Positions 1-64,000 are shown, numbered from the stretch's first letter. The stretch is DNA of 64,000 nt from Kitasatospora fiedleri (GCF_948472415.1 NZ_OX419519.1:5394001-5458000); one strand, 5' to 3'. Numbers and translations are program-made. The notes: generated by a model not told the origin, from the sequence alone.

Positions 1-420
1 CACGGCGGTGTCCGCGGCGTACGGGTGCGGCTGGGCCTTGGCCGGTATGGTCGGCGGGAAGACCACGTCCCGGATGCTGGGGGCCTTCTCGTCCGGCGTG
101 ATCACGGTGGTCTTCTTGGGGTCGGAGGGCTTCTTGGTGTCCCAGAAGCTCCTGATCGCCTCGATGTCCTCCGGCTTGAAGCCGTTCTTGGAGGCCCACT
201 CCTTCCAGTCGTCGGAGCTCCAGTTCGGCACCCGGGACAGGAAGTTCTGCAGTGCGCCGATGTCGACGGACTCCTTCGACGCGGAGGAGGAGGACTTGGC
301 GGGCGGCGGCGAGGGGAGCGCCTTCTGGGTGCAGCCGGCGGTGGTGACGGCGAGTACCGTCACCAGGGCGGCCGCGGCCGCGTTCCGGACTCGGCGCGCT
401 GTGCGGTGCTGGTCGGTCAT
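1..420 (-). CDS. N-terminal part of a secreted lipoprotein-like peptidase paralogue (cut by window edge)
   Basis: An open frame starts at an ATG whose first base is 420 on the minus strand and runs off the left edge after 140 codons without a stop. A GGGGGAA ribosome-binding site lies about five bases upstream. The protein starts MTDQHRTARRVRN, has a short hydrophobic segment ending in VTTAGC (lipobox-like), then a Ser/Lys/Pro-rich linker. The following segment, WSSDDWKEWASKNGF, resembles WDGWAQRHGF in the next gene upstream, so the two look like tandem paralogues in one operon (55-base gap). By that analogy it should be a secreted, membrane-anchored trypsin-like serine peptidase, but the catalytic domain lies outside the window, so function is inference only. 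Confidence 0.75.
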   Translation of the reverse strand, partial: MTDQHRTARRVRNAAAAALVTVLAVTTAGCTQKALPSPPPAKSSSSASKESVDIGALQNFLSRVPNWSSDDWKEWASKNGFKPEDIEAIRSFWDTKKPSDPKKTTVITPDEKAPSIRDVVFPPTIPAKAQPHPYAADTAV

Positions 421-475
421 GGGTGTTCCCCCGGGGTCGGGTCGGGTCGGATCGGGCGGAGGCGACGGGCGGTCG

Positions 476-1627
476 TCACTTCCGGGAGATGTAGTCGAGT
501 GCCTGGCGGGCCACGTCCTCCAGGTAGGGGCCGTTGAGCGCGGTGTGCGCCTGGGTGCCGATCGAGGTGTTGCTGACCAGCCGCTGGCGGCCGTCCGGGC
601 CGTCGGCGAACCAGCCGCCGCCCGACGCGCCGGCCGTCATGGTGCAGCCGATCACCAGCATCGGGGGCCGGGCCGGGTCGAAGCCGCGCGAACCCGGGCG
701 GCCGGAGTCGCAGCGCTCCAACTCCTGCCCGTCGAACGGGGCCAGCGCCGGGTACCCCCAGGCCTGGATCGCGAGCTGCTCGCGCGGGGCGTCGAACCAG
801 ACCGGCACGGCGGTGCCGATGACCTCCTCCAGCGAGCGGGTCTCGCCCTCCGGGCCGCGCACCTTGATCACCGCGAAGTCGTACTGGTTGGCGGCGCCCC
901 CGCCCTTGGTGCCCTCGGTGGTCCACAGCGGCGAGGTGATCACCTTGTCGGCCCACCACTGCCCGAGCGGGGCGACCTCGGCCAGCGCCGCCCGGCGGTG
1001 GTCGCTGGCCGCGCCGGAGCTGTTGTACGCCGGGACGAACACCAGGTTCCGGTACCAGTCGCCGCCCTTGCCCTCGTGCACGCAGTGCGCGGCCGTCCAC
1101 ACCAGGTCGCTCTTCCCCGGGTGGTTCGGGTCGGCGACCACGGTGGCCGAGCACTGGCCGGTGCCGCCGTTCGGCGCGGTCATGAAGACCTTCCCGGACG
1201 CCGGGTAGCTGGTGTACGGGCGCGGCACCGGCTGGGCGGCCACCGGCGGCGGCGCGGACGGCGCGCCGGCGGTGGCGGACGCGGTGGTGCCGGCGGACGC
1301 GGCGTCGGGGCCGGACGTGCCGGTCGGGGCGTTCACCGAGAACGACGGCGACGGCGGGGCGGCCGGCCCGTCCGGGGCCGGGGCGGGCTGCCGCGGCGGG
1401 GCCTGGTCCATCCGGTCGGCGCTCCACAGGCCCGGCACCGCCGGGTTGCGGAAGCCGTGGCGCTGCGCCCAGCCGTCCCACTCGGCGTACCCCCAGCGCT
1501 TCAACTCGGCGAAGCTGTGCGGCTCCCCGCCGCCCCCGCGACCGCCGGTCGAGGTGCAGGCGCTCGTCCCGCCCGCCACCACGGCGACCGCGGACAGCAG
1601 GGCCACCACCCCCCGTGCCCTCACCAT
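476..1627 (-). CDS. Secreted trypsin-like serine peptidase, probable lipoprotein
   Basis: A 383-residue protein read from ATG 1627 (MVRARGVVALLSAVAVVAG), chosen because the hydrophobic signal segment follows directly and a GGGGGG ribosome-binding site precedes it; an upstream in-frame start at 1762 would put 45 charged residues before the signal. A Cys after TSA suggests lipid anchoring, though the lipobox is not canonical. A Pro/Ala/Ser-rich linker is followed by a chymotrypsin-fold domain with all three catalytic motifs: His in WTAAHCVH, Asp in YDFAVIKV, Ser in GASGGGW. This is the V8/trypsin-like family of extracytoplasmic actinobacterial peptidases; the substrate is unknown. A partial paralogue lies immediately downstream (1-420). 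Confidence 0.85.
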   Translation of the reverse strand: MVRARGVVALLSAVAVVAGGTSACTSTGGRGGGGEPHSFAELKRWGYAEWDGWAQRHGFRNPAVPGLWSADRMDQAPPRQPAPAPDGPAAPPSPSFSVNAPTGTSGPDAASAGTTASATAGAPSAPPPVAAQPVPRPYTSYPASGKVFMTAPNGGTGQCSATVVADPNHPGKSDLVWTAAHCVHEGKGGDWYRNLVFVPAYNSSGAASDHRRAALAEVAPLGQWWADKVITSPLWTTEGTKGGGAANQYDFAVIKVRGPEGETRSLEEVIGTAVPVWFDAPREQLAIQAWGYPALAPFDGQELERCDSGRPGSRGFDPARPPMLVIGCTMTAGASGGGWFADGPDGRQRLVSNTSIGTQAHTALNGPYLEDVARQALDYISRK

Positions 1628-1831
1628 CAACCCCCCAGAACGGACCGACTCCCGGGACAGTCTTCCACCCGGGCCCGGAGCGGCGGGCGCGCGGTGCCCC
1701 TCCGTTGACGTCCGGTCATCGAACCGTGACGGTGACGGTCCGTCAGGGTGCCGTCCGCTCACACCTGCGGGTGAGGGATCGCCCGAAACTCACCGGAACG
1801 AGTGATCCGTCCTTGTGTCCGGTGGTGGTGG

Positions 1832-1850
1832 ACAGGCAACCCTTACCCGT
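1832..1850. promoter_or_regulatory. Candidate iron box (DtxR/DmdR-type operator)
   Basis: A 19-base imperfect palindrome, ACAGGCAACCCTTACCCGT, lies about 30 bases before the first siderophore gene. The two half-sites match at 6 of 9 positions, and both keep the GG..A core of the actinobacterial iron-box half-site TTAGGTTAG. Location, size and symmetry suit iron-dependent repression, but the match to consensus is weak. Confidence 0.35.
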
Positions 1851-1879
1851 AGGCAGTCACGCGGCTACAAGGAGCGGAT

Positions 1880-3640
1880 TTGGCCAGCACCCTCACCGGC
1901 GTCCCCCCGGCCGCCCGGCCCGCGGCCGGGCACCCCACCCCGGACCCGCTGCTCGACCCCGACCCGGCCGTGGCCGCCGAACACGCCGCCACCGAGAGCC
2001 TGTTGCGCTGCTGGGCCCGGGAGACCGCGGCCGAGCGCCCCGACGGCGACCTGCTGCGGATTCCGGTGCTCGGCGGCGCCGCCCAGCTGTCCGCGCCGGT
2101 GCGGCACTGGTCGGCCTGCGGCTGGCACCGGTTCGGCCCGGCCACCGTCTCCACCGGCGCCGCCGAGCACCCGGTCGACGCGGTCACCGTCGCCGCCCTG
2201 GTGGCCGGCGCCACCGGCCGCCCCGAACCCGGCCAACTCGCCGACCTGACCGCCCGGGTGGCCGACTCCTCGGCCCGCACCGCGGAGATCCTCACCCACC
2301 GCCGGGCCGCCCCCGCCGCGCCCGCCGACGCGTTCCTGCGCGCCGAGCAGTCGCTGCTGCTCGGCCACCCGCTGCACCCCACCCCGAAGAGCCGCGACGG
2401 CCTCGGCCCCGCCCAGTCCGCCGCCTACTCCCCGGAGCTGCACGGCTCGTTCCGGCTGCACTGGTGGGCCGTGCACCGCTCGCTGCTGGCCGGCGACAGC
2501 GCCACCGGCACCCCCGCCGAGCAGCTCACCGCCGACCTGTACGGCCGCCCGCTGCCCGCGGGGACGGCCGCCCTGCCGCTGCACCCCTGGCAGGCCCGCG
2601 AGCTGGCGCTGCGCCCGGCCGTCGCCGACCTGCTGGAGCAGGGACTGCTGACCGACCTCGGGCAGCACGGCGAGCCCTGGCACCCCACCAGCTCGGTGCG
2701 CACCGTCTGCCGCCCCGGCACCCCGTGGATGCTCAAGCTGTCGCTGGGCCTGCGGATCACCAACTCCCGCCGGGAGAACCTCCGCAAGGAGCTGCACCGG
2801 GGCACCGAGGTGCACCGCCTGCTGGAGTCCGGCCTGGCCGCCCAGTGGCGGGCCGCCCACCCCGGCTTCGACATCGTCCGCGACCCGGCCTGGATCGGCG
2901 TCGACCACCCCGCGCTCGGCGACCCCAACGGCCTGGACACCGTGCTGCGGCAGCTGCCGTTCGGGCCCGCCGACCGGGCGCTCTGCGTGGCCGGGCTGGT
3001 CGCCGAACAGCCCCTGGACCGGCTCGACTCGCACCTGGCCGGCGTGCTCGCCGAGCTGGCCGTCCGCACCGGCCGCCCGGTGCCGACCGTCGCCACCGAG
3101 TGGTTCCTGCGCTACCTGGACACCGTCGTGCTGCCGGTCCTCTGGCTGGACGGGCGGGCCGGCATCGCCCTGGAGGCCCACCAGCAGAACAGCCTGGTCC
3201 TGCTGGACGCCCAGGGCTGGCCCGCCGGCGGCCGCTACCGCGACAACCAGGGCTACTACTTCCGCGCCTCGCACGCCGACCGGCTGCGCGCCCGGCTGCC
3301 CGGACTCGGCGCGCACAGCGACACCTTCGTGCCCGACGCGGTCGCCGACGAGCGCTTCGCCTACTACCTCGGCATCAACCACGTGCTCGGCCTGATCGGC
3401 GCCTTCGGCTCCCAGGGCCTCGCCGACGAGCAGCTGCTGCTGGCCGCGCTGCGCCGCTTCCTGTCCGGCCCCGCCGCCACCGCCACCGGCTCCGCGCTCC
3501 CCGCCCACCTGCTGGACGCCCCCACCCTGCGCTGCAAGGCCAACCTGCTCACCCGGCTGCACGGCCTGGACGAACTGGTCGGCCCGGTCGAGACCCAGTC
3601 GGTGTACGTCGAGATCGACAACCCGGTGGCCCGGGCGTGA
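1880..3640 (+). CDS. IucA/IucC-family NRPS-independent siderophore synthetase (first of two)
   Basis: A 586-residue protein starting at TTG 1880, five bases after AAGGAG. It carries the family's ATP- and carboxylate-binding motifs in order: GHPLHPTPKSR, LHPWQ, PTSSVRTV, KLSLGLRITNSRREN, EAHQQNSLV and RDNQGYYF. NIS synthetases adenylate a citrate-type carboxylate and condense it with an amine or hydroxylamine. It is the first gene of a four-gene operon and shares one base (TGATG) with the acyltransferase gene. The motifs do not decide whether this one makes the first (IucA-like) or second (IucC-like) amide bond. The ribosome-binding site and TTG start are strong, so the start is fairly sure. 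Confidence 0.93.
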   Translation: MASTLTGVPPAARPAAGHPTPDPLLDPDPAVAAEHAATESLLRCWARETAAERPDGDLLRIPVLGGAAQLSAPVRHWSACGWHRFGPATVSTGAAEHPVDAVTVAALVAGATGRPEPGQLADLTARVADSSARTAEILTHRRAAPAAPADAFLRAEQSLLLGHPLHPTPKSRDGLGPAQSAAYSPELHGSFRLHWWAVHRSLLAGDSATGTPAEQLTADLYGRPLPAGTAALPLHPWQARELALRPAVADLLEQGLLTDLGQHGEPWHPTSSVRTVCRPGTPWMLKLSLGLRITNSRRENLRKELHRGTEVHRLLESGLAAQWRAAHPGFDIVRDPAWIGVDHPALGDPNGLDTVLRQLPFGPADRALCVAGLVAEQPLDRLDSHLAGVLAELAVRTGRPVPTVATEWFLRYLDTVVLPVLWLDGRAGIALEAHQQNSLVLLDAQGWPAGGRYRDNQGYYFRASHADRLRARLPGLGAHSDTFVPDAVADERFAYYLGINHVLGLIGAFGSQGLADEQLLLAALRRFLSGPAATATGSALPAHLLDAPTLRCKANLLTRLHGLDELVGPVETQSVYVEIDNPVARA

Positions 3641-4194
3641 TGCCCGAGACCGGCACGATACCCACCGCGGTCGGCGAACTCGTCCTGCGCACCGTGCGGC
3701 CGGCCACCGACCTGGACCTGCTCACCGGCTGGATGAACGACCCGGACACCGACCGCTGGTGGGCCCTGGCCGGCCCGCCGCGGACCACCGCGGACCACCT
3801 CGCCGCCCAGCTCGACGGCGACGGCCGCAGCCGCCCCGCGCTGGCCCTGCTCGACTCCGTACCCACCGGCTACTTCGAGCTGTACCGGGCCGACCTCGAC
3901 CCGCTGGCCGCGCACTACCCCGCCCGCCCGCACGACCTGGGCGTGCACCTGCTGCTGGCCCCCGCCGCCCGCGGCCGGGGCCTGGCCGCCCCGCTCCTCG
4001 ACGCGATCGCCACCCGGCTGCTGGAGCGCGAACCGCGCTGCACCCGGGTGCTCGCCGAACCCGACGTCCGCAACACGCCCTCCGTCCGGGCGTTCGCGCG
4101 CGCCGGGTTCGACCGCGTCGCCGACCTCGACCTGCCCGACAAGCGCGCCGCCCTGATGGTCCGCCGGCGCGCCGACACCACCGCCGATACCTAG
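3640..4194 (+). CDS. IucB-like GNAT acyltransferase (hydroxylysine/hydroxamate acylation)
   Basis: A 184-residue GNAT protein whose ATG overlaps the stop of the preceding synthetase gene by one base. It has the signature of siderophore-type acetyltransferases: YFELYRADLDPLAAHY, then DLGVHLLLAP and the acetyl-CoA loop RGRGLAAPLL, and a DVRNTPSVRAFARAGF end motif. Relatives (IucB, AlcE, RhbD) transfer an acyl group from acyl-CoA to the N-hydroxyamine made by the neighbouring monooxygenase, creating the iron-chelating hydroxamate. Six bases separate it from the hydroxylase gene, so the two are surely cotranscribed. Acyl-group specificity (acetyl or longer) cannot be read from the sequence. Confidence 0.9.
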   Translation: MPETGTIPTAVGELVLRTVRPATDLDLLTGWMNDPDTDRWWALAGPPRTTADHLAAQLDGDGRSRPALALLDSVPTGYFELYRADLDPLAAHYPARPHDLGVHLLLAPAARGRGLAAPLLDAIATRLLEREPRCTRVLAEPDVRNTPSVRAFARAGFDRVADLDLPDKRAALMVRRRADTTADT

Positions 4195-4200
4195 GACGAC

Positions 4201-5589
4201 ATGACCCCCCATGACGACACGGCGGGCCAGCAGCCCGAGCCGTACGACCTGATCGGCGTCGGCATCGGCCCGTTCAACCTCTCGCTGGCCGCGCTCGCCG
4301 ACCGGGCCGAGACCGTCAGCGCGCTGTTCCTCGACGCCCGGCCCGAGTTCCGCTGGCACCCCGGCATGCTCGTCGACGGCGCCCGGATGCAGGTCCCGTT
4401 CCTGGCCGACCTGGTCACCCTGGTCGACCCCACCAACCCCTGGTCGTTCCTCAACTACCTGCGCGACCGGCAGCGGCTGTTCCCGTTCTACTTCAGCGAG
4501 CGCTTCCAGCTGCCCCGCCGCGAGTACGACCACTACTGCCGCTGGGCCGCCGAACGGCTCCCCAACTGCCGCTTCGGGCAGCCCGTCACCGCCGTGCACT
4601 GGGACGCCGCCGACCAGCTCTACCTGGTGCACGCCGCGGGCGCCGTGCACCGGGCCCGCAACCTGGTCCTCGGCACCGGCACCGAACCCGCCCGCCCCGA
4701 GGCCTTCGCCCCGCTGCGCCGGCACCCCGCCGTCCTGCACTCCGCCGACTACCTGGAGCGGCGCCGCTCGCTCGACGCGGCGCGGGACGTCACGGTGGTC
4801 GGATCGGGCCAGTCCGGCGCCGAGGTCTTCCTCGACCTGCTCCGGCACCGGGCCGGCGACGGCACCCGGCTGCGCTGGCTCACCCGCACCCGGGCGCTGG
4901 CCCCGATGGAGTACTCCAAGCTCGGCCTGGAGCAGTTCACCCCCGACTACACCCGCTACTTCCACGGCCTGCCCGCCGACGTCCGGGACGCCCTCGTCCC
5001 CGCCCAGTGGCAGCTGCACAAGGCCGCCAGCGCCGAGACGCTCGCCGAGATCCACGACCACCTGTACGAGCGCACCGTCGGCCGCCCGATCGACGCCGAA
5101 CCGGTCGAGATCCTGCCCGGCACCGCCGTCACCGAAGCCGCCCAGGGCCCCTGCGGCGGGCTCGAACTGCACTGCCGGCACGGCGACTCCGGCCGCCGCC
5201 ACCTGGTCCGCACCGACGCCGTGGTACTGGCCACCGGCTACCGGGCGGTGCGCCCCGCCGCCCTCGACCCGATCGCCGAGCTGATCGACTGGGACGGGCA
5301 GGGCCGCTACCGGGTCGACCTCGACCACCGGGTCGCCACCCGGCCGGAACTCACCGGCGGTCTGTACGTCCAGAACGCGGAGCTGCACACTCACGGAGTC
5401 GGCACCCCGGACCTCGGGCTCGGCGCCCACCGCGCCGCCGTGATCCTCAACGCCGTCGCGGGCAAGACGCTCCACCCGCTGCCCCACCGCACCGCCTGGA
5501 CCACGTTCCTCCCGGCATCCGCCCCGCCGCCGTCGGCGACACTCCCACGACCCCAGGAAGGGACCGAGCGTGCAGCAGCCAGCCGCTGA
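4201..5589 (+). CDS. FAD-dependent L-lysine (or diamine) N-hydroxylase, IucD-like
   Basis: A 462-residue member of the siderophore N-monooxygenase family (IucD, RhbE, DesB). It opens with the FAD-binding segment DLIGVGIGPFNLSLAAL, has the NADPH-binding segment VVGSGQSGAEVFLDLL near residue 200, and the LATGYR motif in the C-terminal third. The enzyme uses NADPH, O2 and FAD to hydroxylate the terminal amine of lysine or a diamine such as cadaverine. No lysine decarboxylase (DesA-type) is encoded nearby, which favours free lysine as substrate, as in aerobactin synthesis. The 3' end overlaps the next synthetase gene by 20 bases. Confidence 0.93.
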   Translation: MTPHDDTAGQQPEPYDLIGVGIGPFNLSLAALADRAETVSALFLDARPEFRWHPGMLVDGARMQVPFLADLVTLVDPTNPWSFLNYLRDRQRLFPFYFSERFQLPRREYDHYCRWAAERLPNCRFGQPVTAVHWDAADQLYLVHAAGAVHRARNLVLGTGTEPARPEAFAPLRRHPAVLHSADYLERRRSLDAARDVTVVGSGQSGAEVFLDLLRHRAGDGTRLRWLTRTRALAPMEYSKLGLEQFTPDYTRYFHGLPADVRDALVPAQWQLHKAASAETLAEIHDHLYERTVGRPIDAEPVEILPGTAVTEAAQGPCGGLELHCRHGDSGRRHLVRTDAVVLATGYRAVRPAALDPIAELIDWDGQGRYRVDLDHRVATRPELTGGLYVQNAELHTHGVGTPDLGLGAHRAAVILNAVAGKTLHPLPHRTAWTTFLPASAPPPSATLPRPQEGTERAAASR

Positions 5590-7348
5590 CTCCGTACTCC
5601 ACCTGCCACCCCAGCTCACCACCGGGCACTGGCAGGCCGCCGGACGGGACATGCTCGCCAAACTGCTCGGCGAATTCGCCTACGAGGAACTGCTCCACCC
5701 GCGGCCCGACGGCGACGGCCGCCACCTGGTGCGGCTCCCGGACGCCGACTACCGGTTCGCCGCCCGCCGGGGCGCGTACGGGAGCTGGCGGGTCGACCCG
5801 GCGTCGATCGAGGGCGGCGACGACCCGCTGCGCTTCCTCCAGCAGGCCCGGCACGTCCTCGGGATGGGCGGCGACACCACCGGCCACCTGGTTCGCGAAC
5901 TCACCGCCACCCTGATCGCCGACGCCCACCTGCGGGCCACCGCGCTGAGCGCCGCCGAACTCGCCGACCTCGACCACGTCGCCCTGGAGGGCCGGCAGAC
6001 CGGCCACCCGTGGATCGTCGCCAACAAGGGCCGGATCGGCTTCTCCGCCACCGACGCGGCCGGCTGGACCCCGGAGGCCCGGCTGCCCCGCACCCTGCCC
6101 TGGCTCGCCGTGCACAAGAGCCTGGCCGAGTTCCGCGGCGACCCGGCCATCTACCGCACCGAGCTCGACCCCGCCTTCCGCACCCAACTGGGCGAGCGCG
6201 CCGATGAGTTCTGGCTGCTCCCGGTGCACCCCTGGCAGTGGGACGAGACCGTGGTCGGCCTGTTCGCGCCGTGGATCGCCGACGGCCGGATCGTCCCGCT
6301 GCCCAGCGACGGCGACCTCCGGCTGCCCCAGCAGTCCATCCGCTCCTTCTTCAACCTCAGCCGCCCCGACCGCTGCACCGTCAAACTGCCGCTCGCCATC
6401 CTCAACACCCTGGTCTGGCGCGGCCTGCCCACCGAACGCGCCCTCGCCGCGCCCGCCGTCACCGCCTGGATCCACCGCCTGCGCGACCAGGACCCGTACC
6501 TGCGCGACGAGTGCCGGGTGGTGCTGCTCGGCGAGATCGCCTCGGTCACCGTCGAGCACCCGCTGTACCGGGACCTGCCCGACGCGCCCTACCAGTACAA
6601 GGAACTGCTCGGCGCGATCTGGCGCGAACCGCTCGGCCGCCACCTGGAGCCCGGCGAGCGGGCCCGCACGCTGGCCGCGCTGCTGCAGACCGGCTCGGAC
6701 GGGCGGGCGCTGGCCGCCGAACTCGTCGCCCGCTCCGGCCTGGCGCCCCGGGAGTGGGTGAGCCGGCTGTTCGCCGCGATGCTGCCGCCGCTGCTGCACT
6801 TCCTGTACCGCTACGGGCTGGTCTTCTCCCCGCACGGCGAGAACGCCATCGTGGTCTTCGACCAGGACGACGTCCCGGTCCGGCTCGCGGTCAAGGACTT
6901 CGTCGACGACGTCAACCTCAGCGACCGGCCGCTGCCCGAACTCGCCGACCTGCCCGCCGACATCGCCGGGGTGCTCAACCGGGAGGACCCGGACTACCTC
7001 TGCCAGTTCCTGCACTCCGGCCTGTTCATCGGCGTCTACCGCTACCTCGCCCCGCTGCTGGAGGAGCAACTCGACCTGCCGGAGCCGGAGTTCTGGGAGC
7101 TGCTGCGCGCGGAGATCCTGGGCTGCCAGCGGCGCTTCCCCGAGCTCGCGGACCGCCACCGGCTGTTCGACCTGTTCAAGCCCCGGATCGACCGGCTCTG
7201 CCTGAACCGCAACCGCCTGCTGCTCGACGGCTACCGGGACCGCCCCGACCGCCCGCACGCCGCCGTCCACGGCCAGGTCGACAACCCGCTGCACAGCACC
7301 GCGCAGCTCCCCGTCCAGCGGGTCAGGATTGTCAGTCCCGCCCCGTAG
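5570..7348 (+). CDS. IucA/IucC-family NRPS-independent siderophore synthetase (second)
   Basis: A 592-residue NIS synthetase starting at GTG 5570 after GGAAGGGACC, inside the end of the hydroxylase gene. Family motifs are GHPWIVANKGRIGFS, LPVHPWQWDE, SIRSFFNLSRPDRCTVKL, SPHGENAIVVF and KDFVDDVNLSD, and it ends with the FKPRIDRLCLNRNRLL segment. It is clearly diverged from the first synthetase of the operon, as expected for enzymes forming the first and second amide bonds on citrate. Only 12 bases separate its stop from the dinG-like start, so read-through into the helicase gene is possible. No transporter, reductase or esterase gene accompanies the cluster in this window. Confidence 0.93.
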   Translation: MQQPAADSVLHLPPQLTTGHWQAAGRDMLAKLLGEFAYEELLHPRPDGDGRHLVRLPDADYRFAARRGAYGSWRVDPASIEGGDDPLRFLQQARHVLGMGGDTTGHLVRELTATLIADAHLRATALSAAELADLDHVALEGRQTGHPWIVANKGRIGFSATDAAGWTPEARLPRTLPWLAVHKSLAEFRGDPAIYRTELDPAFRTQLGERADEFWLLPVHPWQWDETVVGLFAPWIADGRIVPLPSDGDLRLPQQSIRSFFNLSRPDRCTVKLPLAILNTLVWRGLPTERALAAPAVTAWIHRLRDQDPYLRDECRVVLLGEIASVTVEHPLYRDLPDAPYQYKELLGAIWREPLGRHLEPGERARTLAALLQTGSDGRALAAELVARSGLAPREWVSRLFAAMLPPLLHFLYRYGLVFSPHGENAIVVFDQDDVPVRLAVKDFVDDVNLSDRPLPELADLPADIAGVLNREDPDYLCQFLHSGLFIGVYRYLAPLLEEQLDLPEPEFWELLRAEILGCQRRFPELADRHRLFDLFKPRIDRLCLNRNRLLLDGYRDRPDRPHAAVHGQVDNPLHSTAQLPVQRVRIVSPAP

Positions 7349-7360
7349 GCTGGGGGCGTC

Positions 7361-9451
7361 ATGACGAACGACACCATCGAACCCCTGCCCGGCGGCCCGG
7401 AGACGGCCGAACCCGCCGCGCCGGTCCCCGCCTCCCGCCTGCCCGAGCTGCTGCACGCCGCCGTCGCCGCCGTCGGCGGCGTGGAGCGGCCCGGGCAGGT
7501 CCGGATGGCCGAAGCCGTCTCCGCCGCCGTCGACGAGGGCGAGCACCTGCTCGTCCAGGCCGGCACCGGCACCGGCAAGTCCCTCGCCTACCTGGTGCCC
7601 GCCCTCGCCCACGGCGACCGGGTGGTGGTCGCCACCGCGACGCTGGCCCTCCAGCGCCAGCTCGTCGAACGCGACCTGCCGCGCACCGTCGAGGCCCTGC
7701 ACCCGGTGCTGCGCCGCCGCCCGCTGTTCGCCATGCTCAAGGGCCGCTCCAACTACCTGTGCCTGCACCGGGCCAACGAGGGCACCCCGAGCGACGAGGG
7801 CGAGGGCCTGTTCGACCCGGTCGACGCGCTCGGCGGCCCCGCCGGCAAGCTCGGCCAGGACGTGCTCCGGCTGCGCGAGTGGGCCGAGGAGACCGAGACC
7901 GGCGACCGCGACGACCTCACCCCCGGCGTCTCCGACCGGGCCTGGGCCCAGCTCGCCGTGACCTCCAAGGAGTGCCTGGGCGCCTCCCGCTGCGCCTACG
8001 GCGAGGAGTGCTTCGCCGAGCTGGCCCGCGAGCGCGCCAAACTGGCCGACGTGGTGGTCACCAACCACGCCATGCTCGCGATCGACGCGATCGAGGGCGC
8101 CCCCGTGCTGCCCGAGCACGGCCTGCTGATCATCGACGAGGCCCACGAGCTGGTGAACCGGGTCACCGGCGCGGCCACCGCCGAACTCACCGTCGGCGCG
8201 GTCAACCGGGCCGTCAAGCGCGCCGCGAAGCTCGCCAACGAGAAGGCGGTGGACGCGCTCCAGGCCGCCGCCGAGAACTTCCACGGCCTGATGGAGACTG
8301 CCCAGCCCGGCCAGGTCGACGAACTCCCCGAGTACCTCGGCTACGCGGTGGCCGGCATCCGGGACGCCTGCCGCCAGGTCATCACCTCGCTCGGCGAGAC
8401 CCGCGACAAGGGCCTCACCGACGAGGACGCCGTCCGCAAGCAGGCGATGGCCTCCGCCGAGACGCTGCACGAGACCGCGGACCGGCTGCTCACCGGCTCC
8501 GAGTACGACGTCGTCTGGATCGAGCGCTCCGACCGCTACGGCGGGGGCACCGCCTCGCTGCGGGTCGCCCCGCTCTCCGTCTCCGGCCTGCTGCGGGAGA
8601 ACCTGTACCGGGACCGCTCGGTCGTCCTCACCTCCGCCACCCTCAAGCTCGGCGGCGACTTCAACGGCGTCGCCGCCTCGCTCGGCCTGCCCGGCGAGAC
8701 CAGGCTCCCCGACCACCGCACCCCCGACGGCCCGGCCGCCGAGACCGGGGAGGACGCCCCGCCGTACTGGCGCGGCCTGGACGTGGGCTCCCCGTTCACC
8801 TACCCCAAGCAGGGCATCCTCTACGTCGCCAAGCACCTCCCGCCGCCCGGCCGGGAGCCCGACCGGCCGGAGATGCTGGACGAGCTCGCCGAGCTGATCG
8901 GCGCGGCCGGCGGCCGCACCCTGGGCCTGTTCTCCTCGATGCGGGCCGCCCAGACCGCCGCCGAGAAGCTCCGCGAACGGCTGGACGTGCCGATCCTGCT
9001 CCAGGGCGAGGACACCCTGGGCGAGCTGATCCGGGCCTTCGCCTCCGACGCCGGGACCTGCCTGTTCGGCACCCTCTCGCTCTGGCAGGGCGTCGACGTG
9101 CCCGGCTCCGCCTGCCAGCTCGTCGTGATGGACCGCATTCCCTTCCCGCGGCCCGACGACCCGCTGATGAGCGCCCGGCAGAAGGACGTCGAGGCGCGCG
9201 GCGGCAACGGCTTCATGGCCGTCGCCGCCACCCACGCCGCGCTGCTGATGGCCCAGGGCGCCGGCCGGCTGGTCCGGGCCGCCGACGACAAGGGCGTCGT
9301 CGCCGTCCTCGACCCGCGGCTGGCCACCGCCCGCTACGGCGGCTTCTTCCGCTCCTCCATGCCGGACTTCTGGTACACCACCGACCGCAACCAGGTCCGC
9401 CGCTCGCTCGCCGCGATCGACGCCTCGGCCCCGCCGGTCAGGCCGCGCTAG
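7361..9451 (+). CDS. dinG: ATP-dependent DNA helicase, DinG/XPD family
   Basis: A 696-residue superfamily 2 helicase. Walker A is QAGTGTGKSLAYLVPAL near residue 67, the DEAH box is LLIIDEAHEL near residue 260, and four cysteines between them (in SNYLCLH, KECLGASRC and EECFAEL) fit the Fe-S cluster of the XPD/DinG group. The second helicase domain has LTSATLKLGG, QGVDVPGSACQ and QGAGRLVR. Family members unwind 5'-overhang, D-loop and R-loop substrates in DNA repair. The gene faces lexA tail to tail; the context of lexA and nrdR supports a repair role, although no SOS box was seen upstream of this gene. Confidence 0.9.
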   Translation: MTNDTIEPLPGGPETAEPAAPVPASRLPELLHAAVAAVGGVERPGQVRMAEAVSAAVDEGEHLLVQAGTGTGKSLAYLVPALAHGDRVVVATATLALQRQLVERDLPRTVEALHPVLRRRPLFAMLKGRSNYLCLHRANEGTPSDEGEGLFDPVDALGGPAGKLGQDVLRLREWAEETETGDRDDLTPGVSDRAWAQLAVTSKECLGASRCAYGEECFAELARERAKLADVVVTNHAMLAIDAIEGAPVLPEHGLLIIDEAHELVNRVTGAATAELTVGAVNRAVKRAAKLANEKAVDALQAAAENFHGLMETAQPGQVDELPEYLGYAVAGIRDACRQVITSLGETRDKGLTDEDAVRKQAMASAETLHETADRLLTGSEYDVVWIERSDRYGGGTASLRVAPLSVSGLLRENLYRDRSVVLTSATLKLGGDFNGVAASLGLPGETRLPDHRTPDGPAAETGEDAPPYWRGLDVGSPFTYPKQGILYVAKHLPPPGREPDRPEMLDELAELIGAAGGRTLGLFSSMRAAQTAAEKLRERLDVPILLQGEDTLGELIRAFASDAGTCLFGTLSLWQGVDVPGSACQLVVMDRIPFPRPDDPLMSARQKDVEARGGNGFMAVAATHAALLMAQGAGRLVRAADDKGVVAVLDPRLATARYGGFFRSSMPDFWYTTDRNQVRRSLAAIDASAPPVRPR

Positions 9452-9496
9452 CCGCCGACCTGCCGGTCGCCGGTCCGCCGCCCGCCGCGCGCACCG

Positions 9497-9563
9497 GAAC
9501 GACCGACACGTGCGAGGGCCGGCCCGAACAGTTCGGGCCGGCCCTCGCACGTGTCGGTCGTTC
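9497..9563. terminator. Perfect 32-bp hairpin, bidirectional terminator between dinG and lexA
   Basis: Bases 9497-9528 are the exact reverse complement of 9532-9563, with a CAG loop. There is no mismatch in 32 pairs and no U-tract. The hairpin sits between two convergent genes, where a shared factor-independent terminator is expected; it is unusually long and perfect. Confidence 0.85.
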
Positions 9564-9570
9564 GCCGGTG

Positions 9571-9650
9571 GTGCCGCGTACTCGTCGTGCCGCGTACTCG
9601 TCGTGCCGCGCACTCGTCGTGCCGCGCACTCGTCGTGCCGCGCACTCAGA
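9571..9650. repeat. 16-bp tandem repeat, five copies, ending in the lexA stop codon
   Basis: The unit GTGCCGCGYACTCGTC is repeated at 9571, 9587, 9603, 9619 and 9635. The first two copies have T at position 9 and the last three have C; the fifth copy changes its last four bases to CAGA, which overlaps the lexA stop codon (9646-9648). No spacer separates the copies, so this is a minisatellite-like array and not a CRISPR. It follows directly after the long hairpin. Confidence 0.95.
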
Positions 9651-10482
9651 GGCGGCGCAGCACCGCCACCACCTTGCCGAGGATGGTCGCGTTGTCGCCC
9701 GGGATCGGCTCGTACGCCGCGTTGTGCGGCATCAGCCAGATCTTCCCGTCCTCGCGCTTGAGCCGCTTGACCGTCGCCTCGCCGTCGATCATCGCGGCCA
9801 CGATGTCCCCGTTCTCGGCGACCGGCTGCTTGCGGACCGTCACCCAGTCGCCGTCGCAGATCGCGGCGTCGATCATCGAGTCGCCCTTGACCGTCAGCGC
9901 GAACAGCTCGCCCTCGCCGACCAGTTGGCGGGGCAGCGGGAAGACGTCCTCGACGGTCTGCTCGGCCAGGATCGGGCCGCCGGCCGCGATCCGGCCGACC
10001 AGCGGCACGTAGGAGGTGGACGGCCGGCCGGAGGTCTCGGCCGCGGCCGGGCGGGCCACCTCGACGCCGCGGACCTCGTAGGCGCGCGGGCGGTGCGGGT
10101 CGCGCCGCAGGAAGCCCTTGCGCTCCAGCGCCATCAGCTGGTGCGCGACGGAGGAGGTGGAGGACAGGCCGACGGCCTGGCCGATCTCGCGCATGGACGG
10201 CGGGTAGCCGCGGCGCTGGACGGAGTCCCGGATCACCTCGATGACCCGGCGCTGGCGCTCGGTCAGCCCGGCCTCGTCGGTGCGGATGCCGGGCGGGCGG
10301 CCGGGGAGGGAGCGGGCGACGGGGACGGGCGCACCGAGCGGGGGTTCCTCGATCGACTGACTGCGGCTCATGGTCTGGTCCATGCTCTCCTGGTCAGCGG
10401 TGCGCGCGGGACGCTCCTGCACCGGGATGGCGGTCTTGGCTTCGGCGGTGTGCATGACGCTGGTGGCGCTGGGGGTGGACAT
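9646..10482 (-). CDS. lexA: SOS repressor LexA
   Basis: A 278-residue LexA. The winged-helix N-domain includes [16 protein letters not shown] and [19 protein letters not shown]. The cleavage region [10 protein letters not shown] holds the Ala-Gly scissile bond, the catalytic Ser is in [10 protein letters not shown] and the catalytic Lys in [10 protein letters not shown]. RecA-stimulated self-cleavage lifts repression of repair genes. ATG 10482 is preferred because GAGAGGG lies about nine bases upstream; later ATGs at 10383 and 10371 are alternatives, since the first 70 or so residues are low-complexity and variable in relatives. It is divergent from nrdR, with a LexA box in between. The terminator and tandem repeats lie directly downstream. 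Confidence 0.95.
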
Positions 10483-10553
10483 CGCGGCGACCCTCTCGTC
10501 GGGCTGGTGCTCCATCTGCCCAGCTCAACTGGCCCCTCTATCGAAAGGTTGCG

Positions 10554-10569
10554 CCAAACACACGTTCGA
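10554..10569 (-). promoter_or_regulatory. Probable LexA operator in the lexA leader
   Basis: Read on the lexA strand the site is TCGAACGTGTGTTTGG, matching the actinobacterial SOS box TCGAAC-N4-GTTCGA with the full left half-site and GTTtGg on the right. It lies about 72 bases before the lexA ATG, fitting autorepression. Confidence 0.6.
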
Positions 10570-10626
10570 GTGAACTTATTCGAGGTTGGCTGACTTGATC
10601 AAGCCTCCGGGTGTAAGTCGATTGCT

Positions 10627-10641
10627 TGTTCGACTCGAACA
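10627..10641. promoter_or_regulatory. 15-bp perfect palindrome of unknown function
   Basis: TGTTCGACTCGAACA is a perfect palindrome around one central base in the lexA-nrdR divergent region. Its half-sites are in the opposite order (GTTC then GAAC) from a LexA box, so it is not a standard SOS site. A similar motif, GTTCGAGTGAAC, lies at 10564-10575 and overlaps the LexA box. Confidence 0.4.
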
Positions 10642-10708
10642 GTCTATGGCGCGGCCCCGGAAGCTGTCTCCGGAACCGCCCGTTCACTCGGCGTGGTGGA
10701 GTGTCCCG

Positions 10709-10722
10709 CACTACATCTAGTG
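10709..10722. promoter_or_regulatory. NrdR box 1
   Basis: CACTACATCTAGTG closely matches the NrdR-box consensus CACWATATATWGTG (two central differences). It is upstream of nrdR-nrdJ, the expected target of NrdR autoregulation. Confidence 0.8.
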
Positions 10723-10740
10723 GTCTAGTCTCTGGTTGGG

Positions 10741-10753
10741 CACAGGTGTTGTG
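10741..10753. promoter_or_regulatory. NrdR box 2 (degenerate)
   Basis: CACAGGTGTTGTG keeps the outer CACA/TGTG arms of an NrdR box but is one base short. Its centre lies about 31 bases from box 1, three helical turns, which is the usual spacing of paired NrdR boxes. Confidence 0.55.
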
Positions 10754-10812
10754 TCCAGCGGGTAGAGTGATGACTGTTGTATGCCGTTGGACGGGTAGGG
10801 AGGGAGTTCCAG

Positions 10813-11289
10813 GTGCACTGCCCCTTCTGCCGGCATCAGGACAGCCGAGTCGTGGACAGCCGGGCCAGTGACGACGGGAGTTCCATCCGTCGCCGCCGCC
10901 AGTGCCCCGACTGCGGTCGACGGTTCACCACCGTCGAGACCGCCACCCTGATGGTGATCAAGCGCAGCGGCGTCACCGAGCCCTTCTCCCGCGAGAAGGT
11001 GATCTCCGGCGTCCGCAAGGCCTGCCAGGGCCGCCCGGTCACCGAGGACGCGCTGGCCCAGCTCGGCCAGCGGGTCGAGGAGTGCGTGCGGGCCAGCGGC
11101 AGCGCCGAGCTCTCCACCCACGACGTGGGCCTGGCCATACTCGGTCCGCTGAAGGACCTGGACGTGGTGGCGTACCTCCGGTTCGCCTCGGTCTACCGCG
11201 CGTTCGACAACCTCGAGGACTTCGAGGCGGCGATCGCGGAGCTGCGGGCCGAGCGGCCGGCCGCCCCCGAACCGGTGCCCGTCCCCTAG
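10813..11289 (+). CDS. nrdR: Transcriptional repressor NrdR
   Basis: A 158-residue NrdR starting at GTG 10813 (the family almost always begins MHCPFC). The N-terminal zinc ribbon is CPFC...CPDCGRRF, and the ATP-cone domain follows with [16 protein letters not shown]. NrdR binds ATP/dATP and represses ribonucleotide reductase genes when dNTPs are plentiful. It is followed by nrdJ and preceded by two NrdR boxes, so the operon is presumably autoregulated. Confidence 0.95.
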
Positions 11290-11414
11290 GGCGGACGCCG
11301 GCGCCTTCGCGCGCCCTTTTCCGCGCATGCAGCGCAGTACCCGTAGTACCCCGCAGTACCCGTGTGCCGTGGTGGGGTTCCGCCCTGCCCGCGTGCGGAC
11401 GGAACGAACCAGTC

Positions 11415-11436
11415 GTGCCCGGACTTTTCCGGGCAC
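11415..11436 (+). terminator. Hairpin in the nrdR-nrdJ intergenic leader
   Basis: GTGCCCGGA and TCCGGGCAC form a perfect 9-bp stem with a CTTT loop, ending 35 bases before the nrdJ start. It could attenuate or process the nrdRJ transcript; no U-tract follows. Two near-identical GCAGTACCCGT copies also occur upstream in this leader (about 11335-11370). Confidence 0.45.
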
Positions 11437-11470
11437 TTCGGGCGTTTGCCCAGGAGGAGGAGCAGGAGCA

Positions 11471-14356
11471 GTGACAGACACCACGAGCGGGTCCGCACGA
11501 GGGTCGAAGTCGGACAAGGCCGCCAAGGGAGCCAAGGCCCCCAAGGCCGGGCTGCGGCTGGAGCGCATCTACACCACCCCTGGGGTCCACCCGTACGACG
11601 CGGTCACCTGGGAGCGCCGCGACGTGGTGATGACCAACTGGCGCGACGGCTCGATCAACTTCGAGCAGCGCGGCGTCGAGTTCCCCGACTTCTGGTCGGT
11701 CAACGCGGTCAACATCGTCACCAGCAAGTACTTCCGCGGCGCGGTCGGCACCCCGCAGCGCGAGTGGAGCCTCAAGCAGATCATCGACCGGGTGGTGCTG
11801 ACCTACCGCGCCGCCGGCGAGAAGCACGGCTACTTCGCCTCCCCGGACGACGCCGAGGTCTTCGAGCACGAGCTGACCCACGCCCTCCTCCACCAGGTGT
11901 TCAGCTTCAACTCGCCGGTCTGGTTCAACGTCGGCACCCAGCAGCCGCAGCAGGTCTCGGCCTGCTTCATCCTGTCCGTCGACGACTCCATGGAGTCGAT
12001 CCTCGACTGGTACAAGGAAGAGGGCATGATCTTCAAGGGCGGCTCCGGCGCCGGCCTGAACCTGTCCCGGATCCGCTCCTCCAAGGAACTGCTCTCCTCC
12101 GGCGGCAACGCCTCCGGCCCGGTCTCCTTCATGCGCGGCGCCGACGCCTCGGCCGGCACCATCAAGTCCGGCGGCGCGACCCGCCGGGCCGCCAAGATGG
12201 TCGTGCTGGACGTCGACCACCCGGACGTCGAGGCCTTCATCGAGACCAAGGTGAAGGAGGAGGAGAAGATCCGCGCGCTGCGCGACGCCGGGTTCGACAT
12301 GGACCTGGGCGGCGACGACATCACCTCCGTCCAGTACCAGAACGCCAACAACTCGGTCCGGGTGAACGACGAGTTCATGACCGCGGTGGAGAACGGCACC
12401 ACCTTCGGCCTGCGCGGCCGCAAGACCGGCGAGGTCATCGAGACCGTCGACGCCAAGGGCCTGTTCCGCAAGATGGCCGAGGCCGCGTGGGCATGCGCCG
12501 ACCCGGGCATCCAGTACGACTCGGTGATCAACCACTGGCACACCTGCCCCGAGTCCGGCCGGATCAACGCCTCCAACCCGTGCTCCGAGTACATGCACCT
12601 GGACAACTCCAGCTGCAACCTGGCCTCGCTGAACCTGATGAAGTTCCTCCGCGACGACGACTCGTTCGACGCGGTCAACTTCGCCAAGGTCGTCGAGCTC
12701 GTCATCACCGCGATGGACATCTCCATCTGCTTCGCCGACTTCCCGACCGAGAAGATCGGCGAGACCACCCGCGCCTACCGCCAGCTCGGCATCGGCTACG
12801 CCAACCTCGGCGCCCTGCTGATGGCCACCGGCCACGCCTACGACTCGGCCGGCGGCCGCGCCCTGGCCGGCGCGGTCACCTCGCTGATGACCGGCACCGC
12901 CTACCGCCGATCCGCCGAACTGGCCGCCGTGGTCGGCCCGTACGACGGCTACGCCCGCAACGCCGCCCCGCACCGCCGGGTCATGAAGCAGCACGCGGAC
13001 GCCTCGGCCGCCGTCGCCCCGCTGGACGACCTGGACACCCCGGTCTGGTCGGTCGCCAACGAGACCTGGGCCGACGTGCTCCGGCTCGGCGAGCGCAACG
13101 GGTTCCGCAACGCGCAGGCCTCGGTGCTCGCCCCGACCGGCACCATCGGCCTGATGATGGACTGCGACACCACCGGCGTCGAACCCGACCTGGCCCTGGT
13201 CAAGTTCAAGAAGCTGGTCGGCGGCGGCTCGATGCAGATCGTCAACGGCACCGTCCCGCGCGCCCTCAAGCGCCTGGGCTACCAGGACGAGCAGGTCGAG
13301 GCGGTCGTCGCGCACATCGCCGAGCACGGCAACGTCATCGACGCGCCCGGCCTGAAGACCGCCCACTACGAGGTGTTCGACTGCGCGATGGGCGAGCGGT
13401 CGATCTCCCCGATGGGCCACGTCCGGATGATGGCCGCGATCCAGCCGTGGATCTCCGGCGCCATCTCCAAGACGGTCAACATGCCGGAGAACGCCACCGT
13501 CGAGGACGTCGAGGAGATCTACTTCGAGGCGTGGAAGCTCGGCGTCAAGGCGCTGGCGATCTACCGCGACAACTGCAAGGTCGGCCAGCCGCTCTCGGCC
13601 AAGACCAAGGCCCCGGCCGCGGTTCCGGCCCCCGCCCAGGCCGCCGCCCCGGCCCCGGCCGTCCAGAAGGTCGTCGAGTACCGGCCGACCCGCAAGCGCC
13701 TGCCCAAGGGCCGCCCCGGCATCACCACCTCCTTCACGGTCGGCGGCGCCGAGGGCTACATGACCGCCAACTCCTACCCGGACGACGGCCTGGGCGAGGT
13801 CTTCCTCAAGATGTCCAAGCAGGGCTCGACCCTCGCGGGCATGATGGACGCCTTCTCCATCGCCGTCTCGGTCGGTCTCCAGTACGGCGTCCCGCTGGAG
13901 ACGTACGTCGCCAAGTTCACCAACATGCGCTTCGAGCCGGCCGGCCTGACCGACGACCCGGACGTGCGGATGGCGCAGTCCATCGTGGACTACATCTTCC
14001 GCCGGCTGGCCCTCGACTTCCTGCCCTTCGAGACCCGCTCCGCGCTGGGCATCCACTCCGTCGAGGAGCGCACCCGGCACCTGGAGACCGGCTCCTACGA
14101 GCCGGCCGAGGACGACGTCGACATCGAGTCGCTGGCCCAGTCCGCCCCGCTCGCCCCCGAGAAGCCGCACGTCGCCCTCCCGCTGGTCGAGCAGCCCAAG
14201 GCCGCCCCGGCCGCGCACAACTCGACCGAGCTCGCCGAGATCCGGCTCGGCCTGAACGCCGACGCCCCGCTCTGCTTCTCCTGCGGCACCAAGATGCGCC
14301 GCGCGGGCAGCTGCTACCTCTGCGAGGGCTGCGGCTCCACCAGCGGCTGCAGCTGA
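11471..14356 (+). CDS. nrdJ: Vitamin B12-dependent (class II) ribonucleoside-diphosphate reductase
   Basis: A 961-residue class II reductase; start GTG 11471 lies behind AGGAGGAGGAGC. The active-site region shows SACFILSVDDSM, GGSGAGLNLSRIRSS and the catalytic NPCSEYMHLDNSSCNLASLN (Asn, Cys, Glu). A long Ala/Pro-rich linker near residue 720 separates the barrel from a C-terminal segment, and the protein ends in a four-Cys zinc-ribbon-like tail (CFSCGTKM...CYLCEGCG). The enzyme makes deoxyribonucleotides with adenosylcobalamin and needs no oxygen. It is cotranscribed with its regulator nrdR. No cobalamin riboswitch could be recognised upstream. Confidence 0.96.
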   Translation: MTDTTSGSARGSKSDKAAKGAKAPKAGLRLERIYTTPGVHPYDAVTWERRDVVMTNWRDGSINFEQRGVEFPDFWSVNAVNIVTSKYFRGAVGTPQREWSLKQIIDRVVLTYRAAGEKHGYFASPDDAEVFEHELTHALLHQVFSFNSPVWFNVGTQQPQQVSACFILSVDDSMESILDWYKEEGMIFKGGSGAGLNLSRIRSSKELLSSGGNASGPVSFMRGADASAGTIKSGGATRRAAKMVVLDVDHPDVEAFIETKVKEEEKIRALRDAGFDMDLGGDDITSVQYQNANNSVRVNDEFMTAVENGTTFGLRGRKTGEVIETVDAKGLFRKMAEAAWACADPGIQYDSVINHWHTCPESGRINASNPCSEYMHLDNSSCNLASLNLMKFLRDDDSFDAVNFAKVVELVITAMDISICFADFPTEKIGETTRAYRQLGIGYANLGALLMATGHAYDSAGGRALAGAVTSLMTGTAYRRSAELAAVVGPYDGYARNAAPHRRVMKQHADASAAVAPLDDLDTPVWSVANETWADVLRLGERNGFRNAQASVLAPTGTIGLMMDCDTTGVEPDLALVKFKKLVGGGSMQIVNGTVPRALKRLGYQDEQVEAVVAHIAEHGNVIDAPGLKTAHYEVFDCAMGERSISPMGHVRMMAAIQPWISGAISKTVNMPENATVEDVEEIYFEAWKLGVKALAIYRDNCKVGQPLSAKTKAPAAVPAPAQAAAPAPAVQKVVEYRPTRKRLPKGRPGITTSFTVGGAEGYMTANSYPDDGLGEVFLKMSKQGSTLAGMMDAFSIAVSVGLQYGVPLETYVAKFTNMRFEPAGLTDDPDVRMAQSIVDYIFRRLALDFLPFETRSALGIHSVEERTRHLETGSYEPAEDDVDIESLAQSAPLAPEKPHVALPLVEQPKAAPAAHNSTELAEIRLGLNADAPLCFSCGTKMRRAGSCYLCEGCGSTSGCS

Positions 14357-14392
14357 CCGTCCGGGGCCCCGCCCCGACCCGTTCCGGCCGCC

Positions 14393-14423
14393 GTCCCCCG
14401 AAGCCTCCGGGCTCCGGGGGGAC
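14393..14423 (+). terminator. Candidate terminator after nrdJ
   Basis: GTCCCCC pairs with GGGGGAC around a smaller CCTCCGG core with one bulge, 37 bases after the nrdJ stop. The stem is imperfect and there is no U-tract. Confidence 0.4.
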
Positions 14424-14547
14424 TCGGCGTTTCCGGGCGGCGTCGGCCCCGGCGGGTGCCGCGTTCCCCCGGGTGCGTGGGCCGGGCTGCCGGGGGCGGT
14501 GGTCGCGGGCAGGCTGGGGGCAGTGGCTGAGCTGAGGGGTGAGCGCG

Positions 14548-15351
14548 ATGCGGCCGATGCTCGTGACGGGCGGGACGGGGACCCTGGGGCGCGCGGTGGT
14601 GCGCCGGCTGCTGGCGCGGGGCTGCCCGGTGCGGGTGCTCAGCCGGCAGGCGCACACGCCGGGGGAGCACGGCTGGGCGGTGGGCGACCTGGTGACCGGC
14701 CGGGGGCTGGAGTCGGCGCTGACCGGCGTCGGGACGGTGGTGCACTGCGCGACCACCAACGGCGGGCGGGACGTCGCGGCCACCCGCCGCCTGGTGGAGG
14801 CGGCCCGCGCCGCCGGGGTGTCCCACCTGCTGTACGTGTCGATCGTCGGGGTGGACCGGGTACCGCTCGGCTACTACCGGGCGAAGGCGGAGTGCGAGCG
14901 GCTGGTCGCGGAGTCCGGCCTGGGCTGGACGGTGCTGCGGGCCACCCAGTTCCACGACCTGCTGCTGCGACTGCTGGAGGGACTGTCGAAGGCCCCGGTG
15001 CTGCTGCTGCCGCGCGGGGTGGCGTTCCAGCCGGTGGACGTGCGGGACGTCGCGGAGCGGCTGGCGCAGCTCGCGGAGGCCGGTCCGGCCGGGCGGGCGG
15101 ACGACTTCGGCGGGCCCGAGGCGCGTGCGGTGGAGGCGTGGGCGGCGGAGTTCCTGCGGGCCCGGGGGCGGCGGCGGCCGGTGCTGCAGGTGCCGGTGCC
15201 GGTGCCGGGCGGGGCGGGGCGGGCGTTGCGGGCGGGCGGGAACCTGGTGCCGGGGCGCGCGGCGGGCCAGGCGGCGGGTCGTGCGGCGGTGGGGCGCGTG
15301 GCGGGTCGGATCACCTTCGCGGAGTTCCTGGCGGAGCGGTACCCGGCCTGA
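14548..15351 (+). CDS. NAD(P)-binding SDR-like (atypical, NmrA-type) protein
   Basis: A 267-residue Rossmann-fold protein with the glycine-rich N-terminus LVTGGTGTLGRAVVRRLL and a later YVSIVGVDRVPLGYYRAKAE stretch containing a YxxxK-like pair. This pattern fits atypical SDRs of the NmrA/TMR type, which bind NAD(P) and act as redox sensors or reductases. ATG 14548 is chosen because GAGGGG sits about ten bases upstream; GTG 14539 in the same frame is possible. The gene stands alone between nrdJ and the HTH/Clp_N pair. No substrate can be predicted. Confidence 0.8.
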   Translation: MRPMLVTGGTGTLGRAVVRRLLARGCPVRVLSRQAHTPGEHGWAVGDLVTGRGLESALTGVGTVVHCATTNGGRDVAATRRLVEAARAAGVSHLLYVSIVGVDRVPLGYYRAKAECERLVAESGLGWTVLRATQFHDLLLRLLEGLSKAPVLLLPRGVAFQPVDVRDVAERLAQLAEAGPAGRADDFGGPEARAVEAWAAEFLRARGRRRPVLQVPVPVPGGAGRALRAGGNLVPGRAAGQAAGRAAVGRVAGRITFAEFLAERYPA

Positions 15352-15367
15352 TCCGGCCGCGCCGCGC

Positions 15368-15383
15368 GTCAACCGGGGTTGAC
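15368..15383. promoter_or_regulatory. Operator palindrome 1 overlapping the -35 element
   Basis: GTCAACCGGGGTTGAC is an inverted repeat with 7-base arms. Its right arm contains the TTGAC of the probable -35 (15379-15384). It is twin to the palindrome centred 28 bases downstream. Confidence 0.65.
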
Positions 15384-15408
15384 GCGCGCCCCGGTGTCAA
15401 CCTATGTT
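15379..15408 (+). promoter_or_regulatory. Probable promoter of the HTH/Clp_N operon, giving a leaderless mRNA
   Basis: TTGACG (15379-15384) and TATGTT (15403-15408) are 18 bases apart. Transcription would start about seven bases after the -10, at or next to the ATG at 15415. No ribosome-binding site precedes that ATG. Confidence 0.55.
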
Positions 15409-15411
15409 GAC
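15396..15411. promoter_or_regulatory. Operator palindrome 2 overlapping the -10 element
   Basis: GTCAACCTATGTTGAC has 6-base arms (GTCAAC/GTTGAC) and covers the probable -10. Both palindromes share GTCAAC-N4-GTTGAC, consistent with cooperative binding by one dimeric repressor. Confidence 0.65.
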
Positions 15412-15414
15412 GTC

Positions 15415-15645
15415 ATGAGCGAGACGACACGGCTCGCGGCCGACGCGAGCAGCAGTGACCCGGCGGCCGGCCTGCGCGCCGTCCGGGCCCTGCGCGACCT
15501 GGCCGACCGGCTGGAGGACCTCCAGGTCGGCAACGCCCGCAGCCGGGGCTGGTCCTGGCACGAGATCGCGGTCTGCCTGGGCGTCACCCGGCAGGCCGTG
15601 CACAAGAAGCACGCCCGACGGGCGGCCGGACAGGGAGGGGACTGA
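15415..15645 (+). CDS. Small helix-turn-helix protein paired with a Clp_N protein
   Basis: A 76-residue protein starting at ATG 15415. The C-terminal half, SWHEIAVCLGVTRQAVHKKH, is a clear helix-turn-helix of the sigma-region-4/MerR-like kind; the N-terminal half is a predicted helix with LRAVRALRDLADRLEDLQ. The stop is one base before the start of the Clp_N gene, so the pair is translationally linked. Upstream palindromes overlap the promoter; the simplest reading is that this protein, perhaps with its partner, regulates its own operon. Actinobacteria often carry such HTH/Clp_N pairs, but their role is not settled. Confidence 0.8.
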   Translation: MSETTRLAADASSSDPAAGLRAVRALRDLADRLEDLQVGNARSRGWSWHEIAVCLGVTRQAVHKKHARRAAGQGGD

Positions 15646-15646
15646 C

Positions 15647-16213
15647 ATGTTCGAACGGTTCGCGGTGGAGGCCCGCCGGGTGGTGGAGCTGGCCGCCCAG
15701 GAGGCCCGCCGGATGCACCACGACCACCTGGGCACCGAGCACCTGCTGCTCGGCCTGCTCGCCCAGCCGCAGGACCCGGCCGCCCGGGTGCTCGGCGGGT
15801 TCGGCCTCGACCTGGAGGGCGGGCGGCGCGCGGTGCTCCGCGCCCTGGGCGGCTCCGGCCCGGAGCGGGACGCCGCCGCGCTGGCCGCGATCGGCATCGA
15901 CCTGGCGGCGGTCCGCGAGGCCGTCGAGTCCGACTTCGGGGCGGGCGCGCTGGACGCCCCGCCGCCGGCCCGCCGCCCCCGCCGGGGCGGCCCCCGGTTC
16001 ACCGACCGGGGGCGGCAGGTGATGGCGCTGGCGCTGCGCGCCGCCACCGGGCGGCGCGCCCGCCGGATCGAGACCGGCCACCTGCTGCTCGGCCTGCTGA
16101 GGGAGGGCGGCGGGGTGGCCGTCCGGGTGCTCCGCGAGCAGGGCGTCGACCTGGCCGATCTGGAGCGCGAGACGGAAGCCGCGCTGGTGAGCGGCGCGCG
16201 GGCGGCCTCTTAA
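15647..16213 (+). CDS. Clp N-terminal-domain protein without an ATPase domain
   Basis: A 188-residue protein beginning MFERFAVEARRVVELA, the standard opening of the ClpC/ClpA N-domain. Two Clp_N repeats are visible: HDHLGTEHLLLGLLAQPQD and, near residue 145, ETGHLLLGLLREGGGVAVRV. The AAA+ modules of ClpC are absent, so it cannot unfold proteins itself; it may act as an adaptor, decoy or ligand sensor for the HTH protein encoded just before it. AGGGAGGGG provides the ribosome-binding site. Function is inferred from architecture only. Confidence 0.85.
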   Translation: MFERFAVEARRVVELAAQEARRMHHDHLGTEHLLLGLLAQPQDPAARVLGGFGLDLEGGRRAVLRALGGSGPERDAAALAAIGIDLAAVREAVESDFGAGALDAPPPARRPRRGGPRFTDRGRQVMALALRAATGRRARRIETGHLLLGLLREGGGVAVRVLREQGVDLADLERETEAALVSGARAAS

Positions 16214-16264
16214 CACGGTGCGGTTACAACTGGGGCGCTGCCCGATGAAGGTCGAACGCACTCC

Positions 16265-16293
16265 TTGGCGTGGAAGTACCGGTGGGTTAACGT
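16265..16293 (+). promoter_or_regulatory. Candidate promoter for the sugar ABC operon
   Basis: TTGGCG and TAACGT are separated by 17 bases in the leader of the binding-protein gene. No clear LacI-type operator was recognised in 16214-16396. Confidence 0.35.
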
Positions 16294-16396
16294 CTTTGAG
16301 CCAGCGACCGCTGGGTACAGATCCACATCTCCGGTACAGCGCAGTGTTGTTCTGTCTGACGGCTGGCATGTCCATGCCCTGGCAAGGAGGACCGCA

Positions 16397-17776
16397 TTGA
16401 CCACCCCCGTGACCACCGGACGCCGTCGGCTGCTCGCCGTACCGGCCGTCCTGGCACTGGCCCTGACCGCCGCCTGCTCGAACAGCTCCTCCGACGGCGG
16501 TGGCGGCGGAGGGGGTGGCTCCGCCTCCGCGCTGGCGGGTGACTGCGCCAAGTACCAGGCGTACGCGGGCCACTCCGGCACCAAGGTGTCGATGTACGCC
16601 TCGATCCTCTCGCCGGAGTCGGACTCGCTGGAGAAGTCCTGGGCCGAGTTCAGCACCTGTACCGGCATCAAGATCGTCTACGAGGGCTCCAACGACTTCG
16701 AGTCGCAGCTCCCGGTCCGGGTGGCCGGCGGCAACGCCCCCGACCTGGCGATCATCCCGCAGCCCGGCCTGCTCGCCCAGATGGTCAAGAGCGGCAAGGT
16801 GGTCAAGCCGCCGCAGCAGACCGTCGAGAACGAGAACAAGTGGTCGCCGGTCTGGAAGCAGTACGGGTCGGTCAACGGCACCTTCTACGCGGCGCCGATG
16901 AGCGCCAACATGAAGTCGCTGGTCTGGTACTCGCCCAAGGCGTTCAAGGCCGCCGGGTACGAGGTCCCGAAGACCTGGGCCGACCTGATCGCGCTCAGCG
17001 ACAAGATCGCCCGGGCCGGCGGCGAGACCAAGCCCTGGTGCGGCGGCATCGGCTCCGGCACCGCCACCGGCTGGCCGGCCACCGACTGGCTGGAGGAGAT
17101 CGTCCTCGGCTCGTACGGCGGCGACGTCTACGACCAGTGGATCAGCCACCAGGTGAAGTTCTCCGACGAGAAGATCACCACCGCGATGCAGACCGTCGCC
17201 GGCTGGATGCAGAACCCGGCCTGGATCAACGGCGGCTTCGGCGACGTCAAGACGATCGCCACCACCACCTTCCAGGACGCCGGCACCCCGATCCTCAGCA
17301 ACAAGTGCGCGATGCTCCAGCAGGCGTCCTTCTACAGCGCGCAGTGGCCCAAGGGCACCAAGGTCGGGCCGGACGGCGACGTCTTCGCCTTCCCGCTGCC
17401 CGCGGTGAACCCGCAGGTCACCAGCCCGGTCGAGGGCGGCGGCGAGTTCCTGGCCGCCTTCTCCGACCGGCCCGAGGTGCAGGCCGTGCAGAACTACCTG
17501 TCCACCTCCGAGTGGGCCAGCAGCCGGGTCAAGGTCTCCCCGGGCTGGGTCTCCGCCAACCAGGGCGTGGACAAGAGCCTGTACACCGACCCGATCGACC
17601 AGCTCTCCGCCGCGTCGCTCACCGACCCCGCGGCCACCTTCCGGTTCGACGCCTCCGACCTGATGCCCGCCGCCGTCGGCTCGGGCGCCGAGTGGAAGGC
17701 GCTGACCGCCTGGTTCGCCGAGGGCCAGTCCATCCAGAAGACGGCGGGCGACATCGACGCGGCCTGGCCGCAGTAA
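16397..17776 (+). CDS. Sugar ABC transporter substrate-binding lipoprotein (alpha-glucoside-like)
   Basis: A 459-residue extracellular solute-binding protein, family 1. It starts at TTG 16397, six bases after AAGGAGG; the longer open frame starting at 16265 has no ribosome-binding site. A signal peptide (TGRRRLLAVPAVLALAL) ends in LTAAC with the lipidated Cys, followed by a Ser/Gly linker of nine Gly residues. The mature part has the family features YEGSNDFESQLPVRVAGGN and PDLAIIPQPGLL, resembling alpha-glucoside (AglE-type) binding proteins. It delivers the sugar to the two permeases encoded downstream. No ATPase gene is present; such importers in Streptomyces usually share MsiK. Confidence 0.9.
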   Translation: MTTPVTTGRRRLLAVPAVLALALTAACSNSSSDGGGGGGGGSASALAGDCAKYQAYAGHSGTKVSMYASILSPESDSLEKSWAEFSTCTGIKIVYEGSNDFESQLPVRVAGGNAPDLAIIPQPGLLAQMVKSGKVVKPPQQTVENENKWSPVWKQYGSVNGTFYAAPMSANMKSLVWYSPKAFKAAGYEVPKTWADLIALSDKIARAGGETKPWCGGIGSGTATGWPATDWLEEIVLGSYGGDVYDQWISHQVKFSDEKITTAMQTVAGWMQNPAWINGGFGDVKTIATTTFQDAGTPILSNKCAMLQQASFYSAQWPKGTKVGPDGDVFAFPLPAVNPQVTSPVEGGGEFLAAFSDRPEVQAVQNYLSTSEWASSRVKVSPGWVSANQGVDKSLYTDPIDQLSAASLTDPAATFRFDASDLMPAAVGSGAEWKALTAWFAEGQSIQKTAGDIDAAWPQ

Positions 17777-17788
17777 CCGGACGCCAAC

Positions 17789-17816
17789 GGGCAGCGCGGG
17801 CCGGCCCGCGCTGCCC
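17789..17816 (+). terminator. Perfect 14-bp intercistronic hairpin after the binding-protein gene
   Basis: GGGCAGCGCGGGCC is followed at once by its reverse complement. It lies between the binding-protein and permease genes, where such hairpins commonly cause partial termination or mRNA stabilisation, giving more binding protein than permease. Confidence 0.7.
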
Positions 17817-17845
17817 TTCCCGTGCCCCGAGGAAGGACCCTCCGC

Positions 17846-18871
17846 ATGCCCACCGACCCCCGGCTCGCCGGGCCGGCGCTCCACCTCGCCGACTCGCTGT
17901 GGCAGGACGCGGCGATCAAGTTCGGCAACACCGGGGGCGCCGTACTGGGCTTCCTCGGCGTGCTGCTCGCCGTGTTCTTCGCGGCCGGCCGCGCCACCGG
18001 ACGCTTCTCCCGGCCGCTGGCGGTCGCCCTGATGCTCGGCCCGGCGGCCGTCCTGCTGCTCGTCGGACTGGTGGTGCCGCTGCTGCGCACCGTCTACCTG
18101 AGCTTCTACGACGCCGACTCCGCGAAGTTCGTCGGCGGGAAGAACTACGGCTGGGCGGCGACCAGTTCGCAGATCCACGACGTGCTGCTGAACACCCTGC
18201 TCTGGCTGGTGGTCGCCCCGATCGCGGCCACCGGGCTCGGCCTGCTGCTGGCCCTGCTGGTCGACCGGATGCGCGGCCAGGCGGTCTACAAGTCGCTGAT
18301 CTTCATGCCGATGGCGGTCTCGCTGGTGGCCGCCTCGCTGATCTTCAAGCTGCTGTACGAGTCGCGCGGCAACGGGCAGAACCAGGTCGGCCTGCTCAGC
18401 CAACTCGCCGTCGCGGTCGGCTGGGACGACCCGCCGAACTGGATACTCTCCCAGCCGCTGAACAACTTCCTGCTGATGTCCGCCATGGTCTGGGTGCAGA
18501 CCGGCTTCGCCATGGTGGTGCTGTCCGCCGCGATCAAGGCCATCCCGGACGAGATCACCGAGGCCGCCCGGCTCGACGGCGCCACCGGCCTGCGGCTGTT
18601 CCTGCACGTCACCGTGCCGATGATCCGCACCACCCTGGTGGTGGTGCTCACCACCATCATGATCATCACGCTGAAGGCCTTCGACATCGTCCGCACCATG
18701 ACAGGCGGCAACTTCGGCACCCAGGTGCTGGCCAACGAGATGTACTCGCAGAGCTTCGAGCAGTACAACTACGGCCGCGGCAGCGCCCTCGCGGTGATCC
18801 TCTTCCTCGCGGTGGCCCCCCTGGTGGTCTACAACATCGCCCTGCTGCGCAAGGAGCGTGCGACCCGATGA
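17846..18871 (+). CDS. Sugar ABC transporter permease (MalF-like)
   Basis: A 341-residue membrane protein with about eight hydrophobic segments, two of them in an N-terminal extension before the usual six-segment core. The EAA loop that contacts the ATPase is EITEAARLDGATGLRLFLHV. ATG 17846 follows GAGGAAGGA. It overlaps the next permease gene by ATGA, indicating coupled translation. Together they form the heterodimeric channel for the sugar presented by the upstream lipoprotein. Confidence 0.92.
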   Translation: MPTDPRLAGPALHLADSLWQDAAIKFGNTGGAVLGFLGVLLAVFFAAGRATGRFSRPLAVALMLGPAAVLLLVGLVVPLLRTVYLSFYDADSAKFVGGKNYGWAATSSQIHDVLLNTLLWLVVAPIAATGLGLLLALLVDRMRGQAVYKSLIFMPMAVSLVAASLIFKLLYESRGNGQNQVGLLSQLAVAVGWDDPPNWILSQPLNNFLLMSAMVWVQTGFAMVVLSAAIKAIPDEITEAARLDGATGLRLFLHVTVPMIRTTLVVVLTTIMIITLKAFDIVRTMTGGNFGTQVLANEMYSQSFEQYNYGRGSALAVILFLAVAPLVVYNIALLRKERATR

Positions 18872-19938
18872 GCGCCAAGCCCGCCCTCGACACGGCCTCC
18901 GGGCCCGAGCCCGAGCCCGGCGCCGCCACCGGTGCCGGTACTGCTGCCGCTGCCGGTGTCGGCACCGACCCCGGGGCCGACTCCGGGACCGCCGCGCGGG
19001 CCGCCGCGGCCAAGGCGGCCCGGCCCGACCTGCCGCCGGCCAAGGCCGTCCGCCGGGCGTTCAGCTCCCCGCTGGCCAGTGCCCTGGTGGTCGCCGTCAC
19101 GGTGCTGTGGACCGTCCCGACCATCGGCCTGCTGGTCACCTCGCTGCGGCCCAAGGGCGACGTCGCCTCCAGCGGCTGGTGGGAGGCGTTCGTCCACCCC
19201 GACTTCGGGCTGGAGAACTACCGCTCGGTGCTGTTCGACAACTCCTTCGGCACCTCCGGCGGCCTGATGCCGTACCTGGTCAACTCGGTGGCGATCGCCG
19301 TCCCGGCCACGGTCTTCCCGCTGGTGCTGGCCGCGATGGCCGCGTACGTGCTGGCCTGGGTGCGGTTCAAGGGCAGCGACACGCTCTTCTTCGTGGTCTT
19401 CGCGCTCCAGGTGGTGCCGCTGCAGATGTCGCTGATCCCGCTGCTGCGGCTGTTCTCCGGCGGCGCGCACCTCGGGTCGGTGACGATCGTCCCGGCGCTC
19501 AGCCTGAAGGACAGCTACCTGCCGGTCTGGCTGACGCACACCATGTTCGCGCTGCCGCTGGCGATCTTCCTGCTGCACAACTTCATCGCCCAGCTGCCGC
19601 GCGACCTGATGGAGGCGGCGGTGGTGGACGGGGCCTCGCACTTCAAGATCTTCCGGTCGATCGTGCTGCCGCTGAGCGCCCCGGCGCTGGCCTCGTTCGC
19701 CATCTTCCAGTTCCTGTGGGTGTGGAACGACCTGCTGGTGGCGCTCACCTTCGCCGGCGGCAACCCGACCGTCGCGCCGATCACCTCCCGGCTGGCCCAG
19801 CTCTCCGGCTCCAACGGCAGCCGCTGGGAGCTGCTCAGCGCGGGCGCCTTCCTGTCGATGCTCGTCCCGCTGGCGGTGTTCTTCGCCCTCCAGCGGTACT
19901 TCGTCCGCGGCCTGCTGGCGGGGTCGGTCAAGGGCTGA
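18868..19938 (+). CDS. Sugar ABC transporter permease (MalG-like)
   Basis: A 356-residue permease with six predicted membrane helices and the EAA loop LMEAAVVDGASHFKIFRSIV. The first 60 or so residues are an unusual low-complexity cytoplasmic extension rich in Ala, Gly, Pro and Glu (GPEPEPGAATGAGTAAAAG), absent from typical MalG proteins. It starts inside the stop of the preceding permease gene (ATGA overlap). The protein ends with YFVRGLLAGSVKG, the conserved C-terminus of this family, showing that it is complete. Confidence 0.92.
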   Translation: MSAKPALDTASGPEPEPGAATGAGTAAAAGVGTDPGADSGTAARAAAAKAARPDLPPAKAVRRAFSSPLASALVVAVTVLWTVPTIGLLVTSLRPKGDVASSGWWEAFVHPDFGLENYRSVLFDNSFGTSGGLMPYLVNSVAIAVPATVFPLVLAAMAAYVLAWVRFKGSDTLFFVVFALQVVPLQMSLIPLLRLFSGGAHLGSVTIVPALSLKDSYLPVWLTHTMFALPLAIFLLHNFIAQLPRDLMEAAVVDGASHFKIFRSIVLPLSAPALASFAIFQFLWVWNDLLVALTFAGGNPTVAPITSRLAQLSGSNGSRWELLSAGAFLSMLVPLAVFFALQRYFVRGLLAGSVKG

Positions 19939-20282
19939 GCCGCCCGGGTGCGGACAAGTGTTGAACGGACGGAGCGGGCTCCCGGGTGCGCCGGGGGCCC
20001 GCCGCCGTCTCTCCGGGCCCGGGTGTTCCCTCGGGCCGCCGCCGGTGCCGTTTCCCGGGCCGCTGCCTGTCCGCCGTGTGTGCCGCCGCCTGCCCCGCCG
20101 TCCGTGCCGTGGCCGCGGAAGGTGCGCGGACGGACCGGTCGGATGCGGAGGGTCGGGCGGTCGGATGGCCGGAACTCGTGGCTGTGATGTGAGGGTTCTG
20201 CGGACGCGCCGGGTGCGGAGCCGGTAGGACGGAGGACGGCACTTCTGCCGTTCATCCGGTCATCCGACCTTGGGGGGTTGGC
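19939..20282. other. Intergenic region before the large secreted protein gene
   Basis: This 344-base stretch is very GC-rich with several weak inverted repeats; none is a convincing terminator. A short CGGCA/TGCCG hairpin lies near 20235-20255 and a GGGGGG ribosome-binding site near 20274. Open frames on either strand here have no plausible start or codon bias. Confidence 0.5.
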
Positions 20283-23200
20283 GTGAGGATCAGAAAACGA
20301 ATCGCCGGGCTGCTCGTGGGCCTGCTCGCAGCCAGCGGACTGATGGTGGCGCCCGCGGCACACGCGGACACCACCGCCGTCCTCGGCAACAACACCGTCG
20401 GCACCGCCACCGACTCCGGTGACTCCAACTACATCAACACCTCCCGCTTCGTGACGGGCGCCGGCGGCGGCACCGTCAGCAGCGTCAGCGTGTACGTCGG
20501 CGCCGTCGGCGCCACGCCCAACGACCAGTACCAGGTGGCGGTGTACGGCGACGTCGCCGGCAAGCCCGGACCGCTGCTCGGGTCCTCCGCCTCCGGCACG
20601 CTCACCGCGCACGCCTGGAACACCCTGCCGGTCGCCGCGACGCTCGCGCCGAACACGCCGTACTGGCTGGCGTACAACTCCAACGGCGTCTCCGCGGCGG
20701 TCAACAACCTGAACTACTCCACCGGCGGCCAGAGCGGCTACTCCACCGGCGGCACCGCCTTCGGCACCTGGCCCAGCAGCTTCGGCGCCGTCTCCACCGG
20801 CACGCTGAACTACTCCATCTACGCCACCTACACGCCCTCCGGCGGCGGCACCGGCACCCCCGGCAGCGGGCCCGGCAACGAGGGCCCGATCCTGCTAGTC
20901 ACCGATTCCGCCAACCCGTACACCACGTACTACGGCGAGATCCTCAAGTCCGAGGGCCTGAACTACTACAAGACCGCCGACCTGAGCACCGTCACCTCCA
21001 CCCTGCTCAACTCGTACGACGTGGTGCTGCTGGCGGAGCACCAGCTGACGGCCGCCCAGACCACCATGTTCACCAGCTGGGTGAACACCGGCGGACGGCT
21101 GGTGGCGATGCGGCCCGACAAGCAGCTCGCCGGGCTGCTCGGCCTCACCGCGACCACCGACACGCTGGCCGACAGCTACCTGAAGATCAACACCACCGCG
21201 GCGCCCGGCGCCGGGCTGACCTCCGACACCATCGGCTTCCACGGCACCGCCGACAAGTACGCGCTCAACGGCGCCACCGCCGTCGCCACCCTGTACAGCG
21301 ACACCGCGGTGGCCACCACCAACCCGGCCGTCACGCTGCGCACCGTCGGCGCCGGCCAGGCCGCCGCGTTCACCTACGACCTCGCCAAGTCCGTCGTGCA
21401 GACCCGGCAGGGCAACGCCGCCTGGGGCGGCCAGCAGCGCGACAACGTGGACGGCATCGAGGCCAGCGAGATGTTCTTCGGCACCGGCGGACAGCTCAAC
21501 TGGAACAACCTCGACAAGGCGCAGATCCCGATCGCCGACGAGCAGCAGCGGCTGCTCGCCAACCTGATCACCACCATGGACGCGGCCAAGAAGCCGCTGC
21601 CGAAGTTCTGGTACTTCCCGCGGGACGCCAAGGCCGTCGTGGTGATGACCGGCGACGACCACGGCATCGGCGGCACCGCCGGCCGCTTCGACGGCTACGT
21701 CGCGCAGAGCCCGGTCGGCTGCAACGTGGCCAACTGGGAGTGCGTGCGCGCCTCGTCGTACATCTACACCGACGACCCGATCACCGACGCCCAGGCCAAG
21801 GCCTACTCCGACCAGGGCTTCGAGATCGGCGTGCACGTCACCACCAACTGCACCCCGTGGGGCACCCCGGCCGACCTGCAGAACATCTACACCAGCCAGA
21901 TCGGCGCCTGGCGGGCCAAGTACCCCTCGCTGCCCAACCCGGACAGCACCCGGACCCACTGCGTCGAGTGGGACGACTGGGCGACCCAGGCCAAGACCAA
22001 GCTCGCCAACGGCATCCGGCTGGACACCGATTACTACTACTACCCGGCCAGCTTCGTGCAGGACCGGCCCGGCTACTTCAACGGCACCGGCCTGCCGATG
22101 AAGTACGCGGACAGCGACGGCAGCACCATCAACGAGTACCAGGCCACCACCGAACTCACCGACGAGTCCGGGCAGTCCATGCCGAGCACCGTCAACACAC
22201 TGCTGGACAACGCCTACAACTCCAAGGGCTACTACACCGTCCTGACCGCCAACATCCACACCGACTACGCCGCCTCCACCGCCTCCGACCAGGTCATCGC
22301 CTCGGCCAAGGCGCACGGCACCCCGGTGGTCTCCGGCCGCCAGCTGCTGACCTGGCTGGACGCCCGCAACGGCTCCGCCTTCTCCGGGATGGCCTGGACC
22401 AGCAACACGCTGAGCTTCAGCATCACCGGCGGCGCCAACGGCCTGCGCGCCATGGTGCCGGTCAACTCGTCGGTCGGCACGCTCACCGGCGTCAAGCAGG
22501 GCACCGCCAACGTCAGCTACCGCATCGAGACCATCCACGGCATCTCCTACGCCTTCTTCGACGGCAACGTCGGCTCCTACACGGCGACCTACGGCATGGA
22601 CACCACCGCGCCGACCGTCACCGGCTCGGTGCCGGCCAACGGCGCCACCGGCGTCTCGGCCACCGCCCCGGTCAAGGCCTCCTTCAGCGAGCCCGTCCAG
22701 GCGGGCACCGTCAACGGCACCAACGTCACGCTGAAGACCACCGCCGGCTCCGTCCCGGTGCCCGGTGCCGTCGCCCTGGACGCGGCCACCAACACCGTCA
22801 CCTTCACCCCGAGCGCCGCGCTCTCGCTCAGCACCGGCTACACGCTGAGCGTCGCCAACGTGAAGGACCTGGCGGGCAACACCCAGACCGCGGCCTACAC
22901 CGCGGCCTTCACCACCGCCGGCGCGCCGCCGCAGACCATCGGCAACAGCGCGGTCGGCACCCTGCTCGACGACACCGACTCCAACCACCTCAACGGCTCC
23001 AAGATCACGACCGGGGCCTCCGCCATCGCGTTGACCTCGCTCAACGTGCACACCGGACAGATCAGCGCGGCGCCCAACAACCAGTTCCAGATCGCCGTCT
23101 ACAGCGACAACGCCGGCTCGCCCGACGCCCTGCTGGCCACCAGCTCGGTCGGCACGCTGAGCGCCAACGCCTGGAACAGCGCGCCGATCACCTACACCCT

Positions 23201-23396
23201 GGCGGCCAACACCACCTACTGGGTGGTCTACAACTCCAACGGAACCAGCTCCACCGTCAACAACATGCACTACAGCTCGGGCCCGGCCGGTTCGGGCGCC
23301 TACAGCAGCACGTCCGTCCCGTTCGGGACCTTCCCGGCCAGCTTCGGCACCGCCGTGAAGGACAACCTCGTGTACTCGCTCTACGGCACCTACTGA
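20283..23396 (+). CDS. Large secreted modular protein with deacetylase-like core and repeated terminal domains
   Basis: A 1037-residue exported protein; start GTG 20283, signal peptide ending in APAAHA near residue 28. Residues about 35-180 and 895-1037 are two copies of the same beta-rich module (compare DSGDSNYINTSRFVTG with DDTDSNHLNGSKITTG, and YWLAYNSNG with YWVVYNSNG). Between them are a ThuA-like/flavodoxin-like segment (GPILLVTDSANPYTTYYGEI), a polysaccharide-deacetylase-like region with VVVMTGDDHG, FEIGVHVTTNC and DTDYYYYPASF, and an Ig-like Big_5 domain (TVTGSVPANGATGVSATAPV). This suggests a cell-wall or polysaccharide-acting enzyme with flanking binding modules. The deacetylase assignment rests on pattern only. 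Confidence 0.8.
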   Translation: MRIRKRIAGLLVGLLAASGLMVAPAAHADTTAVLGNNTVGTATDSGDSNYINTSRFVTGAGGGTVSSVSVYVGAVGATPNDQYQVAVYGDVAGKPGPLLGSSASGTLTAHAWNTLPVAATLAPNTPYWLAYNSNGVSAAVNNLNYSTGGQSGYSTGGTAFGTWPSSFGAVSTGTLNYSIYATYTPSGGGTGTPGSGPGNEGPILLVTDSANPYTTYYGEILKSEGLNYYKTADLSTVTSTLLNSYDVVLLAEHQLTAAQTTMFTSWVNTGGRLVAMRPDKQLAGLLGLTATTDTLADSYLKINTTAAPGAGLTSDTIGFHGTADKYALNGATAVATLYSDTAVATTNPAVTLRTVGAGQAAAFTYDLAKSVVQTRQGNAAWGGQQRDNVDGIEASEMFFGTGGQLNWNNLDKAQIPIADEQQRLLANLITTMDAAKKPLPKFWYFPRDAKAVVVMTGDDHGIGGTAGRFDGYVAQSPVGCNVANWECVRASSYIYTDDPITDAQAKAYSDQGFEIGVHVTTNCTPWGTPADLQNIYTSQIGAWRAKYPSLPNPDSTRTHCVEWDDWATQAKTKLANGIRLDTDYYYYPASFVQDRPGYFNGTGLPMKYADSDGSTINEYQATTELTDESGQSMPSTVNTLLDNAYNSKGYYTVLTANIHTDYAASTASDQVIASAKAHGTPVVSGRQLLTWLDARNGSAFSGMAWTSNTLSFSITGGANGLRAMVPVNSSVGTLTGVKQGTANVSYRIETIHGISYAFFDGNVGSYTATYGMDTTAPTVTGSVPANGATGVSATAPVKASFSEPVQAGTVNGTNVTLKTTAGSVPVPGAVALDAATNTVTFTPSAALSLSTGYTLSVANVKDLAGNTQTAAYTAAFTTAGAPPQTIGNSAVGTLLDDTDSNHLNGSKITTGASAIALTSLNVHTGQISAAPNNQFQIAVYSDNAGSPDALLATSSVGTLSANAWNSAPITYTLAANTTYWVVYNSNGTSSTVNNMHYSSGPAGSGAYSSTSVPFGTFPASFGTAVKDNLVYSLYGTY

Positions 23397-23426
23397 CCTC
23401 CTGGTCCGTCGAGCGCACTGAGGGGA

Positions 23427-23476
23427 CCGCCGGGGCGGCTCGGGCCACGACTTCGTGGCCGGGGCCGCCCCGGCGG
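23427..23476 (+). terminator. Strong terminator hairpin after the secreted protein gene
   Basis: A 23-bp stem with two mismatches (23427-23449 against 23454-23476) and an ACTT loop begins 30 bases after the stop. No U-tract. Confidence 0.8.
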
Positions 23477-23637
23477 CCGTGCGGGCGCTGCCGCCCGTCA
23501 CCGATGTGCTCCCGGCGACGCCGCTCCACCGGGCCGAGCTCCGCGGCGGCGTACGCTGATGAGGGCGGGGAGCACCGGCGCGCCCCGCCCCGCACCGGCC
23601 CTGTCCGGTCCGCCCCGCTCCAGTGAACGGAACCCCG

Positions 23638-24321
23638 ATGCCGTACGACCCCCCGACCCACGCGGTCGAGCGCTCCCTGCGCCAGGCCGGCGCCCGTGTG
23701 GTGGTCGGGCTGGACGAGGTCGGCCGGGGCGCCTGGGCCGGTCCGGTCATGGTCGGCGCGGCCGTCACCGGGCTGCGCCGCCCGCCCGAGGGGCTGACCG
23801 ACTCCAAGCTGCTGACCGAACGGCGCCGGACCGCGCTCGCCCCGCTCCTGGAGGAGTGGGTGACGGCGTACGCGATCGGGTCCGCCTCGGCCCGGGAGTG
23901 CGACGACCTCGGCATGACGGCCGCGCTCCGACTGGCCGCCGTCCGCGCCCTGGAGGAACTCCCGGTGCGGCCCGACGCGGTGATCCTGGACGGCAAGCAC
24001 GACTACCTGGGCGGCCCCTGGAAGGTCCGCACGGTGATCAAGGGCGACCAGTCCTGCGTCTGCGTGTCCGCCGCCTCGGTGCTGGCGAAGGTCCGGCGGG
24101 ACGCGCTGATGGCCGAAATCGGCACGGACCACCCGCGGTTCGCCTTCGGGGAGAACGCCGGCTACCCGTCGCCCACCCACCGCGCCGCACTGGAGGAGCT
24201 CGGCCCCACCGAGCACCACCGCCTGTCCTGGGCCTACCTGGACGGGCTGCCGCGCTGGAGCCATCTCAAGCGGCAGCGCGTCCCGGTCGACGCCGGCGAG
24301 CAGCTCTCGCTGGGTTTCTGA
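23638..24321 (+). CDS. rnhB: Ribonuclease HII
   Basis: A 227-residue RNase HII that removes RNA from RNA-DNA hybrids and misincorporated ribonucleotides. Active-site motifs are [13 protein letters not shown] (Asp, Glu), TDSKLL, the [10 protein letters not shown] segment (Asp) and SVLAKVRRD, and the family's [13 protein letters not shown] is present. ATG 23638 gives [15 protein letters not shown], a typical beginning; GTG 23623 in frame is the alternative. It stands next to uncharacterised genes and recQ, consistent with a genome-maintenance neighbourhood. Confidence 0.95.
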
Positions 24322-24524
24322 GCCCGGTTCTCCGGGATTTCTCCCGCCGTTCGGGGCGGGTCGACAGCCGTTCCCCGGAGCCCGGCGGTCCTGTTTCCTG
24401 ACGGTTCGTCAGCATTCATCCATCGGTCATCCGAGCGTTGCCGCCGGTGCGCGCACAGTGCGCCACACTTCCAAGTGGTGGGGTGCCCGTGCGCGTCCGA
24501 CCGGCATTTGATAGGAATCCGGGT

Positions 24525-25139
24525 ATGCCTGTCTTCCCCGAGGAGCCGGAGATTCACGAGACGATCCCGGGCCCCGGCGTTCCCCTTCCCCACACGTCGG
24601 ACGCACCTGCCCCCCGTATGCCTTCCTCCACCGCCGTCGCCGCTCCGGTCCCGGGCCCCCGCCCCGGTCCGCCGCGCCCCGCCCCGCCCCGTGCCGACCG
24701 TCCGGTCCCCGGCCCGCGGCCCCCGGCCCGTCCCAAGCCCGGCTCCGCGCCGCGCCCCGGTCGGCCGGACGTCCAACTCCTGCCCGCTGCCGCAGCCGAG
24801 GCGATCGACCGTGCCGACGAGGCCGTCGACGCCCTGCTGGAGTCCGGCCGCCGCCCCGGCGACGTGCTGGTCCTGACGGTCGGCGAGGCGCACCCCTGGC
24901 AGGAGCACGAGCTCAGCTTCGGCGAGGAGCGCTACTGGGCGCAGCTCGCCGACGGCGGCGACGTGTTCTACGCCGACGCCGCCGCGACGCGCCCGCTCCG
25001 CCGGGACGTGGTGGTGCTGGTGGTCAACGAGGGCCGCTCGGAGCGGGTGGCCGCTGCGGCGCGCAAGGCGCTGGAGCGGGCCGCGAAGCTCCTGGTGGTC
25101 TGCGGCGAGACGGACACCGTCGCCCCGCTGTTCGCCTGA
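24525..25139 (+). CDS. Uncharacterised actinobacterial protein with Pro-rich N-terminus
   Basis: A 204-residue protein not recognised by family. From ATG 24525 (MPVFPEEPEIHETIPG) the first 95 residues are Pro/Arg/Ala-rich and probably disordered. The C-terminal 110 residues are folded-looking, with DRADEAVDALLESGR, PWQEHELSFGEERYW and two hydrophobic strands, DVVVLVVNEG and KLLVVCGET, suggesting a small alpha/beta domain. Codon bias in the C-terminal part is normal for the window, so the gene is likely real. It lies between rnhB and the minus-strand gene at 25383. Confidence 0.7.
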   Translation: MPVFPEEPEIHETIPGPGVPLPHTSDAPAPRMPSSTAVAAPVPGPRPGPPRPAPPRADRPVPGPRPPARPKPGSAPRPGRPDVQLLPAAAAEAIDRADEAVDALLESGRRPGDVLVLTVGEAHPWQEHELSFGEERYWAQLADGGDVFYADAAATRPLRRDVVVLVVNEGRSERVAAAARKALERAAKLLVVCGETDTVAPLFA

Positions 25140-25382
25140 GCACCGCTCCGTCCTTTCCGTTCCGCCTCGTTCCGTCCTGTCCTTTCTGCCTCGTCTGTCC
25201 CATCTGCTCTCCCCGTTCGTTCTGCGCTGCCCGTCCGGCGGTGTTCGTCCGTGGTGCCGTCCTCCGGCACGGCGGGCGGGCCCGGCGGGGCGGCGGTGAA
25301 CGGGAGGGGTGGCGGTGGGCGTGCCGGTTCGTCGACCCTTGGTTGGCGTCCGGATTCCCCGCGCTCGGCGCGCGCCGTCCGC

Positions 25383-26072
25383 TCAGCGGGCGGCGGTGCG
25401 GCGGGCGCTCCGGCCGTCGTGGGACTCCTCCAGCGCGCGGATCGCGCTCAGCGAGGTGACCGGGGCGATCGGCGGCTGCTGGGGGAGCGGTGGCTCGGGC
25501 GGCGCGGCGGGCACCCCGAGCGGGATGCGCGGCGGCAGTTCGGTGACGGTGTGGATCGGGCCGAGCGCCCACGACCCGGAGTGCGGGTTGCGCCCGCGCC
25601 GGCCGTCGCCGAGCGACTGCCAGCCGGCCGGAGTGAGCGTCAGGTACGAGCCGCAGCGCAGCCCGTGCAGTTCGGCGGCGGCGCGCAGCGCCCACATCCA
25701 GGCGCCGTCCTGCTCGGTCCAGTCCGGGCCGCCCTCGCGGCAGCGCAGCAGGACGGCCGTCCGGCTGGGGCTGGACCGCTTCAGGTCGTGCGGGGTGACC
25801 CGGCGGAGATGGCCGAGCAGCGCGTTGCGGTGGTCCCACCCGTCGCTGAACTGCGGTCGGACGCCGAACGAGGCGGAGGCCGTCACCCGGTTCTCGGCGC
25901 TCAGCACCGCGACCACCGTGGTGCCCGGCTGCGGGAGGTGCCGCCGGTGCAGCTCGGTGACGAACTCCCGTGGAGCCCGCAGGAGCGGCACGCCGTAGCT
26001 CTTCCACTCCGGCAGGCTGATGGTCCGGTGGCTGTCGTGGTGGGAAGGACCTCGGTCGATGCCGTTGATCAC
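25383..26072 (-). CDS. Conserved uncharacterised protein
   Basis: A 229-residue protein starting at GTG 26072, three bases after GGAAGGAGG; the longer open frame to 26243 has no such signal and poor codon bias. The sequence VINGIDRGPSHHDSHRT opens a folded region with DLKRSSPSRTAVLLRCREGG and SYLTLTPAGWQSLGDGRRG; a Pro-rich segment (PAAPPEPPLPQQPP) precedes a helical tail. No enzymatic motif or membrane segment is visible. It is oriented like recQ but separated from it by 337 bases. Function unknown. Confidence 0.75.
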   Translation of the reverse strand: MINGIDRGPSHHDSHRTISLPEWKSYGVPLLRAPREFVTELHRRHLPQPGTTVVAVLSAENRVTASASFGVRPQFSDGWDHRNALLGHLRRVTPHDLKRSSPSRTAVLLRCREGGPDWTEQDGAWMWALRAAAELHGLRCGSYLTLTPAGWQSLGDGRRGRNPHSGSWALGPIHTVTELPPRIPLGVPAAPPEPPLPQQPPIAPVTSLSAIRALEESHDGRSARRTAAR

Positions 26073-26409
26073 GATCCTCCTTCCCGAGCCCGTGCCCCTG
26101 GAGCGCGCGAGCGTACGCCGAAGACCGGGTCCGGAGGACCGGGTACTGGATACCTTCCAATTCTCGGGCGAGAGCAGTCCGAGCGGCAATGATGAAATGA
26201 CGATCGCAGCCCGAAATCCGGGCTTCTGCCGGGTATGTTCCACGCCCCCGGCAGGGCCATTCGGCTGACCTGCCGGTGAGCGCAGGGTGTACGGCCCGAA
26301 ACGTTCCGGTGTACGCCGCCCCCCGCGCCCGGGCGCACCGCCCCGCCCGGCCGCAGGAGCGCATGCCTTCCGGCCACCGGCGGCCCTGAGACGGTCGCGG
26401 AGCCCGGCC
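26073..26409. other. Intergenic region between recQ and the uncharacterised gene
   Basis: This stretch is locally AT-richer than its surroundings around 26150-26230. On the minus strand TTGCCG and GAGAAT about 18 bases apart could be a promoter for the gene ending at 25383. An inverted repeat, CGGCAGG/CCTGCCG, near 26250-26278 could end recQ transcription. Both are tentative. Confidence 0.35.
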
Positions 26410-28605
26410 TCACCCCCGGACGGCGAGGACGAGCGGGAGCACCGCGGTGGCGCCGGCCTGGCGGAGCAGCCGGGCGGCCACCGTCAGCGTCCAGCCCGAG
26501 TCCACCAGGTCGTCGAGCAGCAGGACCGGGCCCGGCGCGGCGGCCAGCGCGTCGGCCAGGCCCGGCGCGAGGGTGAGCGCACCGGCGACCGAGCGCAGCC
26601 GCTGGGCGCTGTTGCTGCGCGGGCCGTGCGGCGGCTCCCCGGTGGCGTACTCGACCCGCCCGAGCAGCGGCATCCGCCCGATCGAGGCCAGGCCGCCGGC
26701 CAGGTCGGACACCAGCTGGGGACGGGTGGACGAGTCGAGCGCGACCACCCCGACCGGACGGGCGAGCTGCCGGCCGTCCGGACCGGCAGGCCCGGCCCAG
26801 CCGCCGGGGCCCCTGGCCCAGTCCGCGACCACCCCGACCATCGCGTCCAGCACCTCGCGCGGCAGCGGCCCGTCCGGGGAGCGCTCGTCCAGCAGCGAGC
26901 GCAGCCGGGTGCCCCAGCCGATGTCGGACAGCCGGCCCAGGGCGCGCCCCGGCTCGGCCTGCTGGGTCGCCGGGATTCGGCCCTTCAGCGGGATGCCCAG
27001 GGACTCCATGCCGGTGGGCCACATCCGCCGGGTCTCGAAGGAGACGCCGGGGCGGCCGAGGGCGGCCCGGGCCGCGTCCAGCGCCCCGGTGGAGACCTCG
27101 GCGGAGTGCCGGGCCGGGGTGCAGCGGTCGCACCGGCCGCACGGGGCCGCCTCGGGGTCGTCGAGCTGGCGGCGCAGGAACTCCATCCGGCAGCCCTCGG
27201 TGGCCACGTACTCGCGCATCGCCTGCTGTTCGGCCTCGCGGGCCCGGGCGACCTTGGCGTACCGCGCGGCGTCGTACTGCCACGGCTCCCCGGTGGCCTC
27301 CCAGCCGCCGCGCACCCGGCGGACCGCGCCGTCCACGTCGAGCACCTTGAGCATCGTCTCCAGCCTGGTGCGGCGGAGGTCGACCGAGGTCTCCAGCGCG
27401 GCGGTGGAGAGCGGGCGGCCCGCCGCGGACAGCGCGTCCAGCGTGCGGCGGACCTGCTCCTCGGCGGGGAAGCCGATCGAGGCGAAGTACCGCCAGATCG
27501 CCTCGTCCTCCCGGCCGGGGAGCAGCAGCACCTCGGCCCGGTCCACGCCGCGGCCGGCCCGGCCGACCTGCTGGTAGTAGGCGATCGGGGAGCTCGGCGA
27601 CCCCAGGTGCACCACGAAGCCCAGGTCCGGCTTGTCGAAGCCCATGCCGAGCGCGGAGGTGGCGACCAGCGCCTTGACCCGGTTGTCCAGCAGTGCCGCC
27701 TCGGCCTCGCGGCGCTCCGCGTCCTCGGTCCGCCCGGAGTAGGAGGCGACCTGGTACCCGCGCCCGCGCAGGAACTCGGTGACCTCCTCGGCGGCGGCCA
27801 CCGTGAGGGTGTACACGATGCCGGAGCCGGGGAGGTCGGGCAGGTGGTCGGCCAGCCAGGCCAGCCGGTGCGCCGGGTCGGGCAGCGCCAGCACCGCCAG
27901 GCTGAGGCTCTCCCGGTCCAGCGGCCCGCGCAGCACCAGCGCCTGCTCGTCACCGGCCCCGGTGCCGAGCTGCTCCGCGACGTCCGCGGTGACCCGGGCG
28001 TTCGCGGTCGCCGTGGTCGCCAGCACCGGGACGCCGGGGGAGAGCTCGGCGAGCATGGTGCGCAGCCGCCGGTAGTCGGGCCGGAAGTCGTGGCCCCAGT
28101 CGGAGATGCAGTGGGCCTCGTCCACCACCAGCAGGCCGGTGGAGGCGGCGAGCTTGGGCAGCACGTGGTCCCGGAAGTCGGGGTTGTTCAACCGCTCCGG
28201 GCTGACCAGGAGGACGTCGACAAGGCCGTCGGCGACCTCCTGCTGGATCTCCGACCACTCCTCCGGGTTGGCCGAGTTGATCGTCCGGGCGCGGATGCCC
28301 GCCCGGGCGGCCGAGTCGACCTGGTTGCGCATCAGGGCGAGGAGCGGGGAGACGATCACCGTCGGTCCGGCGCCGCGTTCGCGGAGCAGCGCCGTGGCGA
28401 TGAAGTAGACGGCGGACTTGCCCCAGCCGGTGCGCTGGACGACCAGGGCGCGCCGGCTGTCCACCACCAGCGCCTCGATGGCCTTCCACTGGTCCTCGCG
28501 CAGGGCCGCGCCCGGGCCGGCGAGGTCGCGCAGCACGGCTTCCGCGGCGGCCCGGACGGCGGCGCGGTCGGCGGGGGTGGTCGGGGGGAGTTCGCGCGTC
28601 TGCAT
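26410..28605 (-). CDS. recQ: RecQ-family DNA helicase with C-terminal phosphoribosyltransferase-like domain
   Basis: A 731-residue protein. Helicase motifs: LREDQWKAIEAL (motif 0), QRTGWGKSAVYF (Walker A, Trp replacing the usual Ser), VVDEAHCISDWGHDFRPDY (DEAH box), LATTATAN, and YYQQVGRAGRG (motif VI). The RecQ zinc-binding Cys cluster appears as GCRMEFLRRQL and PCGRCDRC near residue 400. After about residue 560 comes a region ending in VLLLDDLVDSGWTLT, a PRPP-loop motif of the type found in phosphoribosyltransferases and ComF. RecQ unwinds 3'-tailed DNA in recombination repair; the role of the PRTase-like tail is unknown. ATG 28605 is chosen over GTG 28629. Confidence 0.9.
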   Translation of the reverse strand: MQTRELPPTTPADRAAVRAAAEAVLRDLAGPGAALREDQWKAIEALVVDSRRALVVQRTGWGKSAVYFIATALLRERGAGPTVIVSPLLALMRNQVDSAARAGIRARTINSANPEEWSEIQQEVADGLVDVLLVSPERLNNPDFRDHVLPKLAASTGLLVVDEAHCISDWGHDFRPDYRRLRTMLAELSPGVPVLATTATANARVTADVAEQLGTGAGDEQALVLRGPLDRESLSLAVLALPDPAHRLAWLADHLPDLPGSGIVYTLTVAAAEEVTEFLRGRGYQVASYSGRTEDAERREAEAALLDNRVKALVATSALGMGFDKPDLGFVVHLGSPSSPIAYYQQVGRAGRGVDRAEVLLLPGREDEAIWRYFASIGFPAEEQVRRTLDALSAAGRPLSTAALETSVDLRRTRLETMLKVLDVDGAVRRVRGGWEATGEPWQYDAARYAKVARAREAEQQAMREYVATEGCRMEFLRRQLDDPEAAPCGRCDRCTPARHSAEVSTGALDAARAALGRPGVSFETRRMWPTGMESLGIPLKGRIPATQQAEPGRALGRLSDIGWGTRLRSLLDERSPDGPLPREVLDAMVGVVADWARGPGGWAGPAGPDGRQLARPVGVVALDSSTRPQLVSDLAGGLASIGRMPLLGRVEYATGEPPHGPRSNSAQRLRSVAGALTLAPGLADALAAAPGPVLLLDDLVDSGWTLTVAARLLRQAGATAVLPLVLAVRG

Positions 28606-28651
28606 GAGGTCATGGATACCGTGCGGCACGGACGGACCGCGAATGCCGGGC

Positions 28652-28660
28652 TGTGGACAG
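28652..28660 (-). promoter_or_regulatory. DnaA-box-like site
   Basis: On the minus strand the sequence is CTGTCCACA, one base from the Streptomyces DnaA box TTGTCCACA. It lies in the recQ/DUF4192 divergent region. Confidence 0.35.
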
Positions 28661-28750
28661 AGTGGCGTTCATCGGTTGAGCTGCTGTCAAATCGCCGTAA
28701 TCGCCGAAAATACGGGTGATTCAGGGGGGAGAGATGCTGAACCCCCCGAC

Positions 28751-28759
28751 TTATCCACA
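28751..28759 (+). promoter_or_regulatory. DnaA box (TTATCCACA)
   Basis: A perfect match to the canonical DnaA box. A second near-match, TTGTCCGCA, lies 21 bases downstream at 28772-28780, two helical turns away on the same face. Confidence 0.5.
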
Positions 28760-28811
28760 GGCTGGGACGAATTGTCCGCAGCCGACCGCGATCCGGTCCA
28801 AGCTTTCCGCC

Positions 28812-30377
28812 ATGACCGCAGACGACCGCACCACCACCCCCGTCCCGCGCCCCGGCCACCTCCCGGTCCGGCTGCGCGGCCCCGCCGACATGGCGGAGAT
28901 GCTCCCGTACCTGCTGGGCTTCTTCCCCGACGACAGCATCGTCGCGGTGGGCCTACAGGGCACCGCGCTCGACCAGGGCGGCGTGATCCGGATCGACATC
29001 CCGGAGGACCCGGCCTGCTGGGAGCGCACCGCGGCGGAATCCGCCCGGCTGCTGGTCGAGCTGTCCGAGCAGCGGGCCCACCGCCCCGTCCAAGTCCTGC
29101 TGTACCTGTGCCGGGACCCCGCCGGGGACGACCGCGCGCCCGGCGGCGGCGGGCACGCCGTGCTGACCCGGCTCCGCCCGCTGGCCGACGCGCTCGCCCG
29201 GGCCTTCCAGGAGGAACGGGTGGTCGTCAAGGAGTCGCTGTGCGTCTCCGCCGGCCGCTGGTGGTCCTTCCTGTGCACCGGAGTCGACTGCTGTCCACCG
29301 GACGGCACTCCGGTCCGGGCGGCCCACCAGCCCAGCCCGCTCGCCGCGGCGGCCACCTACGCGGGCCTCGCCCCGCGGGGCAGCCGCAAGGCGATCGTGG
29401 CCGGGCTGGCCCCGGTCGGTCCACCGCTCTCCGAGGTGCAGCGCCGCGCCCTGGAGGACGCCGGGCCGCCCTTCATCCGTGAACTGGCCGGCCCCGGCGG
29501 CCGGGCCGCGGCCGTCGAGCGCACCGCCGGGGTGCTCGCCGAGGCGATGGCCGAATTCTCTTCCGGAGCGAGCGAGTTGGATGCCGCCCGCACCGCCAGG
29601 CTGCTGATCGGCATGCAGGACAAACTCGGCCGGGACCGCGCCGCCGAGTACGCCGAACCGGACGAACTCGCCACCGCCCAGCGGTTGTGGCGGTTCCTGG
29701 TCCAGCGCTGCGTCGACCCGTTCGAACACCTCGCCGTCCCGCCGATGACCCTGCTGGCCTGGACGTCCTGGCTGGCCGGAGACTCGGCCACGGCACGGAT
29801 CGTGCTGGCCAGAGCACTGGAGCTGGAACCCGGCTACACCCTGGCCCAACTCCTCTACGAATCACTGAACTCCGGCATCGCCCCGGAAGCCCTGCTCCGG
29901 GTGGTCCGCCGCGAGCGCACCACCCGGCTGCGCGACGCACCGGCCCCGCAGCCCGCGGAACCCGCAGGGCCCGGCGGAGAATCGGCCGGCGGCGGCAGCC
30001 CCGCTCCGCACGGACCGGACGACGGCTTCGACCACCGAGGCCCGGACCGGCCCCAGGCCGGTCCCGGTCCCGGCCCCGGAGCTGATGCGGCCGAGCCCGC
30101 ACCGAGGTGTCCCGCACCCGCACCCGCGCCGGGATCGGATTCGGCACCGGCCCCGGACCTGGCACCGGGCAACGAGCCGGACGGGCCCGGGCCGGGAGGA
30201 GGCGAGAGCCCGGGCGACGGCCCTCCGCCCACACCGCCCGCCGCGACCGACGGGCCGACCGCCGCGGCCTGCCGACCCGACCCGGGGCGCCGTCCGCGCC
30301 CGCACCGCTTCCTTCCGCCGGGAGTCCGCGTCCGGCACGTCCGGGTGCACCGAAACCGACACGCGATCGGAGACTGA
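28812..30377 (+). CDS. DUF4192-domain protein with long Pro/Gly-rich tail
   Basis: A 521-residue protein of the actinobacterial DUF4192 family; the domain covers about residues 15-380 with PVRLRGPADMAEMLPYLLGF and PDDSIVAVGLQG at its start and LLAWTSWLAGDSATARIVLA near its end. The remaining 130 residues are Pro/Gly/Ala/Asp-rich and end in a basic segment. The start is uncertain: ATG 28812 gives a family-typical N-terminus but has no ribosome-binding site, while ATG 28734 has a strong GGGGGGAG but weaker codon bias in the extra 26 codons. The family's function is not established. It diverges from recQ and converges on the hydrolase gene. Confidence 0.82.
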   Translation: MTADDRTTTPVPRPGHLPVRLRGPADMAEMLPYLLGFFPDDSIVAVGLQGTALDQGGVIRIDIPEDPACWERTAAESARLLVELSEQRAHRPVQVLLYLCRDPAGDDRAPGGGGHAVLTRLRPLADALARAFQEERVVVKESLCVSAGRWWSFLCTGVDCCPPDGTPVRAAHQPSPLAAAATYAGLAPRGSRKAIVAGLAPVGPPLSEVQRRALEDAGPPFIRELAGPGGRAAAVERTAGVLAEAMAEFSSGASELDAARTARLLIGMQDKLGRDRAAEYAEPDELATAQRLWRFLVQRCVDPFEHLAVPPMTLLAWTSWLAGDSATARIVLARALELEPGYTLAQLLYESLNSGIAPEALLRVVRRERTTRLRDAPAPQPAEPAGPGGESAGGGSPAPHGPDDGFDHRGPDRPQAGPGPGPGADAAEPAPRCPAPAPAPGSDSAPAPDLAPGNEPDGPGPGGGESPGDGPPPTPPAATDGPTAAACRPDPGRRPRPHRFLPPGVRVRHVRVHRNRHAIGD

Positions 30378-30414
30378 CATGCGAACCCTCGGCCCGCGGC
30401 CGCGGGGCGGTCGG

Positions 30415-31728
30415 CTAGACCTCGCCGCGCGCCATCCGGATCAGCCGGTCCAGCACCGTCCGCCCACTGGTGCGCACGCCGTCGTGCTCCCACTCGTTGG
30501 TGACCCAGACCCGGGTACCGGCCACCGCGTCCGCGGTCTCCAGCGAATGCGCCGTGTCCACGTACATGTCGTCGTGGTACACCGCCGCGTACACCGGTAC
30601 CTGGTTCGACGCCAGGCGCGGCAGGTCGTACAGGTCGGGCCAGTCGGTGCGCTCCGCCAGCAGCTGCGCCGTCTCGCGCAGCGGCCGCAGCGCCGGGTCG
30701 GTCTCGAACATCCAGGGGTGGATCATCTCGCCGGTCAGCAGCACCGGCCCGTCCCCGGCCAGCGCCGCCTCGGCGTCGAACTCGGGAAACTCCTTGCGCA
30801 CCCGCTCCGCCGACCAGTCGGTGGCCCCGGCGTCGACCGAGCGCTGCCCGTAGATCGACTCGTGCAGGACGGCGTACAGGGGGTTCTGGGCGAAGGACAG
30901 GTGCGACTGCGCCCCGGCCAGGAAGGTGTCGGAGAGCTCGGGTCCGTCCGCGCCCTCCACCCAGCCCTCCTCCAGCAGGTAGTGCAGGACGGAGGAGCCC
31001 GAGCCGCCGCCCAGCAGGATGCCCAGCGCCTGGAACGCCTGGACGGTCAGCGTGCCGCCGTCGGGAAGGGTCGCGGGCCGCTCGACCAGGTGCGCCGCGA
31101 TTCGCCGTACCGCCGCCACGTCCTGGGGGAAGCGCGCGTAGTGACCGGCGTTCTTGCGGGCGACGCGGGGGTAGGCCGCGCGGTAGACCTCGTCCGCCGA
31201 GCGGCGCAGACCGGCCAGGCCGCCGGTGACGAAGGCCTCGCGCAGGTGCTCCGGGGCCAGCGAGAGGTACGTCAGGGTGCAGAAGCCGCCGAAGCTCTGC
31301 CCCAGCAGGCTCCACCGGGCGTCGTCGCCGAGCAGCCGGCGGCGGATCAGTTCGGCGTCCCGGACGATCGAGTCGGCGCGGAAGTGCGCCAGGTACTCGG
31401 CCTGCTGCCGGGCGTCGCCGCGCCGGGCCAGGGTCTGGCGGTTGGCGGGGGTGGAGCGGCCGGTGCCGCGCTGGTCCAGCAGCAGCACCCGGTAGTCGTC
31501 GAGCGCCCGGTCCAGCCAACCGTCCCGGCCCATCGGCCGGTTGGCCTTCCCGCCGGGGCCGCCCTGCAGGTACACCAGCCACGGCAGCTCGTCGTGCTCG
31601 CGTCCGGCCGCCGCCACCTCGCGGGCGTAGACCTCGATCGACTCGCCGCCGGGGGCACTGTGGTCCAGCGGCACCCGGAAGACGTGGTCGGTGGTGACGA
31701 TTCCGGGGATGCGGCCGAGGGGGGACAT
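30415..31728 (-). CDS. Alpha/beta-hydrolase, peptidase S33 (proline iminopeptidase-like)
   Basis: A 437-residue alpha/beta-hydrolase with the oxyanion segment YLQGGPGG, the DQRGTGRS motif and the nucleophile elbow LLGQSFGGF near residue 150, matching S33 aminopeptidases that remove N-terminal residues (often Pro) from peptides. A candidate acid is in GEMIHPWMF, and the catalytic His is probably in the C-terminal NEWEHDGVR stretch. There is no signal peptide, so it should be cytoplasmic. ATG 31728 follows TAGGAG. It is convergent with the DUF4192 gene (37 bases apart). Confidence 0.88.
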   Translation of the reverse strand: MSPLGRIPGIVTTDHVFRVPLDHSAPGGESIEVYAREVAAAGREHDELPWLVYLQGGPGGKANRPMGRDGWLDRALDDYRVLLLDQRGTGRSTPANRQTLARRGDARQQAEYLAHFRADSIVRDAELIRRRLLGDDARWSLLGQSFGGFCTLTYLSLAPEHLREAFVTGGLAGLRRSADEVYRAAYPRVARKNAGHYARFPQDVAAVRRIAAHLVERPATLPDGGTLTVQAFQALGILLGGGSGSSVLHYLLEEGWVEGADGPELSDTFLAGAQSHLSFAQNPLYAVLHESIYGQRSVDAGATDWSAERVRKEFPEFDAEAALAGDGPVLLTGEMIHPWMFETDPALRPLRETAQLLAERTDWPDLYDLPRLASNQVPVYAAVYHDDMYVDTAHSLETADAVAGTRVWVTNEWEHDGVRTSGRTVLDRLIRMARGEV

Positions 31729-32283
31729 GCAACTCCTAGGTGCGAGCTGGTCACAGGCTGGTCGCGGCGCCGATCGCCGGGGTCACCGGTGCGTCCGCTG
31801 TCGTCCTCGCACCGTATCCTGACGGCGGACAGGAGCCGCCGGGGGGCGTCCGCCACATGCGGAGAACCTCGAACGGCACCACGACACAGCGGGCGCCCCG
31901 GGCGCCGGTCGCGGAGCGCCGAACCACCCTCGGCCCACGGCCGCCTCCGACCGGACGTCCGCCGGGCGGGCGTGACCTGGGGCAGGTGTGGTGCGTTCAA
32001 TCTGCAGAACACCACCACCCGAACCGGCACCTCCGGGTCCACCCCGGCCGGGCCGACCGCGTCGGGCACCGGCCACGCGTCGTTCGACCCGGCGCAGCCG
32101 GCTCCCGGACGGCCCCGGCGTCCGGTCCGGGACACCACCCCGGCCGGGACGGAGCACCGGTGGTCCGGTCCGACCAGAGTCAGAGCCGCGTGTTCCGGCG
32201 GCAGAGCAGCACAGTCCGCGATCGAGCACGCTCGCGGCCGACCGGGCCCGCAGCCCTCGGCCGGTCGAGGGGAGGAGAACCCG
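31729..32283. other. Divergent promoter region between hydrolase and debranching-like genes
   Basis: No gene was accepted in this 555-base gap. A GGCGGAC/GTCCGCC inverted repeat (31824-31854) with a TATCCT hexamer just before it (31814-31819) may be regulatory. AGGGGAGGAG near 32268 is the ribosome-binding site of the next gene. Open frames here on both strands lack normal codon bias. Confidence 0.45.
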
Positions 32284-35046
32284 GTGACCGACTCAAGGCC
32301 ACCCCACGCAGCACCCCAGTCGCTGCCCCCTGCCACCCCACCGGTCCCCGGTGACGCCCCCGTGCCCCCCGCCCGGCCGGTCGGCCCTCCGACCCCCCGT
32401 CAGGCCACGCCCCCGTACGGCACCGGCATGCCCGGCGCTCCCGCCCCTGGGACGCCCGGAGCCGGCCCGGCGGTTCCCGGCACCCCGGCCTACGGCACCC
32501 CCCTGCACGGCACCCCGGCCTACGGGACGCCCTCGCACGGCGGCGTGCCCCCGCACGGCACACCGCCGCCCGGACCGCCCTCGGGTGCCCCTCACCCGGC
32601 AGCAGCCCACCCCTACGCGGCCCCGGCGGGCACGCCCCCGTACGGCACCCCCGCCGGCGGCGCGCCGTACGGGGGCGGCACCCCGCCGTACGGCACCGTG
32701 ACGCGGCAGGCCCCGGGCCATCCGATGGCCGGACGGGGTGGGCCGGTCCCGCGCGCCGACCAGCCGCCGGTTCCGGGCGGAGCGCCGGTGGGCCGGTCCG
32801 AGCAGGTGGCGGGCGCGCCCGCCGCCGGGGCGGCCCGGCAGCCCGGTCCGGCGGCGCCGCCCAGACCGCAGCCCTCCGCCGCGCACGACGTGCTGTGCGT
32901 CAACGCCCCCGGCATGGCGTCGTCCGGGCCGGACGGCCAGCTGCGGGGCCAGGGGCTGCACGGCTTCTTCCGGCACGGGGTGCGCACCCTGGCCCGGATG
33001 GAGCTGCGGCTGGGCGGCGTGGAGCCGCTCCCGCTCCAGGGCACCCTGACGTCCACGGCGGCGGCCCGGTTCGTCGGCTCGGTCCGGGTACCGGGCGACC
33101 TCGACCCGGACCCGGCACTGACGGTCGAGCGGCTGCGGCACGCCGACGGCGCCGAGACGGTGACGGTCCGCAACACGGGCGCCCGCCCGGCCCGGCTCCC
33201 GCTGGAGATCGCGCTCGGCACCGACCTCGGCCTGCTCACCGACATCGCGGCGGGCCGCCGTTCGGCCGACCTGCCGGGCCAGGTCCAGTCGTCCGGCCTG
33301 CGCTGGGTAGGCCAGGGCCGGGCGGCCACCGTCAGCGCACGGCCCTCGCCGCACGCGGTGCTGGCCGGTGCGGGCGTGCTGCGCTGGGACTTGGAGATCC
33401 AGCCCGGCGCCCGCTGGTCGGTCGACCTCCGGGCCGAGCTGGAGACCCCGTCGACGGGCCGGCCACCGACCGGGCGCGGCCCCGGGGTGCCGCTGCCCTG
33501 GTCCGAGCCCGAGGTCCGGGCCGACGACCGCCGGGCCGCCCGGCTGGTCTCCCGGGCCCTGGATTCGCTGGGCGGCCTGCTGCTCGCCGACGCGGACCGG
33601 CCCACCGACCTCTACACCGCCTCGGGCGCACCCTGGCGCTTCGGCCTCACCGCCGCCGACGCGCTCTGGGCTGCCAGGATGACCCTGCCGCTGGGCACCC
33701 GGCTCGCCGCCGGCACCCTGCGGGCGGTCGCCCGCCGTCAGCACCAGGCGGCCCCGCAGGCCACCACCGCCCCCGCCGCTCCCGTTGCCGTTCCCAACCT
33801 CGCGGCCCGACCGGCCGACTCCGCTCCGGGTGACGGCGGGTCGGCCCCGGAGGGCGGCGCGGCCGGGCCGGTGCCGGGGAGCGCCCCCGGCCCGGTCGGC
33901 GGGCCGAACCCGCCCGGTGGCGAGGCCGGTGCGGCGGCCCAGGCGATGGATGGGGTGATCCCCGGTCCGCTGCGGCACGGCGGCCCCGAGCTGCCGGCCA
34001 GTTGCACCGCGACGGAGGCGACCCTGCTGTTCGTCACGGTGCTGGCGGAAGCCTGGCGCTGGGGCATGCCCCGGGCCGAGGTCGCCGAACTGCTGCCGGC
34101 GGCGGAACGGGCCCTCGGCGCGCTGCGGTCCGCGGTGGTGGAGGGCCCGGACGGCCCGGTCGGGTTCGTCGCCGACTTCGGGCGCCCGGCGGAGGAGCGC
34201 GCCGCGCGCCCCGGCCCGGCCAGGTGCGAGGTCCAGGCGCAGGCCCACCGGGCGGCCCTCCAGGGCGCGGACCTGCTCGACGCCTTCGACCGGCCGGGCG
34301 CGGCCCAGTGGCGTTCCTGGGCAGCCGAGTTGCGGGAACGGTTCCGGGAGCGGTTCTGGATCGACGACCTGTCCGGCGGCCGTCCGGCAGCCGCCCTGCT
34401 GGCACCGGACCGGCCGGTGCCGGCCGTCGCCTCCACCCTGGTCCACCTCTTCGACCTGGGCCTGGCCGCCGAGGGCGAACTGCACGAAGGTCTGCTCGAC
34501 CGCGAGCAGACCAGGCTGCTGGCCCAGCGCCTGGTGACCCCGGAGTTCGACTGCGGCTGGGGCCTGCGCACCCTGAGCGCGAAGTCCCCCCGGTTCAACC
34601 CGCTCGGCCACCGCAGCGGCGCGGTGCGGGTCCAGGAGACCGCGCTCGCGGTGAGCGGGCTGGTGGACGCCGGGTTCGAGCGGGAGGCCGAAATCCTGCT
34701 GGAGGGCCTGCTGGAGGCGTCCGCGCACTTCGAGGGCCGCCTGCCGGAGATGTACGCCGGTGAGCAGAAGGTCGCCGACTGCCCGCCCGTCCCGCACCCG
34801 GCGGCCTGCCGTCCGGCCGCGGTCTCCGCGGCGGCCGCCGTGCACCTGGTCCTCTCGCTGGCGGGCGTCCGGCCCGACGTCCCGTCCGGACGGGTGGCCA
34901 CCCGCCCGGCGAGCACCGCCCCCCTGGGCGCACTGGAACTGACCGGCCTGCGGGTGGCCGGCGAGCCGTTCTCGGTCCGGGTCAGCCGGATCGGCGTCGC
35001 GGTCGTGGAGGAGGCGCCGTCGTTCCTGCAACTCGCCGCCAGCTGA
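32284..35046 (+). CDS. Glycogen-debranching-enzyme-like protein with disordered N-terminus
   Basis: A 920-residue protein starting at GTG 32284. Residues 1-200 are Pro/Gly/Thr-rich with YGTP/HGTP-type repeats (AYGTPLHGTPAYGTPSHGG) and are probably disordered. From SAAHDVLCVNAPGMASSGP onward it resembles the N-terminal domain of bacterial amylo-alpha-1,6-glucosidases (FFRHGVRTLARMELRLGG), followed by an (alpha/alpha)6-barrel-like region with GAPWRFGLTAADALWAARM and GWGLRTLSAKSPRFNPL. A second low-complexity insert lies near residues 480-560. Substrate is probably an alpha-glucan, but the acidic catalytic residues cannot be assigned with confidence. A putative terminator/G-quadruplex follows. 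Confidence 0.82.
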   Translation: MTDSRPPHAAPQSLPPATPPVPGDAPVPPARPVGPPTPRQATPPYGTGMPGAPAPGTPGAGPAVPGTPAYGTPLHGTPAYGTPSHGGVPPHGTPPPGPPSGAPHPAAAHPYAAPAGTPPYGTPAGGAPYGGGTPPYGTVTRQAPGHPMAGRGGPVPRADQPPVPGGAPVGRSEQVAGAPAAGAARQPGPAAPPRPQPSAAHDVLCVNAPGMASSGPDGQLRGQGLHGFFRHGVRTLARMELRLGGVEPLPLQGTLTSTAAARFVGSVRVPGDLDPDPALTVERLRHADGAETVTVRNTGARPARLPLEIALGTDLGLLTDIAAGRRSADLPGQVQSSGLRWVGQGRAATVSARPSPHAVLAGAGVLRWDLEIQPGARWSVDLRAELETPSTGRPPTGRGPGVPLPWSEPEVRADDRRAARLVSRALDSLGGLLLADADRPTDLYTASGAPWRFGLTAADALWAARMTLPLGTRLAAGTLRAVARRQHQAAPQATTAPAAPVAVPNLAARPADSAPGDGGSAPEGGAAGPVPGSAPGPVGGPNPPGGEAGAAAQAMDGVIPGPLRHGGPELPASCTATEATLLFVTVLAEAWRWGMPRAEVAELLPAAERALGALRSAVVEGPDGPVGFVADFGRPAEERAARPGPARCEVQAQAHRAALQGADLLDAFDRPGAAQWRSWAAELRERFRERFWIDDLSGGRPAAALLAPDRPVPAVASTLVHLFDLGLAAEGELHEGLLDREQTRLLAQRLVTPEFDCGWGLRTLSAKSPRFNPLGHRSGAVRVQETALAVSGLVDAGFEREAEILLEGLLEASAHFEGRLPEMYAGEQKVADCPPVPHPAACRPAAVSAAAAVHLVLSLAGVRPDVPSGRVATRPASTAPLGALELTGLRVAGEPFSVRVSRIGVAVVEEAPSFLQLAAS

Positions 35047-35049
35047 GCG

Positions 35050-35100
35050 CCCCGCCCCGCCCCGCCGCGACGGGGTGGGGCGGGGCGGGGCGGGGTGGGG
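35050..35100 (+). terminator. GC hairpin/terminator with six-run G-quadruplex tract
   Basis: CCCCGCCCCGCCCC (35050-35063) can pair perfectly with 35077-35090, just after the stop. The G side contains six GGGG runs separated by single bases (35072-35100), enough for a very stable intramolecular G-quadruplex that would compete with the hairpin. Confidence 0.7.
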
Positions 35101-35133
35101 CGGCGAGAGGGGGAAAGACGCTGTGGTCTGTGA

Positions 35134-35155
35134 TTATCGTCAGAGAGACGACTAA
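35134..35155. promoter_or_regulatory. Probable NrtR-type operator
   Basis: TTATCGTCAGAGAGACGACTAA contains TCGTC-N5-GACGA as a perfect core with TTA/TAA ends (one extra base on the right). It overlaps a TAAGAT -10-like hexamer (35153-35158) in front of a Nudix-type regulator gene, as expected for autoregulation. Confidence 0.6.
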
Positions 35156-35165
35156 GATCGACGCC

Positions 35166-35923
35166 ATGTCGCGTTATGACCCGTCGGCCTTCCCCCGTTC
35201 GCAGTCACGGTTGACCTCGTGGTGCTGACGGTGCGCGACCATGAGCTGTGCGCCCTGCTGGTGAAGCGCGGCGAGGCGCCGTTCAAGGAGTACTGGGCGC
35301 TGCCCGGCGGCTTCGTGCGGCTGGACGAGGGCCTGGCCGAGGCGGCGTCCCGCGAGCTGGCGGAGGAGACCGGGCTGCGGGCGCAGTCGCTGCCGGGCAG
35401 TCTCCCGGGCGGACAGACCCCCGCGGGCGCGCACCTGGAGCAGCTCGCCACCTACGGGCACCCGCAGCGGGACCCGCGGATGCGGGTGGTGAGCGTCGCG
35501 TACCTGGTCCTCGCCCCGGACCTGCCCTCGCCGCGCGCGGGTGGCGACGCCAGCAGCGCCCGGTGGGCGCCGGTGAGCGAACTGCTCGGCGAGGAGCGCA
35601 ACGACGGCGTGCTGCTCGCGTTCGACCACGGCCAGATCCTGACGGACGGGGTGGAGCGGGCCCGCTCCAAGATCGAGTACTCCTCGCTGGCCACCGCCTT
35701 CTGCCCACCGGAGTTCACCGTCGGCGAGCTGCGCCGGGTCTACGAGGCGGTCTGGGGCGTGGTGCTCGACCCGCGCAACTTCCACCGCAAGGTGACCGGC
35801 ACCCCGGGCTTCCTGCTGCCCTCCGGCGGCACCACGACCCGTCAGGGCGGCCGCCCCGCCCAGCTGTTCACCGCCGGCGGTGCCACCGTCCTCAACCCCC
35901 CGATGCTGCGCCCCGAGTCCTGA
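35166..35923 (+). CDS. NrtR-family Nudix-like transcriptional regulator (apparent -1 frameshift near the start)
   Basis: The protein has an N-terminal Nudix-like fold ([17 protein letters not shown] and [11 protein letters not shown]) and a C-terminal winged helix with [15 protein letters not shown] and [10 protein letters not shown], the NrtR architecture; NrtR proteins sense ADP-ribose-type ligands and repress NAD or sugar genes. ATG 35166 encodes [10 protein letters not shown] in one frame, while the expected continuation [14 protein letters not shown] is in another. The switch is at a run of five C (35192-35196) where six would restore a 252-residue protein. If the sequence is right, translation must begin at GTG 35219 and the protein loses its first strand. 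A -10-like TAAGAT eight bases before the ATG suggests a leaderless mRNA. Confidence 0.82.
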
Positions 35924-36193
35924 CCCGCGCTCCCCGGGGCCCCGCGGCAGGGGCAACGACCGACGCGGTACGACCGGTGCCGGTGTCGAAACCGTTGCTG
36001 CCGACGGGTGGTGACGGACCGTGAGGAAAGCGTCAGCCCGGCGGGAGGGCTGTCCCCTGTACGGGTGAGGTCGGCGCTAACACCGCCCACGACCCATCCG
36101 GAATGCCTGGTTTCACCGCTTCCGCGTCCTACTGTGCAGGCTCGGGCCAGGTGGACATCCCCGGTCTGTCGGCGGGCGAGGGAGCGGGCGGCG

Positions 36194-37984
36194 ATGATCC
36201 AGATCACCGGACTGACCAAGGCGTACCGGCGGGGGCGTCCTCCCGCGGTGCTGGACCTGACCTTCGACGCCCGTCCCGGGATGGTCACCGCGCTGCTCGG
36301 GGACGAGGGCGCGGGCAAGTCGACGGCGCTCCGGCTGATGGTGGGGTTGGAGCGCGGCCACGGCCTCACCCTGTTCGACGGCCGGACGTACCGGCGGCTC
36401 CGGCGCCCGGAGCGGGAGATCGGCGTCCTGCTGCCCTCCGGCCGCCCGGAGGCCGGGCACCCGGGGCAGCGGGCCCGGTCCCACCTGCGGATGCTGGCCG
36501 GTGCGATCGGCGTCCCGGCGCGCCGCGCCGACGACCTGCTGGAGCAGACCCGGCTCGCCGCCGTCGCCGGCCACCGGATCGGCACCTTCTCGCCCGGCAT
36601 GCACCGCCGCCTCGCGCTGGCCGCGGCCCTGCTCGGAAACCCCTCGACGCTGCTGCTGGACGCCCCCACCGAGGGCCTGTCCCCGAACGGCGAGGAGTGG
36701 TTCGGGGCCTTCCTGCGCTCCTTCGCGCTCTCGGGCGGCACCGTGCTGACGACCACCCGCTCCCCGGAGCAGGCCGCCGCGCTCGCCGACCGGGTGGTCA
36801 CCCTGGACGCGGGCCGACTGGCCGCCGACCAGCCGGTGGTGGAGTTCCGCCGCACCAGGCTGCACCCCGAAGTCCTGGTCCGGGGACCGCAGATGGCCCG
36901 CCTCGCCGACCTGTTGGTCGCCCAGGGCGGCCAGGTCCGGCGGGACGGCGGCGCCGGTCTCGCGGTGAGCGGCATCGACCGCACCGAGGTCGGCGAACTC
37001 GCCTACCGCAACGGCATCCTGCTGCACGAGCTGGCCGACCGCGTGGTGCGGCGCCCGGTCTCCTACCCCTCCGCCCTGCCGAGCAGTTCGGGCCGCTCCG
37101 GCCAGGTGTCGATCCGGACGGTCCGCCAGGGCGCGGCCCCCGAGGTGAAGGCCCGGCAGGACGCGGGCGGACAGCCGCAGCCCGACCGCACCGGGCAGCC
37201 CGCCGCGGCCGGCTCCGGCGAGCACCGGCCCGCGACCGTCGGCCGCCCCGCCGGGCCGGAGTCCGAGCGCCCGCTCGACCACCGCGGCCTCCAGGCCGGC
37301 CGTTGGGCCGCGGCCGCCCTCGCGCCGAACCCGCCGGCTCGGGGAAAGGGAGCGGGAGCGGCCGAGGGCAAGGGCGGGGGAGAAGGGCGCGGGCCGGGGT
37401 CGGCTCAGGTCCGGGTGCAGGACCACGCCGTGTCCGTGCCCGCGCCGACCGCCCCCGTTCAGGCATCGCCGGCCCCCGGCGTCGACCTGACCAGGCGGAC
37501 GCCCCGCGGCGCCTCCGCGCTCGGCCGGTCGGCGGGGACGCCGGGGCCGGCAGGGACGCCGGGGACGGCGCGGGCGGCGCGGGAGACGGAACGAGCGGTG
37601 GTGGAGCCGGTGGCCGGCCCCGCCGCGATCGACACCGAGCACCTGGCCGCCAACCCGACCGACGCGGAGCTGCTGACTCCCGCCCGGATCAGGGGAGTCA
37701 GCCCCCGTCCCGCCGCCTCCGTCCACCCCTTCCCGGGACGCCCCTGGTCGGCCGACGCCACCGAACTGCGCCCGGCCGGGCGAGGCGAACCGACCGAACC
37801 GACCGAACCGACCGAACCGACCGAACGGACAGAACGGACAGAACGGACAGAACGAGCCGAACGGGTCGAACCTGCCGGGCGGCCGCCGGAGTCGGGGGAG
37901 GTCCGGCCGGGCGGAACGGGTGCGGTGGACCCGCAAGGGGCGGTGCGGCGGAGCGCCGTCGGCGACGAGAACGGGAGTGAGTGA
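36194..37984 (+). CDS. ABC transporter ATP-binding protein with long disordered C-terminus
   Basis: A 596-residue protein; residues 1-300 form a DrrA/CcmA-type ATPase: Walker A GDEGAGKST, a degenerate signature FSPGMHRRLALAAALL (FSPGM for LSGGQ) and Walker B TLLLDAPTEGL. The Q-loop region (IGVLLPSGRPEAG) is atypical. ATG 36194 (MIQITGLTKAYRRG) is the natural start. The C-terminal 260 residues are low complexity and include TEP/TER repeats. The stop overlaps the start of a permease gene (GTGA), so the two should form an exporter; the substrate is unknown. The disordered tail is unusual for this family. Confidence 0.88.
   Translation: MIQITGLTKAYRRGRPPAVLDLTFDARPGMVTALLGDEGAGKSTALRLMVGLERGHGLTLFDGRTYRRLRRPEREIGVLLPSGRPEAGHPGQRARSHLRMLAGAIGVPARRADDLLEQTRLAAVAGHRIGTFSPGMHRRLALAAALLGNPSTLLLDAPTEGLSPNGEEWFGAFLRSFALSGGTVLTTTRSPEQAAALADRVVTLDAGRLAADQPVVEFRRTRLHPEVLVRGPQMARLADLLVAQGGQVRRDGGAGLAVSGIDRTEVGELAYRNGILLHELADRVVRRPVSYPSALPSSSGRSGQVSIRTVRQGAAPEVKARQDAGGQPQPDRTGQPAAAGSGEHRPATVGRPAGPESERPLDHRGLQAGRWAAAALAPNPPARGKGAGAAEGKGGGEGRGPGSAQVRVQDHAVSVPAPTAPVQASPAPGVDLTRRTPRGASALGRSAGTPGPAGTPGTARAARETERAVVEPVAGPAAIDTEHLAANPTDAELLTPARIRGVSPRPAASVHPFPGRPWSADATELRPAGRGEPTEPTEPTEPTERTERTERTERAERVEPAGRPPESGEVRPGGTGAVDPQGAVRRSAVGDENGSE
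37786..37857 (+). repeat. 9-bp in-frame tandem repeat in the ABC ATPase tail
   Basis: Four exact CGAACCGAC copies (37786-37821) are followed by CGAACGGAC, two AGAACGGAC copies and AGAACGAGC. They encode TEP repeats grading into TER repeats. Copy number is likely to vary between strains. Confidence 0.95.
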
Positions 37985-38796
37985 CCGTGCGAGTGGTGGC
38001 GAGTGAGGTGCGTCGGCTGCGCGGGGTGCGCTCCACGTGGGTGGTGGTCGTGGGGGCGCTGCTGGTGAACGCGGCGGTGGCGGCGTTCTCGGCGCACCGG
38101 CTGCCCGCCGGGGAGTTGGCGGTGCCGGACGCGGTGCGGTCGGTCGCGGCGGTGGTGCCGGTCCTGCCGCTGCCGCTGACCGCGCTCGCGGCGGCGGTGC
38201 TCGGCGCGCTGGCCTACGGCAACGAGGCGCGCTGGCCCGGCCTGTCCGCCTCGCGGGTCACCCTGGGGCGCCGACTGGGCGCGCTCCTCGCGAAGTCGCT
38301 GGTGGTGGGCGCGGCAGCGGTCCTGCTGGCGGTGGCCGCCCTCGGGGTGAACGCCCTCGCGGCGCGGCTCGCGCTGCCCGGCGGAGTGGACGCGTCGGAA
38401 GTGCTCGACCTGTCGGGCCTGCCCGCCGGCCCGTTCGCGGCGGGCGGGATCGGCCGCCCGCTGGCGGCGTTCGTGGTGCTGGCGGTGGCGGGCGGCTGGG
38501 CCGGTCTGCTGATCACCTCGCTGGTGCGCAGCGCTGTCGTCGGCGTCCTGCTGACCGGCGCGCTGCCCGCCCTGCTGGAGCCCACCACCGGTCTGCTGCT
38601 GCACCGCACGGGCCGCAACTGGCCGGTCTGGGTGCGGGAGTTGATGCCCTTCCAGTACGGCCTGGACTGGGTCCGCGACGCCGCCGACCGGACCGCCGGC
38701 GCGCTGGACGGCGTGGTGGTCGCCGCGCTGCTGGCCCCGGCCGCCCTGCTGGTGCTGGCAGCGGTGCTGGCCCAACTGCGCCGCCGGAGCCTCTGA
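37981..38796 (+). CDS. ABC-2-like membrane permease subunit
   Basis: A 271-residue protein with about six hydrophobic segments (for example STWVVVVGALLVNAAVAAF and VAAVVPVLPLPLTALAAAV) and a final DGVVVAALLAPAALLVLAAV helix before a basic tail. It has the pattern of ABC-2-type exporter membrane subunits and starts within the stop codon of the ATPase gene, so it is the membrane partner. Family similarity is weak and substrate cannot be predicted. Confidence 0.82.
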   Translation: MTVRVVASEVRRLRGVRSTWVVVVGALLVNAAVAAFSAHRLPAGELAVPDAVRSVAAVVPVLPLPLTALAAAVLGALAYGNEARWPGLSASRVTLGRRLGALLAKSLVVGAAAVLLAVAALGVNALAARLALPGGVDASEVLDLSGLPAGPFAAGGIGRPLAAFVVLAVAGGWAGLLITSLVRSAVVGVLLTGALPALLEPTTGLLLHRTGRNWPVWVRELMPFQYGLDWVRDAADRTAGALDGVVVAALLAPAALLVLAAVLAQLRRRSL

Positions 38797-39054
38797 CCAG
38801 GCACCTGCCGGCCCCCGCACCACGACGAGACGCGCGGAACGTGCGGGGAAAAACCGGGGGAGTGCCGGCGGAAGGAGCCCTGACGGTGTGACAGCCGGGA
38901 CGGAGGTGACGCCTGGGGAAATCCGTACCTGATGACCGGTATGCGCATTTCCGGCTGATAAGAAGTCAATTATCCAGACACGGCCGATCACCCTTTCGTG
39001 TGCTTTTCACGAGAATGCTCAAGGCGACTCCGCCGATCGCCGACAAAGGATGGC

Positions 39055-39927
39055 GTGAGTACCCTTGCGCACCCCACCGTGACCGCCGCTCGCCAGGCCG
39101 AGTCGATCTCCGCCTCCGAGTTGGACCGTTTCCCGTACGCCGACCGCCCGGCTCCGCCCGCCCCCCGCTGGGAGGGCGCGGAGAGCGACCTCTCCCGGAT
39201 CGGTCGGAAGACCACCAGCAGCCGCGGCCGCGGCCTGCACGGCCAGCTGGTCCAGCAGCTCGGCCAGATGATCGTCTCCGGTGACCTGGGCGCCGACCGG
39301 CCGCTGGTGCCGGAGGAGATCGGCCAGCGCTTCGAGGTCTCCCGCACCGTGGTGCGCGAGTCGCTCCGGGTGCTGGAGGCCAAGGGCCTGGTCTCGGCCC
39401 GGCCGAACGTCGGCACCCGGGTCCGCCCGGTGAGCGACTGGAACCTGCTGGACCCCGACATCATCGAGTGGCGCGCCTTCGGCCCGCAGCGCGACGAGCA
39501 GCGCCGCGAGCTGTTCGAGCTGCGCTGGGCGATCGAGCCGCTGGCCGCGCGGCTTGCGGCCGGGCACGGCCGGGAGGACGTCCAGCACCGGCTGGTCGAG
39601 CTGACCGAGATCATGGGCCAGGCCGGGAGCCAGGGCGACCTGGTCAGCTACTCCCGGGCCGACGCCGAACTGCACGGCCTGGTGCTGCAGATGGCCGGGA
39701 ACCGGATGCTGGAGCACCTGTCCGGGATCGTGGCCAACGCGCTCCAGGTCTCCGGCGGCTCCGGCACCACCTGCGAGCGCCCGTCCGATTCGGCGGTCAG
39801 CCTGCACGCCCGGCTGGTCGACGCGCTCGGCACCGGCGACGGCACCGCGGCCGAGGCCGCCGTCCGCGCGCTGCTCACCGTCCACCCGGACATCGAGCAC
39901 GCCGTCCCCGCGCCGCGCGAGCACTGA
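39055..39927 (+). CDS. whiH: Sporulation regulator WhiH-like, GntR/FadR family
   Basis: A 290-residue regulator starting at GTG 39055 after AAAGGA. After a 50-residue N-terminal extension comes a GntR winged helix (GLHGQLVQQLGQMIVSG and RFEVSRTVVRESLRVLEAKG), then an FCD-type helical ligand-binding domain. Its place directly before hrdB matches whiH of Streptomyces, needed for sporulation septation and usually transcribed by sigma-WhiG. GCTGATAA at 38954-38961 resembles the sigma-WhiG -10 (GCCGATAA), but no TAAA -35 is found at the right distance, so this promoter is unproven. The 258 bases upstream otherwise show nothing clear. Confidence 0.88.
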   Translation: MSTLAHPTVTAARQAESISASELDRFPYADRPAPPAPRWEGAESDLSRIGRKTTSSRGRGLHGQLVQQLGQMIVSGDLGADRPLVPEEIGQRFEVSRTVVRESLRVLEAKGLVSARPNVGTRVRPVSDWNLLDPDIIEWRAFGPQRDEQRRELFELRWAIEPLAARLAAGHGREDVQHRLVELTEIMGQAGSQGDLVSYSRADAELHGLVLQMAGNRMLEHLSGIVANALQVSGGSGTTCERPSDSAVSLHARLVDALGTGDGTAAEAAVRALLTVHPDIEHAVPAPREH

Positions 39928-40402
39928 GCGGCCGTCCCCGACCGCCGCTCCGAGCTCCGACCGGATGGCCCTTCTGCTGCCCCACCCGCGCAGCCGAGGG
40001 GCCATCGGCACGGCGGCACGGCGGCGCATCGGCGCGTCGGCACGTCGGAGCCCGGCCGTCCGACCGACCACCCCCGGGCCGGTGCGACGCCGCCCGCCCG
40101 GCCCGGTGCGGCCCCGCCCGCGAGGCCGCTCCGACCCTGCGGATAGGCCGCTCGGGGGCTGCCCGCACCGGCCCTCGGGTGGTGTGACGGGCGCCACGAC
40201 GGGCATGCGTAACACTTGAGGGGCGGCAGCGATGTGTACGGAGCGGAAGCAGCTCCGGAATATCACCACAAGCCAGCTGGCTGTGATGGTCCGCGGCGCT
40301 GCTGCCGTCCTGCAGACCCCGGTCACCGTCCACCCGTCCGAGCCCGAGCAGTCGGGCCGGTCGGCGCGGGTTCGTGTCCACTCATCGTCCGAGAGGTTGT
40401 TC
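39928..40402 (+). other. Long leader/promoter region of hrdB
   Basis: This 475-base gap is expected to hold the hrdB promoters. A 12-bp palindrome, AGCCAGCTGGCT (40271-40282), is flanked by CAC/GTG, and CGGAGC...GCTCCG forms a nearby hairpin. An open frame from ATG 40232 is in phase with the hrdB GTG start and could add a 57-residue extension, but its codon bias is weak. GAGAGG at 40391-40396 is the probable hrdB ribosome-binding site. Confidence 0.5.
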
Positions 40403-42018
<1,616 letters not shown>

Positions 42019-42042
42019 CCCCGGTCGGCCCGAGTCACCTGG

Positions 42043-42075
42043 ACGGGCCCCTCCGCCACAGGCGGAGGGGCCCGT
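42043..42075 (+). terminator. hrdB terminator
   Basis: A perfect 15-bp stem (ACGGGCCCCTCCGCC with its complement) and ACA loop lies 25 bases after the hrdB stop, followed by T. Confidence 0.9.
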
Positions 42076-42235
42076 TCGCGTGTCCGGGGGTCGCCTGATG
42101 GGGTGGTGGACGGTCAGGGTGCGGGCACGGCGGGTGAGGGGGTGACTACGCTGGGCAGGTTGTCGCAGCTCCGCCCGGACCGGCTCGGACCCGTTCGGAG
42201 CGCCTCCCCAGCTCGCCGAACCCCCTGGAGAACCG

Positions 42236-43087
42236 GTGCCCATCCTGGACACGTTCGCGCCTCGGCTCCGCCGCCGGGCGGTCGCGCTCGTCGCCCTGGC
42301 CGCCCTGCCCGCCCCGCTGGTCGCGCTGGGCGCGGCCGGGCCGGCCGTCGCGCAGCGGCGGATCATCGGCGGTACCGGCGCCAGCACCGGGGACCACCCG
42401 TGGATGGTGGCGCTGGCCAGCCGGCAGCAGTTCGGCTCGGCCCGCTCCGGGCAGTTCTGCGGCGGGGCGCTGATCAGCCCGACCAAGGTGGTCACGGCGG
42501 CGCACTGCTTCTACGACGAGACCACGGCCCGGCCGACCGACCGGCCCGGGCTGCGGGTGATCGTCGGGCGGGACGACCTGCGGGGCAGCGCGGGCCGGGA
42601 GGTGGCGGTGCGCGGGGTGTGGATCGATCCGGGCTACAGCTTCACCGCGAACACCCGGGACGTGGCGGTGCTCACCCTGGCCGAGCCGCAGGACGGCCGG
42701 CCGGTGCTGGAGATGGTGGGCCCGGGCGAGACCGAGCCGTACGCGGCGGGCACCCCGGCCACGGTGTTCGGCTGGGGCGACACCCGGGGCAACGGCAGCT
42801 ACTCGAACACGCTGCGCCAGGTCACCGTGCCGGTCATCTCGGACGAGGTCTGCGGCCGCGCCTACCCGGGCGGCCCGGACAGCGCGTACGACGCCCGCAG
42901 CATGGTGTGCGCGGGCGAGGAGCGGGGCGGCAAGGACGCCTGCCAGGGCGACAGCGGCGGGCCGCTGCTGGTGGCCGGGCGGCTGGCCGGGCTGGTCTCC
43001 TGGGGCGCGGGCTGCGCGGAGGCCGAGCACCCCGGGGTGTACACCCGGATCGCGGCCGTCTCGGAGGCCGTGCACGAGGTGCTGTGA
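42236..43087 (+). CDS. Secreted trypsin-like serine protease (S1A)
   Basis: A 283-residue preproenzyme; GTG 42236 follows GGAGAACCG. A signal peptide ends near AAGPAVA, and RIIGG marks the activation cleavage that exposes the new N-terminus. The catalytic triad is in VTAAHCFY, NTRDVAVLTL and DACQGDSGGPLL; six Cys fit the trypsin disulfide pattern. An Asp six residues before the Ser (DACQGDSGG) predicts cleavage after Arg/Lys. It is an extracellular enzyme; the neighbours hrdB and parE give no pathway hint. Confidence 0.93.
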   Translation: MPILDTFAPRLRRRAVALVALAALPAPLVALGAAGPAVAQRRIIGGTGASTGDHPWMVALASRQQFGSARSGQFCGGALISPTKVVTAAHCFYDETTARPTDRPGLRVIVGRDDLRGSAGREVAVRGVWIDPGYSFTANTRDVAVLTLAEPQDGRPVLEMVGPGETEPYAAGTPATVFGWGDTRGNGSYSNTLRQVTVPVISDEVCGRAYPGGPDSAYDARSMVCAGEERGGKDACQGDSGGPLLVAGRLAGLVSWGAGCAEAEHPGVYTRIAAVSEAVHEVL

Positions 43088-43117
43088 GCGCGGACCGGGC
43101 CGGGGCCCGGGAACGCC

Positions 43118-43162
43118 ACGGCCGGGTGGCCCACCCCTGGGAGGGGTGGGCCACCCGGCCGT
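43118..43162. terminator. Perfect 21-bp bidirectional terminator hairpin
   Basis: 43118-43138 is the exact reverse complement of 43142-43162, with a GGG loop and T-rich bases on the plus side. It lies between the convergent protease and DUF7455 genes and would end both transcripts. Confidence 0.9.
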
Positions 43163-43189
43163 TTCAGGCAGCTCGGTGGAGCGGGAGCG

Positions 43190-43420
43190 TCAGCGCTCCC
43201 CCTCCTCGGCGGCCGCCGGCGTGCCGGAGAGGCGGTCGCTCTCGTCGTGTATCTCCACGGCGATCTTCTTGAGCTCGGGCTCGAACTTGCGCCCGTGGTG
43301 GGCGCAGAACAGCAGCTCTCCGCCGCTGGAGAGGACGACGCGCAGGTAAGCCTGAGCGCCGCAACGGTCGCAGCGGTCTGCCGCGGTCAGCGGGCTCGCA
43401 GGGGTCAGAACAGTAGTCAC
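43190..43420 (-). CDS. Small DUF7455-type zinc-binding protein
   Basis: A 76-residue conserved actinobacterial protein. ADRCDRCGAQAYLRV and LLFCAHHGRKF supply a CxxC plus Cx(2)H set for one zinc ion, and ELKKIAVEIHDESDRL forms a helix. GTG 43420 lies after AGAAGAGG. The function of the family is not known. Confidence 0.88.
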   Translation of the reverse strand: MTTVLTPASPLTAADRCDRCGAQAYLRVVLSSGGELLFCAHHGRKFEPELKKIAVEIHDESDRLSGTPAAAEEGER

Positions 43421-43889
43421 GTCGCCTCTTCTCTAGCTCGACGAGCTGTGTACCAGGATCAACATCCAACCAGGTCGAATTCGTTCCCGCTCGTGGCTTT
43501 TCTCTTGGAGGATTCTGCCGTCGTCTTGATGAGGACGTGCCCCGGGCAACGATGGTTCATGCGTACCGATTCCCGTGGCCGGCCGATCACCTCGAACTCC
43601 CGACCGGGTCGGGGGGCGAGGTCCGCGTAGCATAATCCTCCGCTGGGTTGGAGCATAAGCCCCGTCCCGGAACCCGTTGCACCGCATCGCAGCAGCTCCG
43701 CAGCCCTCCCCGCCCGCCCGGCTCCGCCAGGACCCGTGGTGTCGGCAGGAGATGGCAGGCTGGTAACCGCCTCCGAGGCGGGAATCGTGTTCGCGCAGCG
43801 CGTACAGAGCGCGCGGGCCCCAGTGGCCCGGATCTCAGTTGCTGAGAGCATGCGGGGGTGTCCGTCAACGTCATGGAGGAGTGCAGAGC
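43421..43889. other. Divergent promoter region of the DUF7455 and parE genes
   Basis: The 469-base gap contains no accepted gene. CATAAT at 43631-43636 could be a plus-strand -10. A CCGCCT/AGGCGG hairpin lies near 43765-43780, and ATGGAGGAG at 43873-43881 provides the parE ribosome-binding site. Open frames here show poor codon bias. Confidence 0.45.
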
Positions 43890-46001
<2,112 letters not shown>

Positions 46002-46061
46002 GCCACCCCGCGGCGGACCGGCCGCGGCCCGGCCGCGGCCCCGCCGGGCGGCCCCGCGCAC

Positions 46062-46093
46062 GAGGGCTCTCCACCCCAGGGTGGAGAGCCCTC
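46062..46093 (+). terminator. parE terminator
   Basis: A perfect 14-bp stem (GAGGGCTCTCCACC with its complement) and a CCAG loop, 60 bases after the parE stop. Confidence 0.85.
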
Positions 46094-46187
46094 CGCGCTG
46101 CGGATCAACCCCCGCTCCGAGGACCGGCGGGCGCCGGCTCCGTAGCGTTCAGGGTGTCGAAACCACCCCGCCCGGGAGGCACCCGAA

Positions 46188-46679
46188 ATGACCGCCCTGT
46201 CCGACGTCCTGATCGCCGCCGCCGTGATCGTCCTGGTGGTGGGCCGGCAGCTGCGGGCCCGCCGGCTGGACACCGAACGCCGCTTCTGGCTGCTGCCGCT
46301 GGTGCTCGCCGCCGTCGCGCTGCGCGACCCGGTGCTGATCGACCCGCAGCACCGGACCGCCGCCACCGCCCTGCTGATCGGCTCGATGCTCACCACCGCC
46401 GGCATGGGCTGCGCCTGGGGCTGGACGGTGCGGATCTGGCGCGAGGCGGACGGCGCGCTGTGGAGCCGGGGCACCACCGTCACGGTGTTCGCCTGGGTCG
46501 GCGCGATCCTGGTCCGGATCGCCTGGTACGGGGTGGGCGCCGCGCTGCACGTCCACCAGTCCGGCAGCGTGCTGCTGCTGTCGCTGGCGCTGCTGCTGCT
46601 GGTCCGCTCGGCGGCCCTGCAGTGGCGGGCCCGGCAGCTGGACGGCGGCGGCAAGCAGCACCACGGCCTGGCCGCCTGA
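46188..46679 (+). CDS. Small integral membrane protein (DUF1453/CcdC-like)
   Basis: A 163-residue protein with four or five membrane helices (DVLIAAAVIVLVVGRQL, TAATALLIGSMLTTAGMG, TVTVFAWVGAILVRIAWYG, SVLLLSLALLLLV). Arg-rich loops (RQLRARRLDTERRFW) fit the positive-inside rule. The pattern resembles CcdC/DUF1453 membrane proteins, but the assignment is tentative. It is 105 bases before a sensor-kinase gene in the same orientation and may share its transcript. Confidence 0.75.
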   Translation: MTALSDVLIAAAVIVLVVGRQLRARRLDTERRFWLLPLVLAAVALRDPVLIDPQHRTAATALLIGSMLTTAGMGCAWGWTVRIWREADGALWSRGTTVTVFAWVGAILVRIAWYGVGAALHVHQSGSVLLLSLALLLLVRSAALQWRARQLDGGGKQHHGLAA

Positions 46680-46784
46680 CGCGCCGCCCGCCGTACCGCC
46701 CGGCGCGCCGACGCCGGGCCGGACATCCGCCGCCGGCCCCCGCAACGGGGGTCGGCGGCACCACCGTCGAGGGAGGATCAGCAG

Positions 46785-47945
46785 GTGAGCACGCTGGAGC
46801 GCTGGACCGGGTGGCCCGCCGGGGACGTGCCGCTCCGGGAGCACACCAGCCGGGCCCGGCTGGTGCTGTCGTTCTGCAGCCGGGCCGTCATGCTGGGCGC
46901 CGTGGTCCTCGGCACCTTCACCGAAGACCGGTACTCCGGCTGGCGGCTGCTGACCCCGGTCGGCTGGATCGCGGCCGCGGTCGCCCTGGCCACCGGCTGG
47001 TTCCTGGCCTGCCGGGCCCGGCGGGTGTGGCCCGCGCTGGGCTGCGCCGCCGGGCTGCTGGTCACCGCCGGGCTGGCCCACGAGGGCGGGGCCGACACCC
47101 TCGCCTCGGTGATCTGGTGCGGGCTCGCGGTGCTCGCCGTGATCCGGCTGCCGCTGGCCGCCGGGCTGCTCACCGCCGGGGCGGCGCTGGCCAGTTACGG
47201 CCTCGGCTCGGGCGACTCGCTGCTGGTGATGCTGGCCGTCTCGGGCGGCATCGGCCTGCTCGGCTACCTGCTGCGGCTGGACGGCCAGGCCCGCTCCGCG
47301 CAGCGCGCCCTGCTCGCCCAGGAGCGGGCCGCGCAGGCCGCGCAGGCGGAGTCCGCGGCGCTGGCCGAACGGGCCCGGATCGCCCGGGAGATCCACGACG
47401 TGCTGGCGCACAGCCTGTCCGCGCAGCTGGTGCACCTGGAGGCGGCCCGGCTGATGCTGGACGCCGGGGCCGACCGGGCCGAGATCCGCGAACGGGTGGT
47501 CGCCGCCCGGCGGATGGCGCAGGACGGGCTGACCGAGACCCGGCAGGCGCTGTCCGCGCTGCGCGGCGAGTTCGCCCCCGTCGCCGAGTTCGTGGCCGAG
47601 CTGGCCGCCCAGTCCGGGGCCGTGCTGACCGTCGACGGGGTGCCCCGGCCGCTGCCCGCCGAGGCCGGGCTGGCCGTGCGCCGGGTCGCCCAGGAGGCGC
47701 TGACCAACGCCCGCAAGCACGCGCCCGGCGGCCGGGTGGACGTCCGACTCGGCTACCTGGACGGCGCGGTGGAGCTGCGGGTGCGCAACGCCGGTGCGCC
47801 GCGCGGGGCGCACCCGGTGCTGGGCGACAGCGGGAGCGGGTACGGTCTGCTCGGGATGCGCGAGCGCGCGGAACTGCTCGGCGGCGAACTGCTGGCGGGC
47901 CCCGAGGAGGGAGGGTGGCGCGTGCTGCTGCGGGTGCCGACGTGA
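46785..47945 (+). CDS. Two-component sensor histidine kinase (NarX/DesK type)
   Basis: A 386-residue kinase starting at GTG 46785 after GGAGG. Five or six membrane segments fill the first 160 residues, with almost no extracellular domain, so it is probably an intramembrane sensor. The HisKA_3 box RIAREIHDVLAHSLSAQL holds the phosphorylated His; the ATPase part has VAQEALTNARKHAPGG and GSGYGLLGMRERAELLGG. The stop overlaps the response-regulator start (GTGA), so the two form one system. The signal is unknown; downstream DUF485/ActP genes are possible targets. Confidence 0.92.
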   Translation: MSTLERWTGWPAGDVPLREHTSRARLVLSFCSRAVMLGAVVLGTFTEDRYSGWRLLTPVGWIAAAVALATGWFLACRARRVWPALGCAAGLLVTAGLAHEGGADTLASVIWCGLAVLAVIRLPLAAGLLTAGAALASYGLGSGDSLLVMLAVSGGIGLLGYLLRLDGQARSAQRALLAQERAAQAAQAESAALAERARIAREIHDVLAHSLSAQLVHLEAARLMLDAGADRAEIRERVVAARRMAQDGLTETRQALSALRGEFAPVAEFVAELAAQSGAVLTVDGVPRPLPAEAGLAVRRVAQEALTNARKHAPGGRVDVRLGYLDGAVELRVRNAGAPRGAHPVLGDSGSGYGLLGMRERAELLGGELLAGPEEGGWRVLLRVPT

Positions 47946-48658
47946 CGGACGGACCGATCCGGGTGGTGGTCGCCGACGACCAGACCGTGGTGCGGGAGGG
48001 GATCGTGATGCTGCTCGGCCTGCTGCCGGGCATCACGGTGGTCGGCTCGGCGCCGGACGGCGAGGAGGCGCTGCGGCTGGTCGCCGAACACGCCCCCGAC
48101 GTGGTGCTGATGGACCTGCGGATGCCGCGCTGCGACGGGGTGGAGGCGACCCGCCGCATCCGCGCCGAGCACCCCGCCACCGAGGTGGTGGTGCTCACCA
48201 CCTACGCCGACGACGACTCGCTGTTCTCGGCGCTGCAGGCCGGTGCCCGCGGCTTCCTGACCAAGGACGCCGGGGCGGAGGAGATCGCCCGCGCGGTCGC
48301 GGACGTCCGCTCGGGCGCGGCCGGGCTCTCCCCGCAGGTCCAACTGCGGCTGCTGGAGCGGCTGTCGGCCCCGACCGGGCCCGCCGCGCGGTCGCAGACG
48401 GGATCGCAGACGGGATCGCAGACGAGGACCGAGCCGGCCGGGCGCCCCGCGCTGCCGGACGGGTTGACCCAGCGCGAGGCCGAGGTGCTGGCGCTGATCG
48501 CCGCTGGCCTGTCCAACGCGGAGATCGCCGGAAGGTTGTTCGTCAGCCCCGCGACGGTGAAAACACATATCAACAACCTTTTCGCCAAGACAGCGGTACG
48601 GGACCGCGCCCAGGCCGTGGCGTACGCCTTCAAGCATGGAATTTCCGACGGTTCGTGA
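47942..48658 (+). CDS. Response regulator, NarL/LuxR family
   Basis: A 238-residue regulator. The receiver domain has VVVADDQTVVREG, the phosphorylated Asp in VVLMDLRMP and the Lys in GFLTKDAG; the LuxR-type helix-turn-helix is LTQREAEVLALIAAGLSNAE followed by ATVKTHINNLFAK. Between them sits an SQTG repeat (three copies, from a 12-base tandem repeat near 48394-48425), a likely variable linker. It is the partner of the overlapping kinase gene and ends 113 bases before the DUF485 gene. Confidence 0.94.
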   Translation: MTDGPIRVVVADDQTVVREGIVMLLGLLPGITVVGSAPDGEEALRLVAEHAPDVVLMDLRMPRCDGVEATRRIRAEHPATEVVVLTTYADDDSLFSALQAGARGFLTKDAGAEEIARAVADVRSGAAGLSPQVQLRLLERLSAPTGPAARSQTGSQTGSQTRTEPAGRPALPDGLTQREAEVLALIAAGLSNAEIAGRLFVSPATVKTHINNLFAKTAVRDRAQAVAYAFKHGISDGS

Positions 48659-48735
48659 ACCGACTTCCGTGTAGCTGGTTCGGGTGAACGTATCTGCACG
48701 GGTTTCGTGGTGTGGTTTGTGACGCTCCATCATGG

Positions 48736-48754
48736 TTCGGTCCTGGTGACCGAA
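48736..48754 (+). promoter_or_regulatory. Inverted repeat just upstream of the DUF485/ActP operon
   Basis: TTCGGTC and GACCGAA flank CTGGT, ending less than 20 bases before the DUF485 start. It may be an operator for the neighbouring response regulator or an mRNA hairpin near the ribosome-binding site. Confidence 0.4.
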
Positions 48755-48771
48755 ATGATGAGGTGTCGGCT

Positions 48772-49188
48772 GTGGCGCAGCAGGAGAGAGTCGACTGGTG
48801 GGCCGCGGCCCCCTCCCGACCCCGGGTGGTGGCGCAGCGGCGTGCCGCGGAACCGGCACCGCCGGAGGAGCGGGTCGGCCGGGAGGTCTACCGGAGCGTC
48901 CAGGACAGCGAGGCGTTCCAGGAGATCAGGCGCGGCTACCGCTCCTTCGTGTTCCCGGCCAGCGCCGGGTTCCTGGCCTGGTACCTGCTGTTCGTCGCGG
49001 CCCAGGCGTTCGCGCCGGACCTGATGCGCCAGCGGGTCGCCGGGCCGCTCAACCTGGCCTGGCTGCTCGGCCTGGGCCAGTTCGCCTCGACCTTCCTGCT
49101 CACCTGGCTCTACGCCCGCAACGCCCGCACCAAGCGCGACCGAGCCGCCCTCGAACTGCGCTGGGACACCCAGGACCAACTGCGATGA
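48772..49188 (+). CDS. DUF485 membrane protein, partner of ActP-type symporter
   Basis: A 138-residue protein with a soluble N-terminus and two membrane helices (FLAWYLLFVAAQAF and LNLAWLLGLGQFASTFLLTW), the DUF485 (YjcH) pattern. GTG 48772 is preferred because ATGAGG lies nine bases upstream; GTG 48763 is also possible. DUF485 genes almost always precede acetate/cation symporter genes, and this one overlaps it by ATGA. Confidence 0.88.
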   Translation: MAQQERVDWWAAAPSRPRVVAQRRAAEPAPPEERVGREVYRSVQDSEAFQEIRRGYRSFVFPASAGFLAWYLLFVAAQAFAPDLMRQRVAGPLNLAWLLGLGQFASTFLLTWLYARNARTKRDRAALELRWDTQDQLR

Positions 49189-50789
49189 CCCCACACCCCA
49201 GCCACGGCCTCGCGGTGGCGCTGTTCGCCGTCGTCGTCGCCGTCACGCTCACCATCACCGTCTGGGTCGGCCGCCGCGGCCACGCCGCCGAGGACTTCTA
49301 CGCCGGCGGCCGCGACTTCTCGCCGCTGCAGAACGGCTTCGCCCTCTCCGGCGACTACCTCTCCGCCGCGTCCTTCCTCGGCGTCACCGGCCTGATCGCG
49401 CTGTACGGCTACGACGGCGTGCTCTACAGCATCGGCTTCCTGGTCGCCTGGCTGGTCGTGCTGATGCTGGTCTCCGAACTCGTCCGCAACGCCGGCCGCT
49501 ACACCCTGGCCGACGTGCTGGCGCTGCGGATGCGCCAGCGGCCGGTGCGCGCCGCGGCCGGCCTGGCGTCCATGGTCGTCACCCTGATGTACCTGATCGC
49601 GCAGATGGTCGGCGCGGGCAGCCTGGTCGCCCTGCTGCTCGGCACCGACAGCGGCGCCGCCAAGGGCTGGACCATCGTCGGCGTCGGCGGTCTGATGATC
49701 GTCTACGTGACGGTCGGCGGGATGCGCGCCACCACCTGGATCCAGATCGTCAAGGCCTTCCTGCTGGTGGCCGGTTCGGTGCTGCTCACGGTGCTGGTGG
49801 TGGCCCGCTTCCACGGCGACCTCGGCGCGCTGATGGACACCGCGGCCCAGCGCAGCGGCGTCGGCGACAGGTACCTGGAACCGGGCCTGCGGTACGGCTC
49901 CAGCCTGGTCAGCCGGCTCGACTTCGTCAGCCTCGGCCTGGCGCTGGTGCTCGGCACCGCGGGCCTGCCGCACATCCTCAGCCGCTTCTACACCGTGCCC
50001 ACGGCGCGGGCCGCGCGGCGCTCCACGATGTGGGCCATCGGCCTGATCGGCTGCTTCTACCTAATGGCGATCGTGCTCGGCCTCGGGGCCGGCGCGGTGG
50101 TCGGCGCGAAGGCCGTCCGGGCCGCCAACCCGGCCGGCAACACGGCCGTCCCGCTGCTGGCCCTCGACCTCGGCGGCGGGCCGGAGTCCACCTGGGGCCT
50201 GCTGCTGTTCGCGGTGATCTCCGCGATCGCCTTCGCCACCATCCTCGCCGTGGTGGCCGGTCTGACGCTGGCCTCCTCCGCGGCCTTCGCCCACGACCTC
50301 TACGCGCGGGCCTGGCGGCGCCCCGAGCGGCGGCAGGTCTCCGAGCGCGAGGAGGTCATCGCGGCGCGGATCTCGGCCGTGGTGATCGGTGGACTCGCCA
50401 TCGTGCTCAGCCTGTTCGCGCAGAAGCTGAACGTGGCCTTCCTGGTCGGCCTGGCCTTCGCCGTGGCCGCCTCGGCCAACCTGCCGACCCTGCTGTACTC
50501 GCTGTTCTGGAAGCGGTTCACCACCCGCGGCGCGGTCTGGTCGGTGTACGGCGGCCTCGTCCCGGCGGTGGTGCTGGTGCTGTTCTCGCCGGTGGTCTCC
50601 GGCGCGAAGACCGCCGTCCTGCCGGGCCTGGACTTCCACTGGTTCCCGCTGGAGAACCCGGGGCTGGTCTCCATCCCGCTCGGCTTCCTGGCCGGCTGGC
50701 TGGGCACCGTCCTGGACCGGGAGCCGCCGGACGAGGACGGCTTCGCCGAGCTGGAGGTGCGGGCCCTGACGGGCGCGGGCGCCGCCTAA
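49185..50789 (+). CDS. Sodium/solute symporter, ActP (acetate permease) type
   Basis: A 534-residue SSS-family transporter with about 13 membrane helices. Recognisable features are the N-terminal AEDFYAGGRDFSPLQNGFA, SGDYLSAASFLGVTGLIALY with the sodium-site region, and GTAGLPHILSRFYTVP. These match ActP, which takes up acetate and other short carboxylates with sodium. The start overlaps the DUF485 stop. A two-component system directly upstream is a plausible regulator. A strong terminator follows. Confidence 0.92.
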   Translation: MTPHPSHGLAVALFAVVVAVTLTITVWVGRRGHAAEDFYAGGRDFSPLQNGFALSGDYLSAASFLGVTGLIALYGYDGVLYSIGFLVAWLVVLMLVSELVRNAGRYTLADVLALRMRQRPVRAAAGLASMVVTLMYLIAQMVGAGSLVALLLGTDSGAAKGWTIVGVGGLMIVYVTVGGMRATTWIQIVKAFLLVAGSVLLTVLVVARFHGDLGALMDTAAQRSGVGDRYLEPGLRYGSSLVSRLDFVSLGLALVLGTAGLPHILSRFYTVPTARAARRSTMWAIGLIGCFYLMAIVLGLGAGAVVGAKAVRAANPAGNTAVPLLALDLGGGPESTWGLLLFAVISAIAFATILAVVAGLTLASSAAFAHDLYARAWRRPERRQVSEREEVIAARISAVVIGGLAIVLSLFAQKLNVAFLVGLAFAVAASANLPTLLYSLFWKRFTTRGAVWSVYGGLVPAVVLVLFSPVVSGAKTAVLPGLDFHWFPLENPGLVSIPLGFLAGWLGTVLDREPPDEDGFAELEVRALTGAGAA

Positions 50790-50797
50790 GAACGCAC

Positions 50798-50849
50798 CCC
50801 GGGCCGGGGCGCGGGGACCGGACGCCCGGCCCCCGCGCCCCGGCCCGGG
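50798..50849. terminator. 19-bp GC hairpin, bidirectional terminator
   Basis: 50798-50816 pairs perfectly with 50831-50849 between the convergent symporter and response-regulator genes. The GCCCCGGCCCGGGTC end is repeated at 50876-50890, next to the regulator stop. Confidence 0.8.
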
Positions 50850-50889
50850 TCGGCTCCGGCCCGCGCCCCGGCCGGCGCCCCGGCCCGGG

Positions 50890-51309
50890 TCAGCCGGACC
50901 GGACCTCGCCGAGCCAGAAGTCGACGGTGCTGCCGAGCACGGTCCGGAACAGCTCGAAGTTCAGCGGCTTGAAGATGTAGCTGTCCGCCCCGGCGGCGTA
51001 GCAGGCGTCCACCTCCGCGGGGGCGGTGGAGGAGGTGAAGACCACCACCGGCAGCCCGGCCAGCTCCGGGTGGGCCCGGAGGTCGCCGAGCAGGTCGTGG
51101 CCGCTGTAGCCGGGCAGGTTGAGGTCGAGCAGGACCAGTCGCGGCCGTTCGGCCGCCGGGTCGAGCAGCCGCCCGAGGACGCCGTCCGCCCGCCCGGCGA
51201 ACTCCAGGCGGACCAGCGGGTGCGAGCGGGCCAGCGCCCGCGCCACCGCCTCCATGTCGTCCTCGGAGTCCTCGACCACGAGCACCAGTCCCTCGGCCAT
51301 CGCCGTCAC
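50890..51309 (-). CDS. Single-domain response regulator (Rcp1-like)
   Basis: A 139-residue receiver with no output domain: acidic VVEDSEDDMEAV, phospho-acceptor LVLLDLNLPGYSG, TSSTAPAEV and the Lys in YIFKPLNFELF. The form is that of Rcp1-type regulators, which accept phosphate from phytochrome kinases in cyanobacteria. It begins at GTG 51309, overlapping the stop of the phosphatase gene (GTGA); an internal ATG at 51300 is an alternative. A bacteriophytochrome kinase gene lies just beyond the phosphatase gene on the opposite strand, so a light-signalling partnership is plausible. Confidence 0.9.
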   Translation of the reverse strand: MTAMAEGLVLVVEDSEDDMEAVARALARSHPLVRLEFAGRADGVLGRLLDPAAERPRLVLLDLNLPGYSGHDLLGDLRAHPELAGLPVVVFTSSTAPAEVDACYAAGADSYIFKPLNFELFRTVLGSTVDFWLGEVRSG

Positions 51310-53165
51310 GACGCTTCCCCCTCCTCGTTTCGGTCCGGTTCCGCCCCCGATGACACCCGCATCGCCAGGACGGCCATGTCGTCCGCCGAGCCCCGGCCGA
51401 AGCCGAGCGCCGCCCGGGCCAGCCCGGTGACCACCCCCGTCGGCGGGAGTCCGGCCAGCGCGCCGAGGGCGGCGGAGAGCCGGTCCTCGAAGAACGCGCC
51501 GTCGGGTGAGCGGGACTCGGTGATCCCGTCGGTCAGCAGCACCGCGGTGTCCCCGGGGCGCAGCACGTCGGTGGTCTCCGTCAGCTCGTAGTCGTCGACC
51601 ACGCCGAGCAGCAGCCCGCCGGTGCCGCCCAGCGGCGCGACCGTCCCGTCCGCGCGCAGCACCAGCGCCTGCGGGTGCCCGGCGTTGGCGATCCGGGCCG
51701 CGAAGGCGCCGTCCGGGGCCGGGACCAGCGACAGCACCACGCCGGTGACGAACTTCCGGGAGGCGGCCGTCCGCAGCGCGCGGTTGAGGCGGGTGAGCGC
51801 CGCGGCGGGCGGCAGGTCGTCCTCCAGCAGCGTGCGCAGGGTGTGCCGGGCCAGGCCGGTGAGCGCGGCGGCCTCGGCCCCGCGGCCGCACACGTCGCCC
51901 ACCAGGAGGGAGAACGAGTGCCGGCCGGGGACGGCGTCGTAGAAGTCGCCGCCCACCTCCAGGGCCGCGTCGCCCACCTCGTAGGCGGCGGCCAGCTCCA
52001 CGCCCGGCACGGTGGGCAGGACGGCCGGCAGCAGGTGCTGCTGCAACGAGACCACGTGCTGCCGGCGCTCCTCGTACAGCGTCGCGTTGTCGATCGCCAG
52101 CGCGGCCCGCAGCGCCAGGTCGGCCAGGAACAGCGGCGGCGGCAGGCGGGACGGGTCGCGCTCGTAGACGAAGGTGACGGTGCCCAGCAGCCGGCCCCGG
52201 GCCCGCAGCGGGTTCACCGTGACCGCCCGGGCGGCCACCTCGGAGGCCGGGCCGAAGGGCGTGCCCGCCAGCTCCTCGCCGCTCAGGACGGTGCCCTCGC
52301 GCAGCGCGGACAGCTTCGGCAGGACGTCGTCCACCCAGTTCCCGTCCTCGCCCGCCGCGGTGAACCGCCGCTGCGCGCCCGCCGCCAGGTGCGCGGAGGC
52401 GACCAGCGTGAGCCCGCCGGGTCGGCACAGGTGCACCAGGCAGCCCTCGGCCACCGCGGGCACCGTCATCCGGGCCACCCGCTGGAGGGTCTCCCCGACG
52501 TCCAGCGAGGCGTCCATCTGCAGCGACGCCTCCGCGAGCAGCGCGTCCCGGGCCTGCACCCGGGCGTTCTCCCGCTCCTGCACGATCCGGTCGTTGCAGG
52601 CGGCGACCACGTCGCACACCTGGGCGACCCGGAGGCCGAGCCGGGCCGGGGCGGACCGGCCCGCGGCCAGGCCGACGGACACCACCGCCCAGTCGTCCTC
52701 CTCCAGCGCCAGCGCGCACTCCACCACCCGCACCGCCCCGGCCGCCCGCCACACCCCGTACTCGGGCCGGGCCCGCGCGTGCTCGGAGCACAGCGCGAAC
52801 CGCCGGACCAGGCCGGGCACCGGAGCCGGTACGCCCGTCCAGGCCTCGCCGGGCGGAGCCAGCACCCGCTCGGGGCGGGTGTCGGGACGGCTGCTGGACC
52901 GCATGTACCGGGCCGCGCCGGACGGGGCGAACCGGGTGCCCGAGACCACGACCACCCCCGGCCGGCCCAGCAGCAGGTCGTACAGCTGCTCGGAGAGCGC
53001 CGTCACGTCGGTCGAGGTCTGGGCGAGCCGCCACATCCGGTGCAGCCCCGCGCTCCAGTCACCCTCCGCCGGGCGCCCGGACCGCGCCGCGCGGGGCGGC
53101 GGCGGGACGTCGTCGCTGCGGGGAGCGGTTCCCGCCGGTTCGTCGGGGGGCTGTTGGCGTGTCAC
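51306..53165 (-). CDS. GAF-domain PP2C/SpoIIE-type serine phosphatase
   Basis: A 619-residue protein starting at GTG 53165. An N-terminal sensory region (about residues 40-190) is followed by a GAF domain (ASLDVGETLQRVARMTVPAV through FLADLALRAALAIDNATLYEE) and a PPM/SpoIIE phosphatase domain with VGGDFYDAVPG, LVGDVCGRGAEAAAL, IANAGHPQALVLR and GSADDMAVLAMRV, which hold the metal-binding Asp residues. Such phosphatases usually control sigma factors through anti-anti-sigma proteins. It is cotranscribed with the Rcp1-like regulator and divergent from the phytochrome gene. Confidence 0.92.
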   Translation of the reverse strand: MTRQQPPDEPAGTAPRSDDVPPPPRAARSGRPAEGDWSAGLHRMWRLAQTSTDVTALSEQLYDLLLGRPGVVVVSGTRFAPSGAARYMRSSSRPDTRPERVLAPPGEAWTGVPAPVPGLVRRFALCSEHARARPEYGVWRAAGAVRVVECALALEEDDWAVVSVGLAAGRSAPARLGLRVAQVCDVVAACNDRIVQERENARVQARDALLAEASLQMDASLDVGETLQRVARMTVPAVAEGCLVHLCRPGGLTLVASAHLAAGAQRRFTAAGEDGNWVDDVLPKLSALREGTVLSGEELAGTPFGPASEVAARAVTVNPLRARGRLLGTVTFVYERDPSRLPPPLFLADLALRAALAIDNATLYEERRQHVVSLQQHLLPAVLPTVPGVELAAAYEVGDAALEVGGDFYDAVPGRHSFSLLVGDVCGRGAEAAALTGLARHTLRTLLEDDLPPAAALTRLNRALRTAASRKFVTGVVLSLVPAPDGAFAARIANAGHPQALVLRADGTVAPLGGTGGLLLGVVDDYELTETTDVLRPGDTAVLLTDGITESRSPDGAFFEDRLSAALGALAGLPPTGVVTGLARAALGFGRGSADDMAVLAMRVSSGAEPDRNEEGEAS

Positions 53166-53425
53166 GGCTTCTCTCTTTCCGCCCGGCCCCGTTGTACGCC
53201 GGCGGTGGAACCGGTCCGCGGTTTCCGCGTCCCGCCGGGTGGCTGCCTCCGGCGGGAGGACCTCGTCCGCAACGATAGCCCCGCCCGGCCCGCCGGGCTG
53301 CCCGCGCCGGGGGACACCTCCCGGCCCGTGGCGGCCCGCCGGGCGACGACGCGGAGCCGGGGACAGGCCCTAGGGTGGAACCGACCGCGCGGCCGACCCG
53401 GCCGGGCCGAGGACGGGAACCGGGC

Positions 53426-55725
53426 ATGACCGAGGACGGGTGGCTGTCGGTGCGGGCGCAGCAGGCCGAGGCCGCCGCGCCCGGCGGCTTCGACCTGGCC
53501 GACTGCGTCCGGGAGCCGATCCACCTGCTCGGCGGCGTGCAGTCGTTCGGCGTGCTGATCGCGGTCGACCCGCTCGACGGGACCGTCCGCACCGTCTCCG
53601 ACAACGCCGCCGACCACCTGGGACGCCCCGCCGCGGACCTGGTCGGCCGCCCGGCCCGGGACCTGGTCGGCGCCGAGGTGCTCGCCGAGGCCGGGGCCGC
53701 CGGGGAGTCCGCCGTGCTGCTCACCGGCCGGGCCCGTCCCGCCGGCGCCGCCCACCCGTTCGACGTCAGCGCGCACCGCCGGGACGGGCTGCTGGTGCTG
53801 GAGCTCGAACCCTGCGCCGAGCGGTCCGAGGCCGGCCCGGGCTTCGCCCGCCGCGTCCAGCAGGCGCTGCTGCGCATCCAGCGGTGCGCCACCGTGGCGG
53901 AGTGCTGCGAGGCCGCCGTGCGCGAGGTGCGGCTGCTCACCGGCTACTCGCGGGTGGTGGCCTACCGCTTCGAGGACGCCGAGGGGCCCGGCGAGGTCGT
54001 CGCCGAGGACCGGGCCGGGCACCTGGAGCCCTGGCTCGGGCTGTGGTTCCCGGCCAGCGACATCCCGCCGCAGGCCCGGCGGCTCTACCGGCACAACTGG
54101 ATCCGGGTGATCGGCGACGTCGACGACCGCACCGCCGCGCTGCACTCCGCCCGCGGCGGGGCCGGCGCTCCGCCCCTCGACCTGTCCGCCGCGGCGCTGC
54201 GCACCGTCTCCGCGTACCACCTGGAGTACCTGCGCAACATCGGCGTGCGCTCCTCGATGTCGGTCTCGGTGCTCTCCGACGACGCCCTGTGGGGGCTGAT
54301 CGCCTGCCACGGCGAGGAGCCGCGCTGGCTGTCGCCGGACGTGCGGGCGGCCTGCGAACTGTTCGGCAGCGCGCTGTCCGTGCAGCTCGCCGCGGTCGCG
54401 GACCGGGAGCGGTCGGCGGCGCTCGGCCTGGTCCGCGGCGCCCTGGACGGCCTGCTCGGCGGGGCGCCCGACGAACGGGCCCCGTCCCTGCACGCCTTCG
54501 CCGGGCTGTTCGCCGGGCTGGTCGAGGCGGACGGCCTGGTCGTCGACCAGGCCGGGCAGACCACCGTCGAGGGCCCGGACCCGGGCGCCCGGACGCTCTC
54601 CCGGCTGCGGACCGTCGCCGCGGGCCTGCGGACCACCGAGACCTGGTACACCGACCGGCTGGCGGAAGCACTCGCCGACGCGTGCGGCGAGCCGGTCGGC
54701 GCGGACGCGGCGGCGGGCGGCGACGGCACCACCCCGGGAGGCGTCCTGCTGCTGCCGCTGGGGACGGGTTCCTCGCCTGGTGGCGGGAGGAGCGGACCGG
54801 CACCCGCAGCTGGGCCACCGACCCCGCGGTACCCGTCCGGCTGGGACCGCACGGCGAGCGGTTGACGCCGCGCGGCTCCACCGAGGTGTTCCGGGCGGCC
54901 GTGCGGGGCCGCAGCCTGCCGTGGAGCGGCACCGACCTGGCGGCCGCCCACGAGGTGGCCCGGGCGGTCGCCGGGCTGCTGGCCCGGCACGCCGCCTGGA
55001 CCGCGGTCTTCGCCCAGCGGCTGGAACGCAGCAACGCGGACCTCGACGCCTTCGCCCACGCCGCCGCCCACGACCTCAAGGAGCCGCTGCGCGGGATCTC
55101 CAACGCGGCCAGCTTCGTCATCGAGGACGTCGGCGACGCCCTGGACGGGGCCGGCCGCCGCCACCTGGACACCGTGCGCCGGCTGACCGTCCGGATGGAC
55201 GGCCTGCTCGACTCGCTGCTGCGCTACTCCCAGGTCAGCGAGGTCGGACTGCACCGCGTCCCGGTGCCGCTCGCCGAGGCCCTGGAGCACGCCCTGGAGA
55301 TCGCCGGGCCCCGGCTCGCCGAACAGCGCGTCCGGCTCCTGCGCGGGCACCTCCCGGTCGTCCACGCCGATCCCGACCGGCTCCAGGAGGTCCTGGTCAA
55401 CCTGCTGGTGAACGCCGCCAAGTACGCCCGGGCGGACGGGCCGCGCACCGTCGAGGTCACGGTGGAGCGCAGGCCGGGCCCGGACGGCGGCCCGGAGCGG
55501 GAGGCGGTGGTGGTCCGCGACAACGGGATCGGCGTGCCGGCCGCCCAGCGCGAGCTGGTGTTCGGGCTGTTCCGCCGACTGCACCGGACGGCCGAGCACG
55601 GCGGCGGCTCCGGCGCCGGACTGGCCATCGTGCGCCGCATCGTCGAACGGCACGGCGGCGCGGTCTGGTTGGACGACGCCCCCGGAGGCGGCACCGCGGT
55701 CTGCTTCACCCTGCCCGAGGAGTGA
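53426..55725 (+). pseudogene. Bacteriophytochrome histidine kinase, split by an apparent -1 frameshift
   Basis: PAS-GAF-PHY-HisKA-ATPase architecture. The biliverdin-attaching Cys is kept in DLADCVREPIHLLGG near residue 30; the GAF chromophore pocket has PASDIPPQARRLYRHNW and RTVSAYHLEYLRNIGVRSSM; LIACHG has Gly where most have CHH. The first frame (from ATG 53426) runs to 54865, and the continuation GFLAWWREERTGTRSW, then AAAHDLKEPLRGISNAASF (His box) and VVRDNGIGVP, is in the next frame. The switch lies at GGGG (54760-54763), where five G would give a 766-residue protein. It is divergent from the PP2C/Rcp1 genes. Confidence 0.88.
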
Positions 55726-55756
55726 CCGCCCGCTGCCCGGACCCCGGCCCCCGCCG

Positions 55757-55786
55757 CCGCTGACCGGCCACCCGCCCGGTCAGCGG
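55757..55786. terminator. Terminator hairpin between phytochrome and sucrase/ferredoxin-like genes
   Basis: CCGCTGACCGG (55757-55767) pairs with 55776-55786. The right arm contains the stop codon of the minus-strand gene. Confidence 0.7.
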
Positions 55787-56685
55787 GCCACGGCCTCCAG
55801 CGCGACCACGTCCATCCGGGACGGGGTGCCCGGGCCCTTGCCGCAGCTCTCGGGGCGCGGCGGTTCGCTGAACGACTCGGCGACGGTGGCCCGCCAGTGC
55901 CGGCCGTCGGCGTGCCGGACGTCGACCGTCCAGGGCGAGCCGCCGGGGGACACCCGCAGGGTCAGCGCGTCGGCGGCGGTCTCGGCCGCCAGCTCGCGGA
56001 CGGCCTGCTCGGCGGCCTGGGCGGGACGCGGCCAGTACGAACGGCCGCGCGAGTGCGCCGGGACGGTGTGGCCCGCGGCGGTCGCGGCCAGCACCTCCTT
56101 CGCGGACTCGGCGGTCAGCCGCCCGTACGCGTAGCCGTGCGGCAGCACCAGCATGGTCGGCGAGAAGCGGTGCCCGCCGAGGTGGGTGACCTCCCACGCC
56201 TCGCTGTGGCCGGCCGCCGCGATGTCCGCCGCCAGCGGGCGGCCGAGCAGCGCGCAGCAGCGGTCGCGGCGGCCGTTGGTGCACACCAGGGCGATCGGGC
56301 CGCCGACGTGCGGGGCGCCGAAGGAGCCGTGGTCGCCCGCGCCGAGGGCGGCGAAGTCGAGGGCGAGCAGTTCGCCGGGGTCGGCGACGTGCCCGCGGCG
56401 GACCCACGGGTCGGCCGGGGAGGTGTGCGCGACCAGCACCTCGTGCCGGGCCGCGAGGTCGCCGTCCGGGTGCCGGCCCGGGCGGCGGATCAGCGCCACC
56501 CGGACGCCGGTCCCCTCCGCGGCCGCCTCCAGCGCGGCGCCGACCCCGGCGTCGAGGTGACTGCCGGTCAGCGCCCGCGCCCCCCACGGGCCGGACTGCT
56601 CGACCAGCAGCCAGGTGGTGGCGGTGGCCGCGGTGGCGGTCAACGGCTCGGCCAGTTCGTGCGACAGCGTCGTGCAGGTGCTCAC
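55780..56685 (-). CDS. Sucrase/ferredoxin-like (Suc_Fer) protein
   Basis: A 301-residue member of the sucrase/ferredoxin-like family, related to thioredoxin-like [2Fe-2S] proteins. The C-terminal thioredoxin-like part has CTNGRRDRCCALLG and EVTHLGGHRFSPTMLVLPHG, with Cys and His residues suitable for an iron-sulfur cluster. GTG 56685 (STCTTLSHELAEPL) is chosen; GTG 56694 in frame is equally possible. The biochemical role of the family is poorly known. It follows parC in the same orientation, separated by 136 bases. Confidence 0.85.
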   Translation of the reverse strand: MSTCTTLSHELAEPLTATAATATTWLLVEQSGPWGARALTGSHLDAGVGAALEAAAEGTGVRVALIRRPGRHPDGDLAARHEVLVAHTSPADPWVRRGHVADPGELLALDFAALGAGDHGSFGAPHVGGPIALVCTNGRRDRCCALLGRPLAADIAAAGHSEAWEVTHLGGHRFSPTMLVLPHGYAYGRLTAESAKEVLAATAAGHTVPAHSRGRSYWPRPAQAAEQAVRELAAETAADALTLRVSPGGSPWTVDVRHADGRHWRATVAESFSEPPRPESCGKGPGTPSRMDVVALEAVAR

Positions 56686-56821
56686 CCGCCCCACCCTAGG
56701 CCCTGGGGCTCCTCCGGCGGCCGGCGCGCGGGTCCGGGCCCCGGGGGCCCGGGGAGCGGCGGGCCCGGCCGCGGTGCGCCTCGACCCGCGGCTCCCCCGG
56801 CCCGGGCCGGGGCCCGTGCCG

Positions 56822-59272
<2,451 letters not shown>

Positions 59273-59509
59273 CGCTGCGGGGCTCCCTTGCGGTACGTGC
59301 GGTACATGGGTACGGGCGGACGCGGGCGTGAACGCCCCCCATTGTGGACCCTCGGTGGGACACCCCCCGTCACCCGGGCCGCTTCCGCCGCTGGCGAACG
59401 CGCCCCGTGGCCGGACACCTGACGGCGGGACCCGGCGTTGCACCACAATGGGGACGTCACACGCCCCCGGCCCGGAACACTCCGGAACCGACGACGGGAA
59501 GGACCCCGC

Positions 59510-60847
59510 ATGGCCAACCCCGCGCCCGCAAGCGGCCTCGCCATCACCGAACACCGCCTGGCCAACGGCCTCCGCGTGGTGCTCTCCGAGGACCACCTCA
59601 CCCCGGTCACGGCGGTGTGCCTGTGGTACGACGTGGGCTCCCGGCACGAGGTCAAGGGGCGCACCGGTCTCGCCCACCTCTTCGAGCACCTGATGTTCCA
59701 GGGCTCGGCGAACGTCTCCAACAACGGCCACTTCGAACTGGTCCAGGGCGCCGGCGGCTCGCTCAACGGCACCACCAGCTTCGAGCGCACCAACTACTTC
59801 GAGACCATGCCCGCCCACCAACTGGAGCTCGCGCTCTGGCTGGAGGCCGACCGGATGGGCTCGCTGCTGGCCGCGCTGGACGAGACGTCCATGGAGAACC
59901 AGCGCGACGTGGTGAAGAACGAGCGCCGCCAGCGCTACGACAACGTGCCCTACGGCACCGCGTTCGAGAAGCTCACCGCGCTGTCCTTCCCCGACGGCCA
60001 CCCCTACCACCACACCCCGATCGGCTCGATGGCCGACCTGGACGCCGCGACGCTGGAGGACGCCCGCACGTTCTTCCGCACCTACTACGCGCCCAACAAC
60101 GCGGTGCTGGCGATCGTCGGCGACCTCGACCCGGAGCAGACCGTCGCCTGGGTGGAGAAGTACTTCGGCTCGATCCCGGCCCACGACGGCAAGCAGCCGC
60201 CGCGCGACGGCGCCCTGCCGGAGACCATCGGCCGCGAGGTGCGCGAGCTGATCCGCGAGGACGTCCCGTCCCGCGCGCTGATGGCCGCCTACCGGCTCCC
60301 GCACGACGGCACCCGGGAGGCCGACGCGGCCGACCTGGCGCTCACCATCCTGGGCAGCGGCGAGTCGTCGCGCCTGTACAACCGGCTGGTGCGCCGCGAC
60401 CGCACCGCCGTCGCGGCCGGCTTCGGCCTGCTGCGGCTGGCCGGCGCGCCCTCGCTCGGCTGGCTGGACGTCAAGGCCGGCGGCGACGCCACCCTGGAGC
60501 AGATCGAGGCCGCCGTCGACGAGGAGCTGGCCCGGTTCGCCGCCGAGGGCCCCACCGCCGAGGAGCTGGAGCGGGCCCAGGCGCAGATCGAGCGCGAGTG
60601 GCTGGACCGGCTCACCACGGTGGCTGGCCGGGCCGACGAACTCTGCCGCTACGCCGTCCTGTTCGGCGACCCGAAGCTGGTCAACGGCGCGCTGCCGAAG
60701 GTCCTCGACGTCACCGCCGAGGAGGTCCGGGCGGTCGCCGCCGCCCGGCTGCGCCCCGACAACCGGGCCGTGCTGGTGTACGAGCCGACCACCGGTGACG
60801 ACGACGGCACCGCGAACGACGAGAACGACGAGGAGGCGGCGGCGTGA
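59510..60847 (+). CDS. M16-family zinc metallopeptidase, catalytic subunit
   Basis: A 445-residue pitrilysin-type peptidase. The inverted zinc motif HLFEHLMFQGS supplies HxxEH, with a downstream Glu in QRDVVKNERRQRYDN; NGLRVVLSEDHLTPV is the usual N-terminal strand. ATG 59510 follows GGGAAGGA. The next gene begins within its stop codon (GTGA), so both subunits are made together, as in bacterial heterodimeric M16 peptidases. It is probably an oligopeptide-degrading enzyme; no signal peptide is seen. Confidence 0.93.
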   Translation: MANPAPASGLAITEHRLANGLRVVLSEDHLTPVTAVCLWYDVGSRHEVKGRTGLAHLFEHLMFQGSANVSNNGHFELVQGAGGSLNGTTSFERTNYFETMPAHQLELALWLEADRMGSLLAALDETSMENQRDVVKNERRQRYDNVPYGTAFEKLTALSFPDGHPYHHTPIGSMADLDAATLEDARTFFRTYYAPNNAVLAIVGDLDPEQTVAWVEKYFGSIPAHDGKQPPRDGALPETIGREVRELIREDVPSRALMAAYRLPHDGTREADAADLALTILGSGESSRLYNRLVRRDRTAVAAGFGLLRLAGAPSLGWLDVKAGGDATLEQIEAAVDEELARFAAEGPTAEELERAQAQIEREWLDRLTTVAGRADELCRYAVLFGDPKLVNGALPKVLDVTAEEVRAVAAARLRPDNRAVLVYEPTTGDDDGTANDENDEEAAA

Positions 60848-62232
60848 GCGACCACACCCCCGCGATGGAGTTCCACCCGCAGCCGCAGCCCGGCACCCCC
60901 ACCCCGTGGGCGTTCCCGGCGCCCGAACGGCTCACCCTGGCCAACGGCCTGACGGTGCTGCACTGCCACCGCCCCGGCCAGCAGCTGGTCGCCGTCGACA
61001 TGGTGCTCGACGCGCCGCTGGCCGCCGAGCCGGAGGGCCTGGACGGCGTCGCCTCGATCCTGTCCCGGGCGCTGTCCGAGGGCACCGACACGCTCACCGC
61101 CGAGGAGTTCGCGGGCGAGCTGGAGCGGGCCGGCGCCACCCTGGACACCCACGCCGACCACCCGGCGGTCCGGGTCTCGCTGGAGGTCCCGGCCTCCCGC
61201 CTGGAGCGCGGCCTGACCCTGCTCGGCGACGCGCTGCGCGCCCCCGCGCTGCCCGCCGACGAGATCGAGCGGCTGGTCGCCAACCGCCTCGACGAGATCG
61301 TCCACGAGCAGGCCAACCCGGCCCGGCGGGCCGCCAAGGCGCTGTACGCCGAGCTGTTCCCGGCCCACGACCGGCTGTCGCGGCCGCGGGCCGGCTCCGC
61401 CGACTCGGTCAAGCGGATCGACCGGGACGCGGTCAAGGCGTTCTACGACGCCCACCTGCGCCCGTCCACCGCCACCGCCGTGGTGGTCGGCGACCTGACC
61501 GGCGTCGACCTGGCCGCGCTGCTGGAGTCCACCCTGGGCCGGTGGAGCGCCGAGACCCGGGAGCCGGCCGCGCACGGCCCGGTGGTCGGCGACGACGCCG
61601 GGCGGGTGGTCATCGTCGACCGGCCCGGCTCGGTCCAGACCCAGCTGCTGATCGGCCGGATCGGCCCGGACCGGCACGACCCCGCGTGGGCCGCGCAGGT
61701 GCTCGGCACCTACTGCCTCGGCGGCACCCTCACCTCCCGGCTGGACCGGGTGCTGCGCGAGGAGAAGGGCTACACCTACGGCGTGCGGGCGTTCGCCCAG
61801 GCGCTGCGCTCGGCCGCCGACGGCTCCGGCCGCGGGCTGCTGGCGATCAGCGGCTCGGTGGACACCGAGTCCACCGCGCCCGCGCTCCAGGACACCTGGA
61901 CCATCCTGCGCGCGCTGGCCGACGGCGGCCTGACCGACGCCGAGCGGGAGGAGGCCGTCCAGTTCCTGGTCGGCGTCGCCCCGCTCAAGTACGAGACGGC
62001 CGGCTCGGTCGCCGCGACCCTGGCCGACCAGGTCGAGCAGTACCTGCCGGACACCTACCAGGCCGACTTCTACCGGAGGCTGGCCGAGCTGGACACCGCG
62101 GCCGCCACCCGGGCCGTGGTCGCCGCCTTCCCGCCGGACCGGCTGGTCACCGTGCTGGTCGGCGACGCCTCGGTGATCGCCGAGCCGGTCAAGGCGCTCG
62201 GCATCGGGGACGTCACGGTCGTCGCCAACTGA
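60844..62232 (+). CDS. M16-family peptidase-like subunit without the zinc motif
   Basis: A 462-residue M16 protein that keeps the fold (LTLANGLTVLHCHRPGQQLV at the start, EEKGYTYGVRAFAQAL in the second half) but lacks HxxEH; the equivalent stretch is GLDGVASILSRALSEG. In relatives such a subunit supplies Arg/Tyr residues for substrate binding to its active partner. Translation is coupled to the active subunit by GTGA. A strong terminator with a T-tract follows. Confidence 0.92.
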   Translation: MSDHTPAMEFHPQPQPGTPTPWAFPAPERLTLANGLTVLHCHRPGQQLVAVDMVLDAPLAAEPEGLDGVASILSRALSEGTDTLTAEEFAGELERAGATLDTHADHPAVRVSLEVPASRLERGLTLLGDALRAPALPADEIERLVANRLDEIVHEQANPARRAAKALYAELFPAHDRLSRPRAGSADSVKRIDRDAVKAFYDAHLRPSTATAVVVGDLTGVDLAALLESTLGRWSAETREPAAHGPVVGDDAGRVVIVDRPGSVQTQLLIGRIGPDRHDPAWAAQVLGTYCLGGTLTSRLDRVLREEKGYTYGVRAFAQALRSAADGSGRGLLAISGSVDTESTAPALQDTWTILRALADGGLTDAEREEAVQFLVGVAPLKYETAGSVAATLADQVEQYLPDTYQADFYRRLAELDTAAATRAVVAAFPPDRLVTVLVGDASVIAEPVKALGIGDVTVVAN

Positions 62233-62239
62233 GTCCGTC

Positions 62240-62287
62240 CGCCGGGGGTCCGACGGGGCGTCAGCCCCGCCGGACCCCCGGCGTTTT
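62240..62287 (+). terminator. Terminator with T-tract after the M16 pair
   Basis: A 20-bp stem with one mismatch (62240-62259 with 62264-62283), GTCA loop, then TTTT: the most canonical intrinsic terminator in the window. Confidence 0.92.
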
Positions 62288-62378
62288 AATGCCTTGCGCG
62301 CCGCCGCCGCCCCGTGGGTAGATATCCCCGGCCGGGCGGCAGGCGCGCGGACCACGAGTGCGGAAGGAGGCGGTCACC

Positions 62379-62444
62379 ATGCGGGTCGAGCCACGACGAC
62401 GCTCCCCGAGACTGCCCTTCCGCTGTTCGTACCGAACCGCCTGA
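62379..62444 (+). CDS. Small Arg-rich ORF upstream of rtcB (possible leader peptide)
   Basis: ATG 62379 lies eight bases after an excellent AAGGAGG and encodes 21 residues (begins MRVEPRRRSPRLP, ends YRTA; seven Arg and one Cys). It ends 131 bases before rtcB and lies after the upstream terminator, so it would be the first ORF of the rtcB transcript. The strong ribosome-binding site is the main reason to accept it; it may be a regulatory leader peptide. Confidence 0.45.
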   Translation: MRVEPRRRSPRLPFRCSYRTA

Positions 62445-62575
62445 GCGGTCCCTCCGCGCAGCGCCGTCCGCTGCCCGCGGCCCGTCCCGGGCCGCCCCCC
62501 TGGTCTTCCCCGCCGCCGCACCGGGCCCCTTCGTGCGGCACCCTGAACCCACCCGACCCAGGAGGTCGCACCCCC

Positions 62576-63769
62576 ATGTCGTACACCGAGGTACCCGGCG
62601 TCCGCGTCCCGATCCGGATGTGGACCGACCCGGCCACCGTCGAGGGCCAGGCCATGCAGCAGCTGCGCAACATCAGCACGCTGCCCTGGCTGCACGGCCT
62701 CGCCGTGATGCCGGACGTCCACCTGGGCAAGGGCGCGACGGTCGGCTCCGTCATCGCGATGAAGGGCGCGGTCTGCCCGGCCGCGGTCGGCGTCGACATC
62801 GGCTGCGGGATGACGGCCGTGAAGTCCTCGCTCACCGCGAAGGACCTGCCCGACGACCTGTCGCACCTGCGCCACCGGATCGAGCAGGCCATCCCGGTCG
62901 GCCGCGGCCTGCACACCGACCCGGTCGACCCGGGCAAGCTGCACGGCGTGTCCACCGCCGGCTGGGACGACTTCTGGCGGCGCTTCGACGGCATCGCGCC
63001 GGACGTCCGCTGGCGGCGCGAGCGGGCCGCCCAGCAGATGGCCACCCTCGGCGGCGGCAACCACTTCATCGAGCTCTGCCTGGACGACGACGGCGCGGTC
63101 TGGCTGATGCTGCACTCCGGTTCGCGCAACATCGGCAAGGAGCTGGCCGAGCACCACATGTCGATCGCCCGGTCCCTGCCGCACAACCAGGGCCTGATCG
63201 ACCGCGACCTCGCGGTCTTCATCGCCGACACCCCGCAGATGGCCGCCTACCGCTCCGACCTGTTCTGGGCGCAGGAGTACGCCAAGCACAACCGGGCGCT
63301 GATGATGGTCCTGTTCCAGGACGCGGTCCGCCGCGAACTGCCCAAGGCCCGGGCCGTGTTCGAGCCGATGATCTCCTGCCACCACAACTACGTGGCCGAG
63401 GAGCGCTACGACGGCGTCGACCTGCTCGTCACCCGCAAGGGCGCGATCCGGGCCGGCTCCGGCGAGTACGGCATCATCCCGGGCTCGATGGGCACCGGCT
63501 CGTACATCGTGAAGGGCCTGGGGAACGCCGCCTCGTTCAACTCGGCCTCGCACGGCGCCGGTCGGAAGATGAGCCGGACGGCGGCCAAGAAGCGCTTCAC
63601 CACGGCGGACCTGGTCGCGCAGACGGCGGGCGTCGAGTGCCGCAAGGACGCCGGCGTGGTCGACGAGATCCCCGGCGCGTACAAGCCGATCGAGAAGGTC
63701 ATCGAGCAGCAGCGGGATCTGGTCGAGGTGGTGGCGCACCTCAAGCAGGTGATCTGCGTGAAGGGCTGA
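62576..63769 (+). CDS. rtcB: RNA ligase RtcB (3'-phosphate/5'-hydroxyl ligase)
   Basis: A 397-residue RtcB of the shorter bacterial type. Metal-binding and catalytic motifs are MPDVHLGKGATVGSV, VGVDIGCGMTAVK (metal-binding Cys), LGGGNHFIELCLD, MLHSGSRNIG, ISCHHNY and the guanylylated His in SHGAGRKMSR near residue 325. It seals RNA breaks using GTP and Mn2+ in RNA repair or tRNA splicing-like reactions. No archease or RtcA gene is seen nearby. ATG 62576 follows AGGAGG by about 11 bases. Confidence 0.95.
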   Translation: MSYTEVPGVRVPIRMWTDPATVEGQAMQQLRNISTLPWLHGLAVMPDVHLGKGATVGSVIAMKGAVCPAAVGVDIGCGMTAVKSSLTAKDLPDDLSHLRHRIEQAIPVGRGLHTDPVDPGKLHGVSTAGWDDFWRRFDGIAPDVRWRRERAAQQMATLGGGNHFIELCLDDDGAVWLMLHSGSRNIGKELAEHHMSIARSLPHNQGLIDRDLAVFIADTPQMAAYRSDLFWAQEYAKHNRALMMVLFQDAVRRELPKARAVFEPMISCHHNYVAEERYDGVDLLVTRKGAIRAGSGEYGIIPGSMGTGSYIVKGLGNAASFNSASHGAGRKMSRTAAKKRFTTADLVAQTAGVECRKDAGVVDEIPGAYKPIEKVIEQQRDLVEVVAHLKQVICVKG

Positions 63770-63776
63770 CGGCCGG

Positions 63777-64000
63777 TCAGGGCCCGGAGGTGCTGCGGGC
63801 CGGGGCGAAGACGTACCGGTCCAGCACCAGCGGGATGTCCGCGAGGATCTCCGGGTCGCCCTGCGGGTCCTCCTGGAACGCCAGGCCGAGCATCCGCACG
63901 GCCACGGCCACGGCCACACCCGCCCGGCGGCGGGTCTCGGCCGTGCCCGCCAGCCCGAACGAGTCCACCAGCACCTCGTGCACGCGCTCCACGATCCGCC
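63777..64000 (-). CDS. C-terminal part of a probable TetR-family regulator (cut by window edge)
   Basis: The open frame enters from the right edge and stops at 63777. The visible 70-odd residues (RVHEVLVDSFGLAGTAETRR, then AVAVAVRMLGLAFQEDP and IPLVLDRYVFAPA) resemble the last helices of TetR-type ligand-binding domains. The DNA-binding part is outside the window, so the family assignment is tentative. It is convergent with rtcB, only seven bases apart. Confidence 0.55.
   Translation of the reverse strand, partial: RIVERVHEVLVDSFGLAGTAETRRRAGVAVAVAVRMLGLAFQEDPQGDPEILADIPLVLDRYVFAPARSTSGP

What the first reader, a model, noticed from the sequence alone, without database searches (positions are those of the whole stretch)
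1832..7348. Aerobactin-type gene set in an actinobacterial core location
The operon holds both NIS synthetases, an IucB-like acyltransferase and an IucD-like hydroxylase: one enzyme for each step of a citrate-hydroxamate siderophore. No decarboxylase is present, unlike the desferrioxamine operon. This predicts a dihydroxamate built on lysine and citrate, or a variant with another acyl group, from a Gram-positive mycelial organism.
Basis: partly seen in the sequence, partly recalled or inferred. Interest (0 to 1): 0.6.

Follow-up and report, generated by a model that had tools for sequence, protein, structure and literature searches.

The report
Split schizokinen-type siderophore operon in Kitasatospora
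These four genes are the assembly half of a bacterial iron-scavenging molecule that most likely resembles schizokinen (built on 1,3-diaminopropane) rather than aerobactin (built on lysine); the two genes that make its building block sit about 1.1 million bases away on the same chromosome, apparently borrowed from a different siderophore cluster.

Summary
Observation confirmed: window 1880-7348 holds type-A NIS synthetase, GNAT acyltransferase, N-monooxygenase, type-C NIS synthetase, in the genus-wide hflX...dinG-lexA-nrdR slot. The lysine/aerobactin inference is not supported. NIS_A is closer to RhbC (44% over the aligned part) than IucA (29%); the hydroxylase is closer to RhbE (44%) than IucD (37%). 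"No decarboxylase" holds only locally: the genome carries a diaminobutyrate aminotransferase + RhbB-like decarboxylase pair 1.13 Mb away, behind a strong IdeR/DmdR-type iron box. In related genera the same slot holds the whole order dat-ddc-NIS_A-GNAT-NMO-NIS_C, identical to rhizobactin-1021/schizokinen operons (S. meliloti and Halorussus loci checked). In Kitasatospora 70/70 genomes have NIS_A, 69/70 ddc, and 66/70 dat directly beside ddc. Across Streptomycetaceae the missing pieces are complementary: what the slot lacks is found elsewhere. The trans ddc does not descend from the slot ddc; it clusters (100/100) with other complete clusters, so the operon seems to have lost its own precursor genes and uses replacements. 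Best reading: a split schizokinen-type pathway. No des operon exists in this genome. The product is untested; the acyl group is open. New variant of a known kind.

The parts
1834..1848 (.). degenerate iron-box-like palindrome AGGCAACCCTTACCC upstream of the operon; intact AGGTAACCCTTACCT in many other Kitasatospora
   Evidence: 1 match with up to 2 mismatches in 64 kb, 0.01 expected by chance; position conserved upstream of NIS_A in many relatives
1880..3640 (+). NIS synthetase type A (IucA/RhbC class): expected to couple the first hydroxamate arm to citrate
   Evidence: Pfam PF04183/PF06276; PDB best hit IucA 178 bits; tblastn 44% to S. meliloti, 29% to IucA; 63-64% to intact slot operons
3640..4194 (+). 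GNAT N-acyltransferase (IucB/RhbD class)
   Evidence: Acetyltransf_8 152.6 bits; MbtK C-terminal domain in PDB; 38% Halorussus, 33% S. meliloti, 31% DesC
4201..5589 (+). flavin N-monooxygenase of the diamine type (RhbE/DesB/DfoA/putrescine N-hydroxylase group)
   Evidence: Lys_Orn_oxgnase 380 bits; PDB hits monooxygenase 6xbb, DfoA 5o8p, putrescine N-hydroxylase 7us3 well above lysine MbtG; 67% to intact slot copy; vertical in tree
5570..7348 (+). NIS synthetase type C (IucC/RhbF class): expected to add the second arm
   Evidence: PDB best hit IucC 333 bits, DesD/AlcC about 300; outside the DesD clade, with slot and rhb-like copies, 100/100
7361..9451 (+). dinG helicase, context gene (not pathway): starts 12 bp after the NIS_C stop and marks the slot

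Best explanation
The operon is the assembly module (rhbCDEF equivalent) of a schizokinen-type dihydroxamate siderophore pathway whose precursor module (rhbAB equivalent) lies 1.13 Mb away. Inferred route: dat (C1:6528831) makes L-2,4-diaminobutyrate from aspartate semialdehyde and glutamate; ddc (C1:6530269) decarboxylates it to 1,3-diaminopropane; the window's NMO (4201-5589) N-hydroxylates one amine; the GNAT (3640-4194) acylates it, probably with acetyl; NIS_A (1880-3640) joins one arm to citrate; NIS_C (5570-7348) adds the second. Iron limitation is expected to switch on both loci through IdeR/DmdR-type boxes. Shown here: gene content, homology, gene order, conservation, complementary splitting, boxes. 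Inferred: every reaction and the product. The trans dat-ddc is not the slot's original pair but comes from a different, related cluster lineage.
For: (1) Intact slots dat-ddc-NIS_A-GNAT-NMO-NIS_C between hflX and dinG in L140, L126, L059, L061 match the order of the S. meliloti locus L097 and annotated Halorussus L099. (2) Own genome has dat (TIGR00709, 513 bits, cut-off 402) next to ddc (best NCBIfam family RhbB DABA decarboxylase, 328 bits). (3) Genus: NIS_A 70/70, ddc 69/70, dat-ddc adjacent 66/70, 0.74-3.25 Mb from the operon where on one contig; the pair persists where no other NIS_A-like cluster was found. (4) Complementary splitting in the family: slot NIS_A-GNAT-NIS_C goes with trans dat-ddc-NMO; slot NIS_A-GNAT-NMO-NIS_C with trans dat-ddc. 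(5) Iron box 3 mismatches from consensus in front of dat (L095:7791-7809), conserved in Kitasatospora; none within 6 mismatches in the 64 kb window and 34 kb upstream. (6) 44% to RhbC against 29% to IucA; 43.6% to RhbE against 37% to IucD. (7) The six-gene Haloferax volcanii operon is required for siderophore production, schizokinen proposed (PMC7407949).
Against: No chemistry. ddc scores far below the RhbB equivalog cut-off (328 of 900), so its substrate is inferred from the dat neighbour. The slot box is degraded in this strain. 1,3-diaminopropane could serve other uses. Some genomes kept the slot but lost NIS_C (L031, L032, Streptacidiphilus), so the slot product may vary. Genus co-occurrence has almost no contrast (nearly all have everything).
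Confidence: 0.82

Rival explanations
1. Aerobactin or a lysine-based analogue: the hydroxylase acts on L-lysine and no decarboxylase is needed.
For: No decarboxylase in the operon; PDB best hits of the synthetases are IucA and IucC, although RhbC/RhbF have no solved structure in that list.
Against: Intact relatives carry dat and ddc; dat-ddc conserved with an iron box; clearly lower identity to IucA and IucD than to RhbC and RhbE; the hydroxylase groups by score with diamine hydroxylases.
Confidence: 0.06
2. A citrate dihydroxamate on another diamine (cadaverine or putrescine), the trans decarboxylase acting as a lysine or ornithine decarboxylase.
For: ddc is about 44% identical to DesA-like enzymes of the same fold and below the RhbB cut-off; hydroxylase is 43% to both DesB and RhbE.
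Against: ddc is coupled to a diaminobutyrate aminotransferase in 66/70 genomes, useless for cadaverine or putrescine; true des operons are a separate set.
Confidence: 0.06
3. Same 1,3-diaminopropane-citrate core but with a longer or other acyl group (acinetoferrin, synechobactin or rhizobactin-1021 type). This is a sub-case of the best explanation, not exclusive of it.
For: NIS_A is 39% to AcbA of an acinetoferrin locus; GNAT similarity does not fix the acyl donor.
Against: No separate lipid-adding gene beside the operon; the six-gene set is the schizokinen set (PMC7407949).
Confidence: 0.2
4. dat-ddc serves polyamine or another pathway and the slot operon is a decaying relic.
For: Slots of other genera have lost NMO, ddc or NIS_C; the slot box is degraded here.
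Against: All four genes are intact with no internal stop and conserved in the genus; iron box on dat-ddc; complementary splitting.
Confidence: 0.05

Closest known systems
Rhizobactin 1021 operon rhbABCDEF (Sinorhizobium meliloti)
   Same: All six functions and the order dat-ddc-NIS_A-GNAT-NMO-NIS_C match the S. meliloti locus L097 when the slot is intact; schizokinen is described as its intermediate (PMC6562677).
   Different: In the window the first two genes are missing and sit 1.13 Mb away, from another lineage; no lipid-adding gene, receptor or importer beside the operon.
Haloferax volcanii/Halorussus six-gene schizokinen operon (HVO_B0041-B0046)
   Same: Same six enzymes and, in Halorussus, the same order; schizokinen proposed (PMC7407949).
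   Different: One six-gene transcript there; two loci here.
Aerobactin operon iucABCD
   Same: Type A + type C NIS, GNAT, N-monooxygenase, no decarboxylase in the operon.
   Different: Order differs (iucA-B-C-D by knowledge; here A, B, D, C equivalents); identities lower; precursor genes for a diamine exist elsewhere in this genome.
Desferrioxamine operon desABCD
   Same: Related hydroxylase, GNAT and type C NIS.
   Different: No type A NIS; DesD 36%, DesB 43%, DesC 31%; DesD outside the clade; absent from this genome.
S. coelicolor 'putative siderophore' SCO5799-SCO5801
   Same: Probably the same slot; described only as a putative siderophore synthetase cluster (PMC7324645, PMC3224560). That it is dat-NIS_A-GNAT beside dinG is my recollection plus the architecture of unnamed relatives.
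   Different: Lacks ddc, NMO and often NIS_C in the slot; no iron box found in those slots.

Membership tests
Schizokinen / rhizobactin-1021 type pathway | type A NIS, type C NIS, GNAT and diamine-type N-monooxygenase together | tested here: met
Schizokinen / rhizobactin-1021 type pathway | diaminobutyrate aminotransferase and diaminobutyrate decarboxylase in the genome | tested here: met
   dat over its cut-off; ddc best to the RhbB model but under that model's cut-off
Schizokinen / rhizobactin-1021 type pathway | all six genes in one cluster | tested here: not met
   precursor pair 1.13 Mb away; met in intact slots of relatives. Hence filed as a variant, not a plain member
Schizokinen / rhizobactin-1021 type pathway | product is the bis-acetylhydroxamate of 1,3-diaminopropane and citrate | not testable with these tools
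   needs LC-MS/NMR
Aerobactin pathway | IucA/IucC/IucB/IucD homologues | tested here: met
   all four classes present, but only 29-37% to IucA and IucD
Aerobactin pathway | hydroxylase specific for L-lysine | tested here: inconclusive
   sequence scores favour diamine hydroxylases; no assay and no IucD in the trees
Aerobactin pathway | no diamine-supplying genes needed | tested here: inconclusive
   iron-boxed dat-ddc pair conserved in the genus
Desferrioxamine pathway | DesA-DesB-DesC-DesD, single type C NIS in the DesD clade | tested here: not met
   NIS_C outside the DesD clade at 100/100; type A NIS present; only two NIS genes in the genome
NIS type A (citrate-first) | groups with IucA/AcsD rather than IucC/DesD | tested here: met
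   178 bits IucA, 83 AcsD, 53 IucC, 30 DesD
NIS type C | groups with IucC/AlcC/DesD rather than IucA | tested here: met
   333 bits IucC, about 300 DesD/AlcC, 31 IucA

The most novel reading that the evidence does not exclude
Across Streptomycetaceae one ancestral schizokinen-type operon in the hflX-dinG slot has been taken apart differently in each genus, the lost enzymes being supplied by unlinked copies of other descent (dat-ddc, ddc-NMO or dat-ddc-NMO). The uncharacterised SCO5799-5801-type clusters of Streptomyces would then be the assembly half of a two-locus pathway that cluster-based genome mining misses.
Probability: 0.45. Interest if true: 0.68.

Novelty: new variant of a known kind. 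Interest (0 to 1): 0.47.

Why it matters
It shows how the absence of a gene from a cluster can mislead structure prediction (lysine/aerobactin instead of 1,3-diaminopropane/schizokinen). It gives a testable two-locus assignment for a siderophore operon present in all 70 Kitasatospora genomes searched, and a concrete hypothesis for the long-orphan NIS cluster of Streptomyces. The complementary splitting is a natural experiment in pathway fragmentation and replacement.

Tried and rejected
Aerobactin: rejected on identities and precursor genes. Desferrioxamine: rejected after fetching five true des operons from Kitasatospora. I first took the Streptomyces-type ddc-NMO pairs for DesA-DesB; reading the loci showed no DesC/DesD beside them, so they are a separate pair. 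I considered that trans dat-ddc belongs to a second NIS cluster found beside it in some Kitasatospora (L100, L102, L103); in G041 that cluster is far from dat-ddc (L105, L106), and it was not found in several genomes that keep dat-ddc, so it is not its necessary partner. The idea that dat-ddc simply moved out of the slot was rejected by the tree. Sigma-70 promoter and terminator scan found nothing. Other decarboxylase folds (PF01276, PF02784) were not searched. Literature for SCO2016/SCO2017 gave nothing. Region L004 was fetched but only used for the iron-box background.

Full report
What is there. The window lies at G000:C1:5394001-5458000 of an 8.07 Mb genome whose closest named relatives are Kitasatospora (96% identical hydroxylase in L015, 88-93% in several other Kitasatospora). 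At 1880-7348 four + strand genes overlap or nearly abut: NIS_A, GNAT, NMO, NIS_C, followed 12 bp later by dinG, then lexA and nrdR. Upstream are miaB, miaA, dapF, a relA-like gene, hflX and two trypsin-like genes on the other strand (names by reading the translations). Domains are unambiguous. NIS_A is type A (IucA 178 bits, DesD 30 bits) and NIS_C type C (IucC 333, DesD and AlcC about 300, IucA 31). The genome has only these two IucA_IucC genes, so no desferrioxamine operon.

Why lysine is unlikely. tblastn against plasmid records gives NIS_A 43.8% to S. meliloti, 39% to the acinetoferrin gene AcbA, but 29% to IucA; the hydroxylase gives 43.6% to S. meliloti and 37% to IucD. In the PDB list the hydroxylase scores 322-343 bits with monooxygenase 6xbb, DfoA and a putrescine N-hydroxylase, 175 with lysine hydroxylase MbtG. 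These are scores, not a substrate test.

The missing precursor genes. A search for PLP decarboxylases found a gene at C1:6530269 whose best family is the RhbB diaminobutyrate decarboxylase (328 bits; the curated cut-off is 900, so membership by that model is not met). Directly upstream, at C1:6528831, lies a diaminobutyrate-2-oxoglutarate transaminase (TIGR00709, 513 bits, cut-off 402). The pair is 1.13 Mb from the operon. In the genus 70/70 genomes have NIS_A, 69/70 ddc, and dat lies beside ddc in 66/70; the four exceptions are drafts with 460-1290 contigs. Where both loci are on one contig (33 genomes) they are 0.74-3.25 Mb apart.

The same slot elsewhere. In Embleya, Yinghuangia, a Sporichthyaceae bin and two unnamed genera (L140, L126) the hflX-dinG slot holds ddc-NIS_A-GNAT-NMO-NIS_C, with dat in front in all but the Sporichthyaceae bin, where I found none. 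The six-gene order is that of the S. meliloti locus (L097) and of an annotated Halorussus plasmid (L099). In Haloferax the six genes form one operon; it is required for siderophore production, with schizokinen proposed as the product (PMC7407949). Schizokinen is an intermediate of rhizobactin 1021 (PMC6562677).

Complementary splitting. I took the positions printed for 111 genomes of 16 other genera of the family and sorted them by distance. Intact-slot genera have hydroxylase and decarboxylase in the slot. Genus g12 has NIS_A-GNAT-NIS_C in the slot and dat-ddc-NMO elsewhere (L110, L135, L139). Kitasatospora has NIS_A-GNAT-NMO-NIS_C in the slot and dat-ddc elsewhere. Caveats: positions were copied by hand, the printed lists are truncated, and only the best match per genome was used.

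History. In the decarboxylase tree the Kitasatospora trans ddc fall with complete dat-ddc-NIS_A-NMO-NIS_C clusters of Nonomuraea, Streptosporangium and Streptomyces (100/100), apart from slot ddc; the window's hydroxylase stays with slot copies. So the slot's own dat-ddc were lost and the pair now present came from another cluster lineage. Which came first cannot be told. Real des operons in other Kitasatospora (L153, L154, L156-L158) are separate: DesD forms its own clade against all rhb-like NIS_C (100/100).

Regulation. Against the IdeR/DmdR consensus TTAGGTTAGGCTAACCTAA (from knowledge), the dat promoter carries TAAAGTTAGGCTTACCTAA at L095:7791-7809, about 20 bp before the start; nothing within 6 mismatches occurs in the 64 kb window or in the 34 kb fetched upstream of it. 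It is conserved in the Kitasatospora trans loci looked at, except L141. The slot operon has a weaker palindrome AGGTAACCCTTACCT in many Kitasatospora; here it is degraded to AGGCAACCCTTACCC at 1834-1848 (0.01 expected by chance). True des operons have boxes with 1-2 mismatches, a positive control; slots and ddc-NMO pairs of the g7/g10 type have none, so the iron-regulation argument does not extend to them.

Conclusion. The best-supported reading is a schizokinen-type pathway split over two loci. The enzymes' substrates, the acyl group and the product are inferred. A 2026 survey tentatively detected schizokinen in Streptomyces extracts (PMC13136089), which fits but proves nothing for this strain. 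S. coelicolor SCO5799-5801 is described only as a putative siderophore cluster; linking it to this slot rests on my memory of its gene order and on unnamed relatives.

Noticed in passing
L031:9338-11296 and the same place in L032: Two Kitasatospora relatives have GNAT and hydroxylase fused in one reading frame (652 aa in L031) and no NIS_C before dinG.
   Followed up: partly
L111:15347-16234, L049:11458-12306: In Streptacidiphilus-type slots a carbon-nitrogen hydrolase (nitrilase/amidase family) stands where NIS_C is expected; Embleya and Yinghuangia have it in addition to NIS_C.
   Followed up: partly
L100:9104-14875, L102:9164-14971, L106:4949-10744: Many other Kitasatospora carry a second NIS pair with an SbnH-like PLP decarboxylase and an MFS gene, possibly a carboxylate siderophore; the window's genome lacks it.
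   Followed up: partly
L130:3771-6571, L131:3317-6239, L132:8569-11378: Streptomyces-type genomes keep a free-standing ddc-NMO pair near a pyruvate kinase gene, with no siderophore synthetase beside it and no iron box; function unassigned.
   Followed up: partly
window 7346-7363: dinG starts 12 bp after the NIS_C stop, so the helicase may be co-transcribed with the siderophore operon.
   Followed up: no
G000:C1:714988-716028 and 1787685-1788701 (L011, L012): Two more N-monooxygenases of the ornithine/lysine family in the own genome, far from the window type in the tree; probably parts of other siderophore clusters.
   Followed up: no
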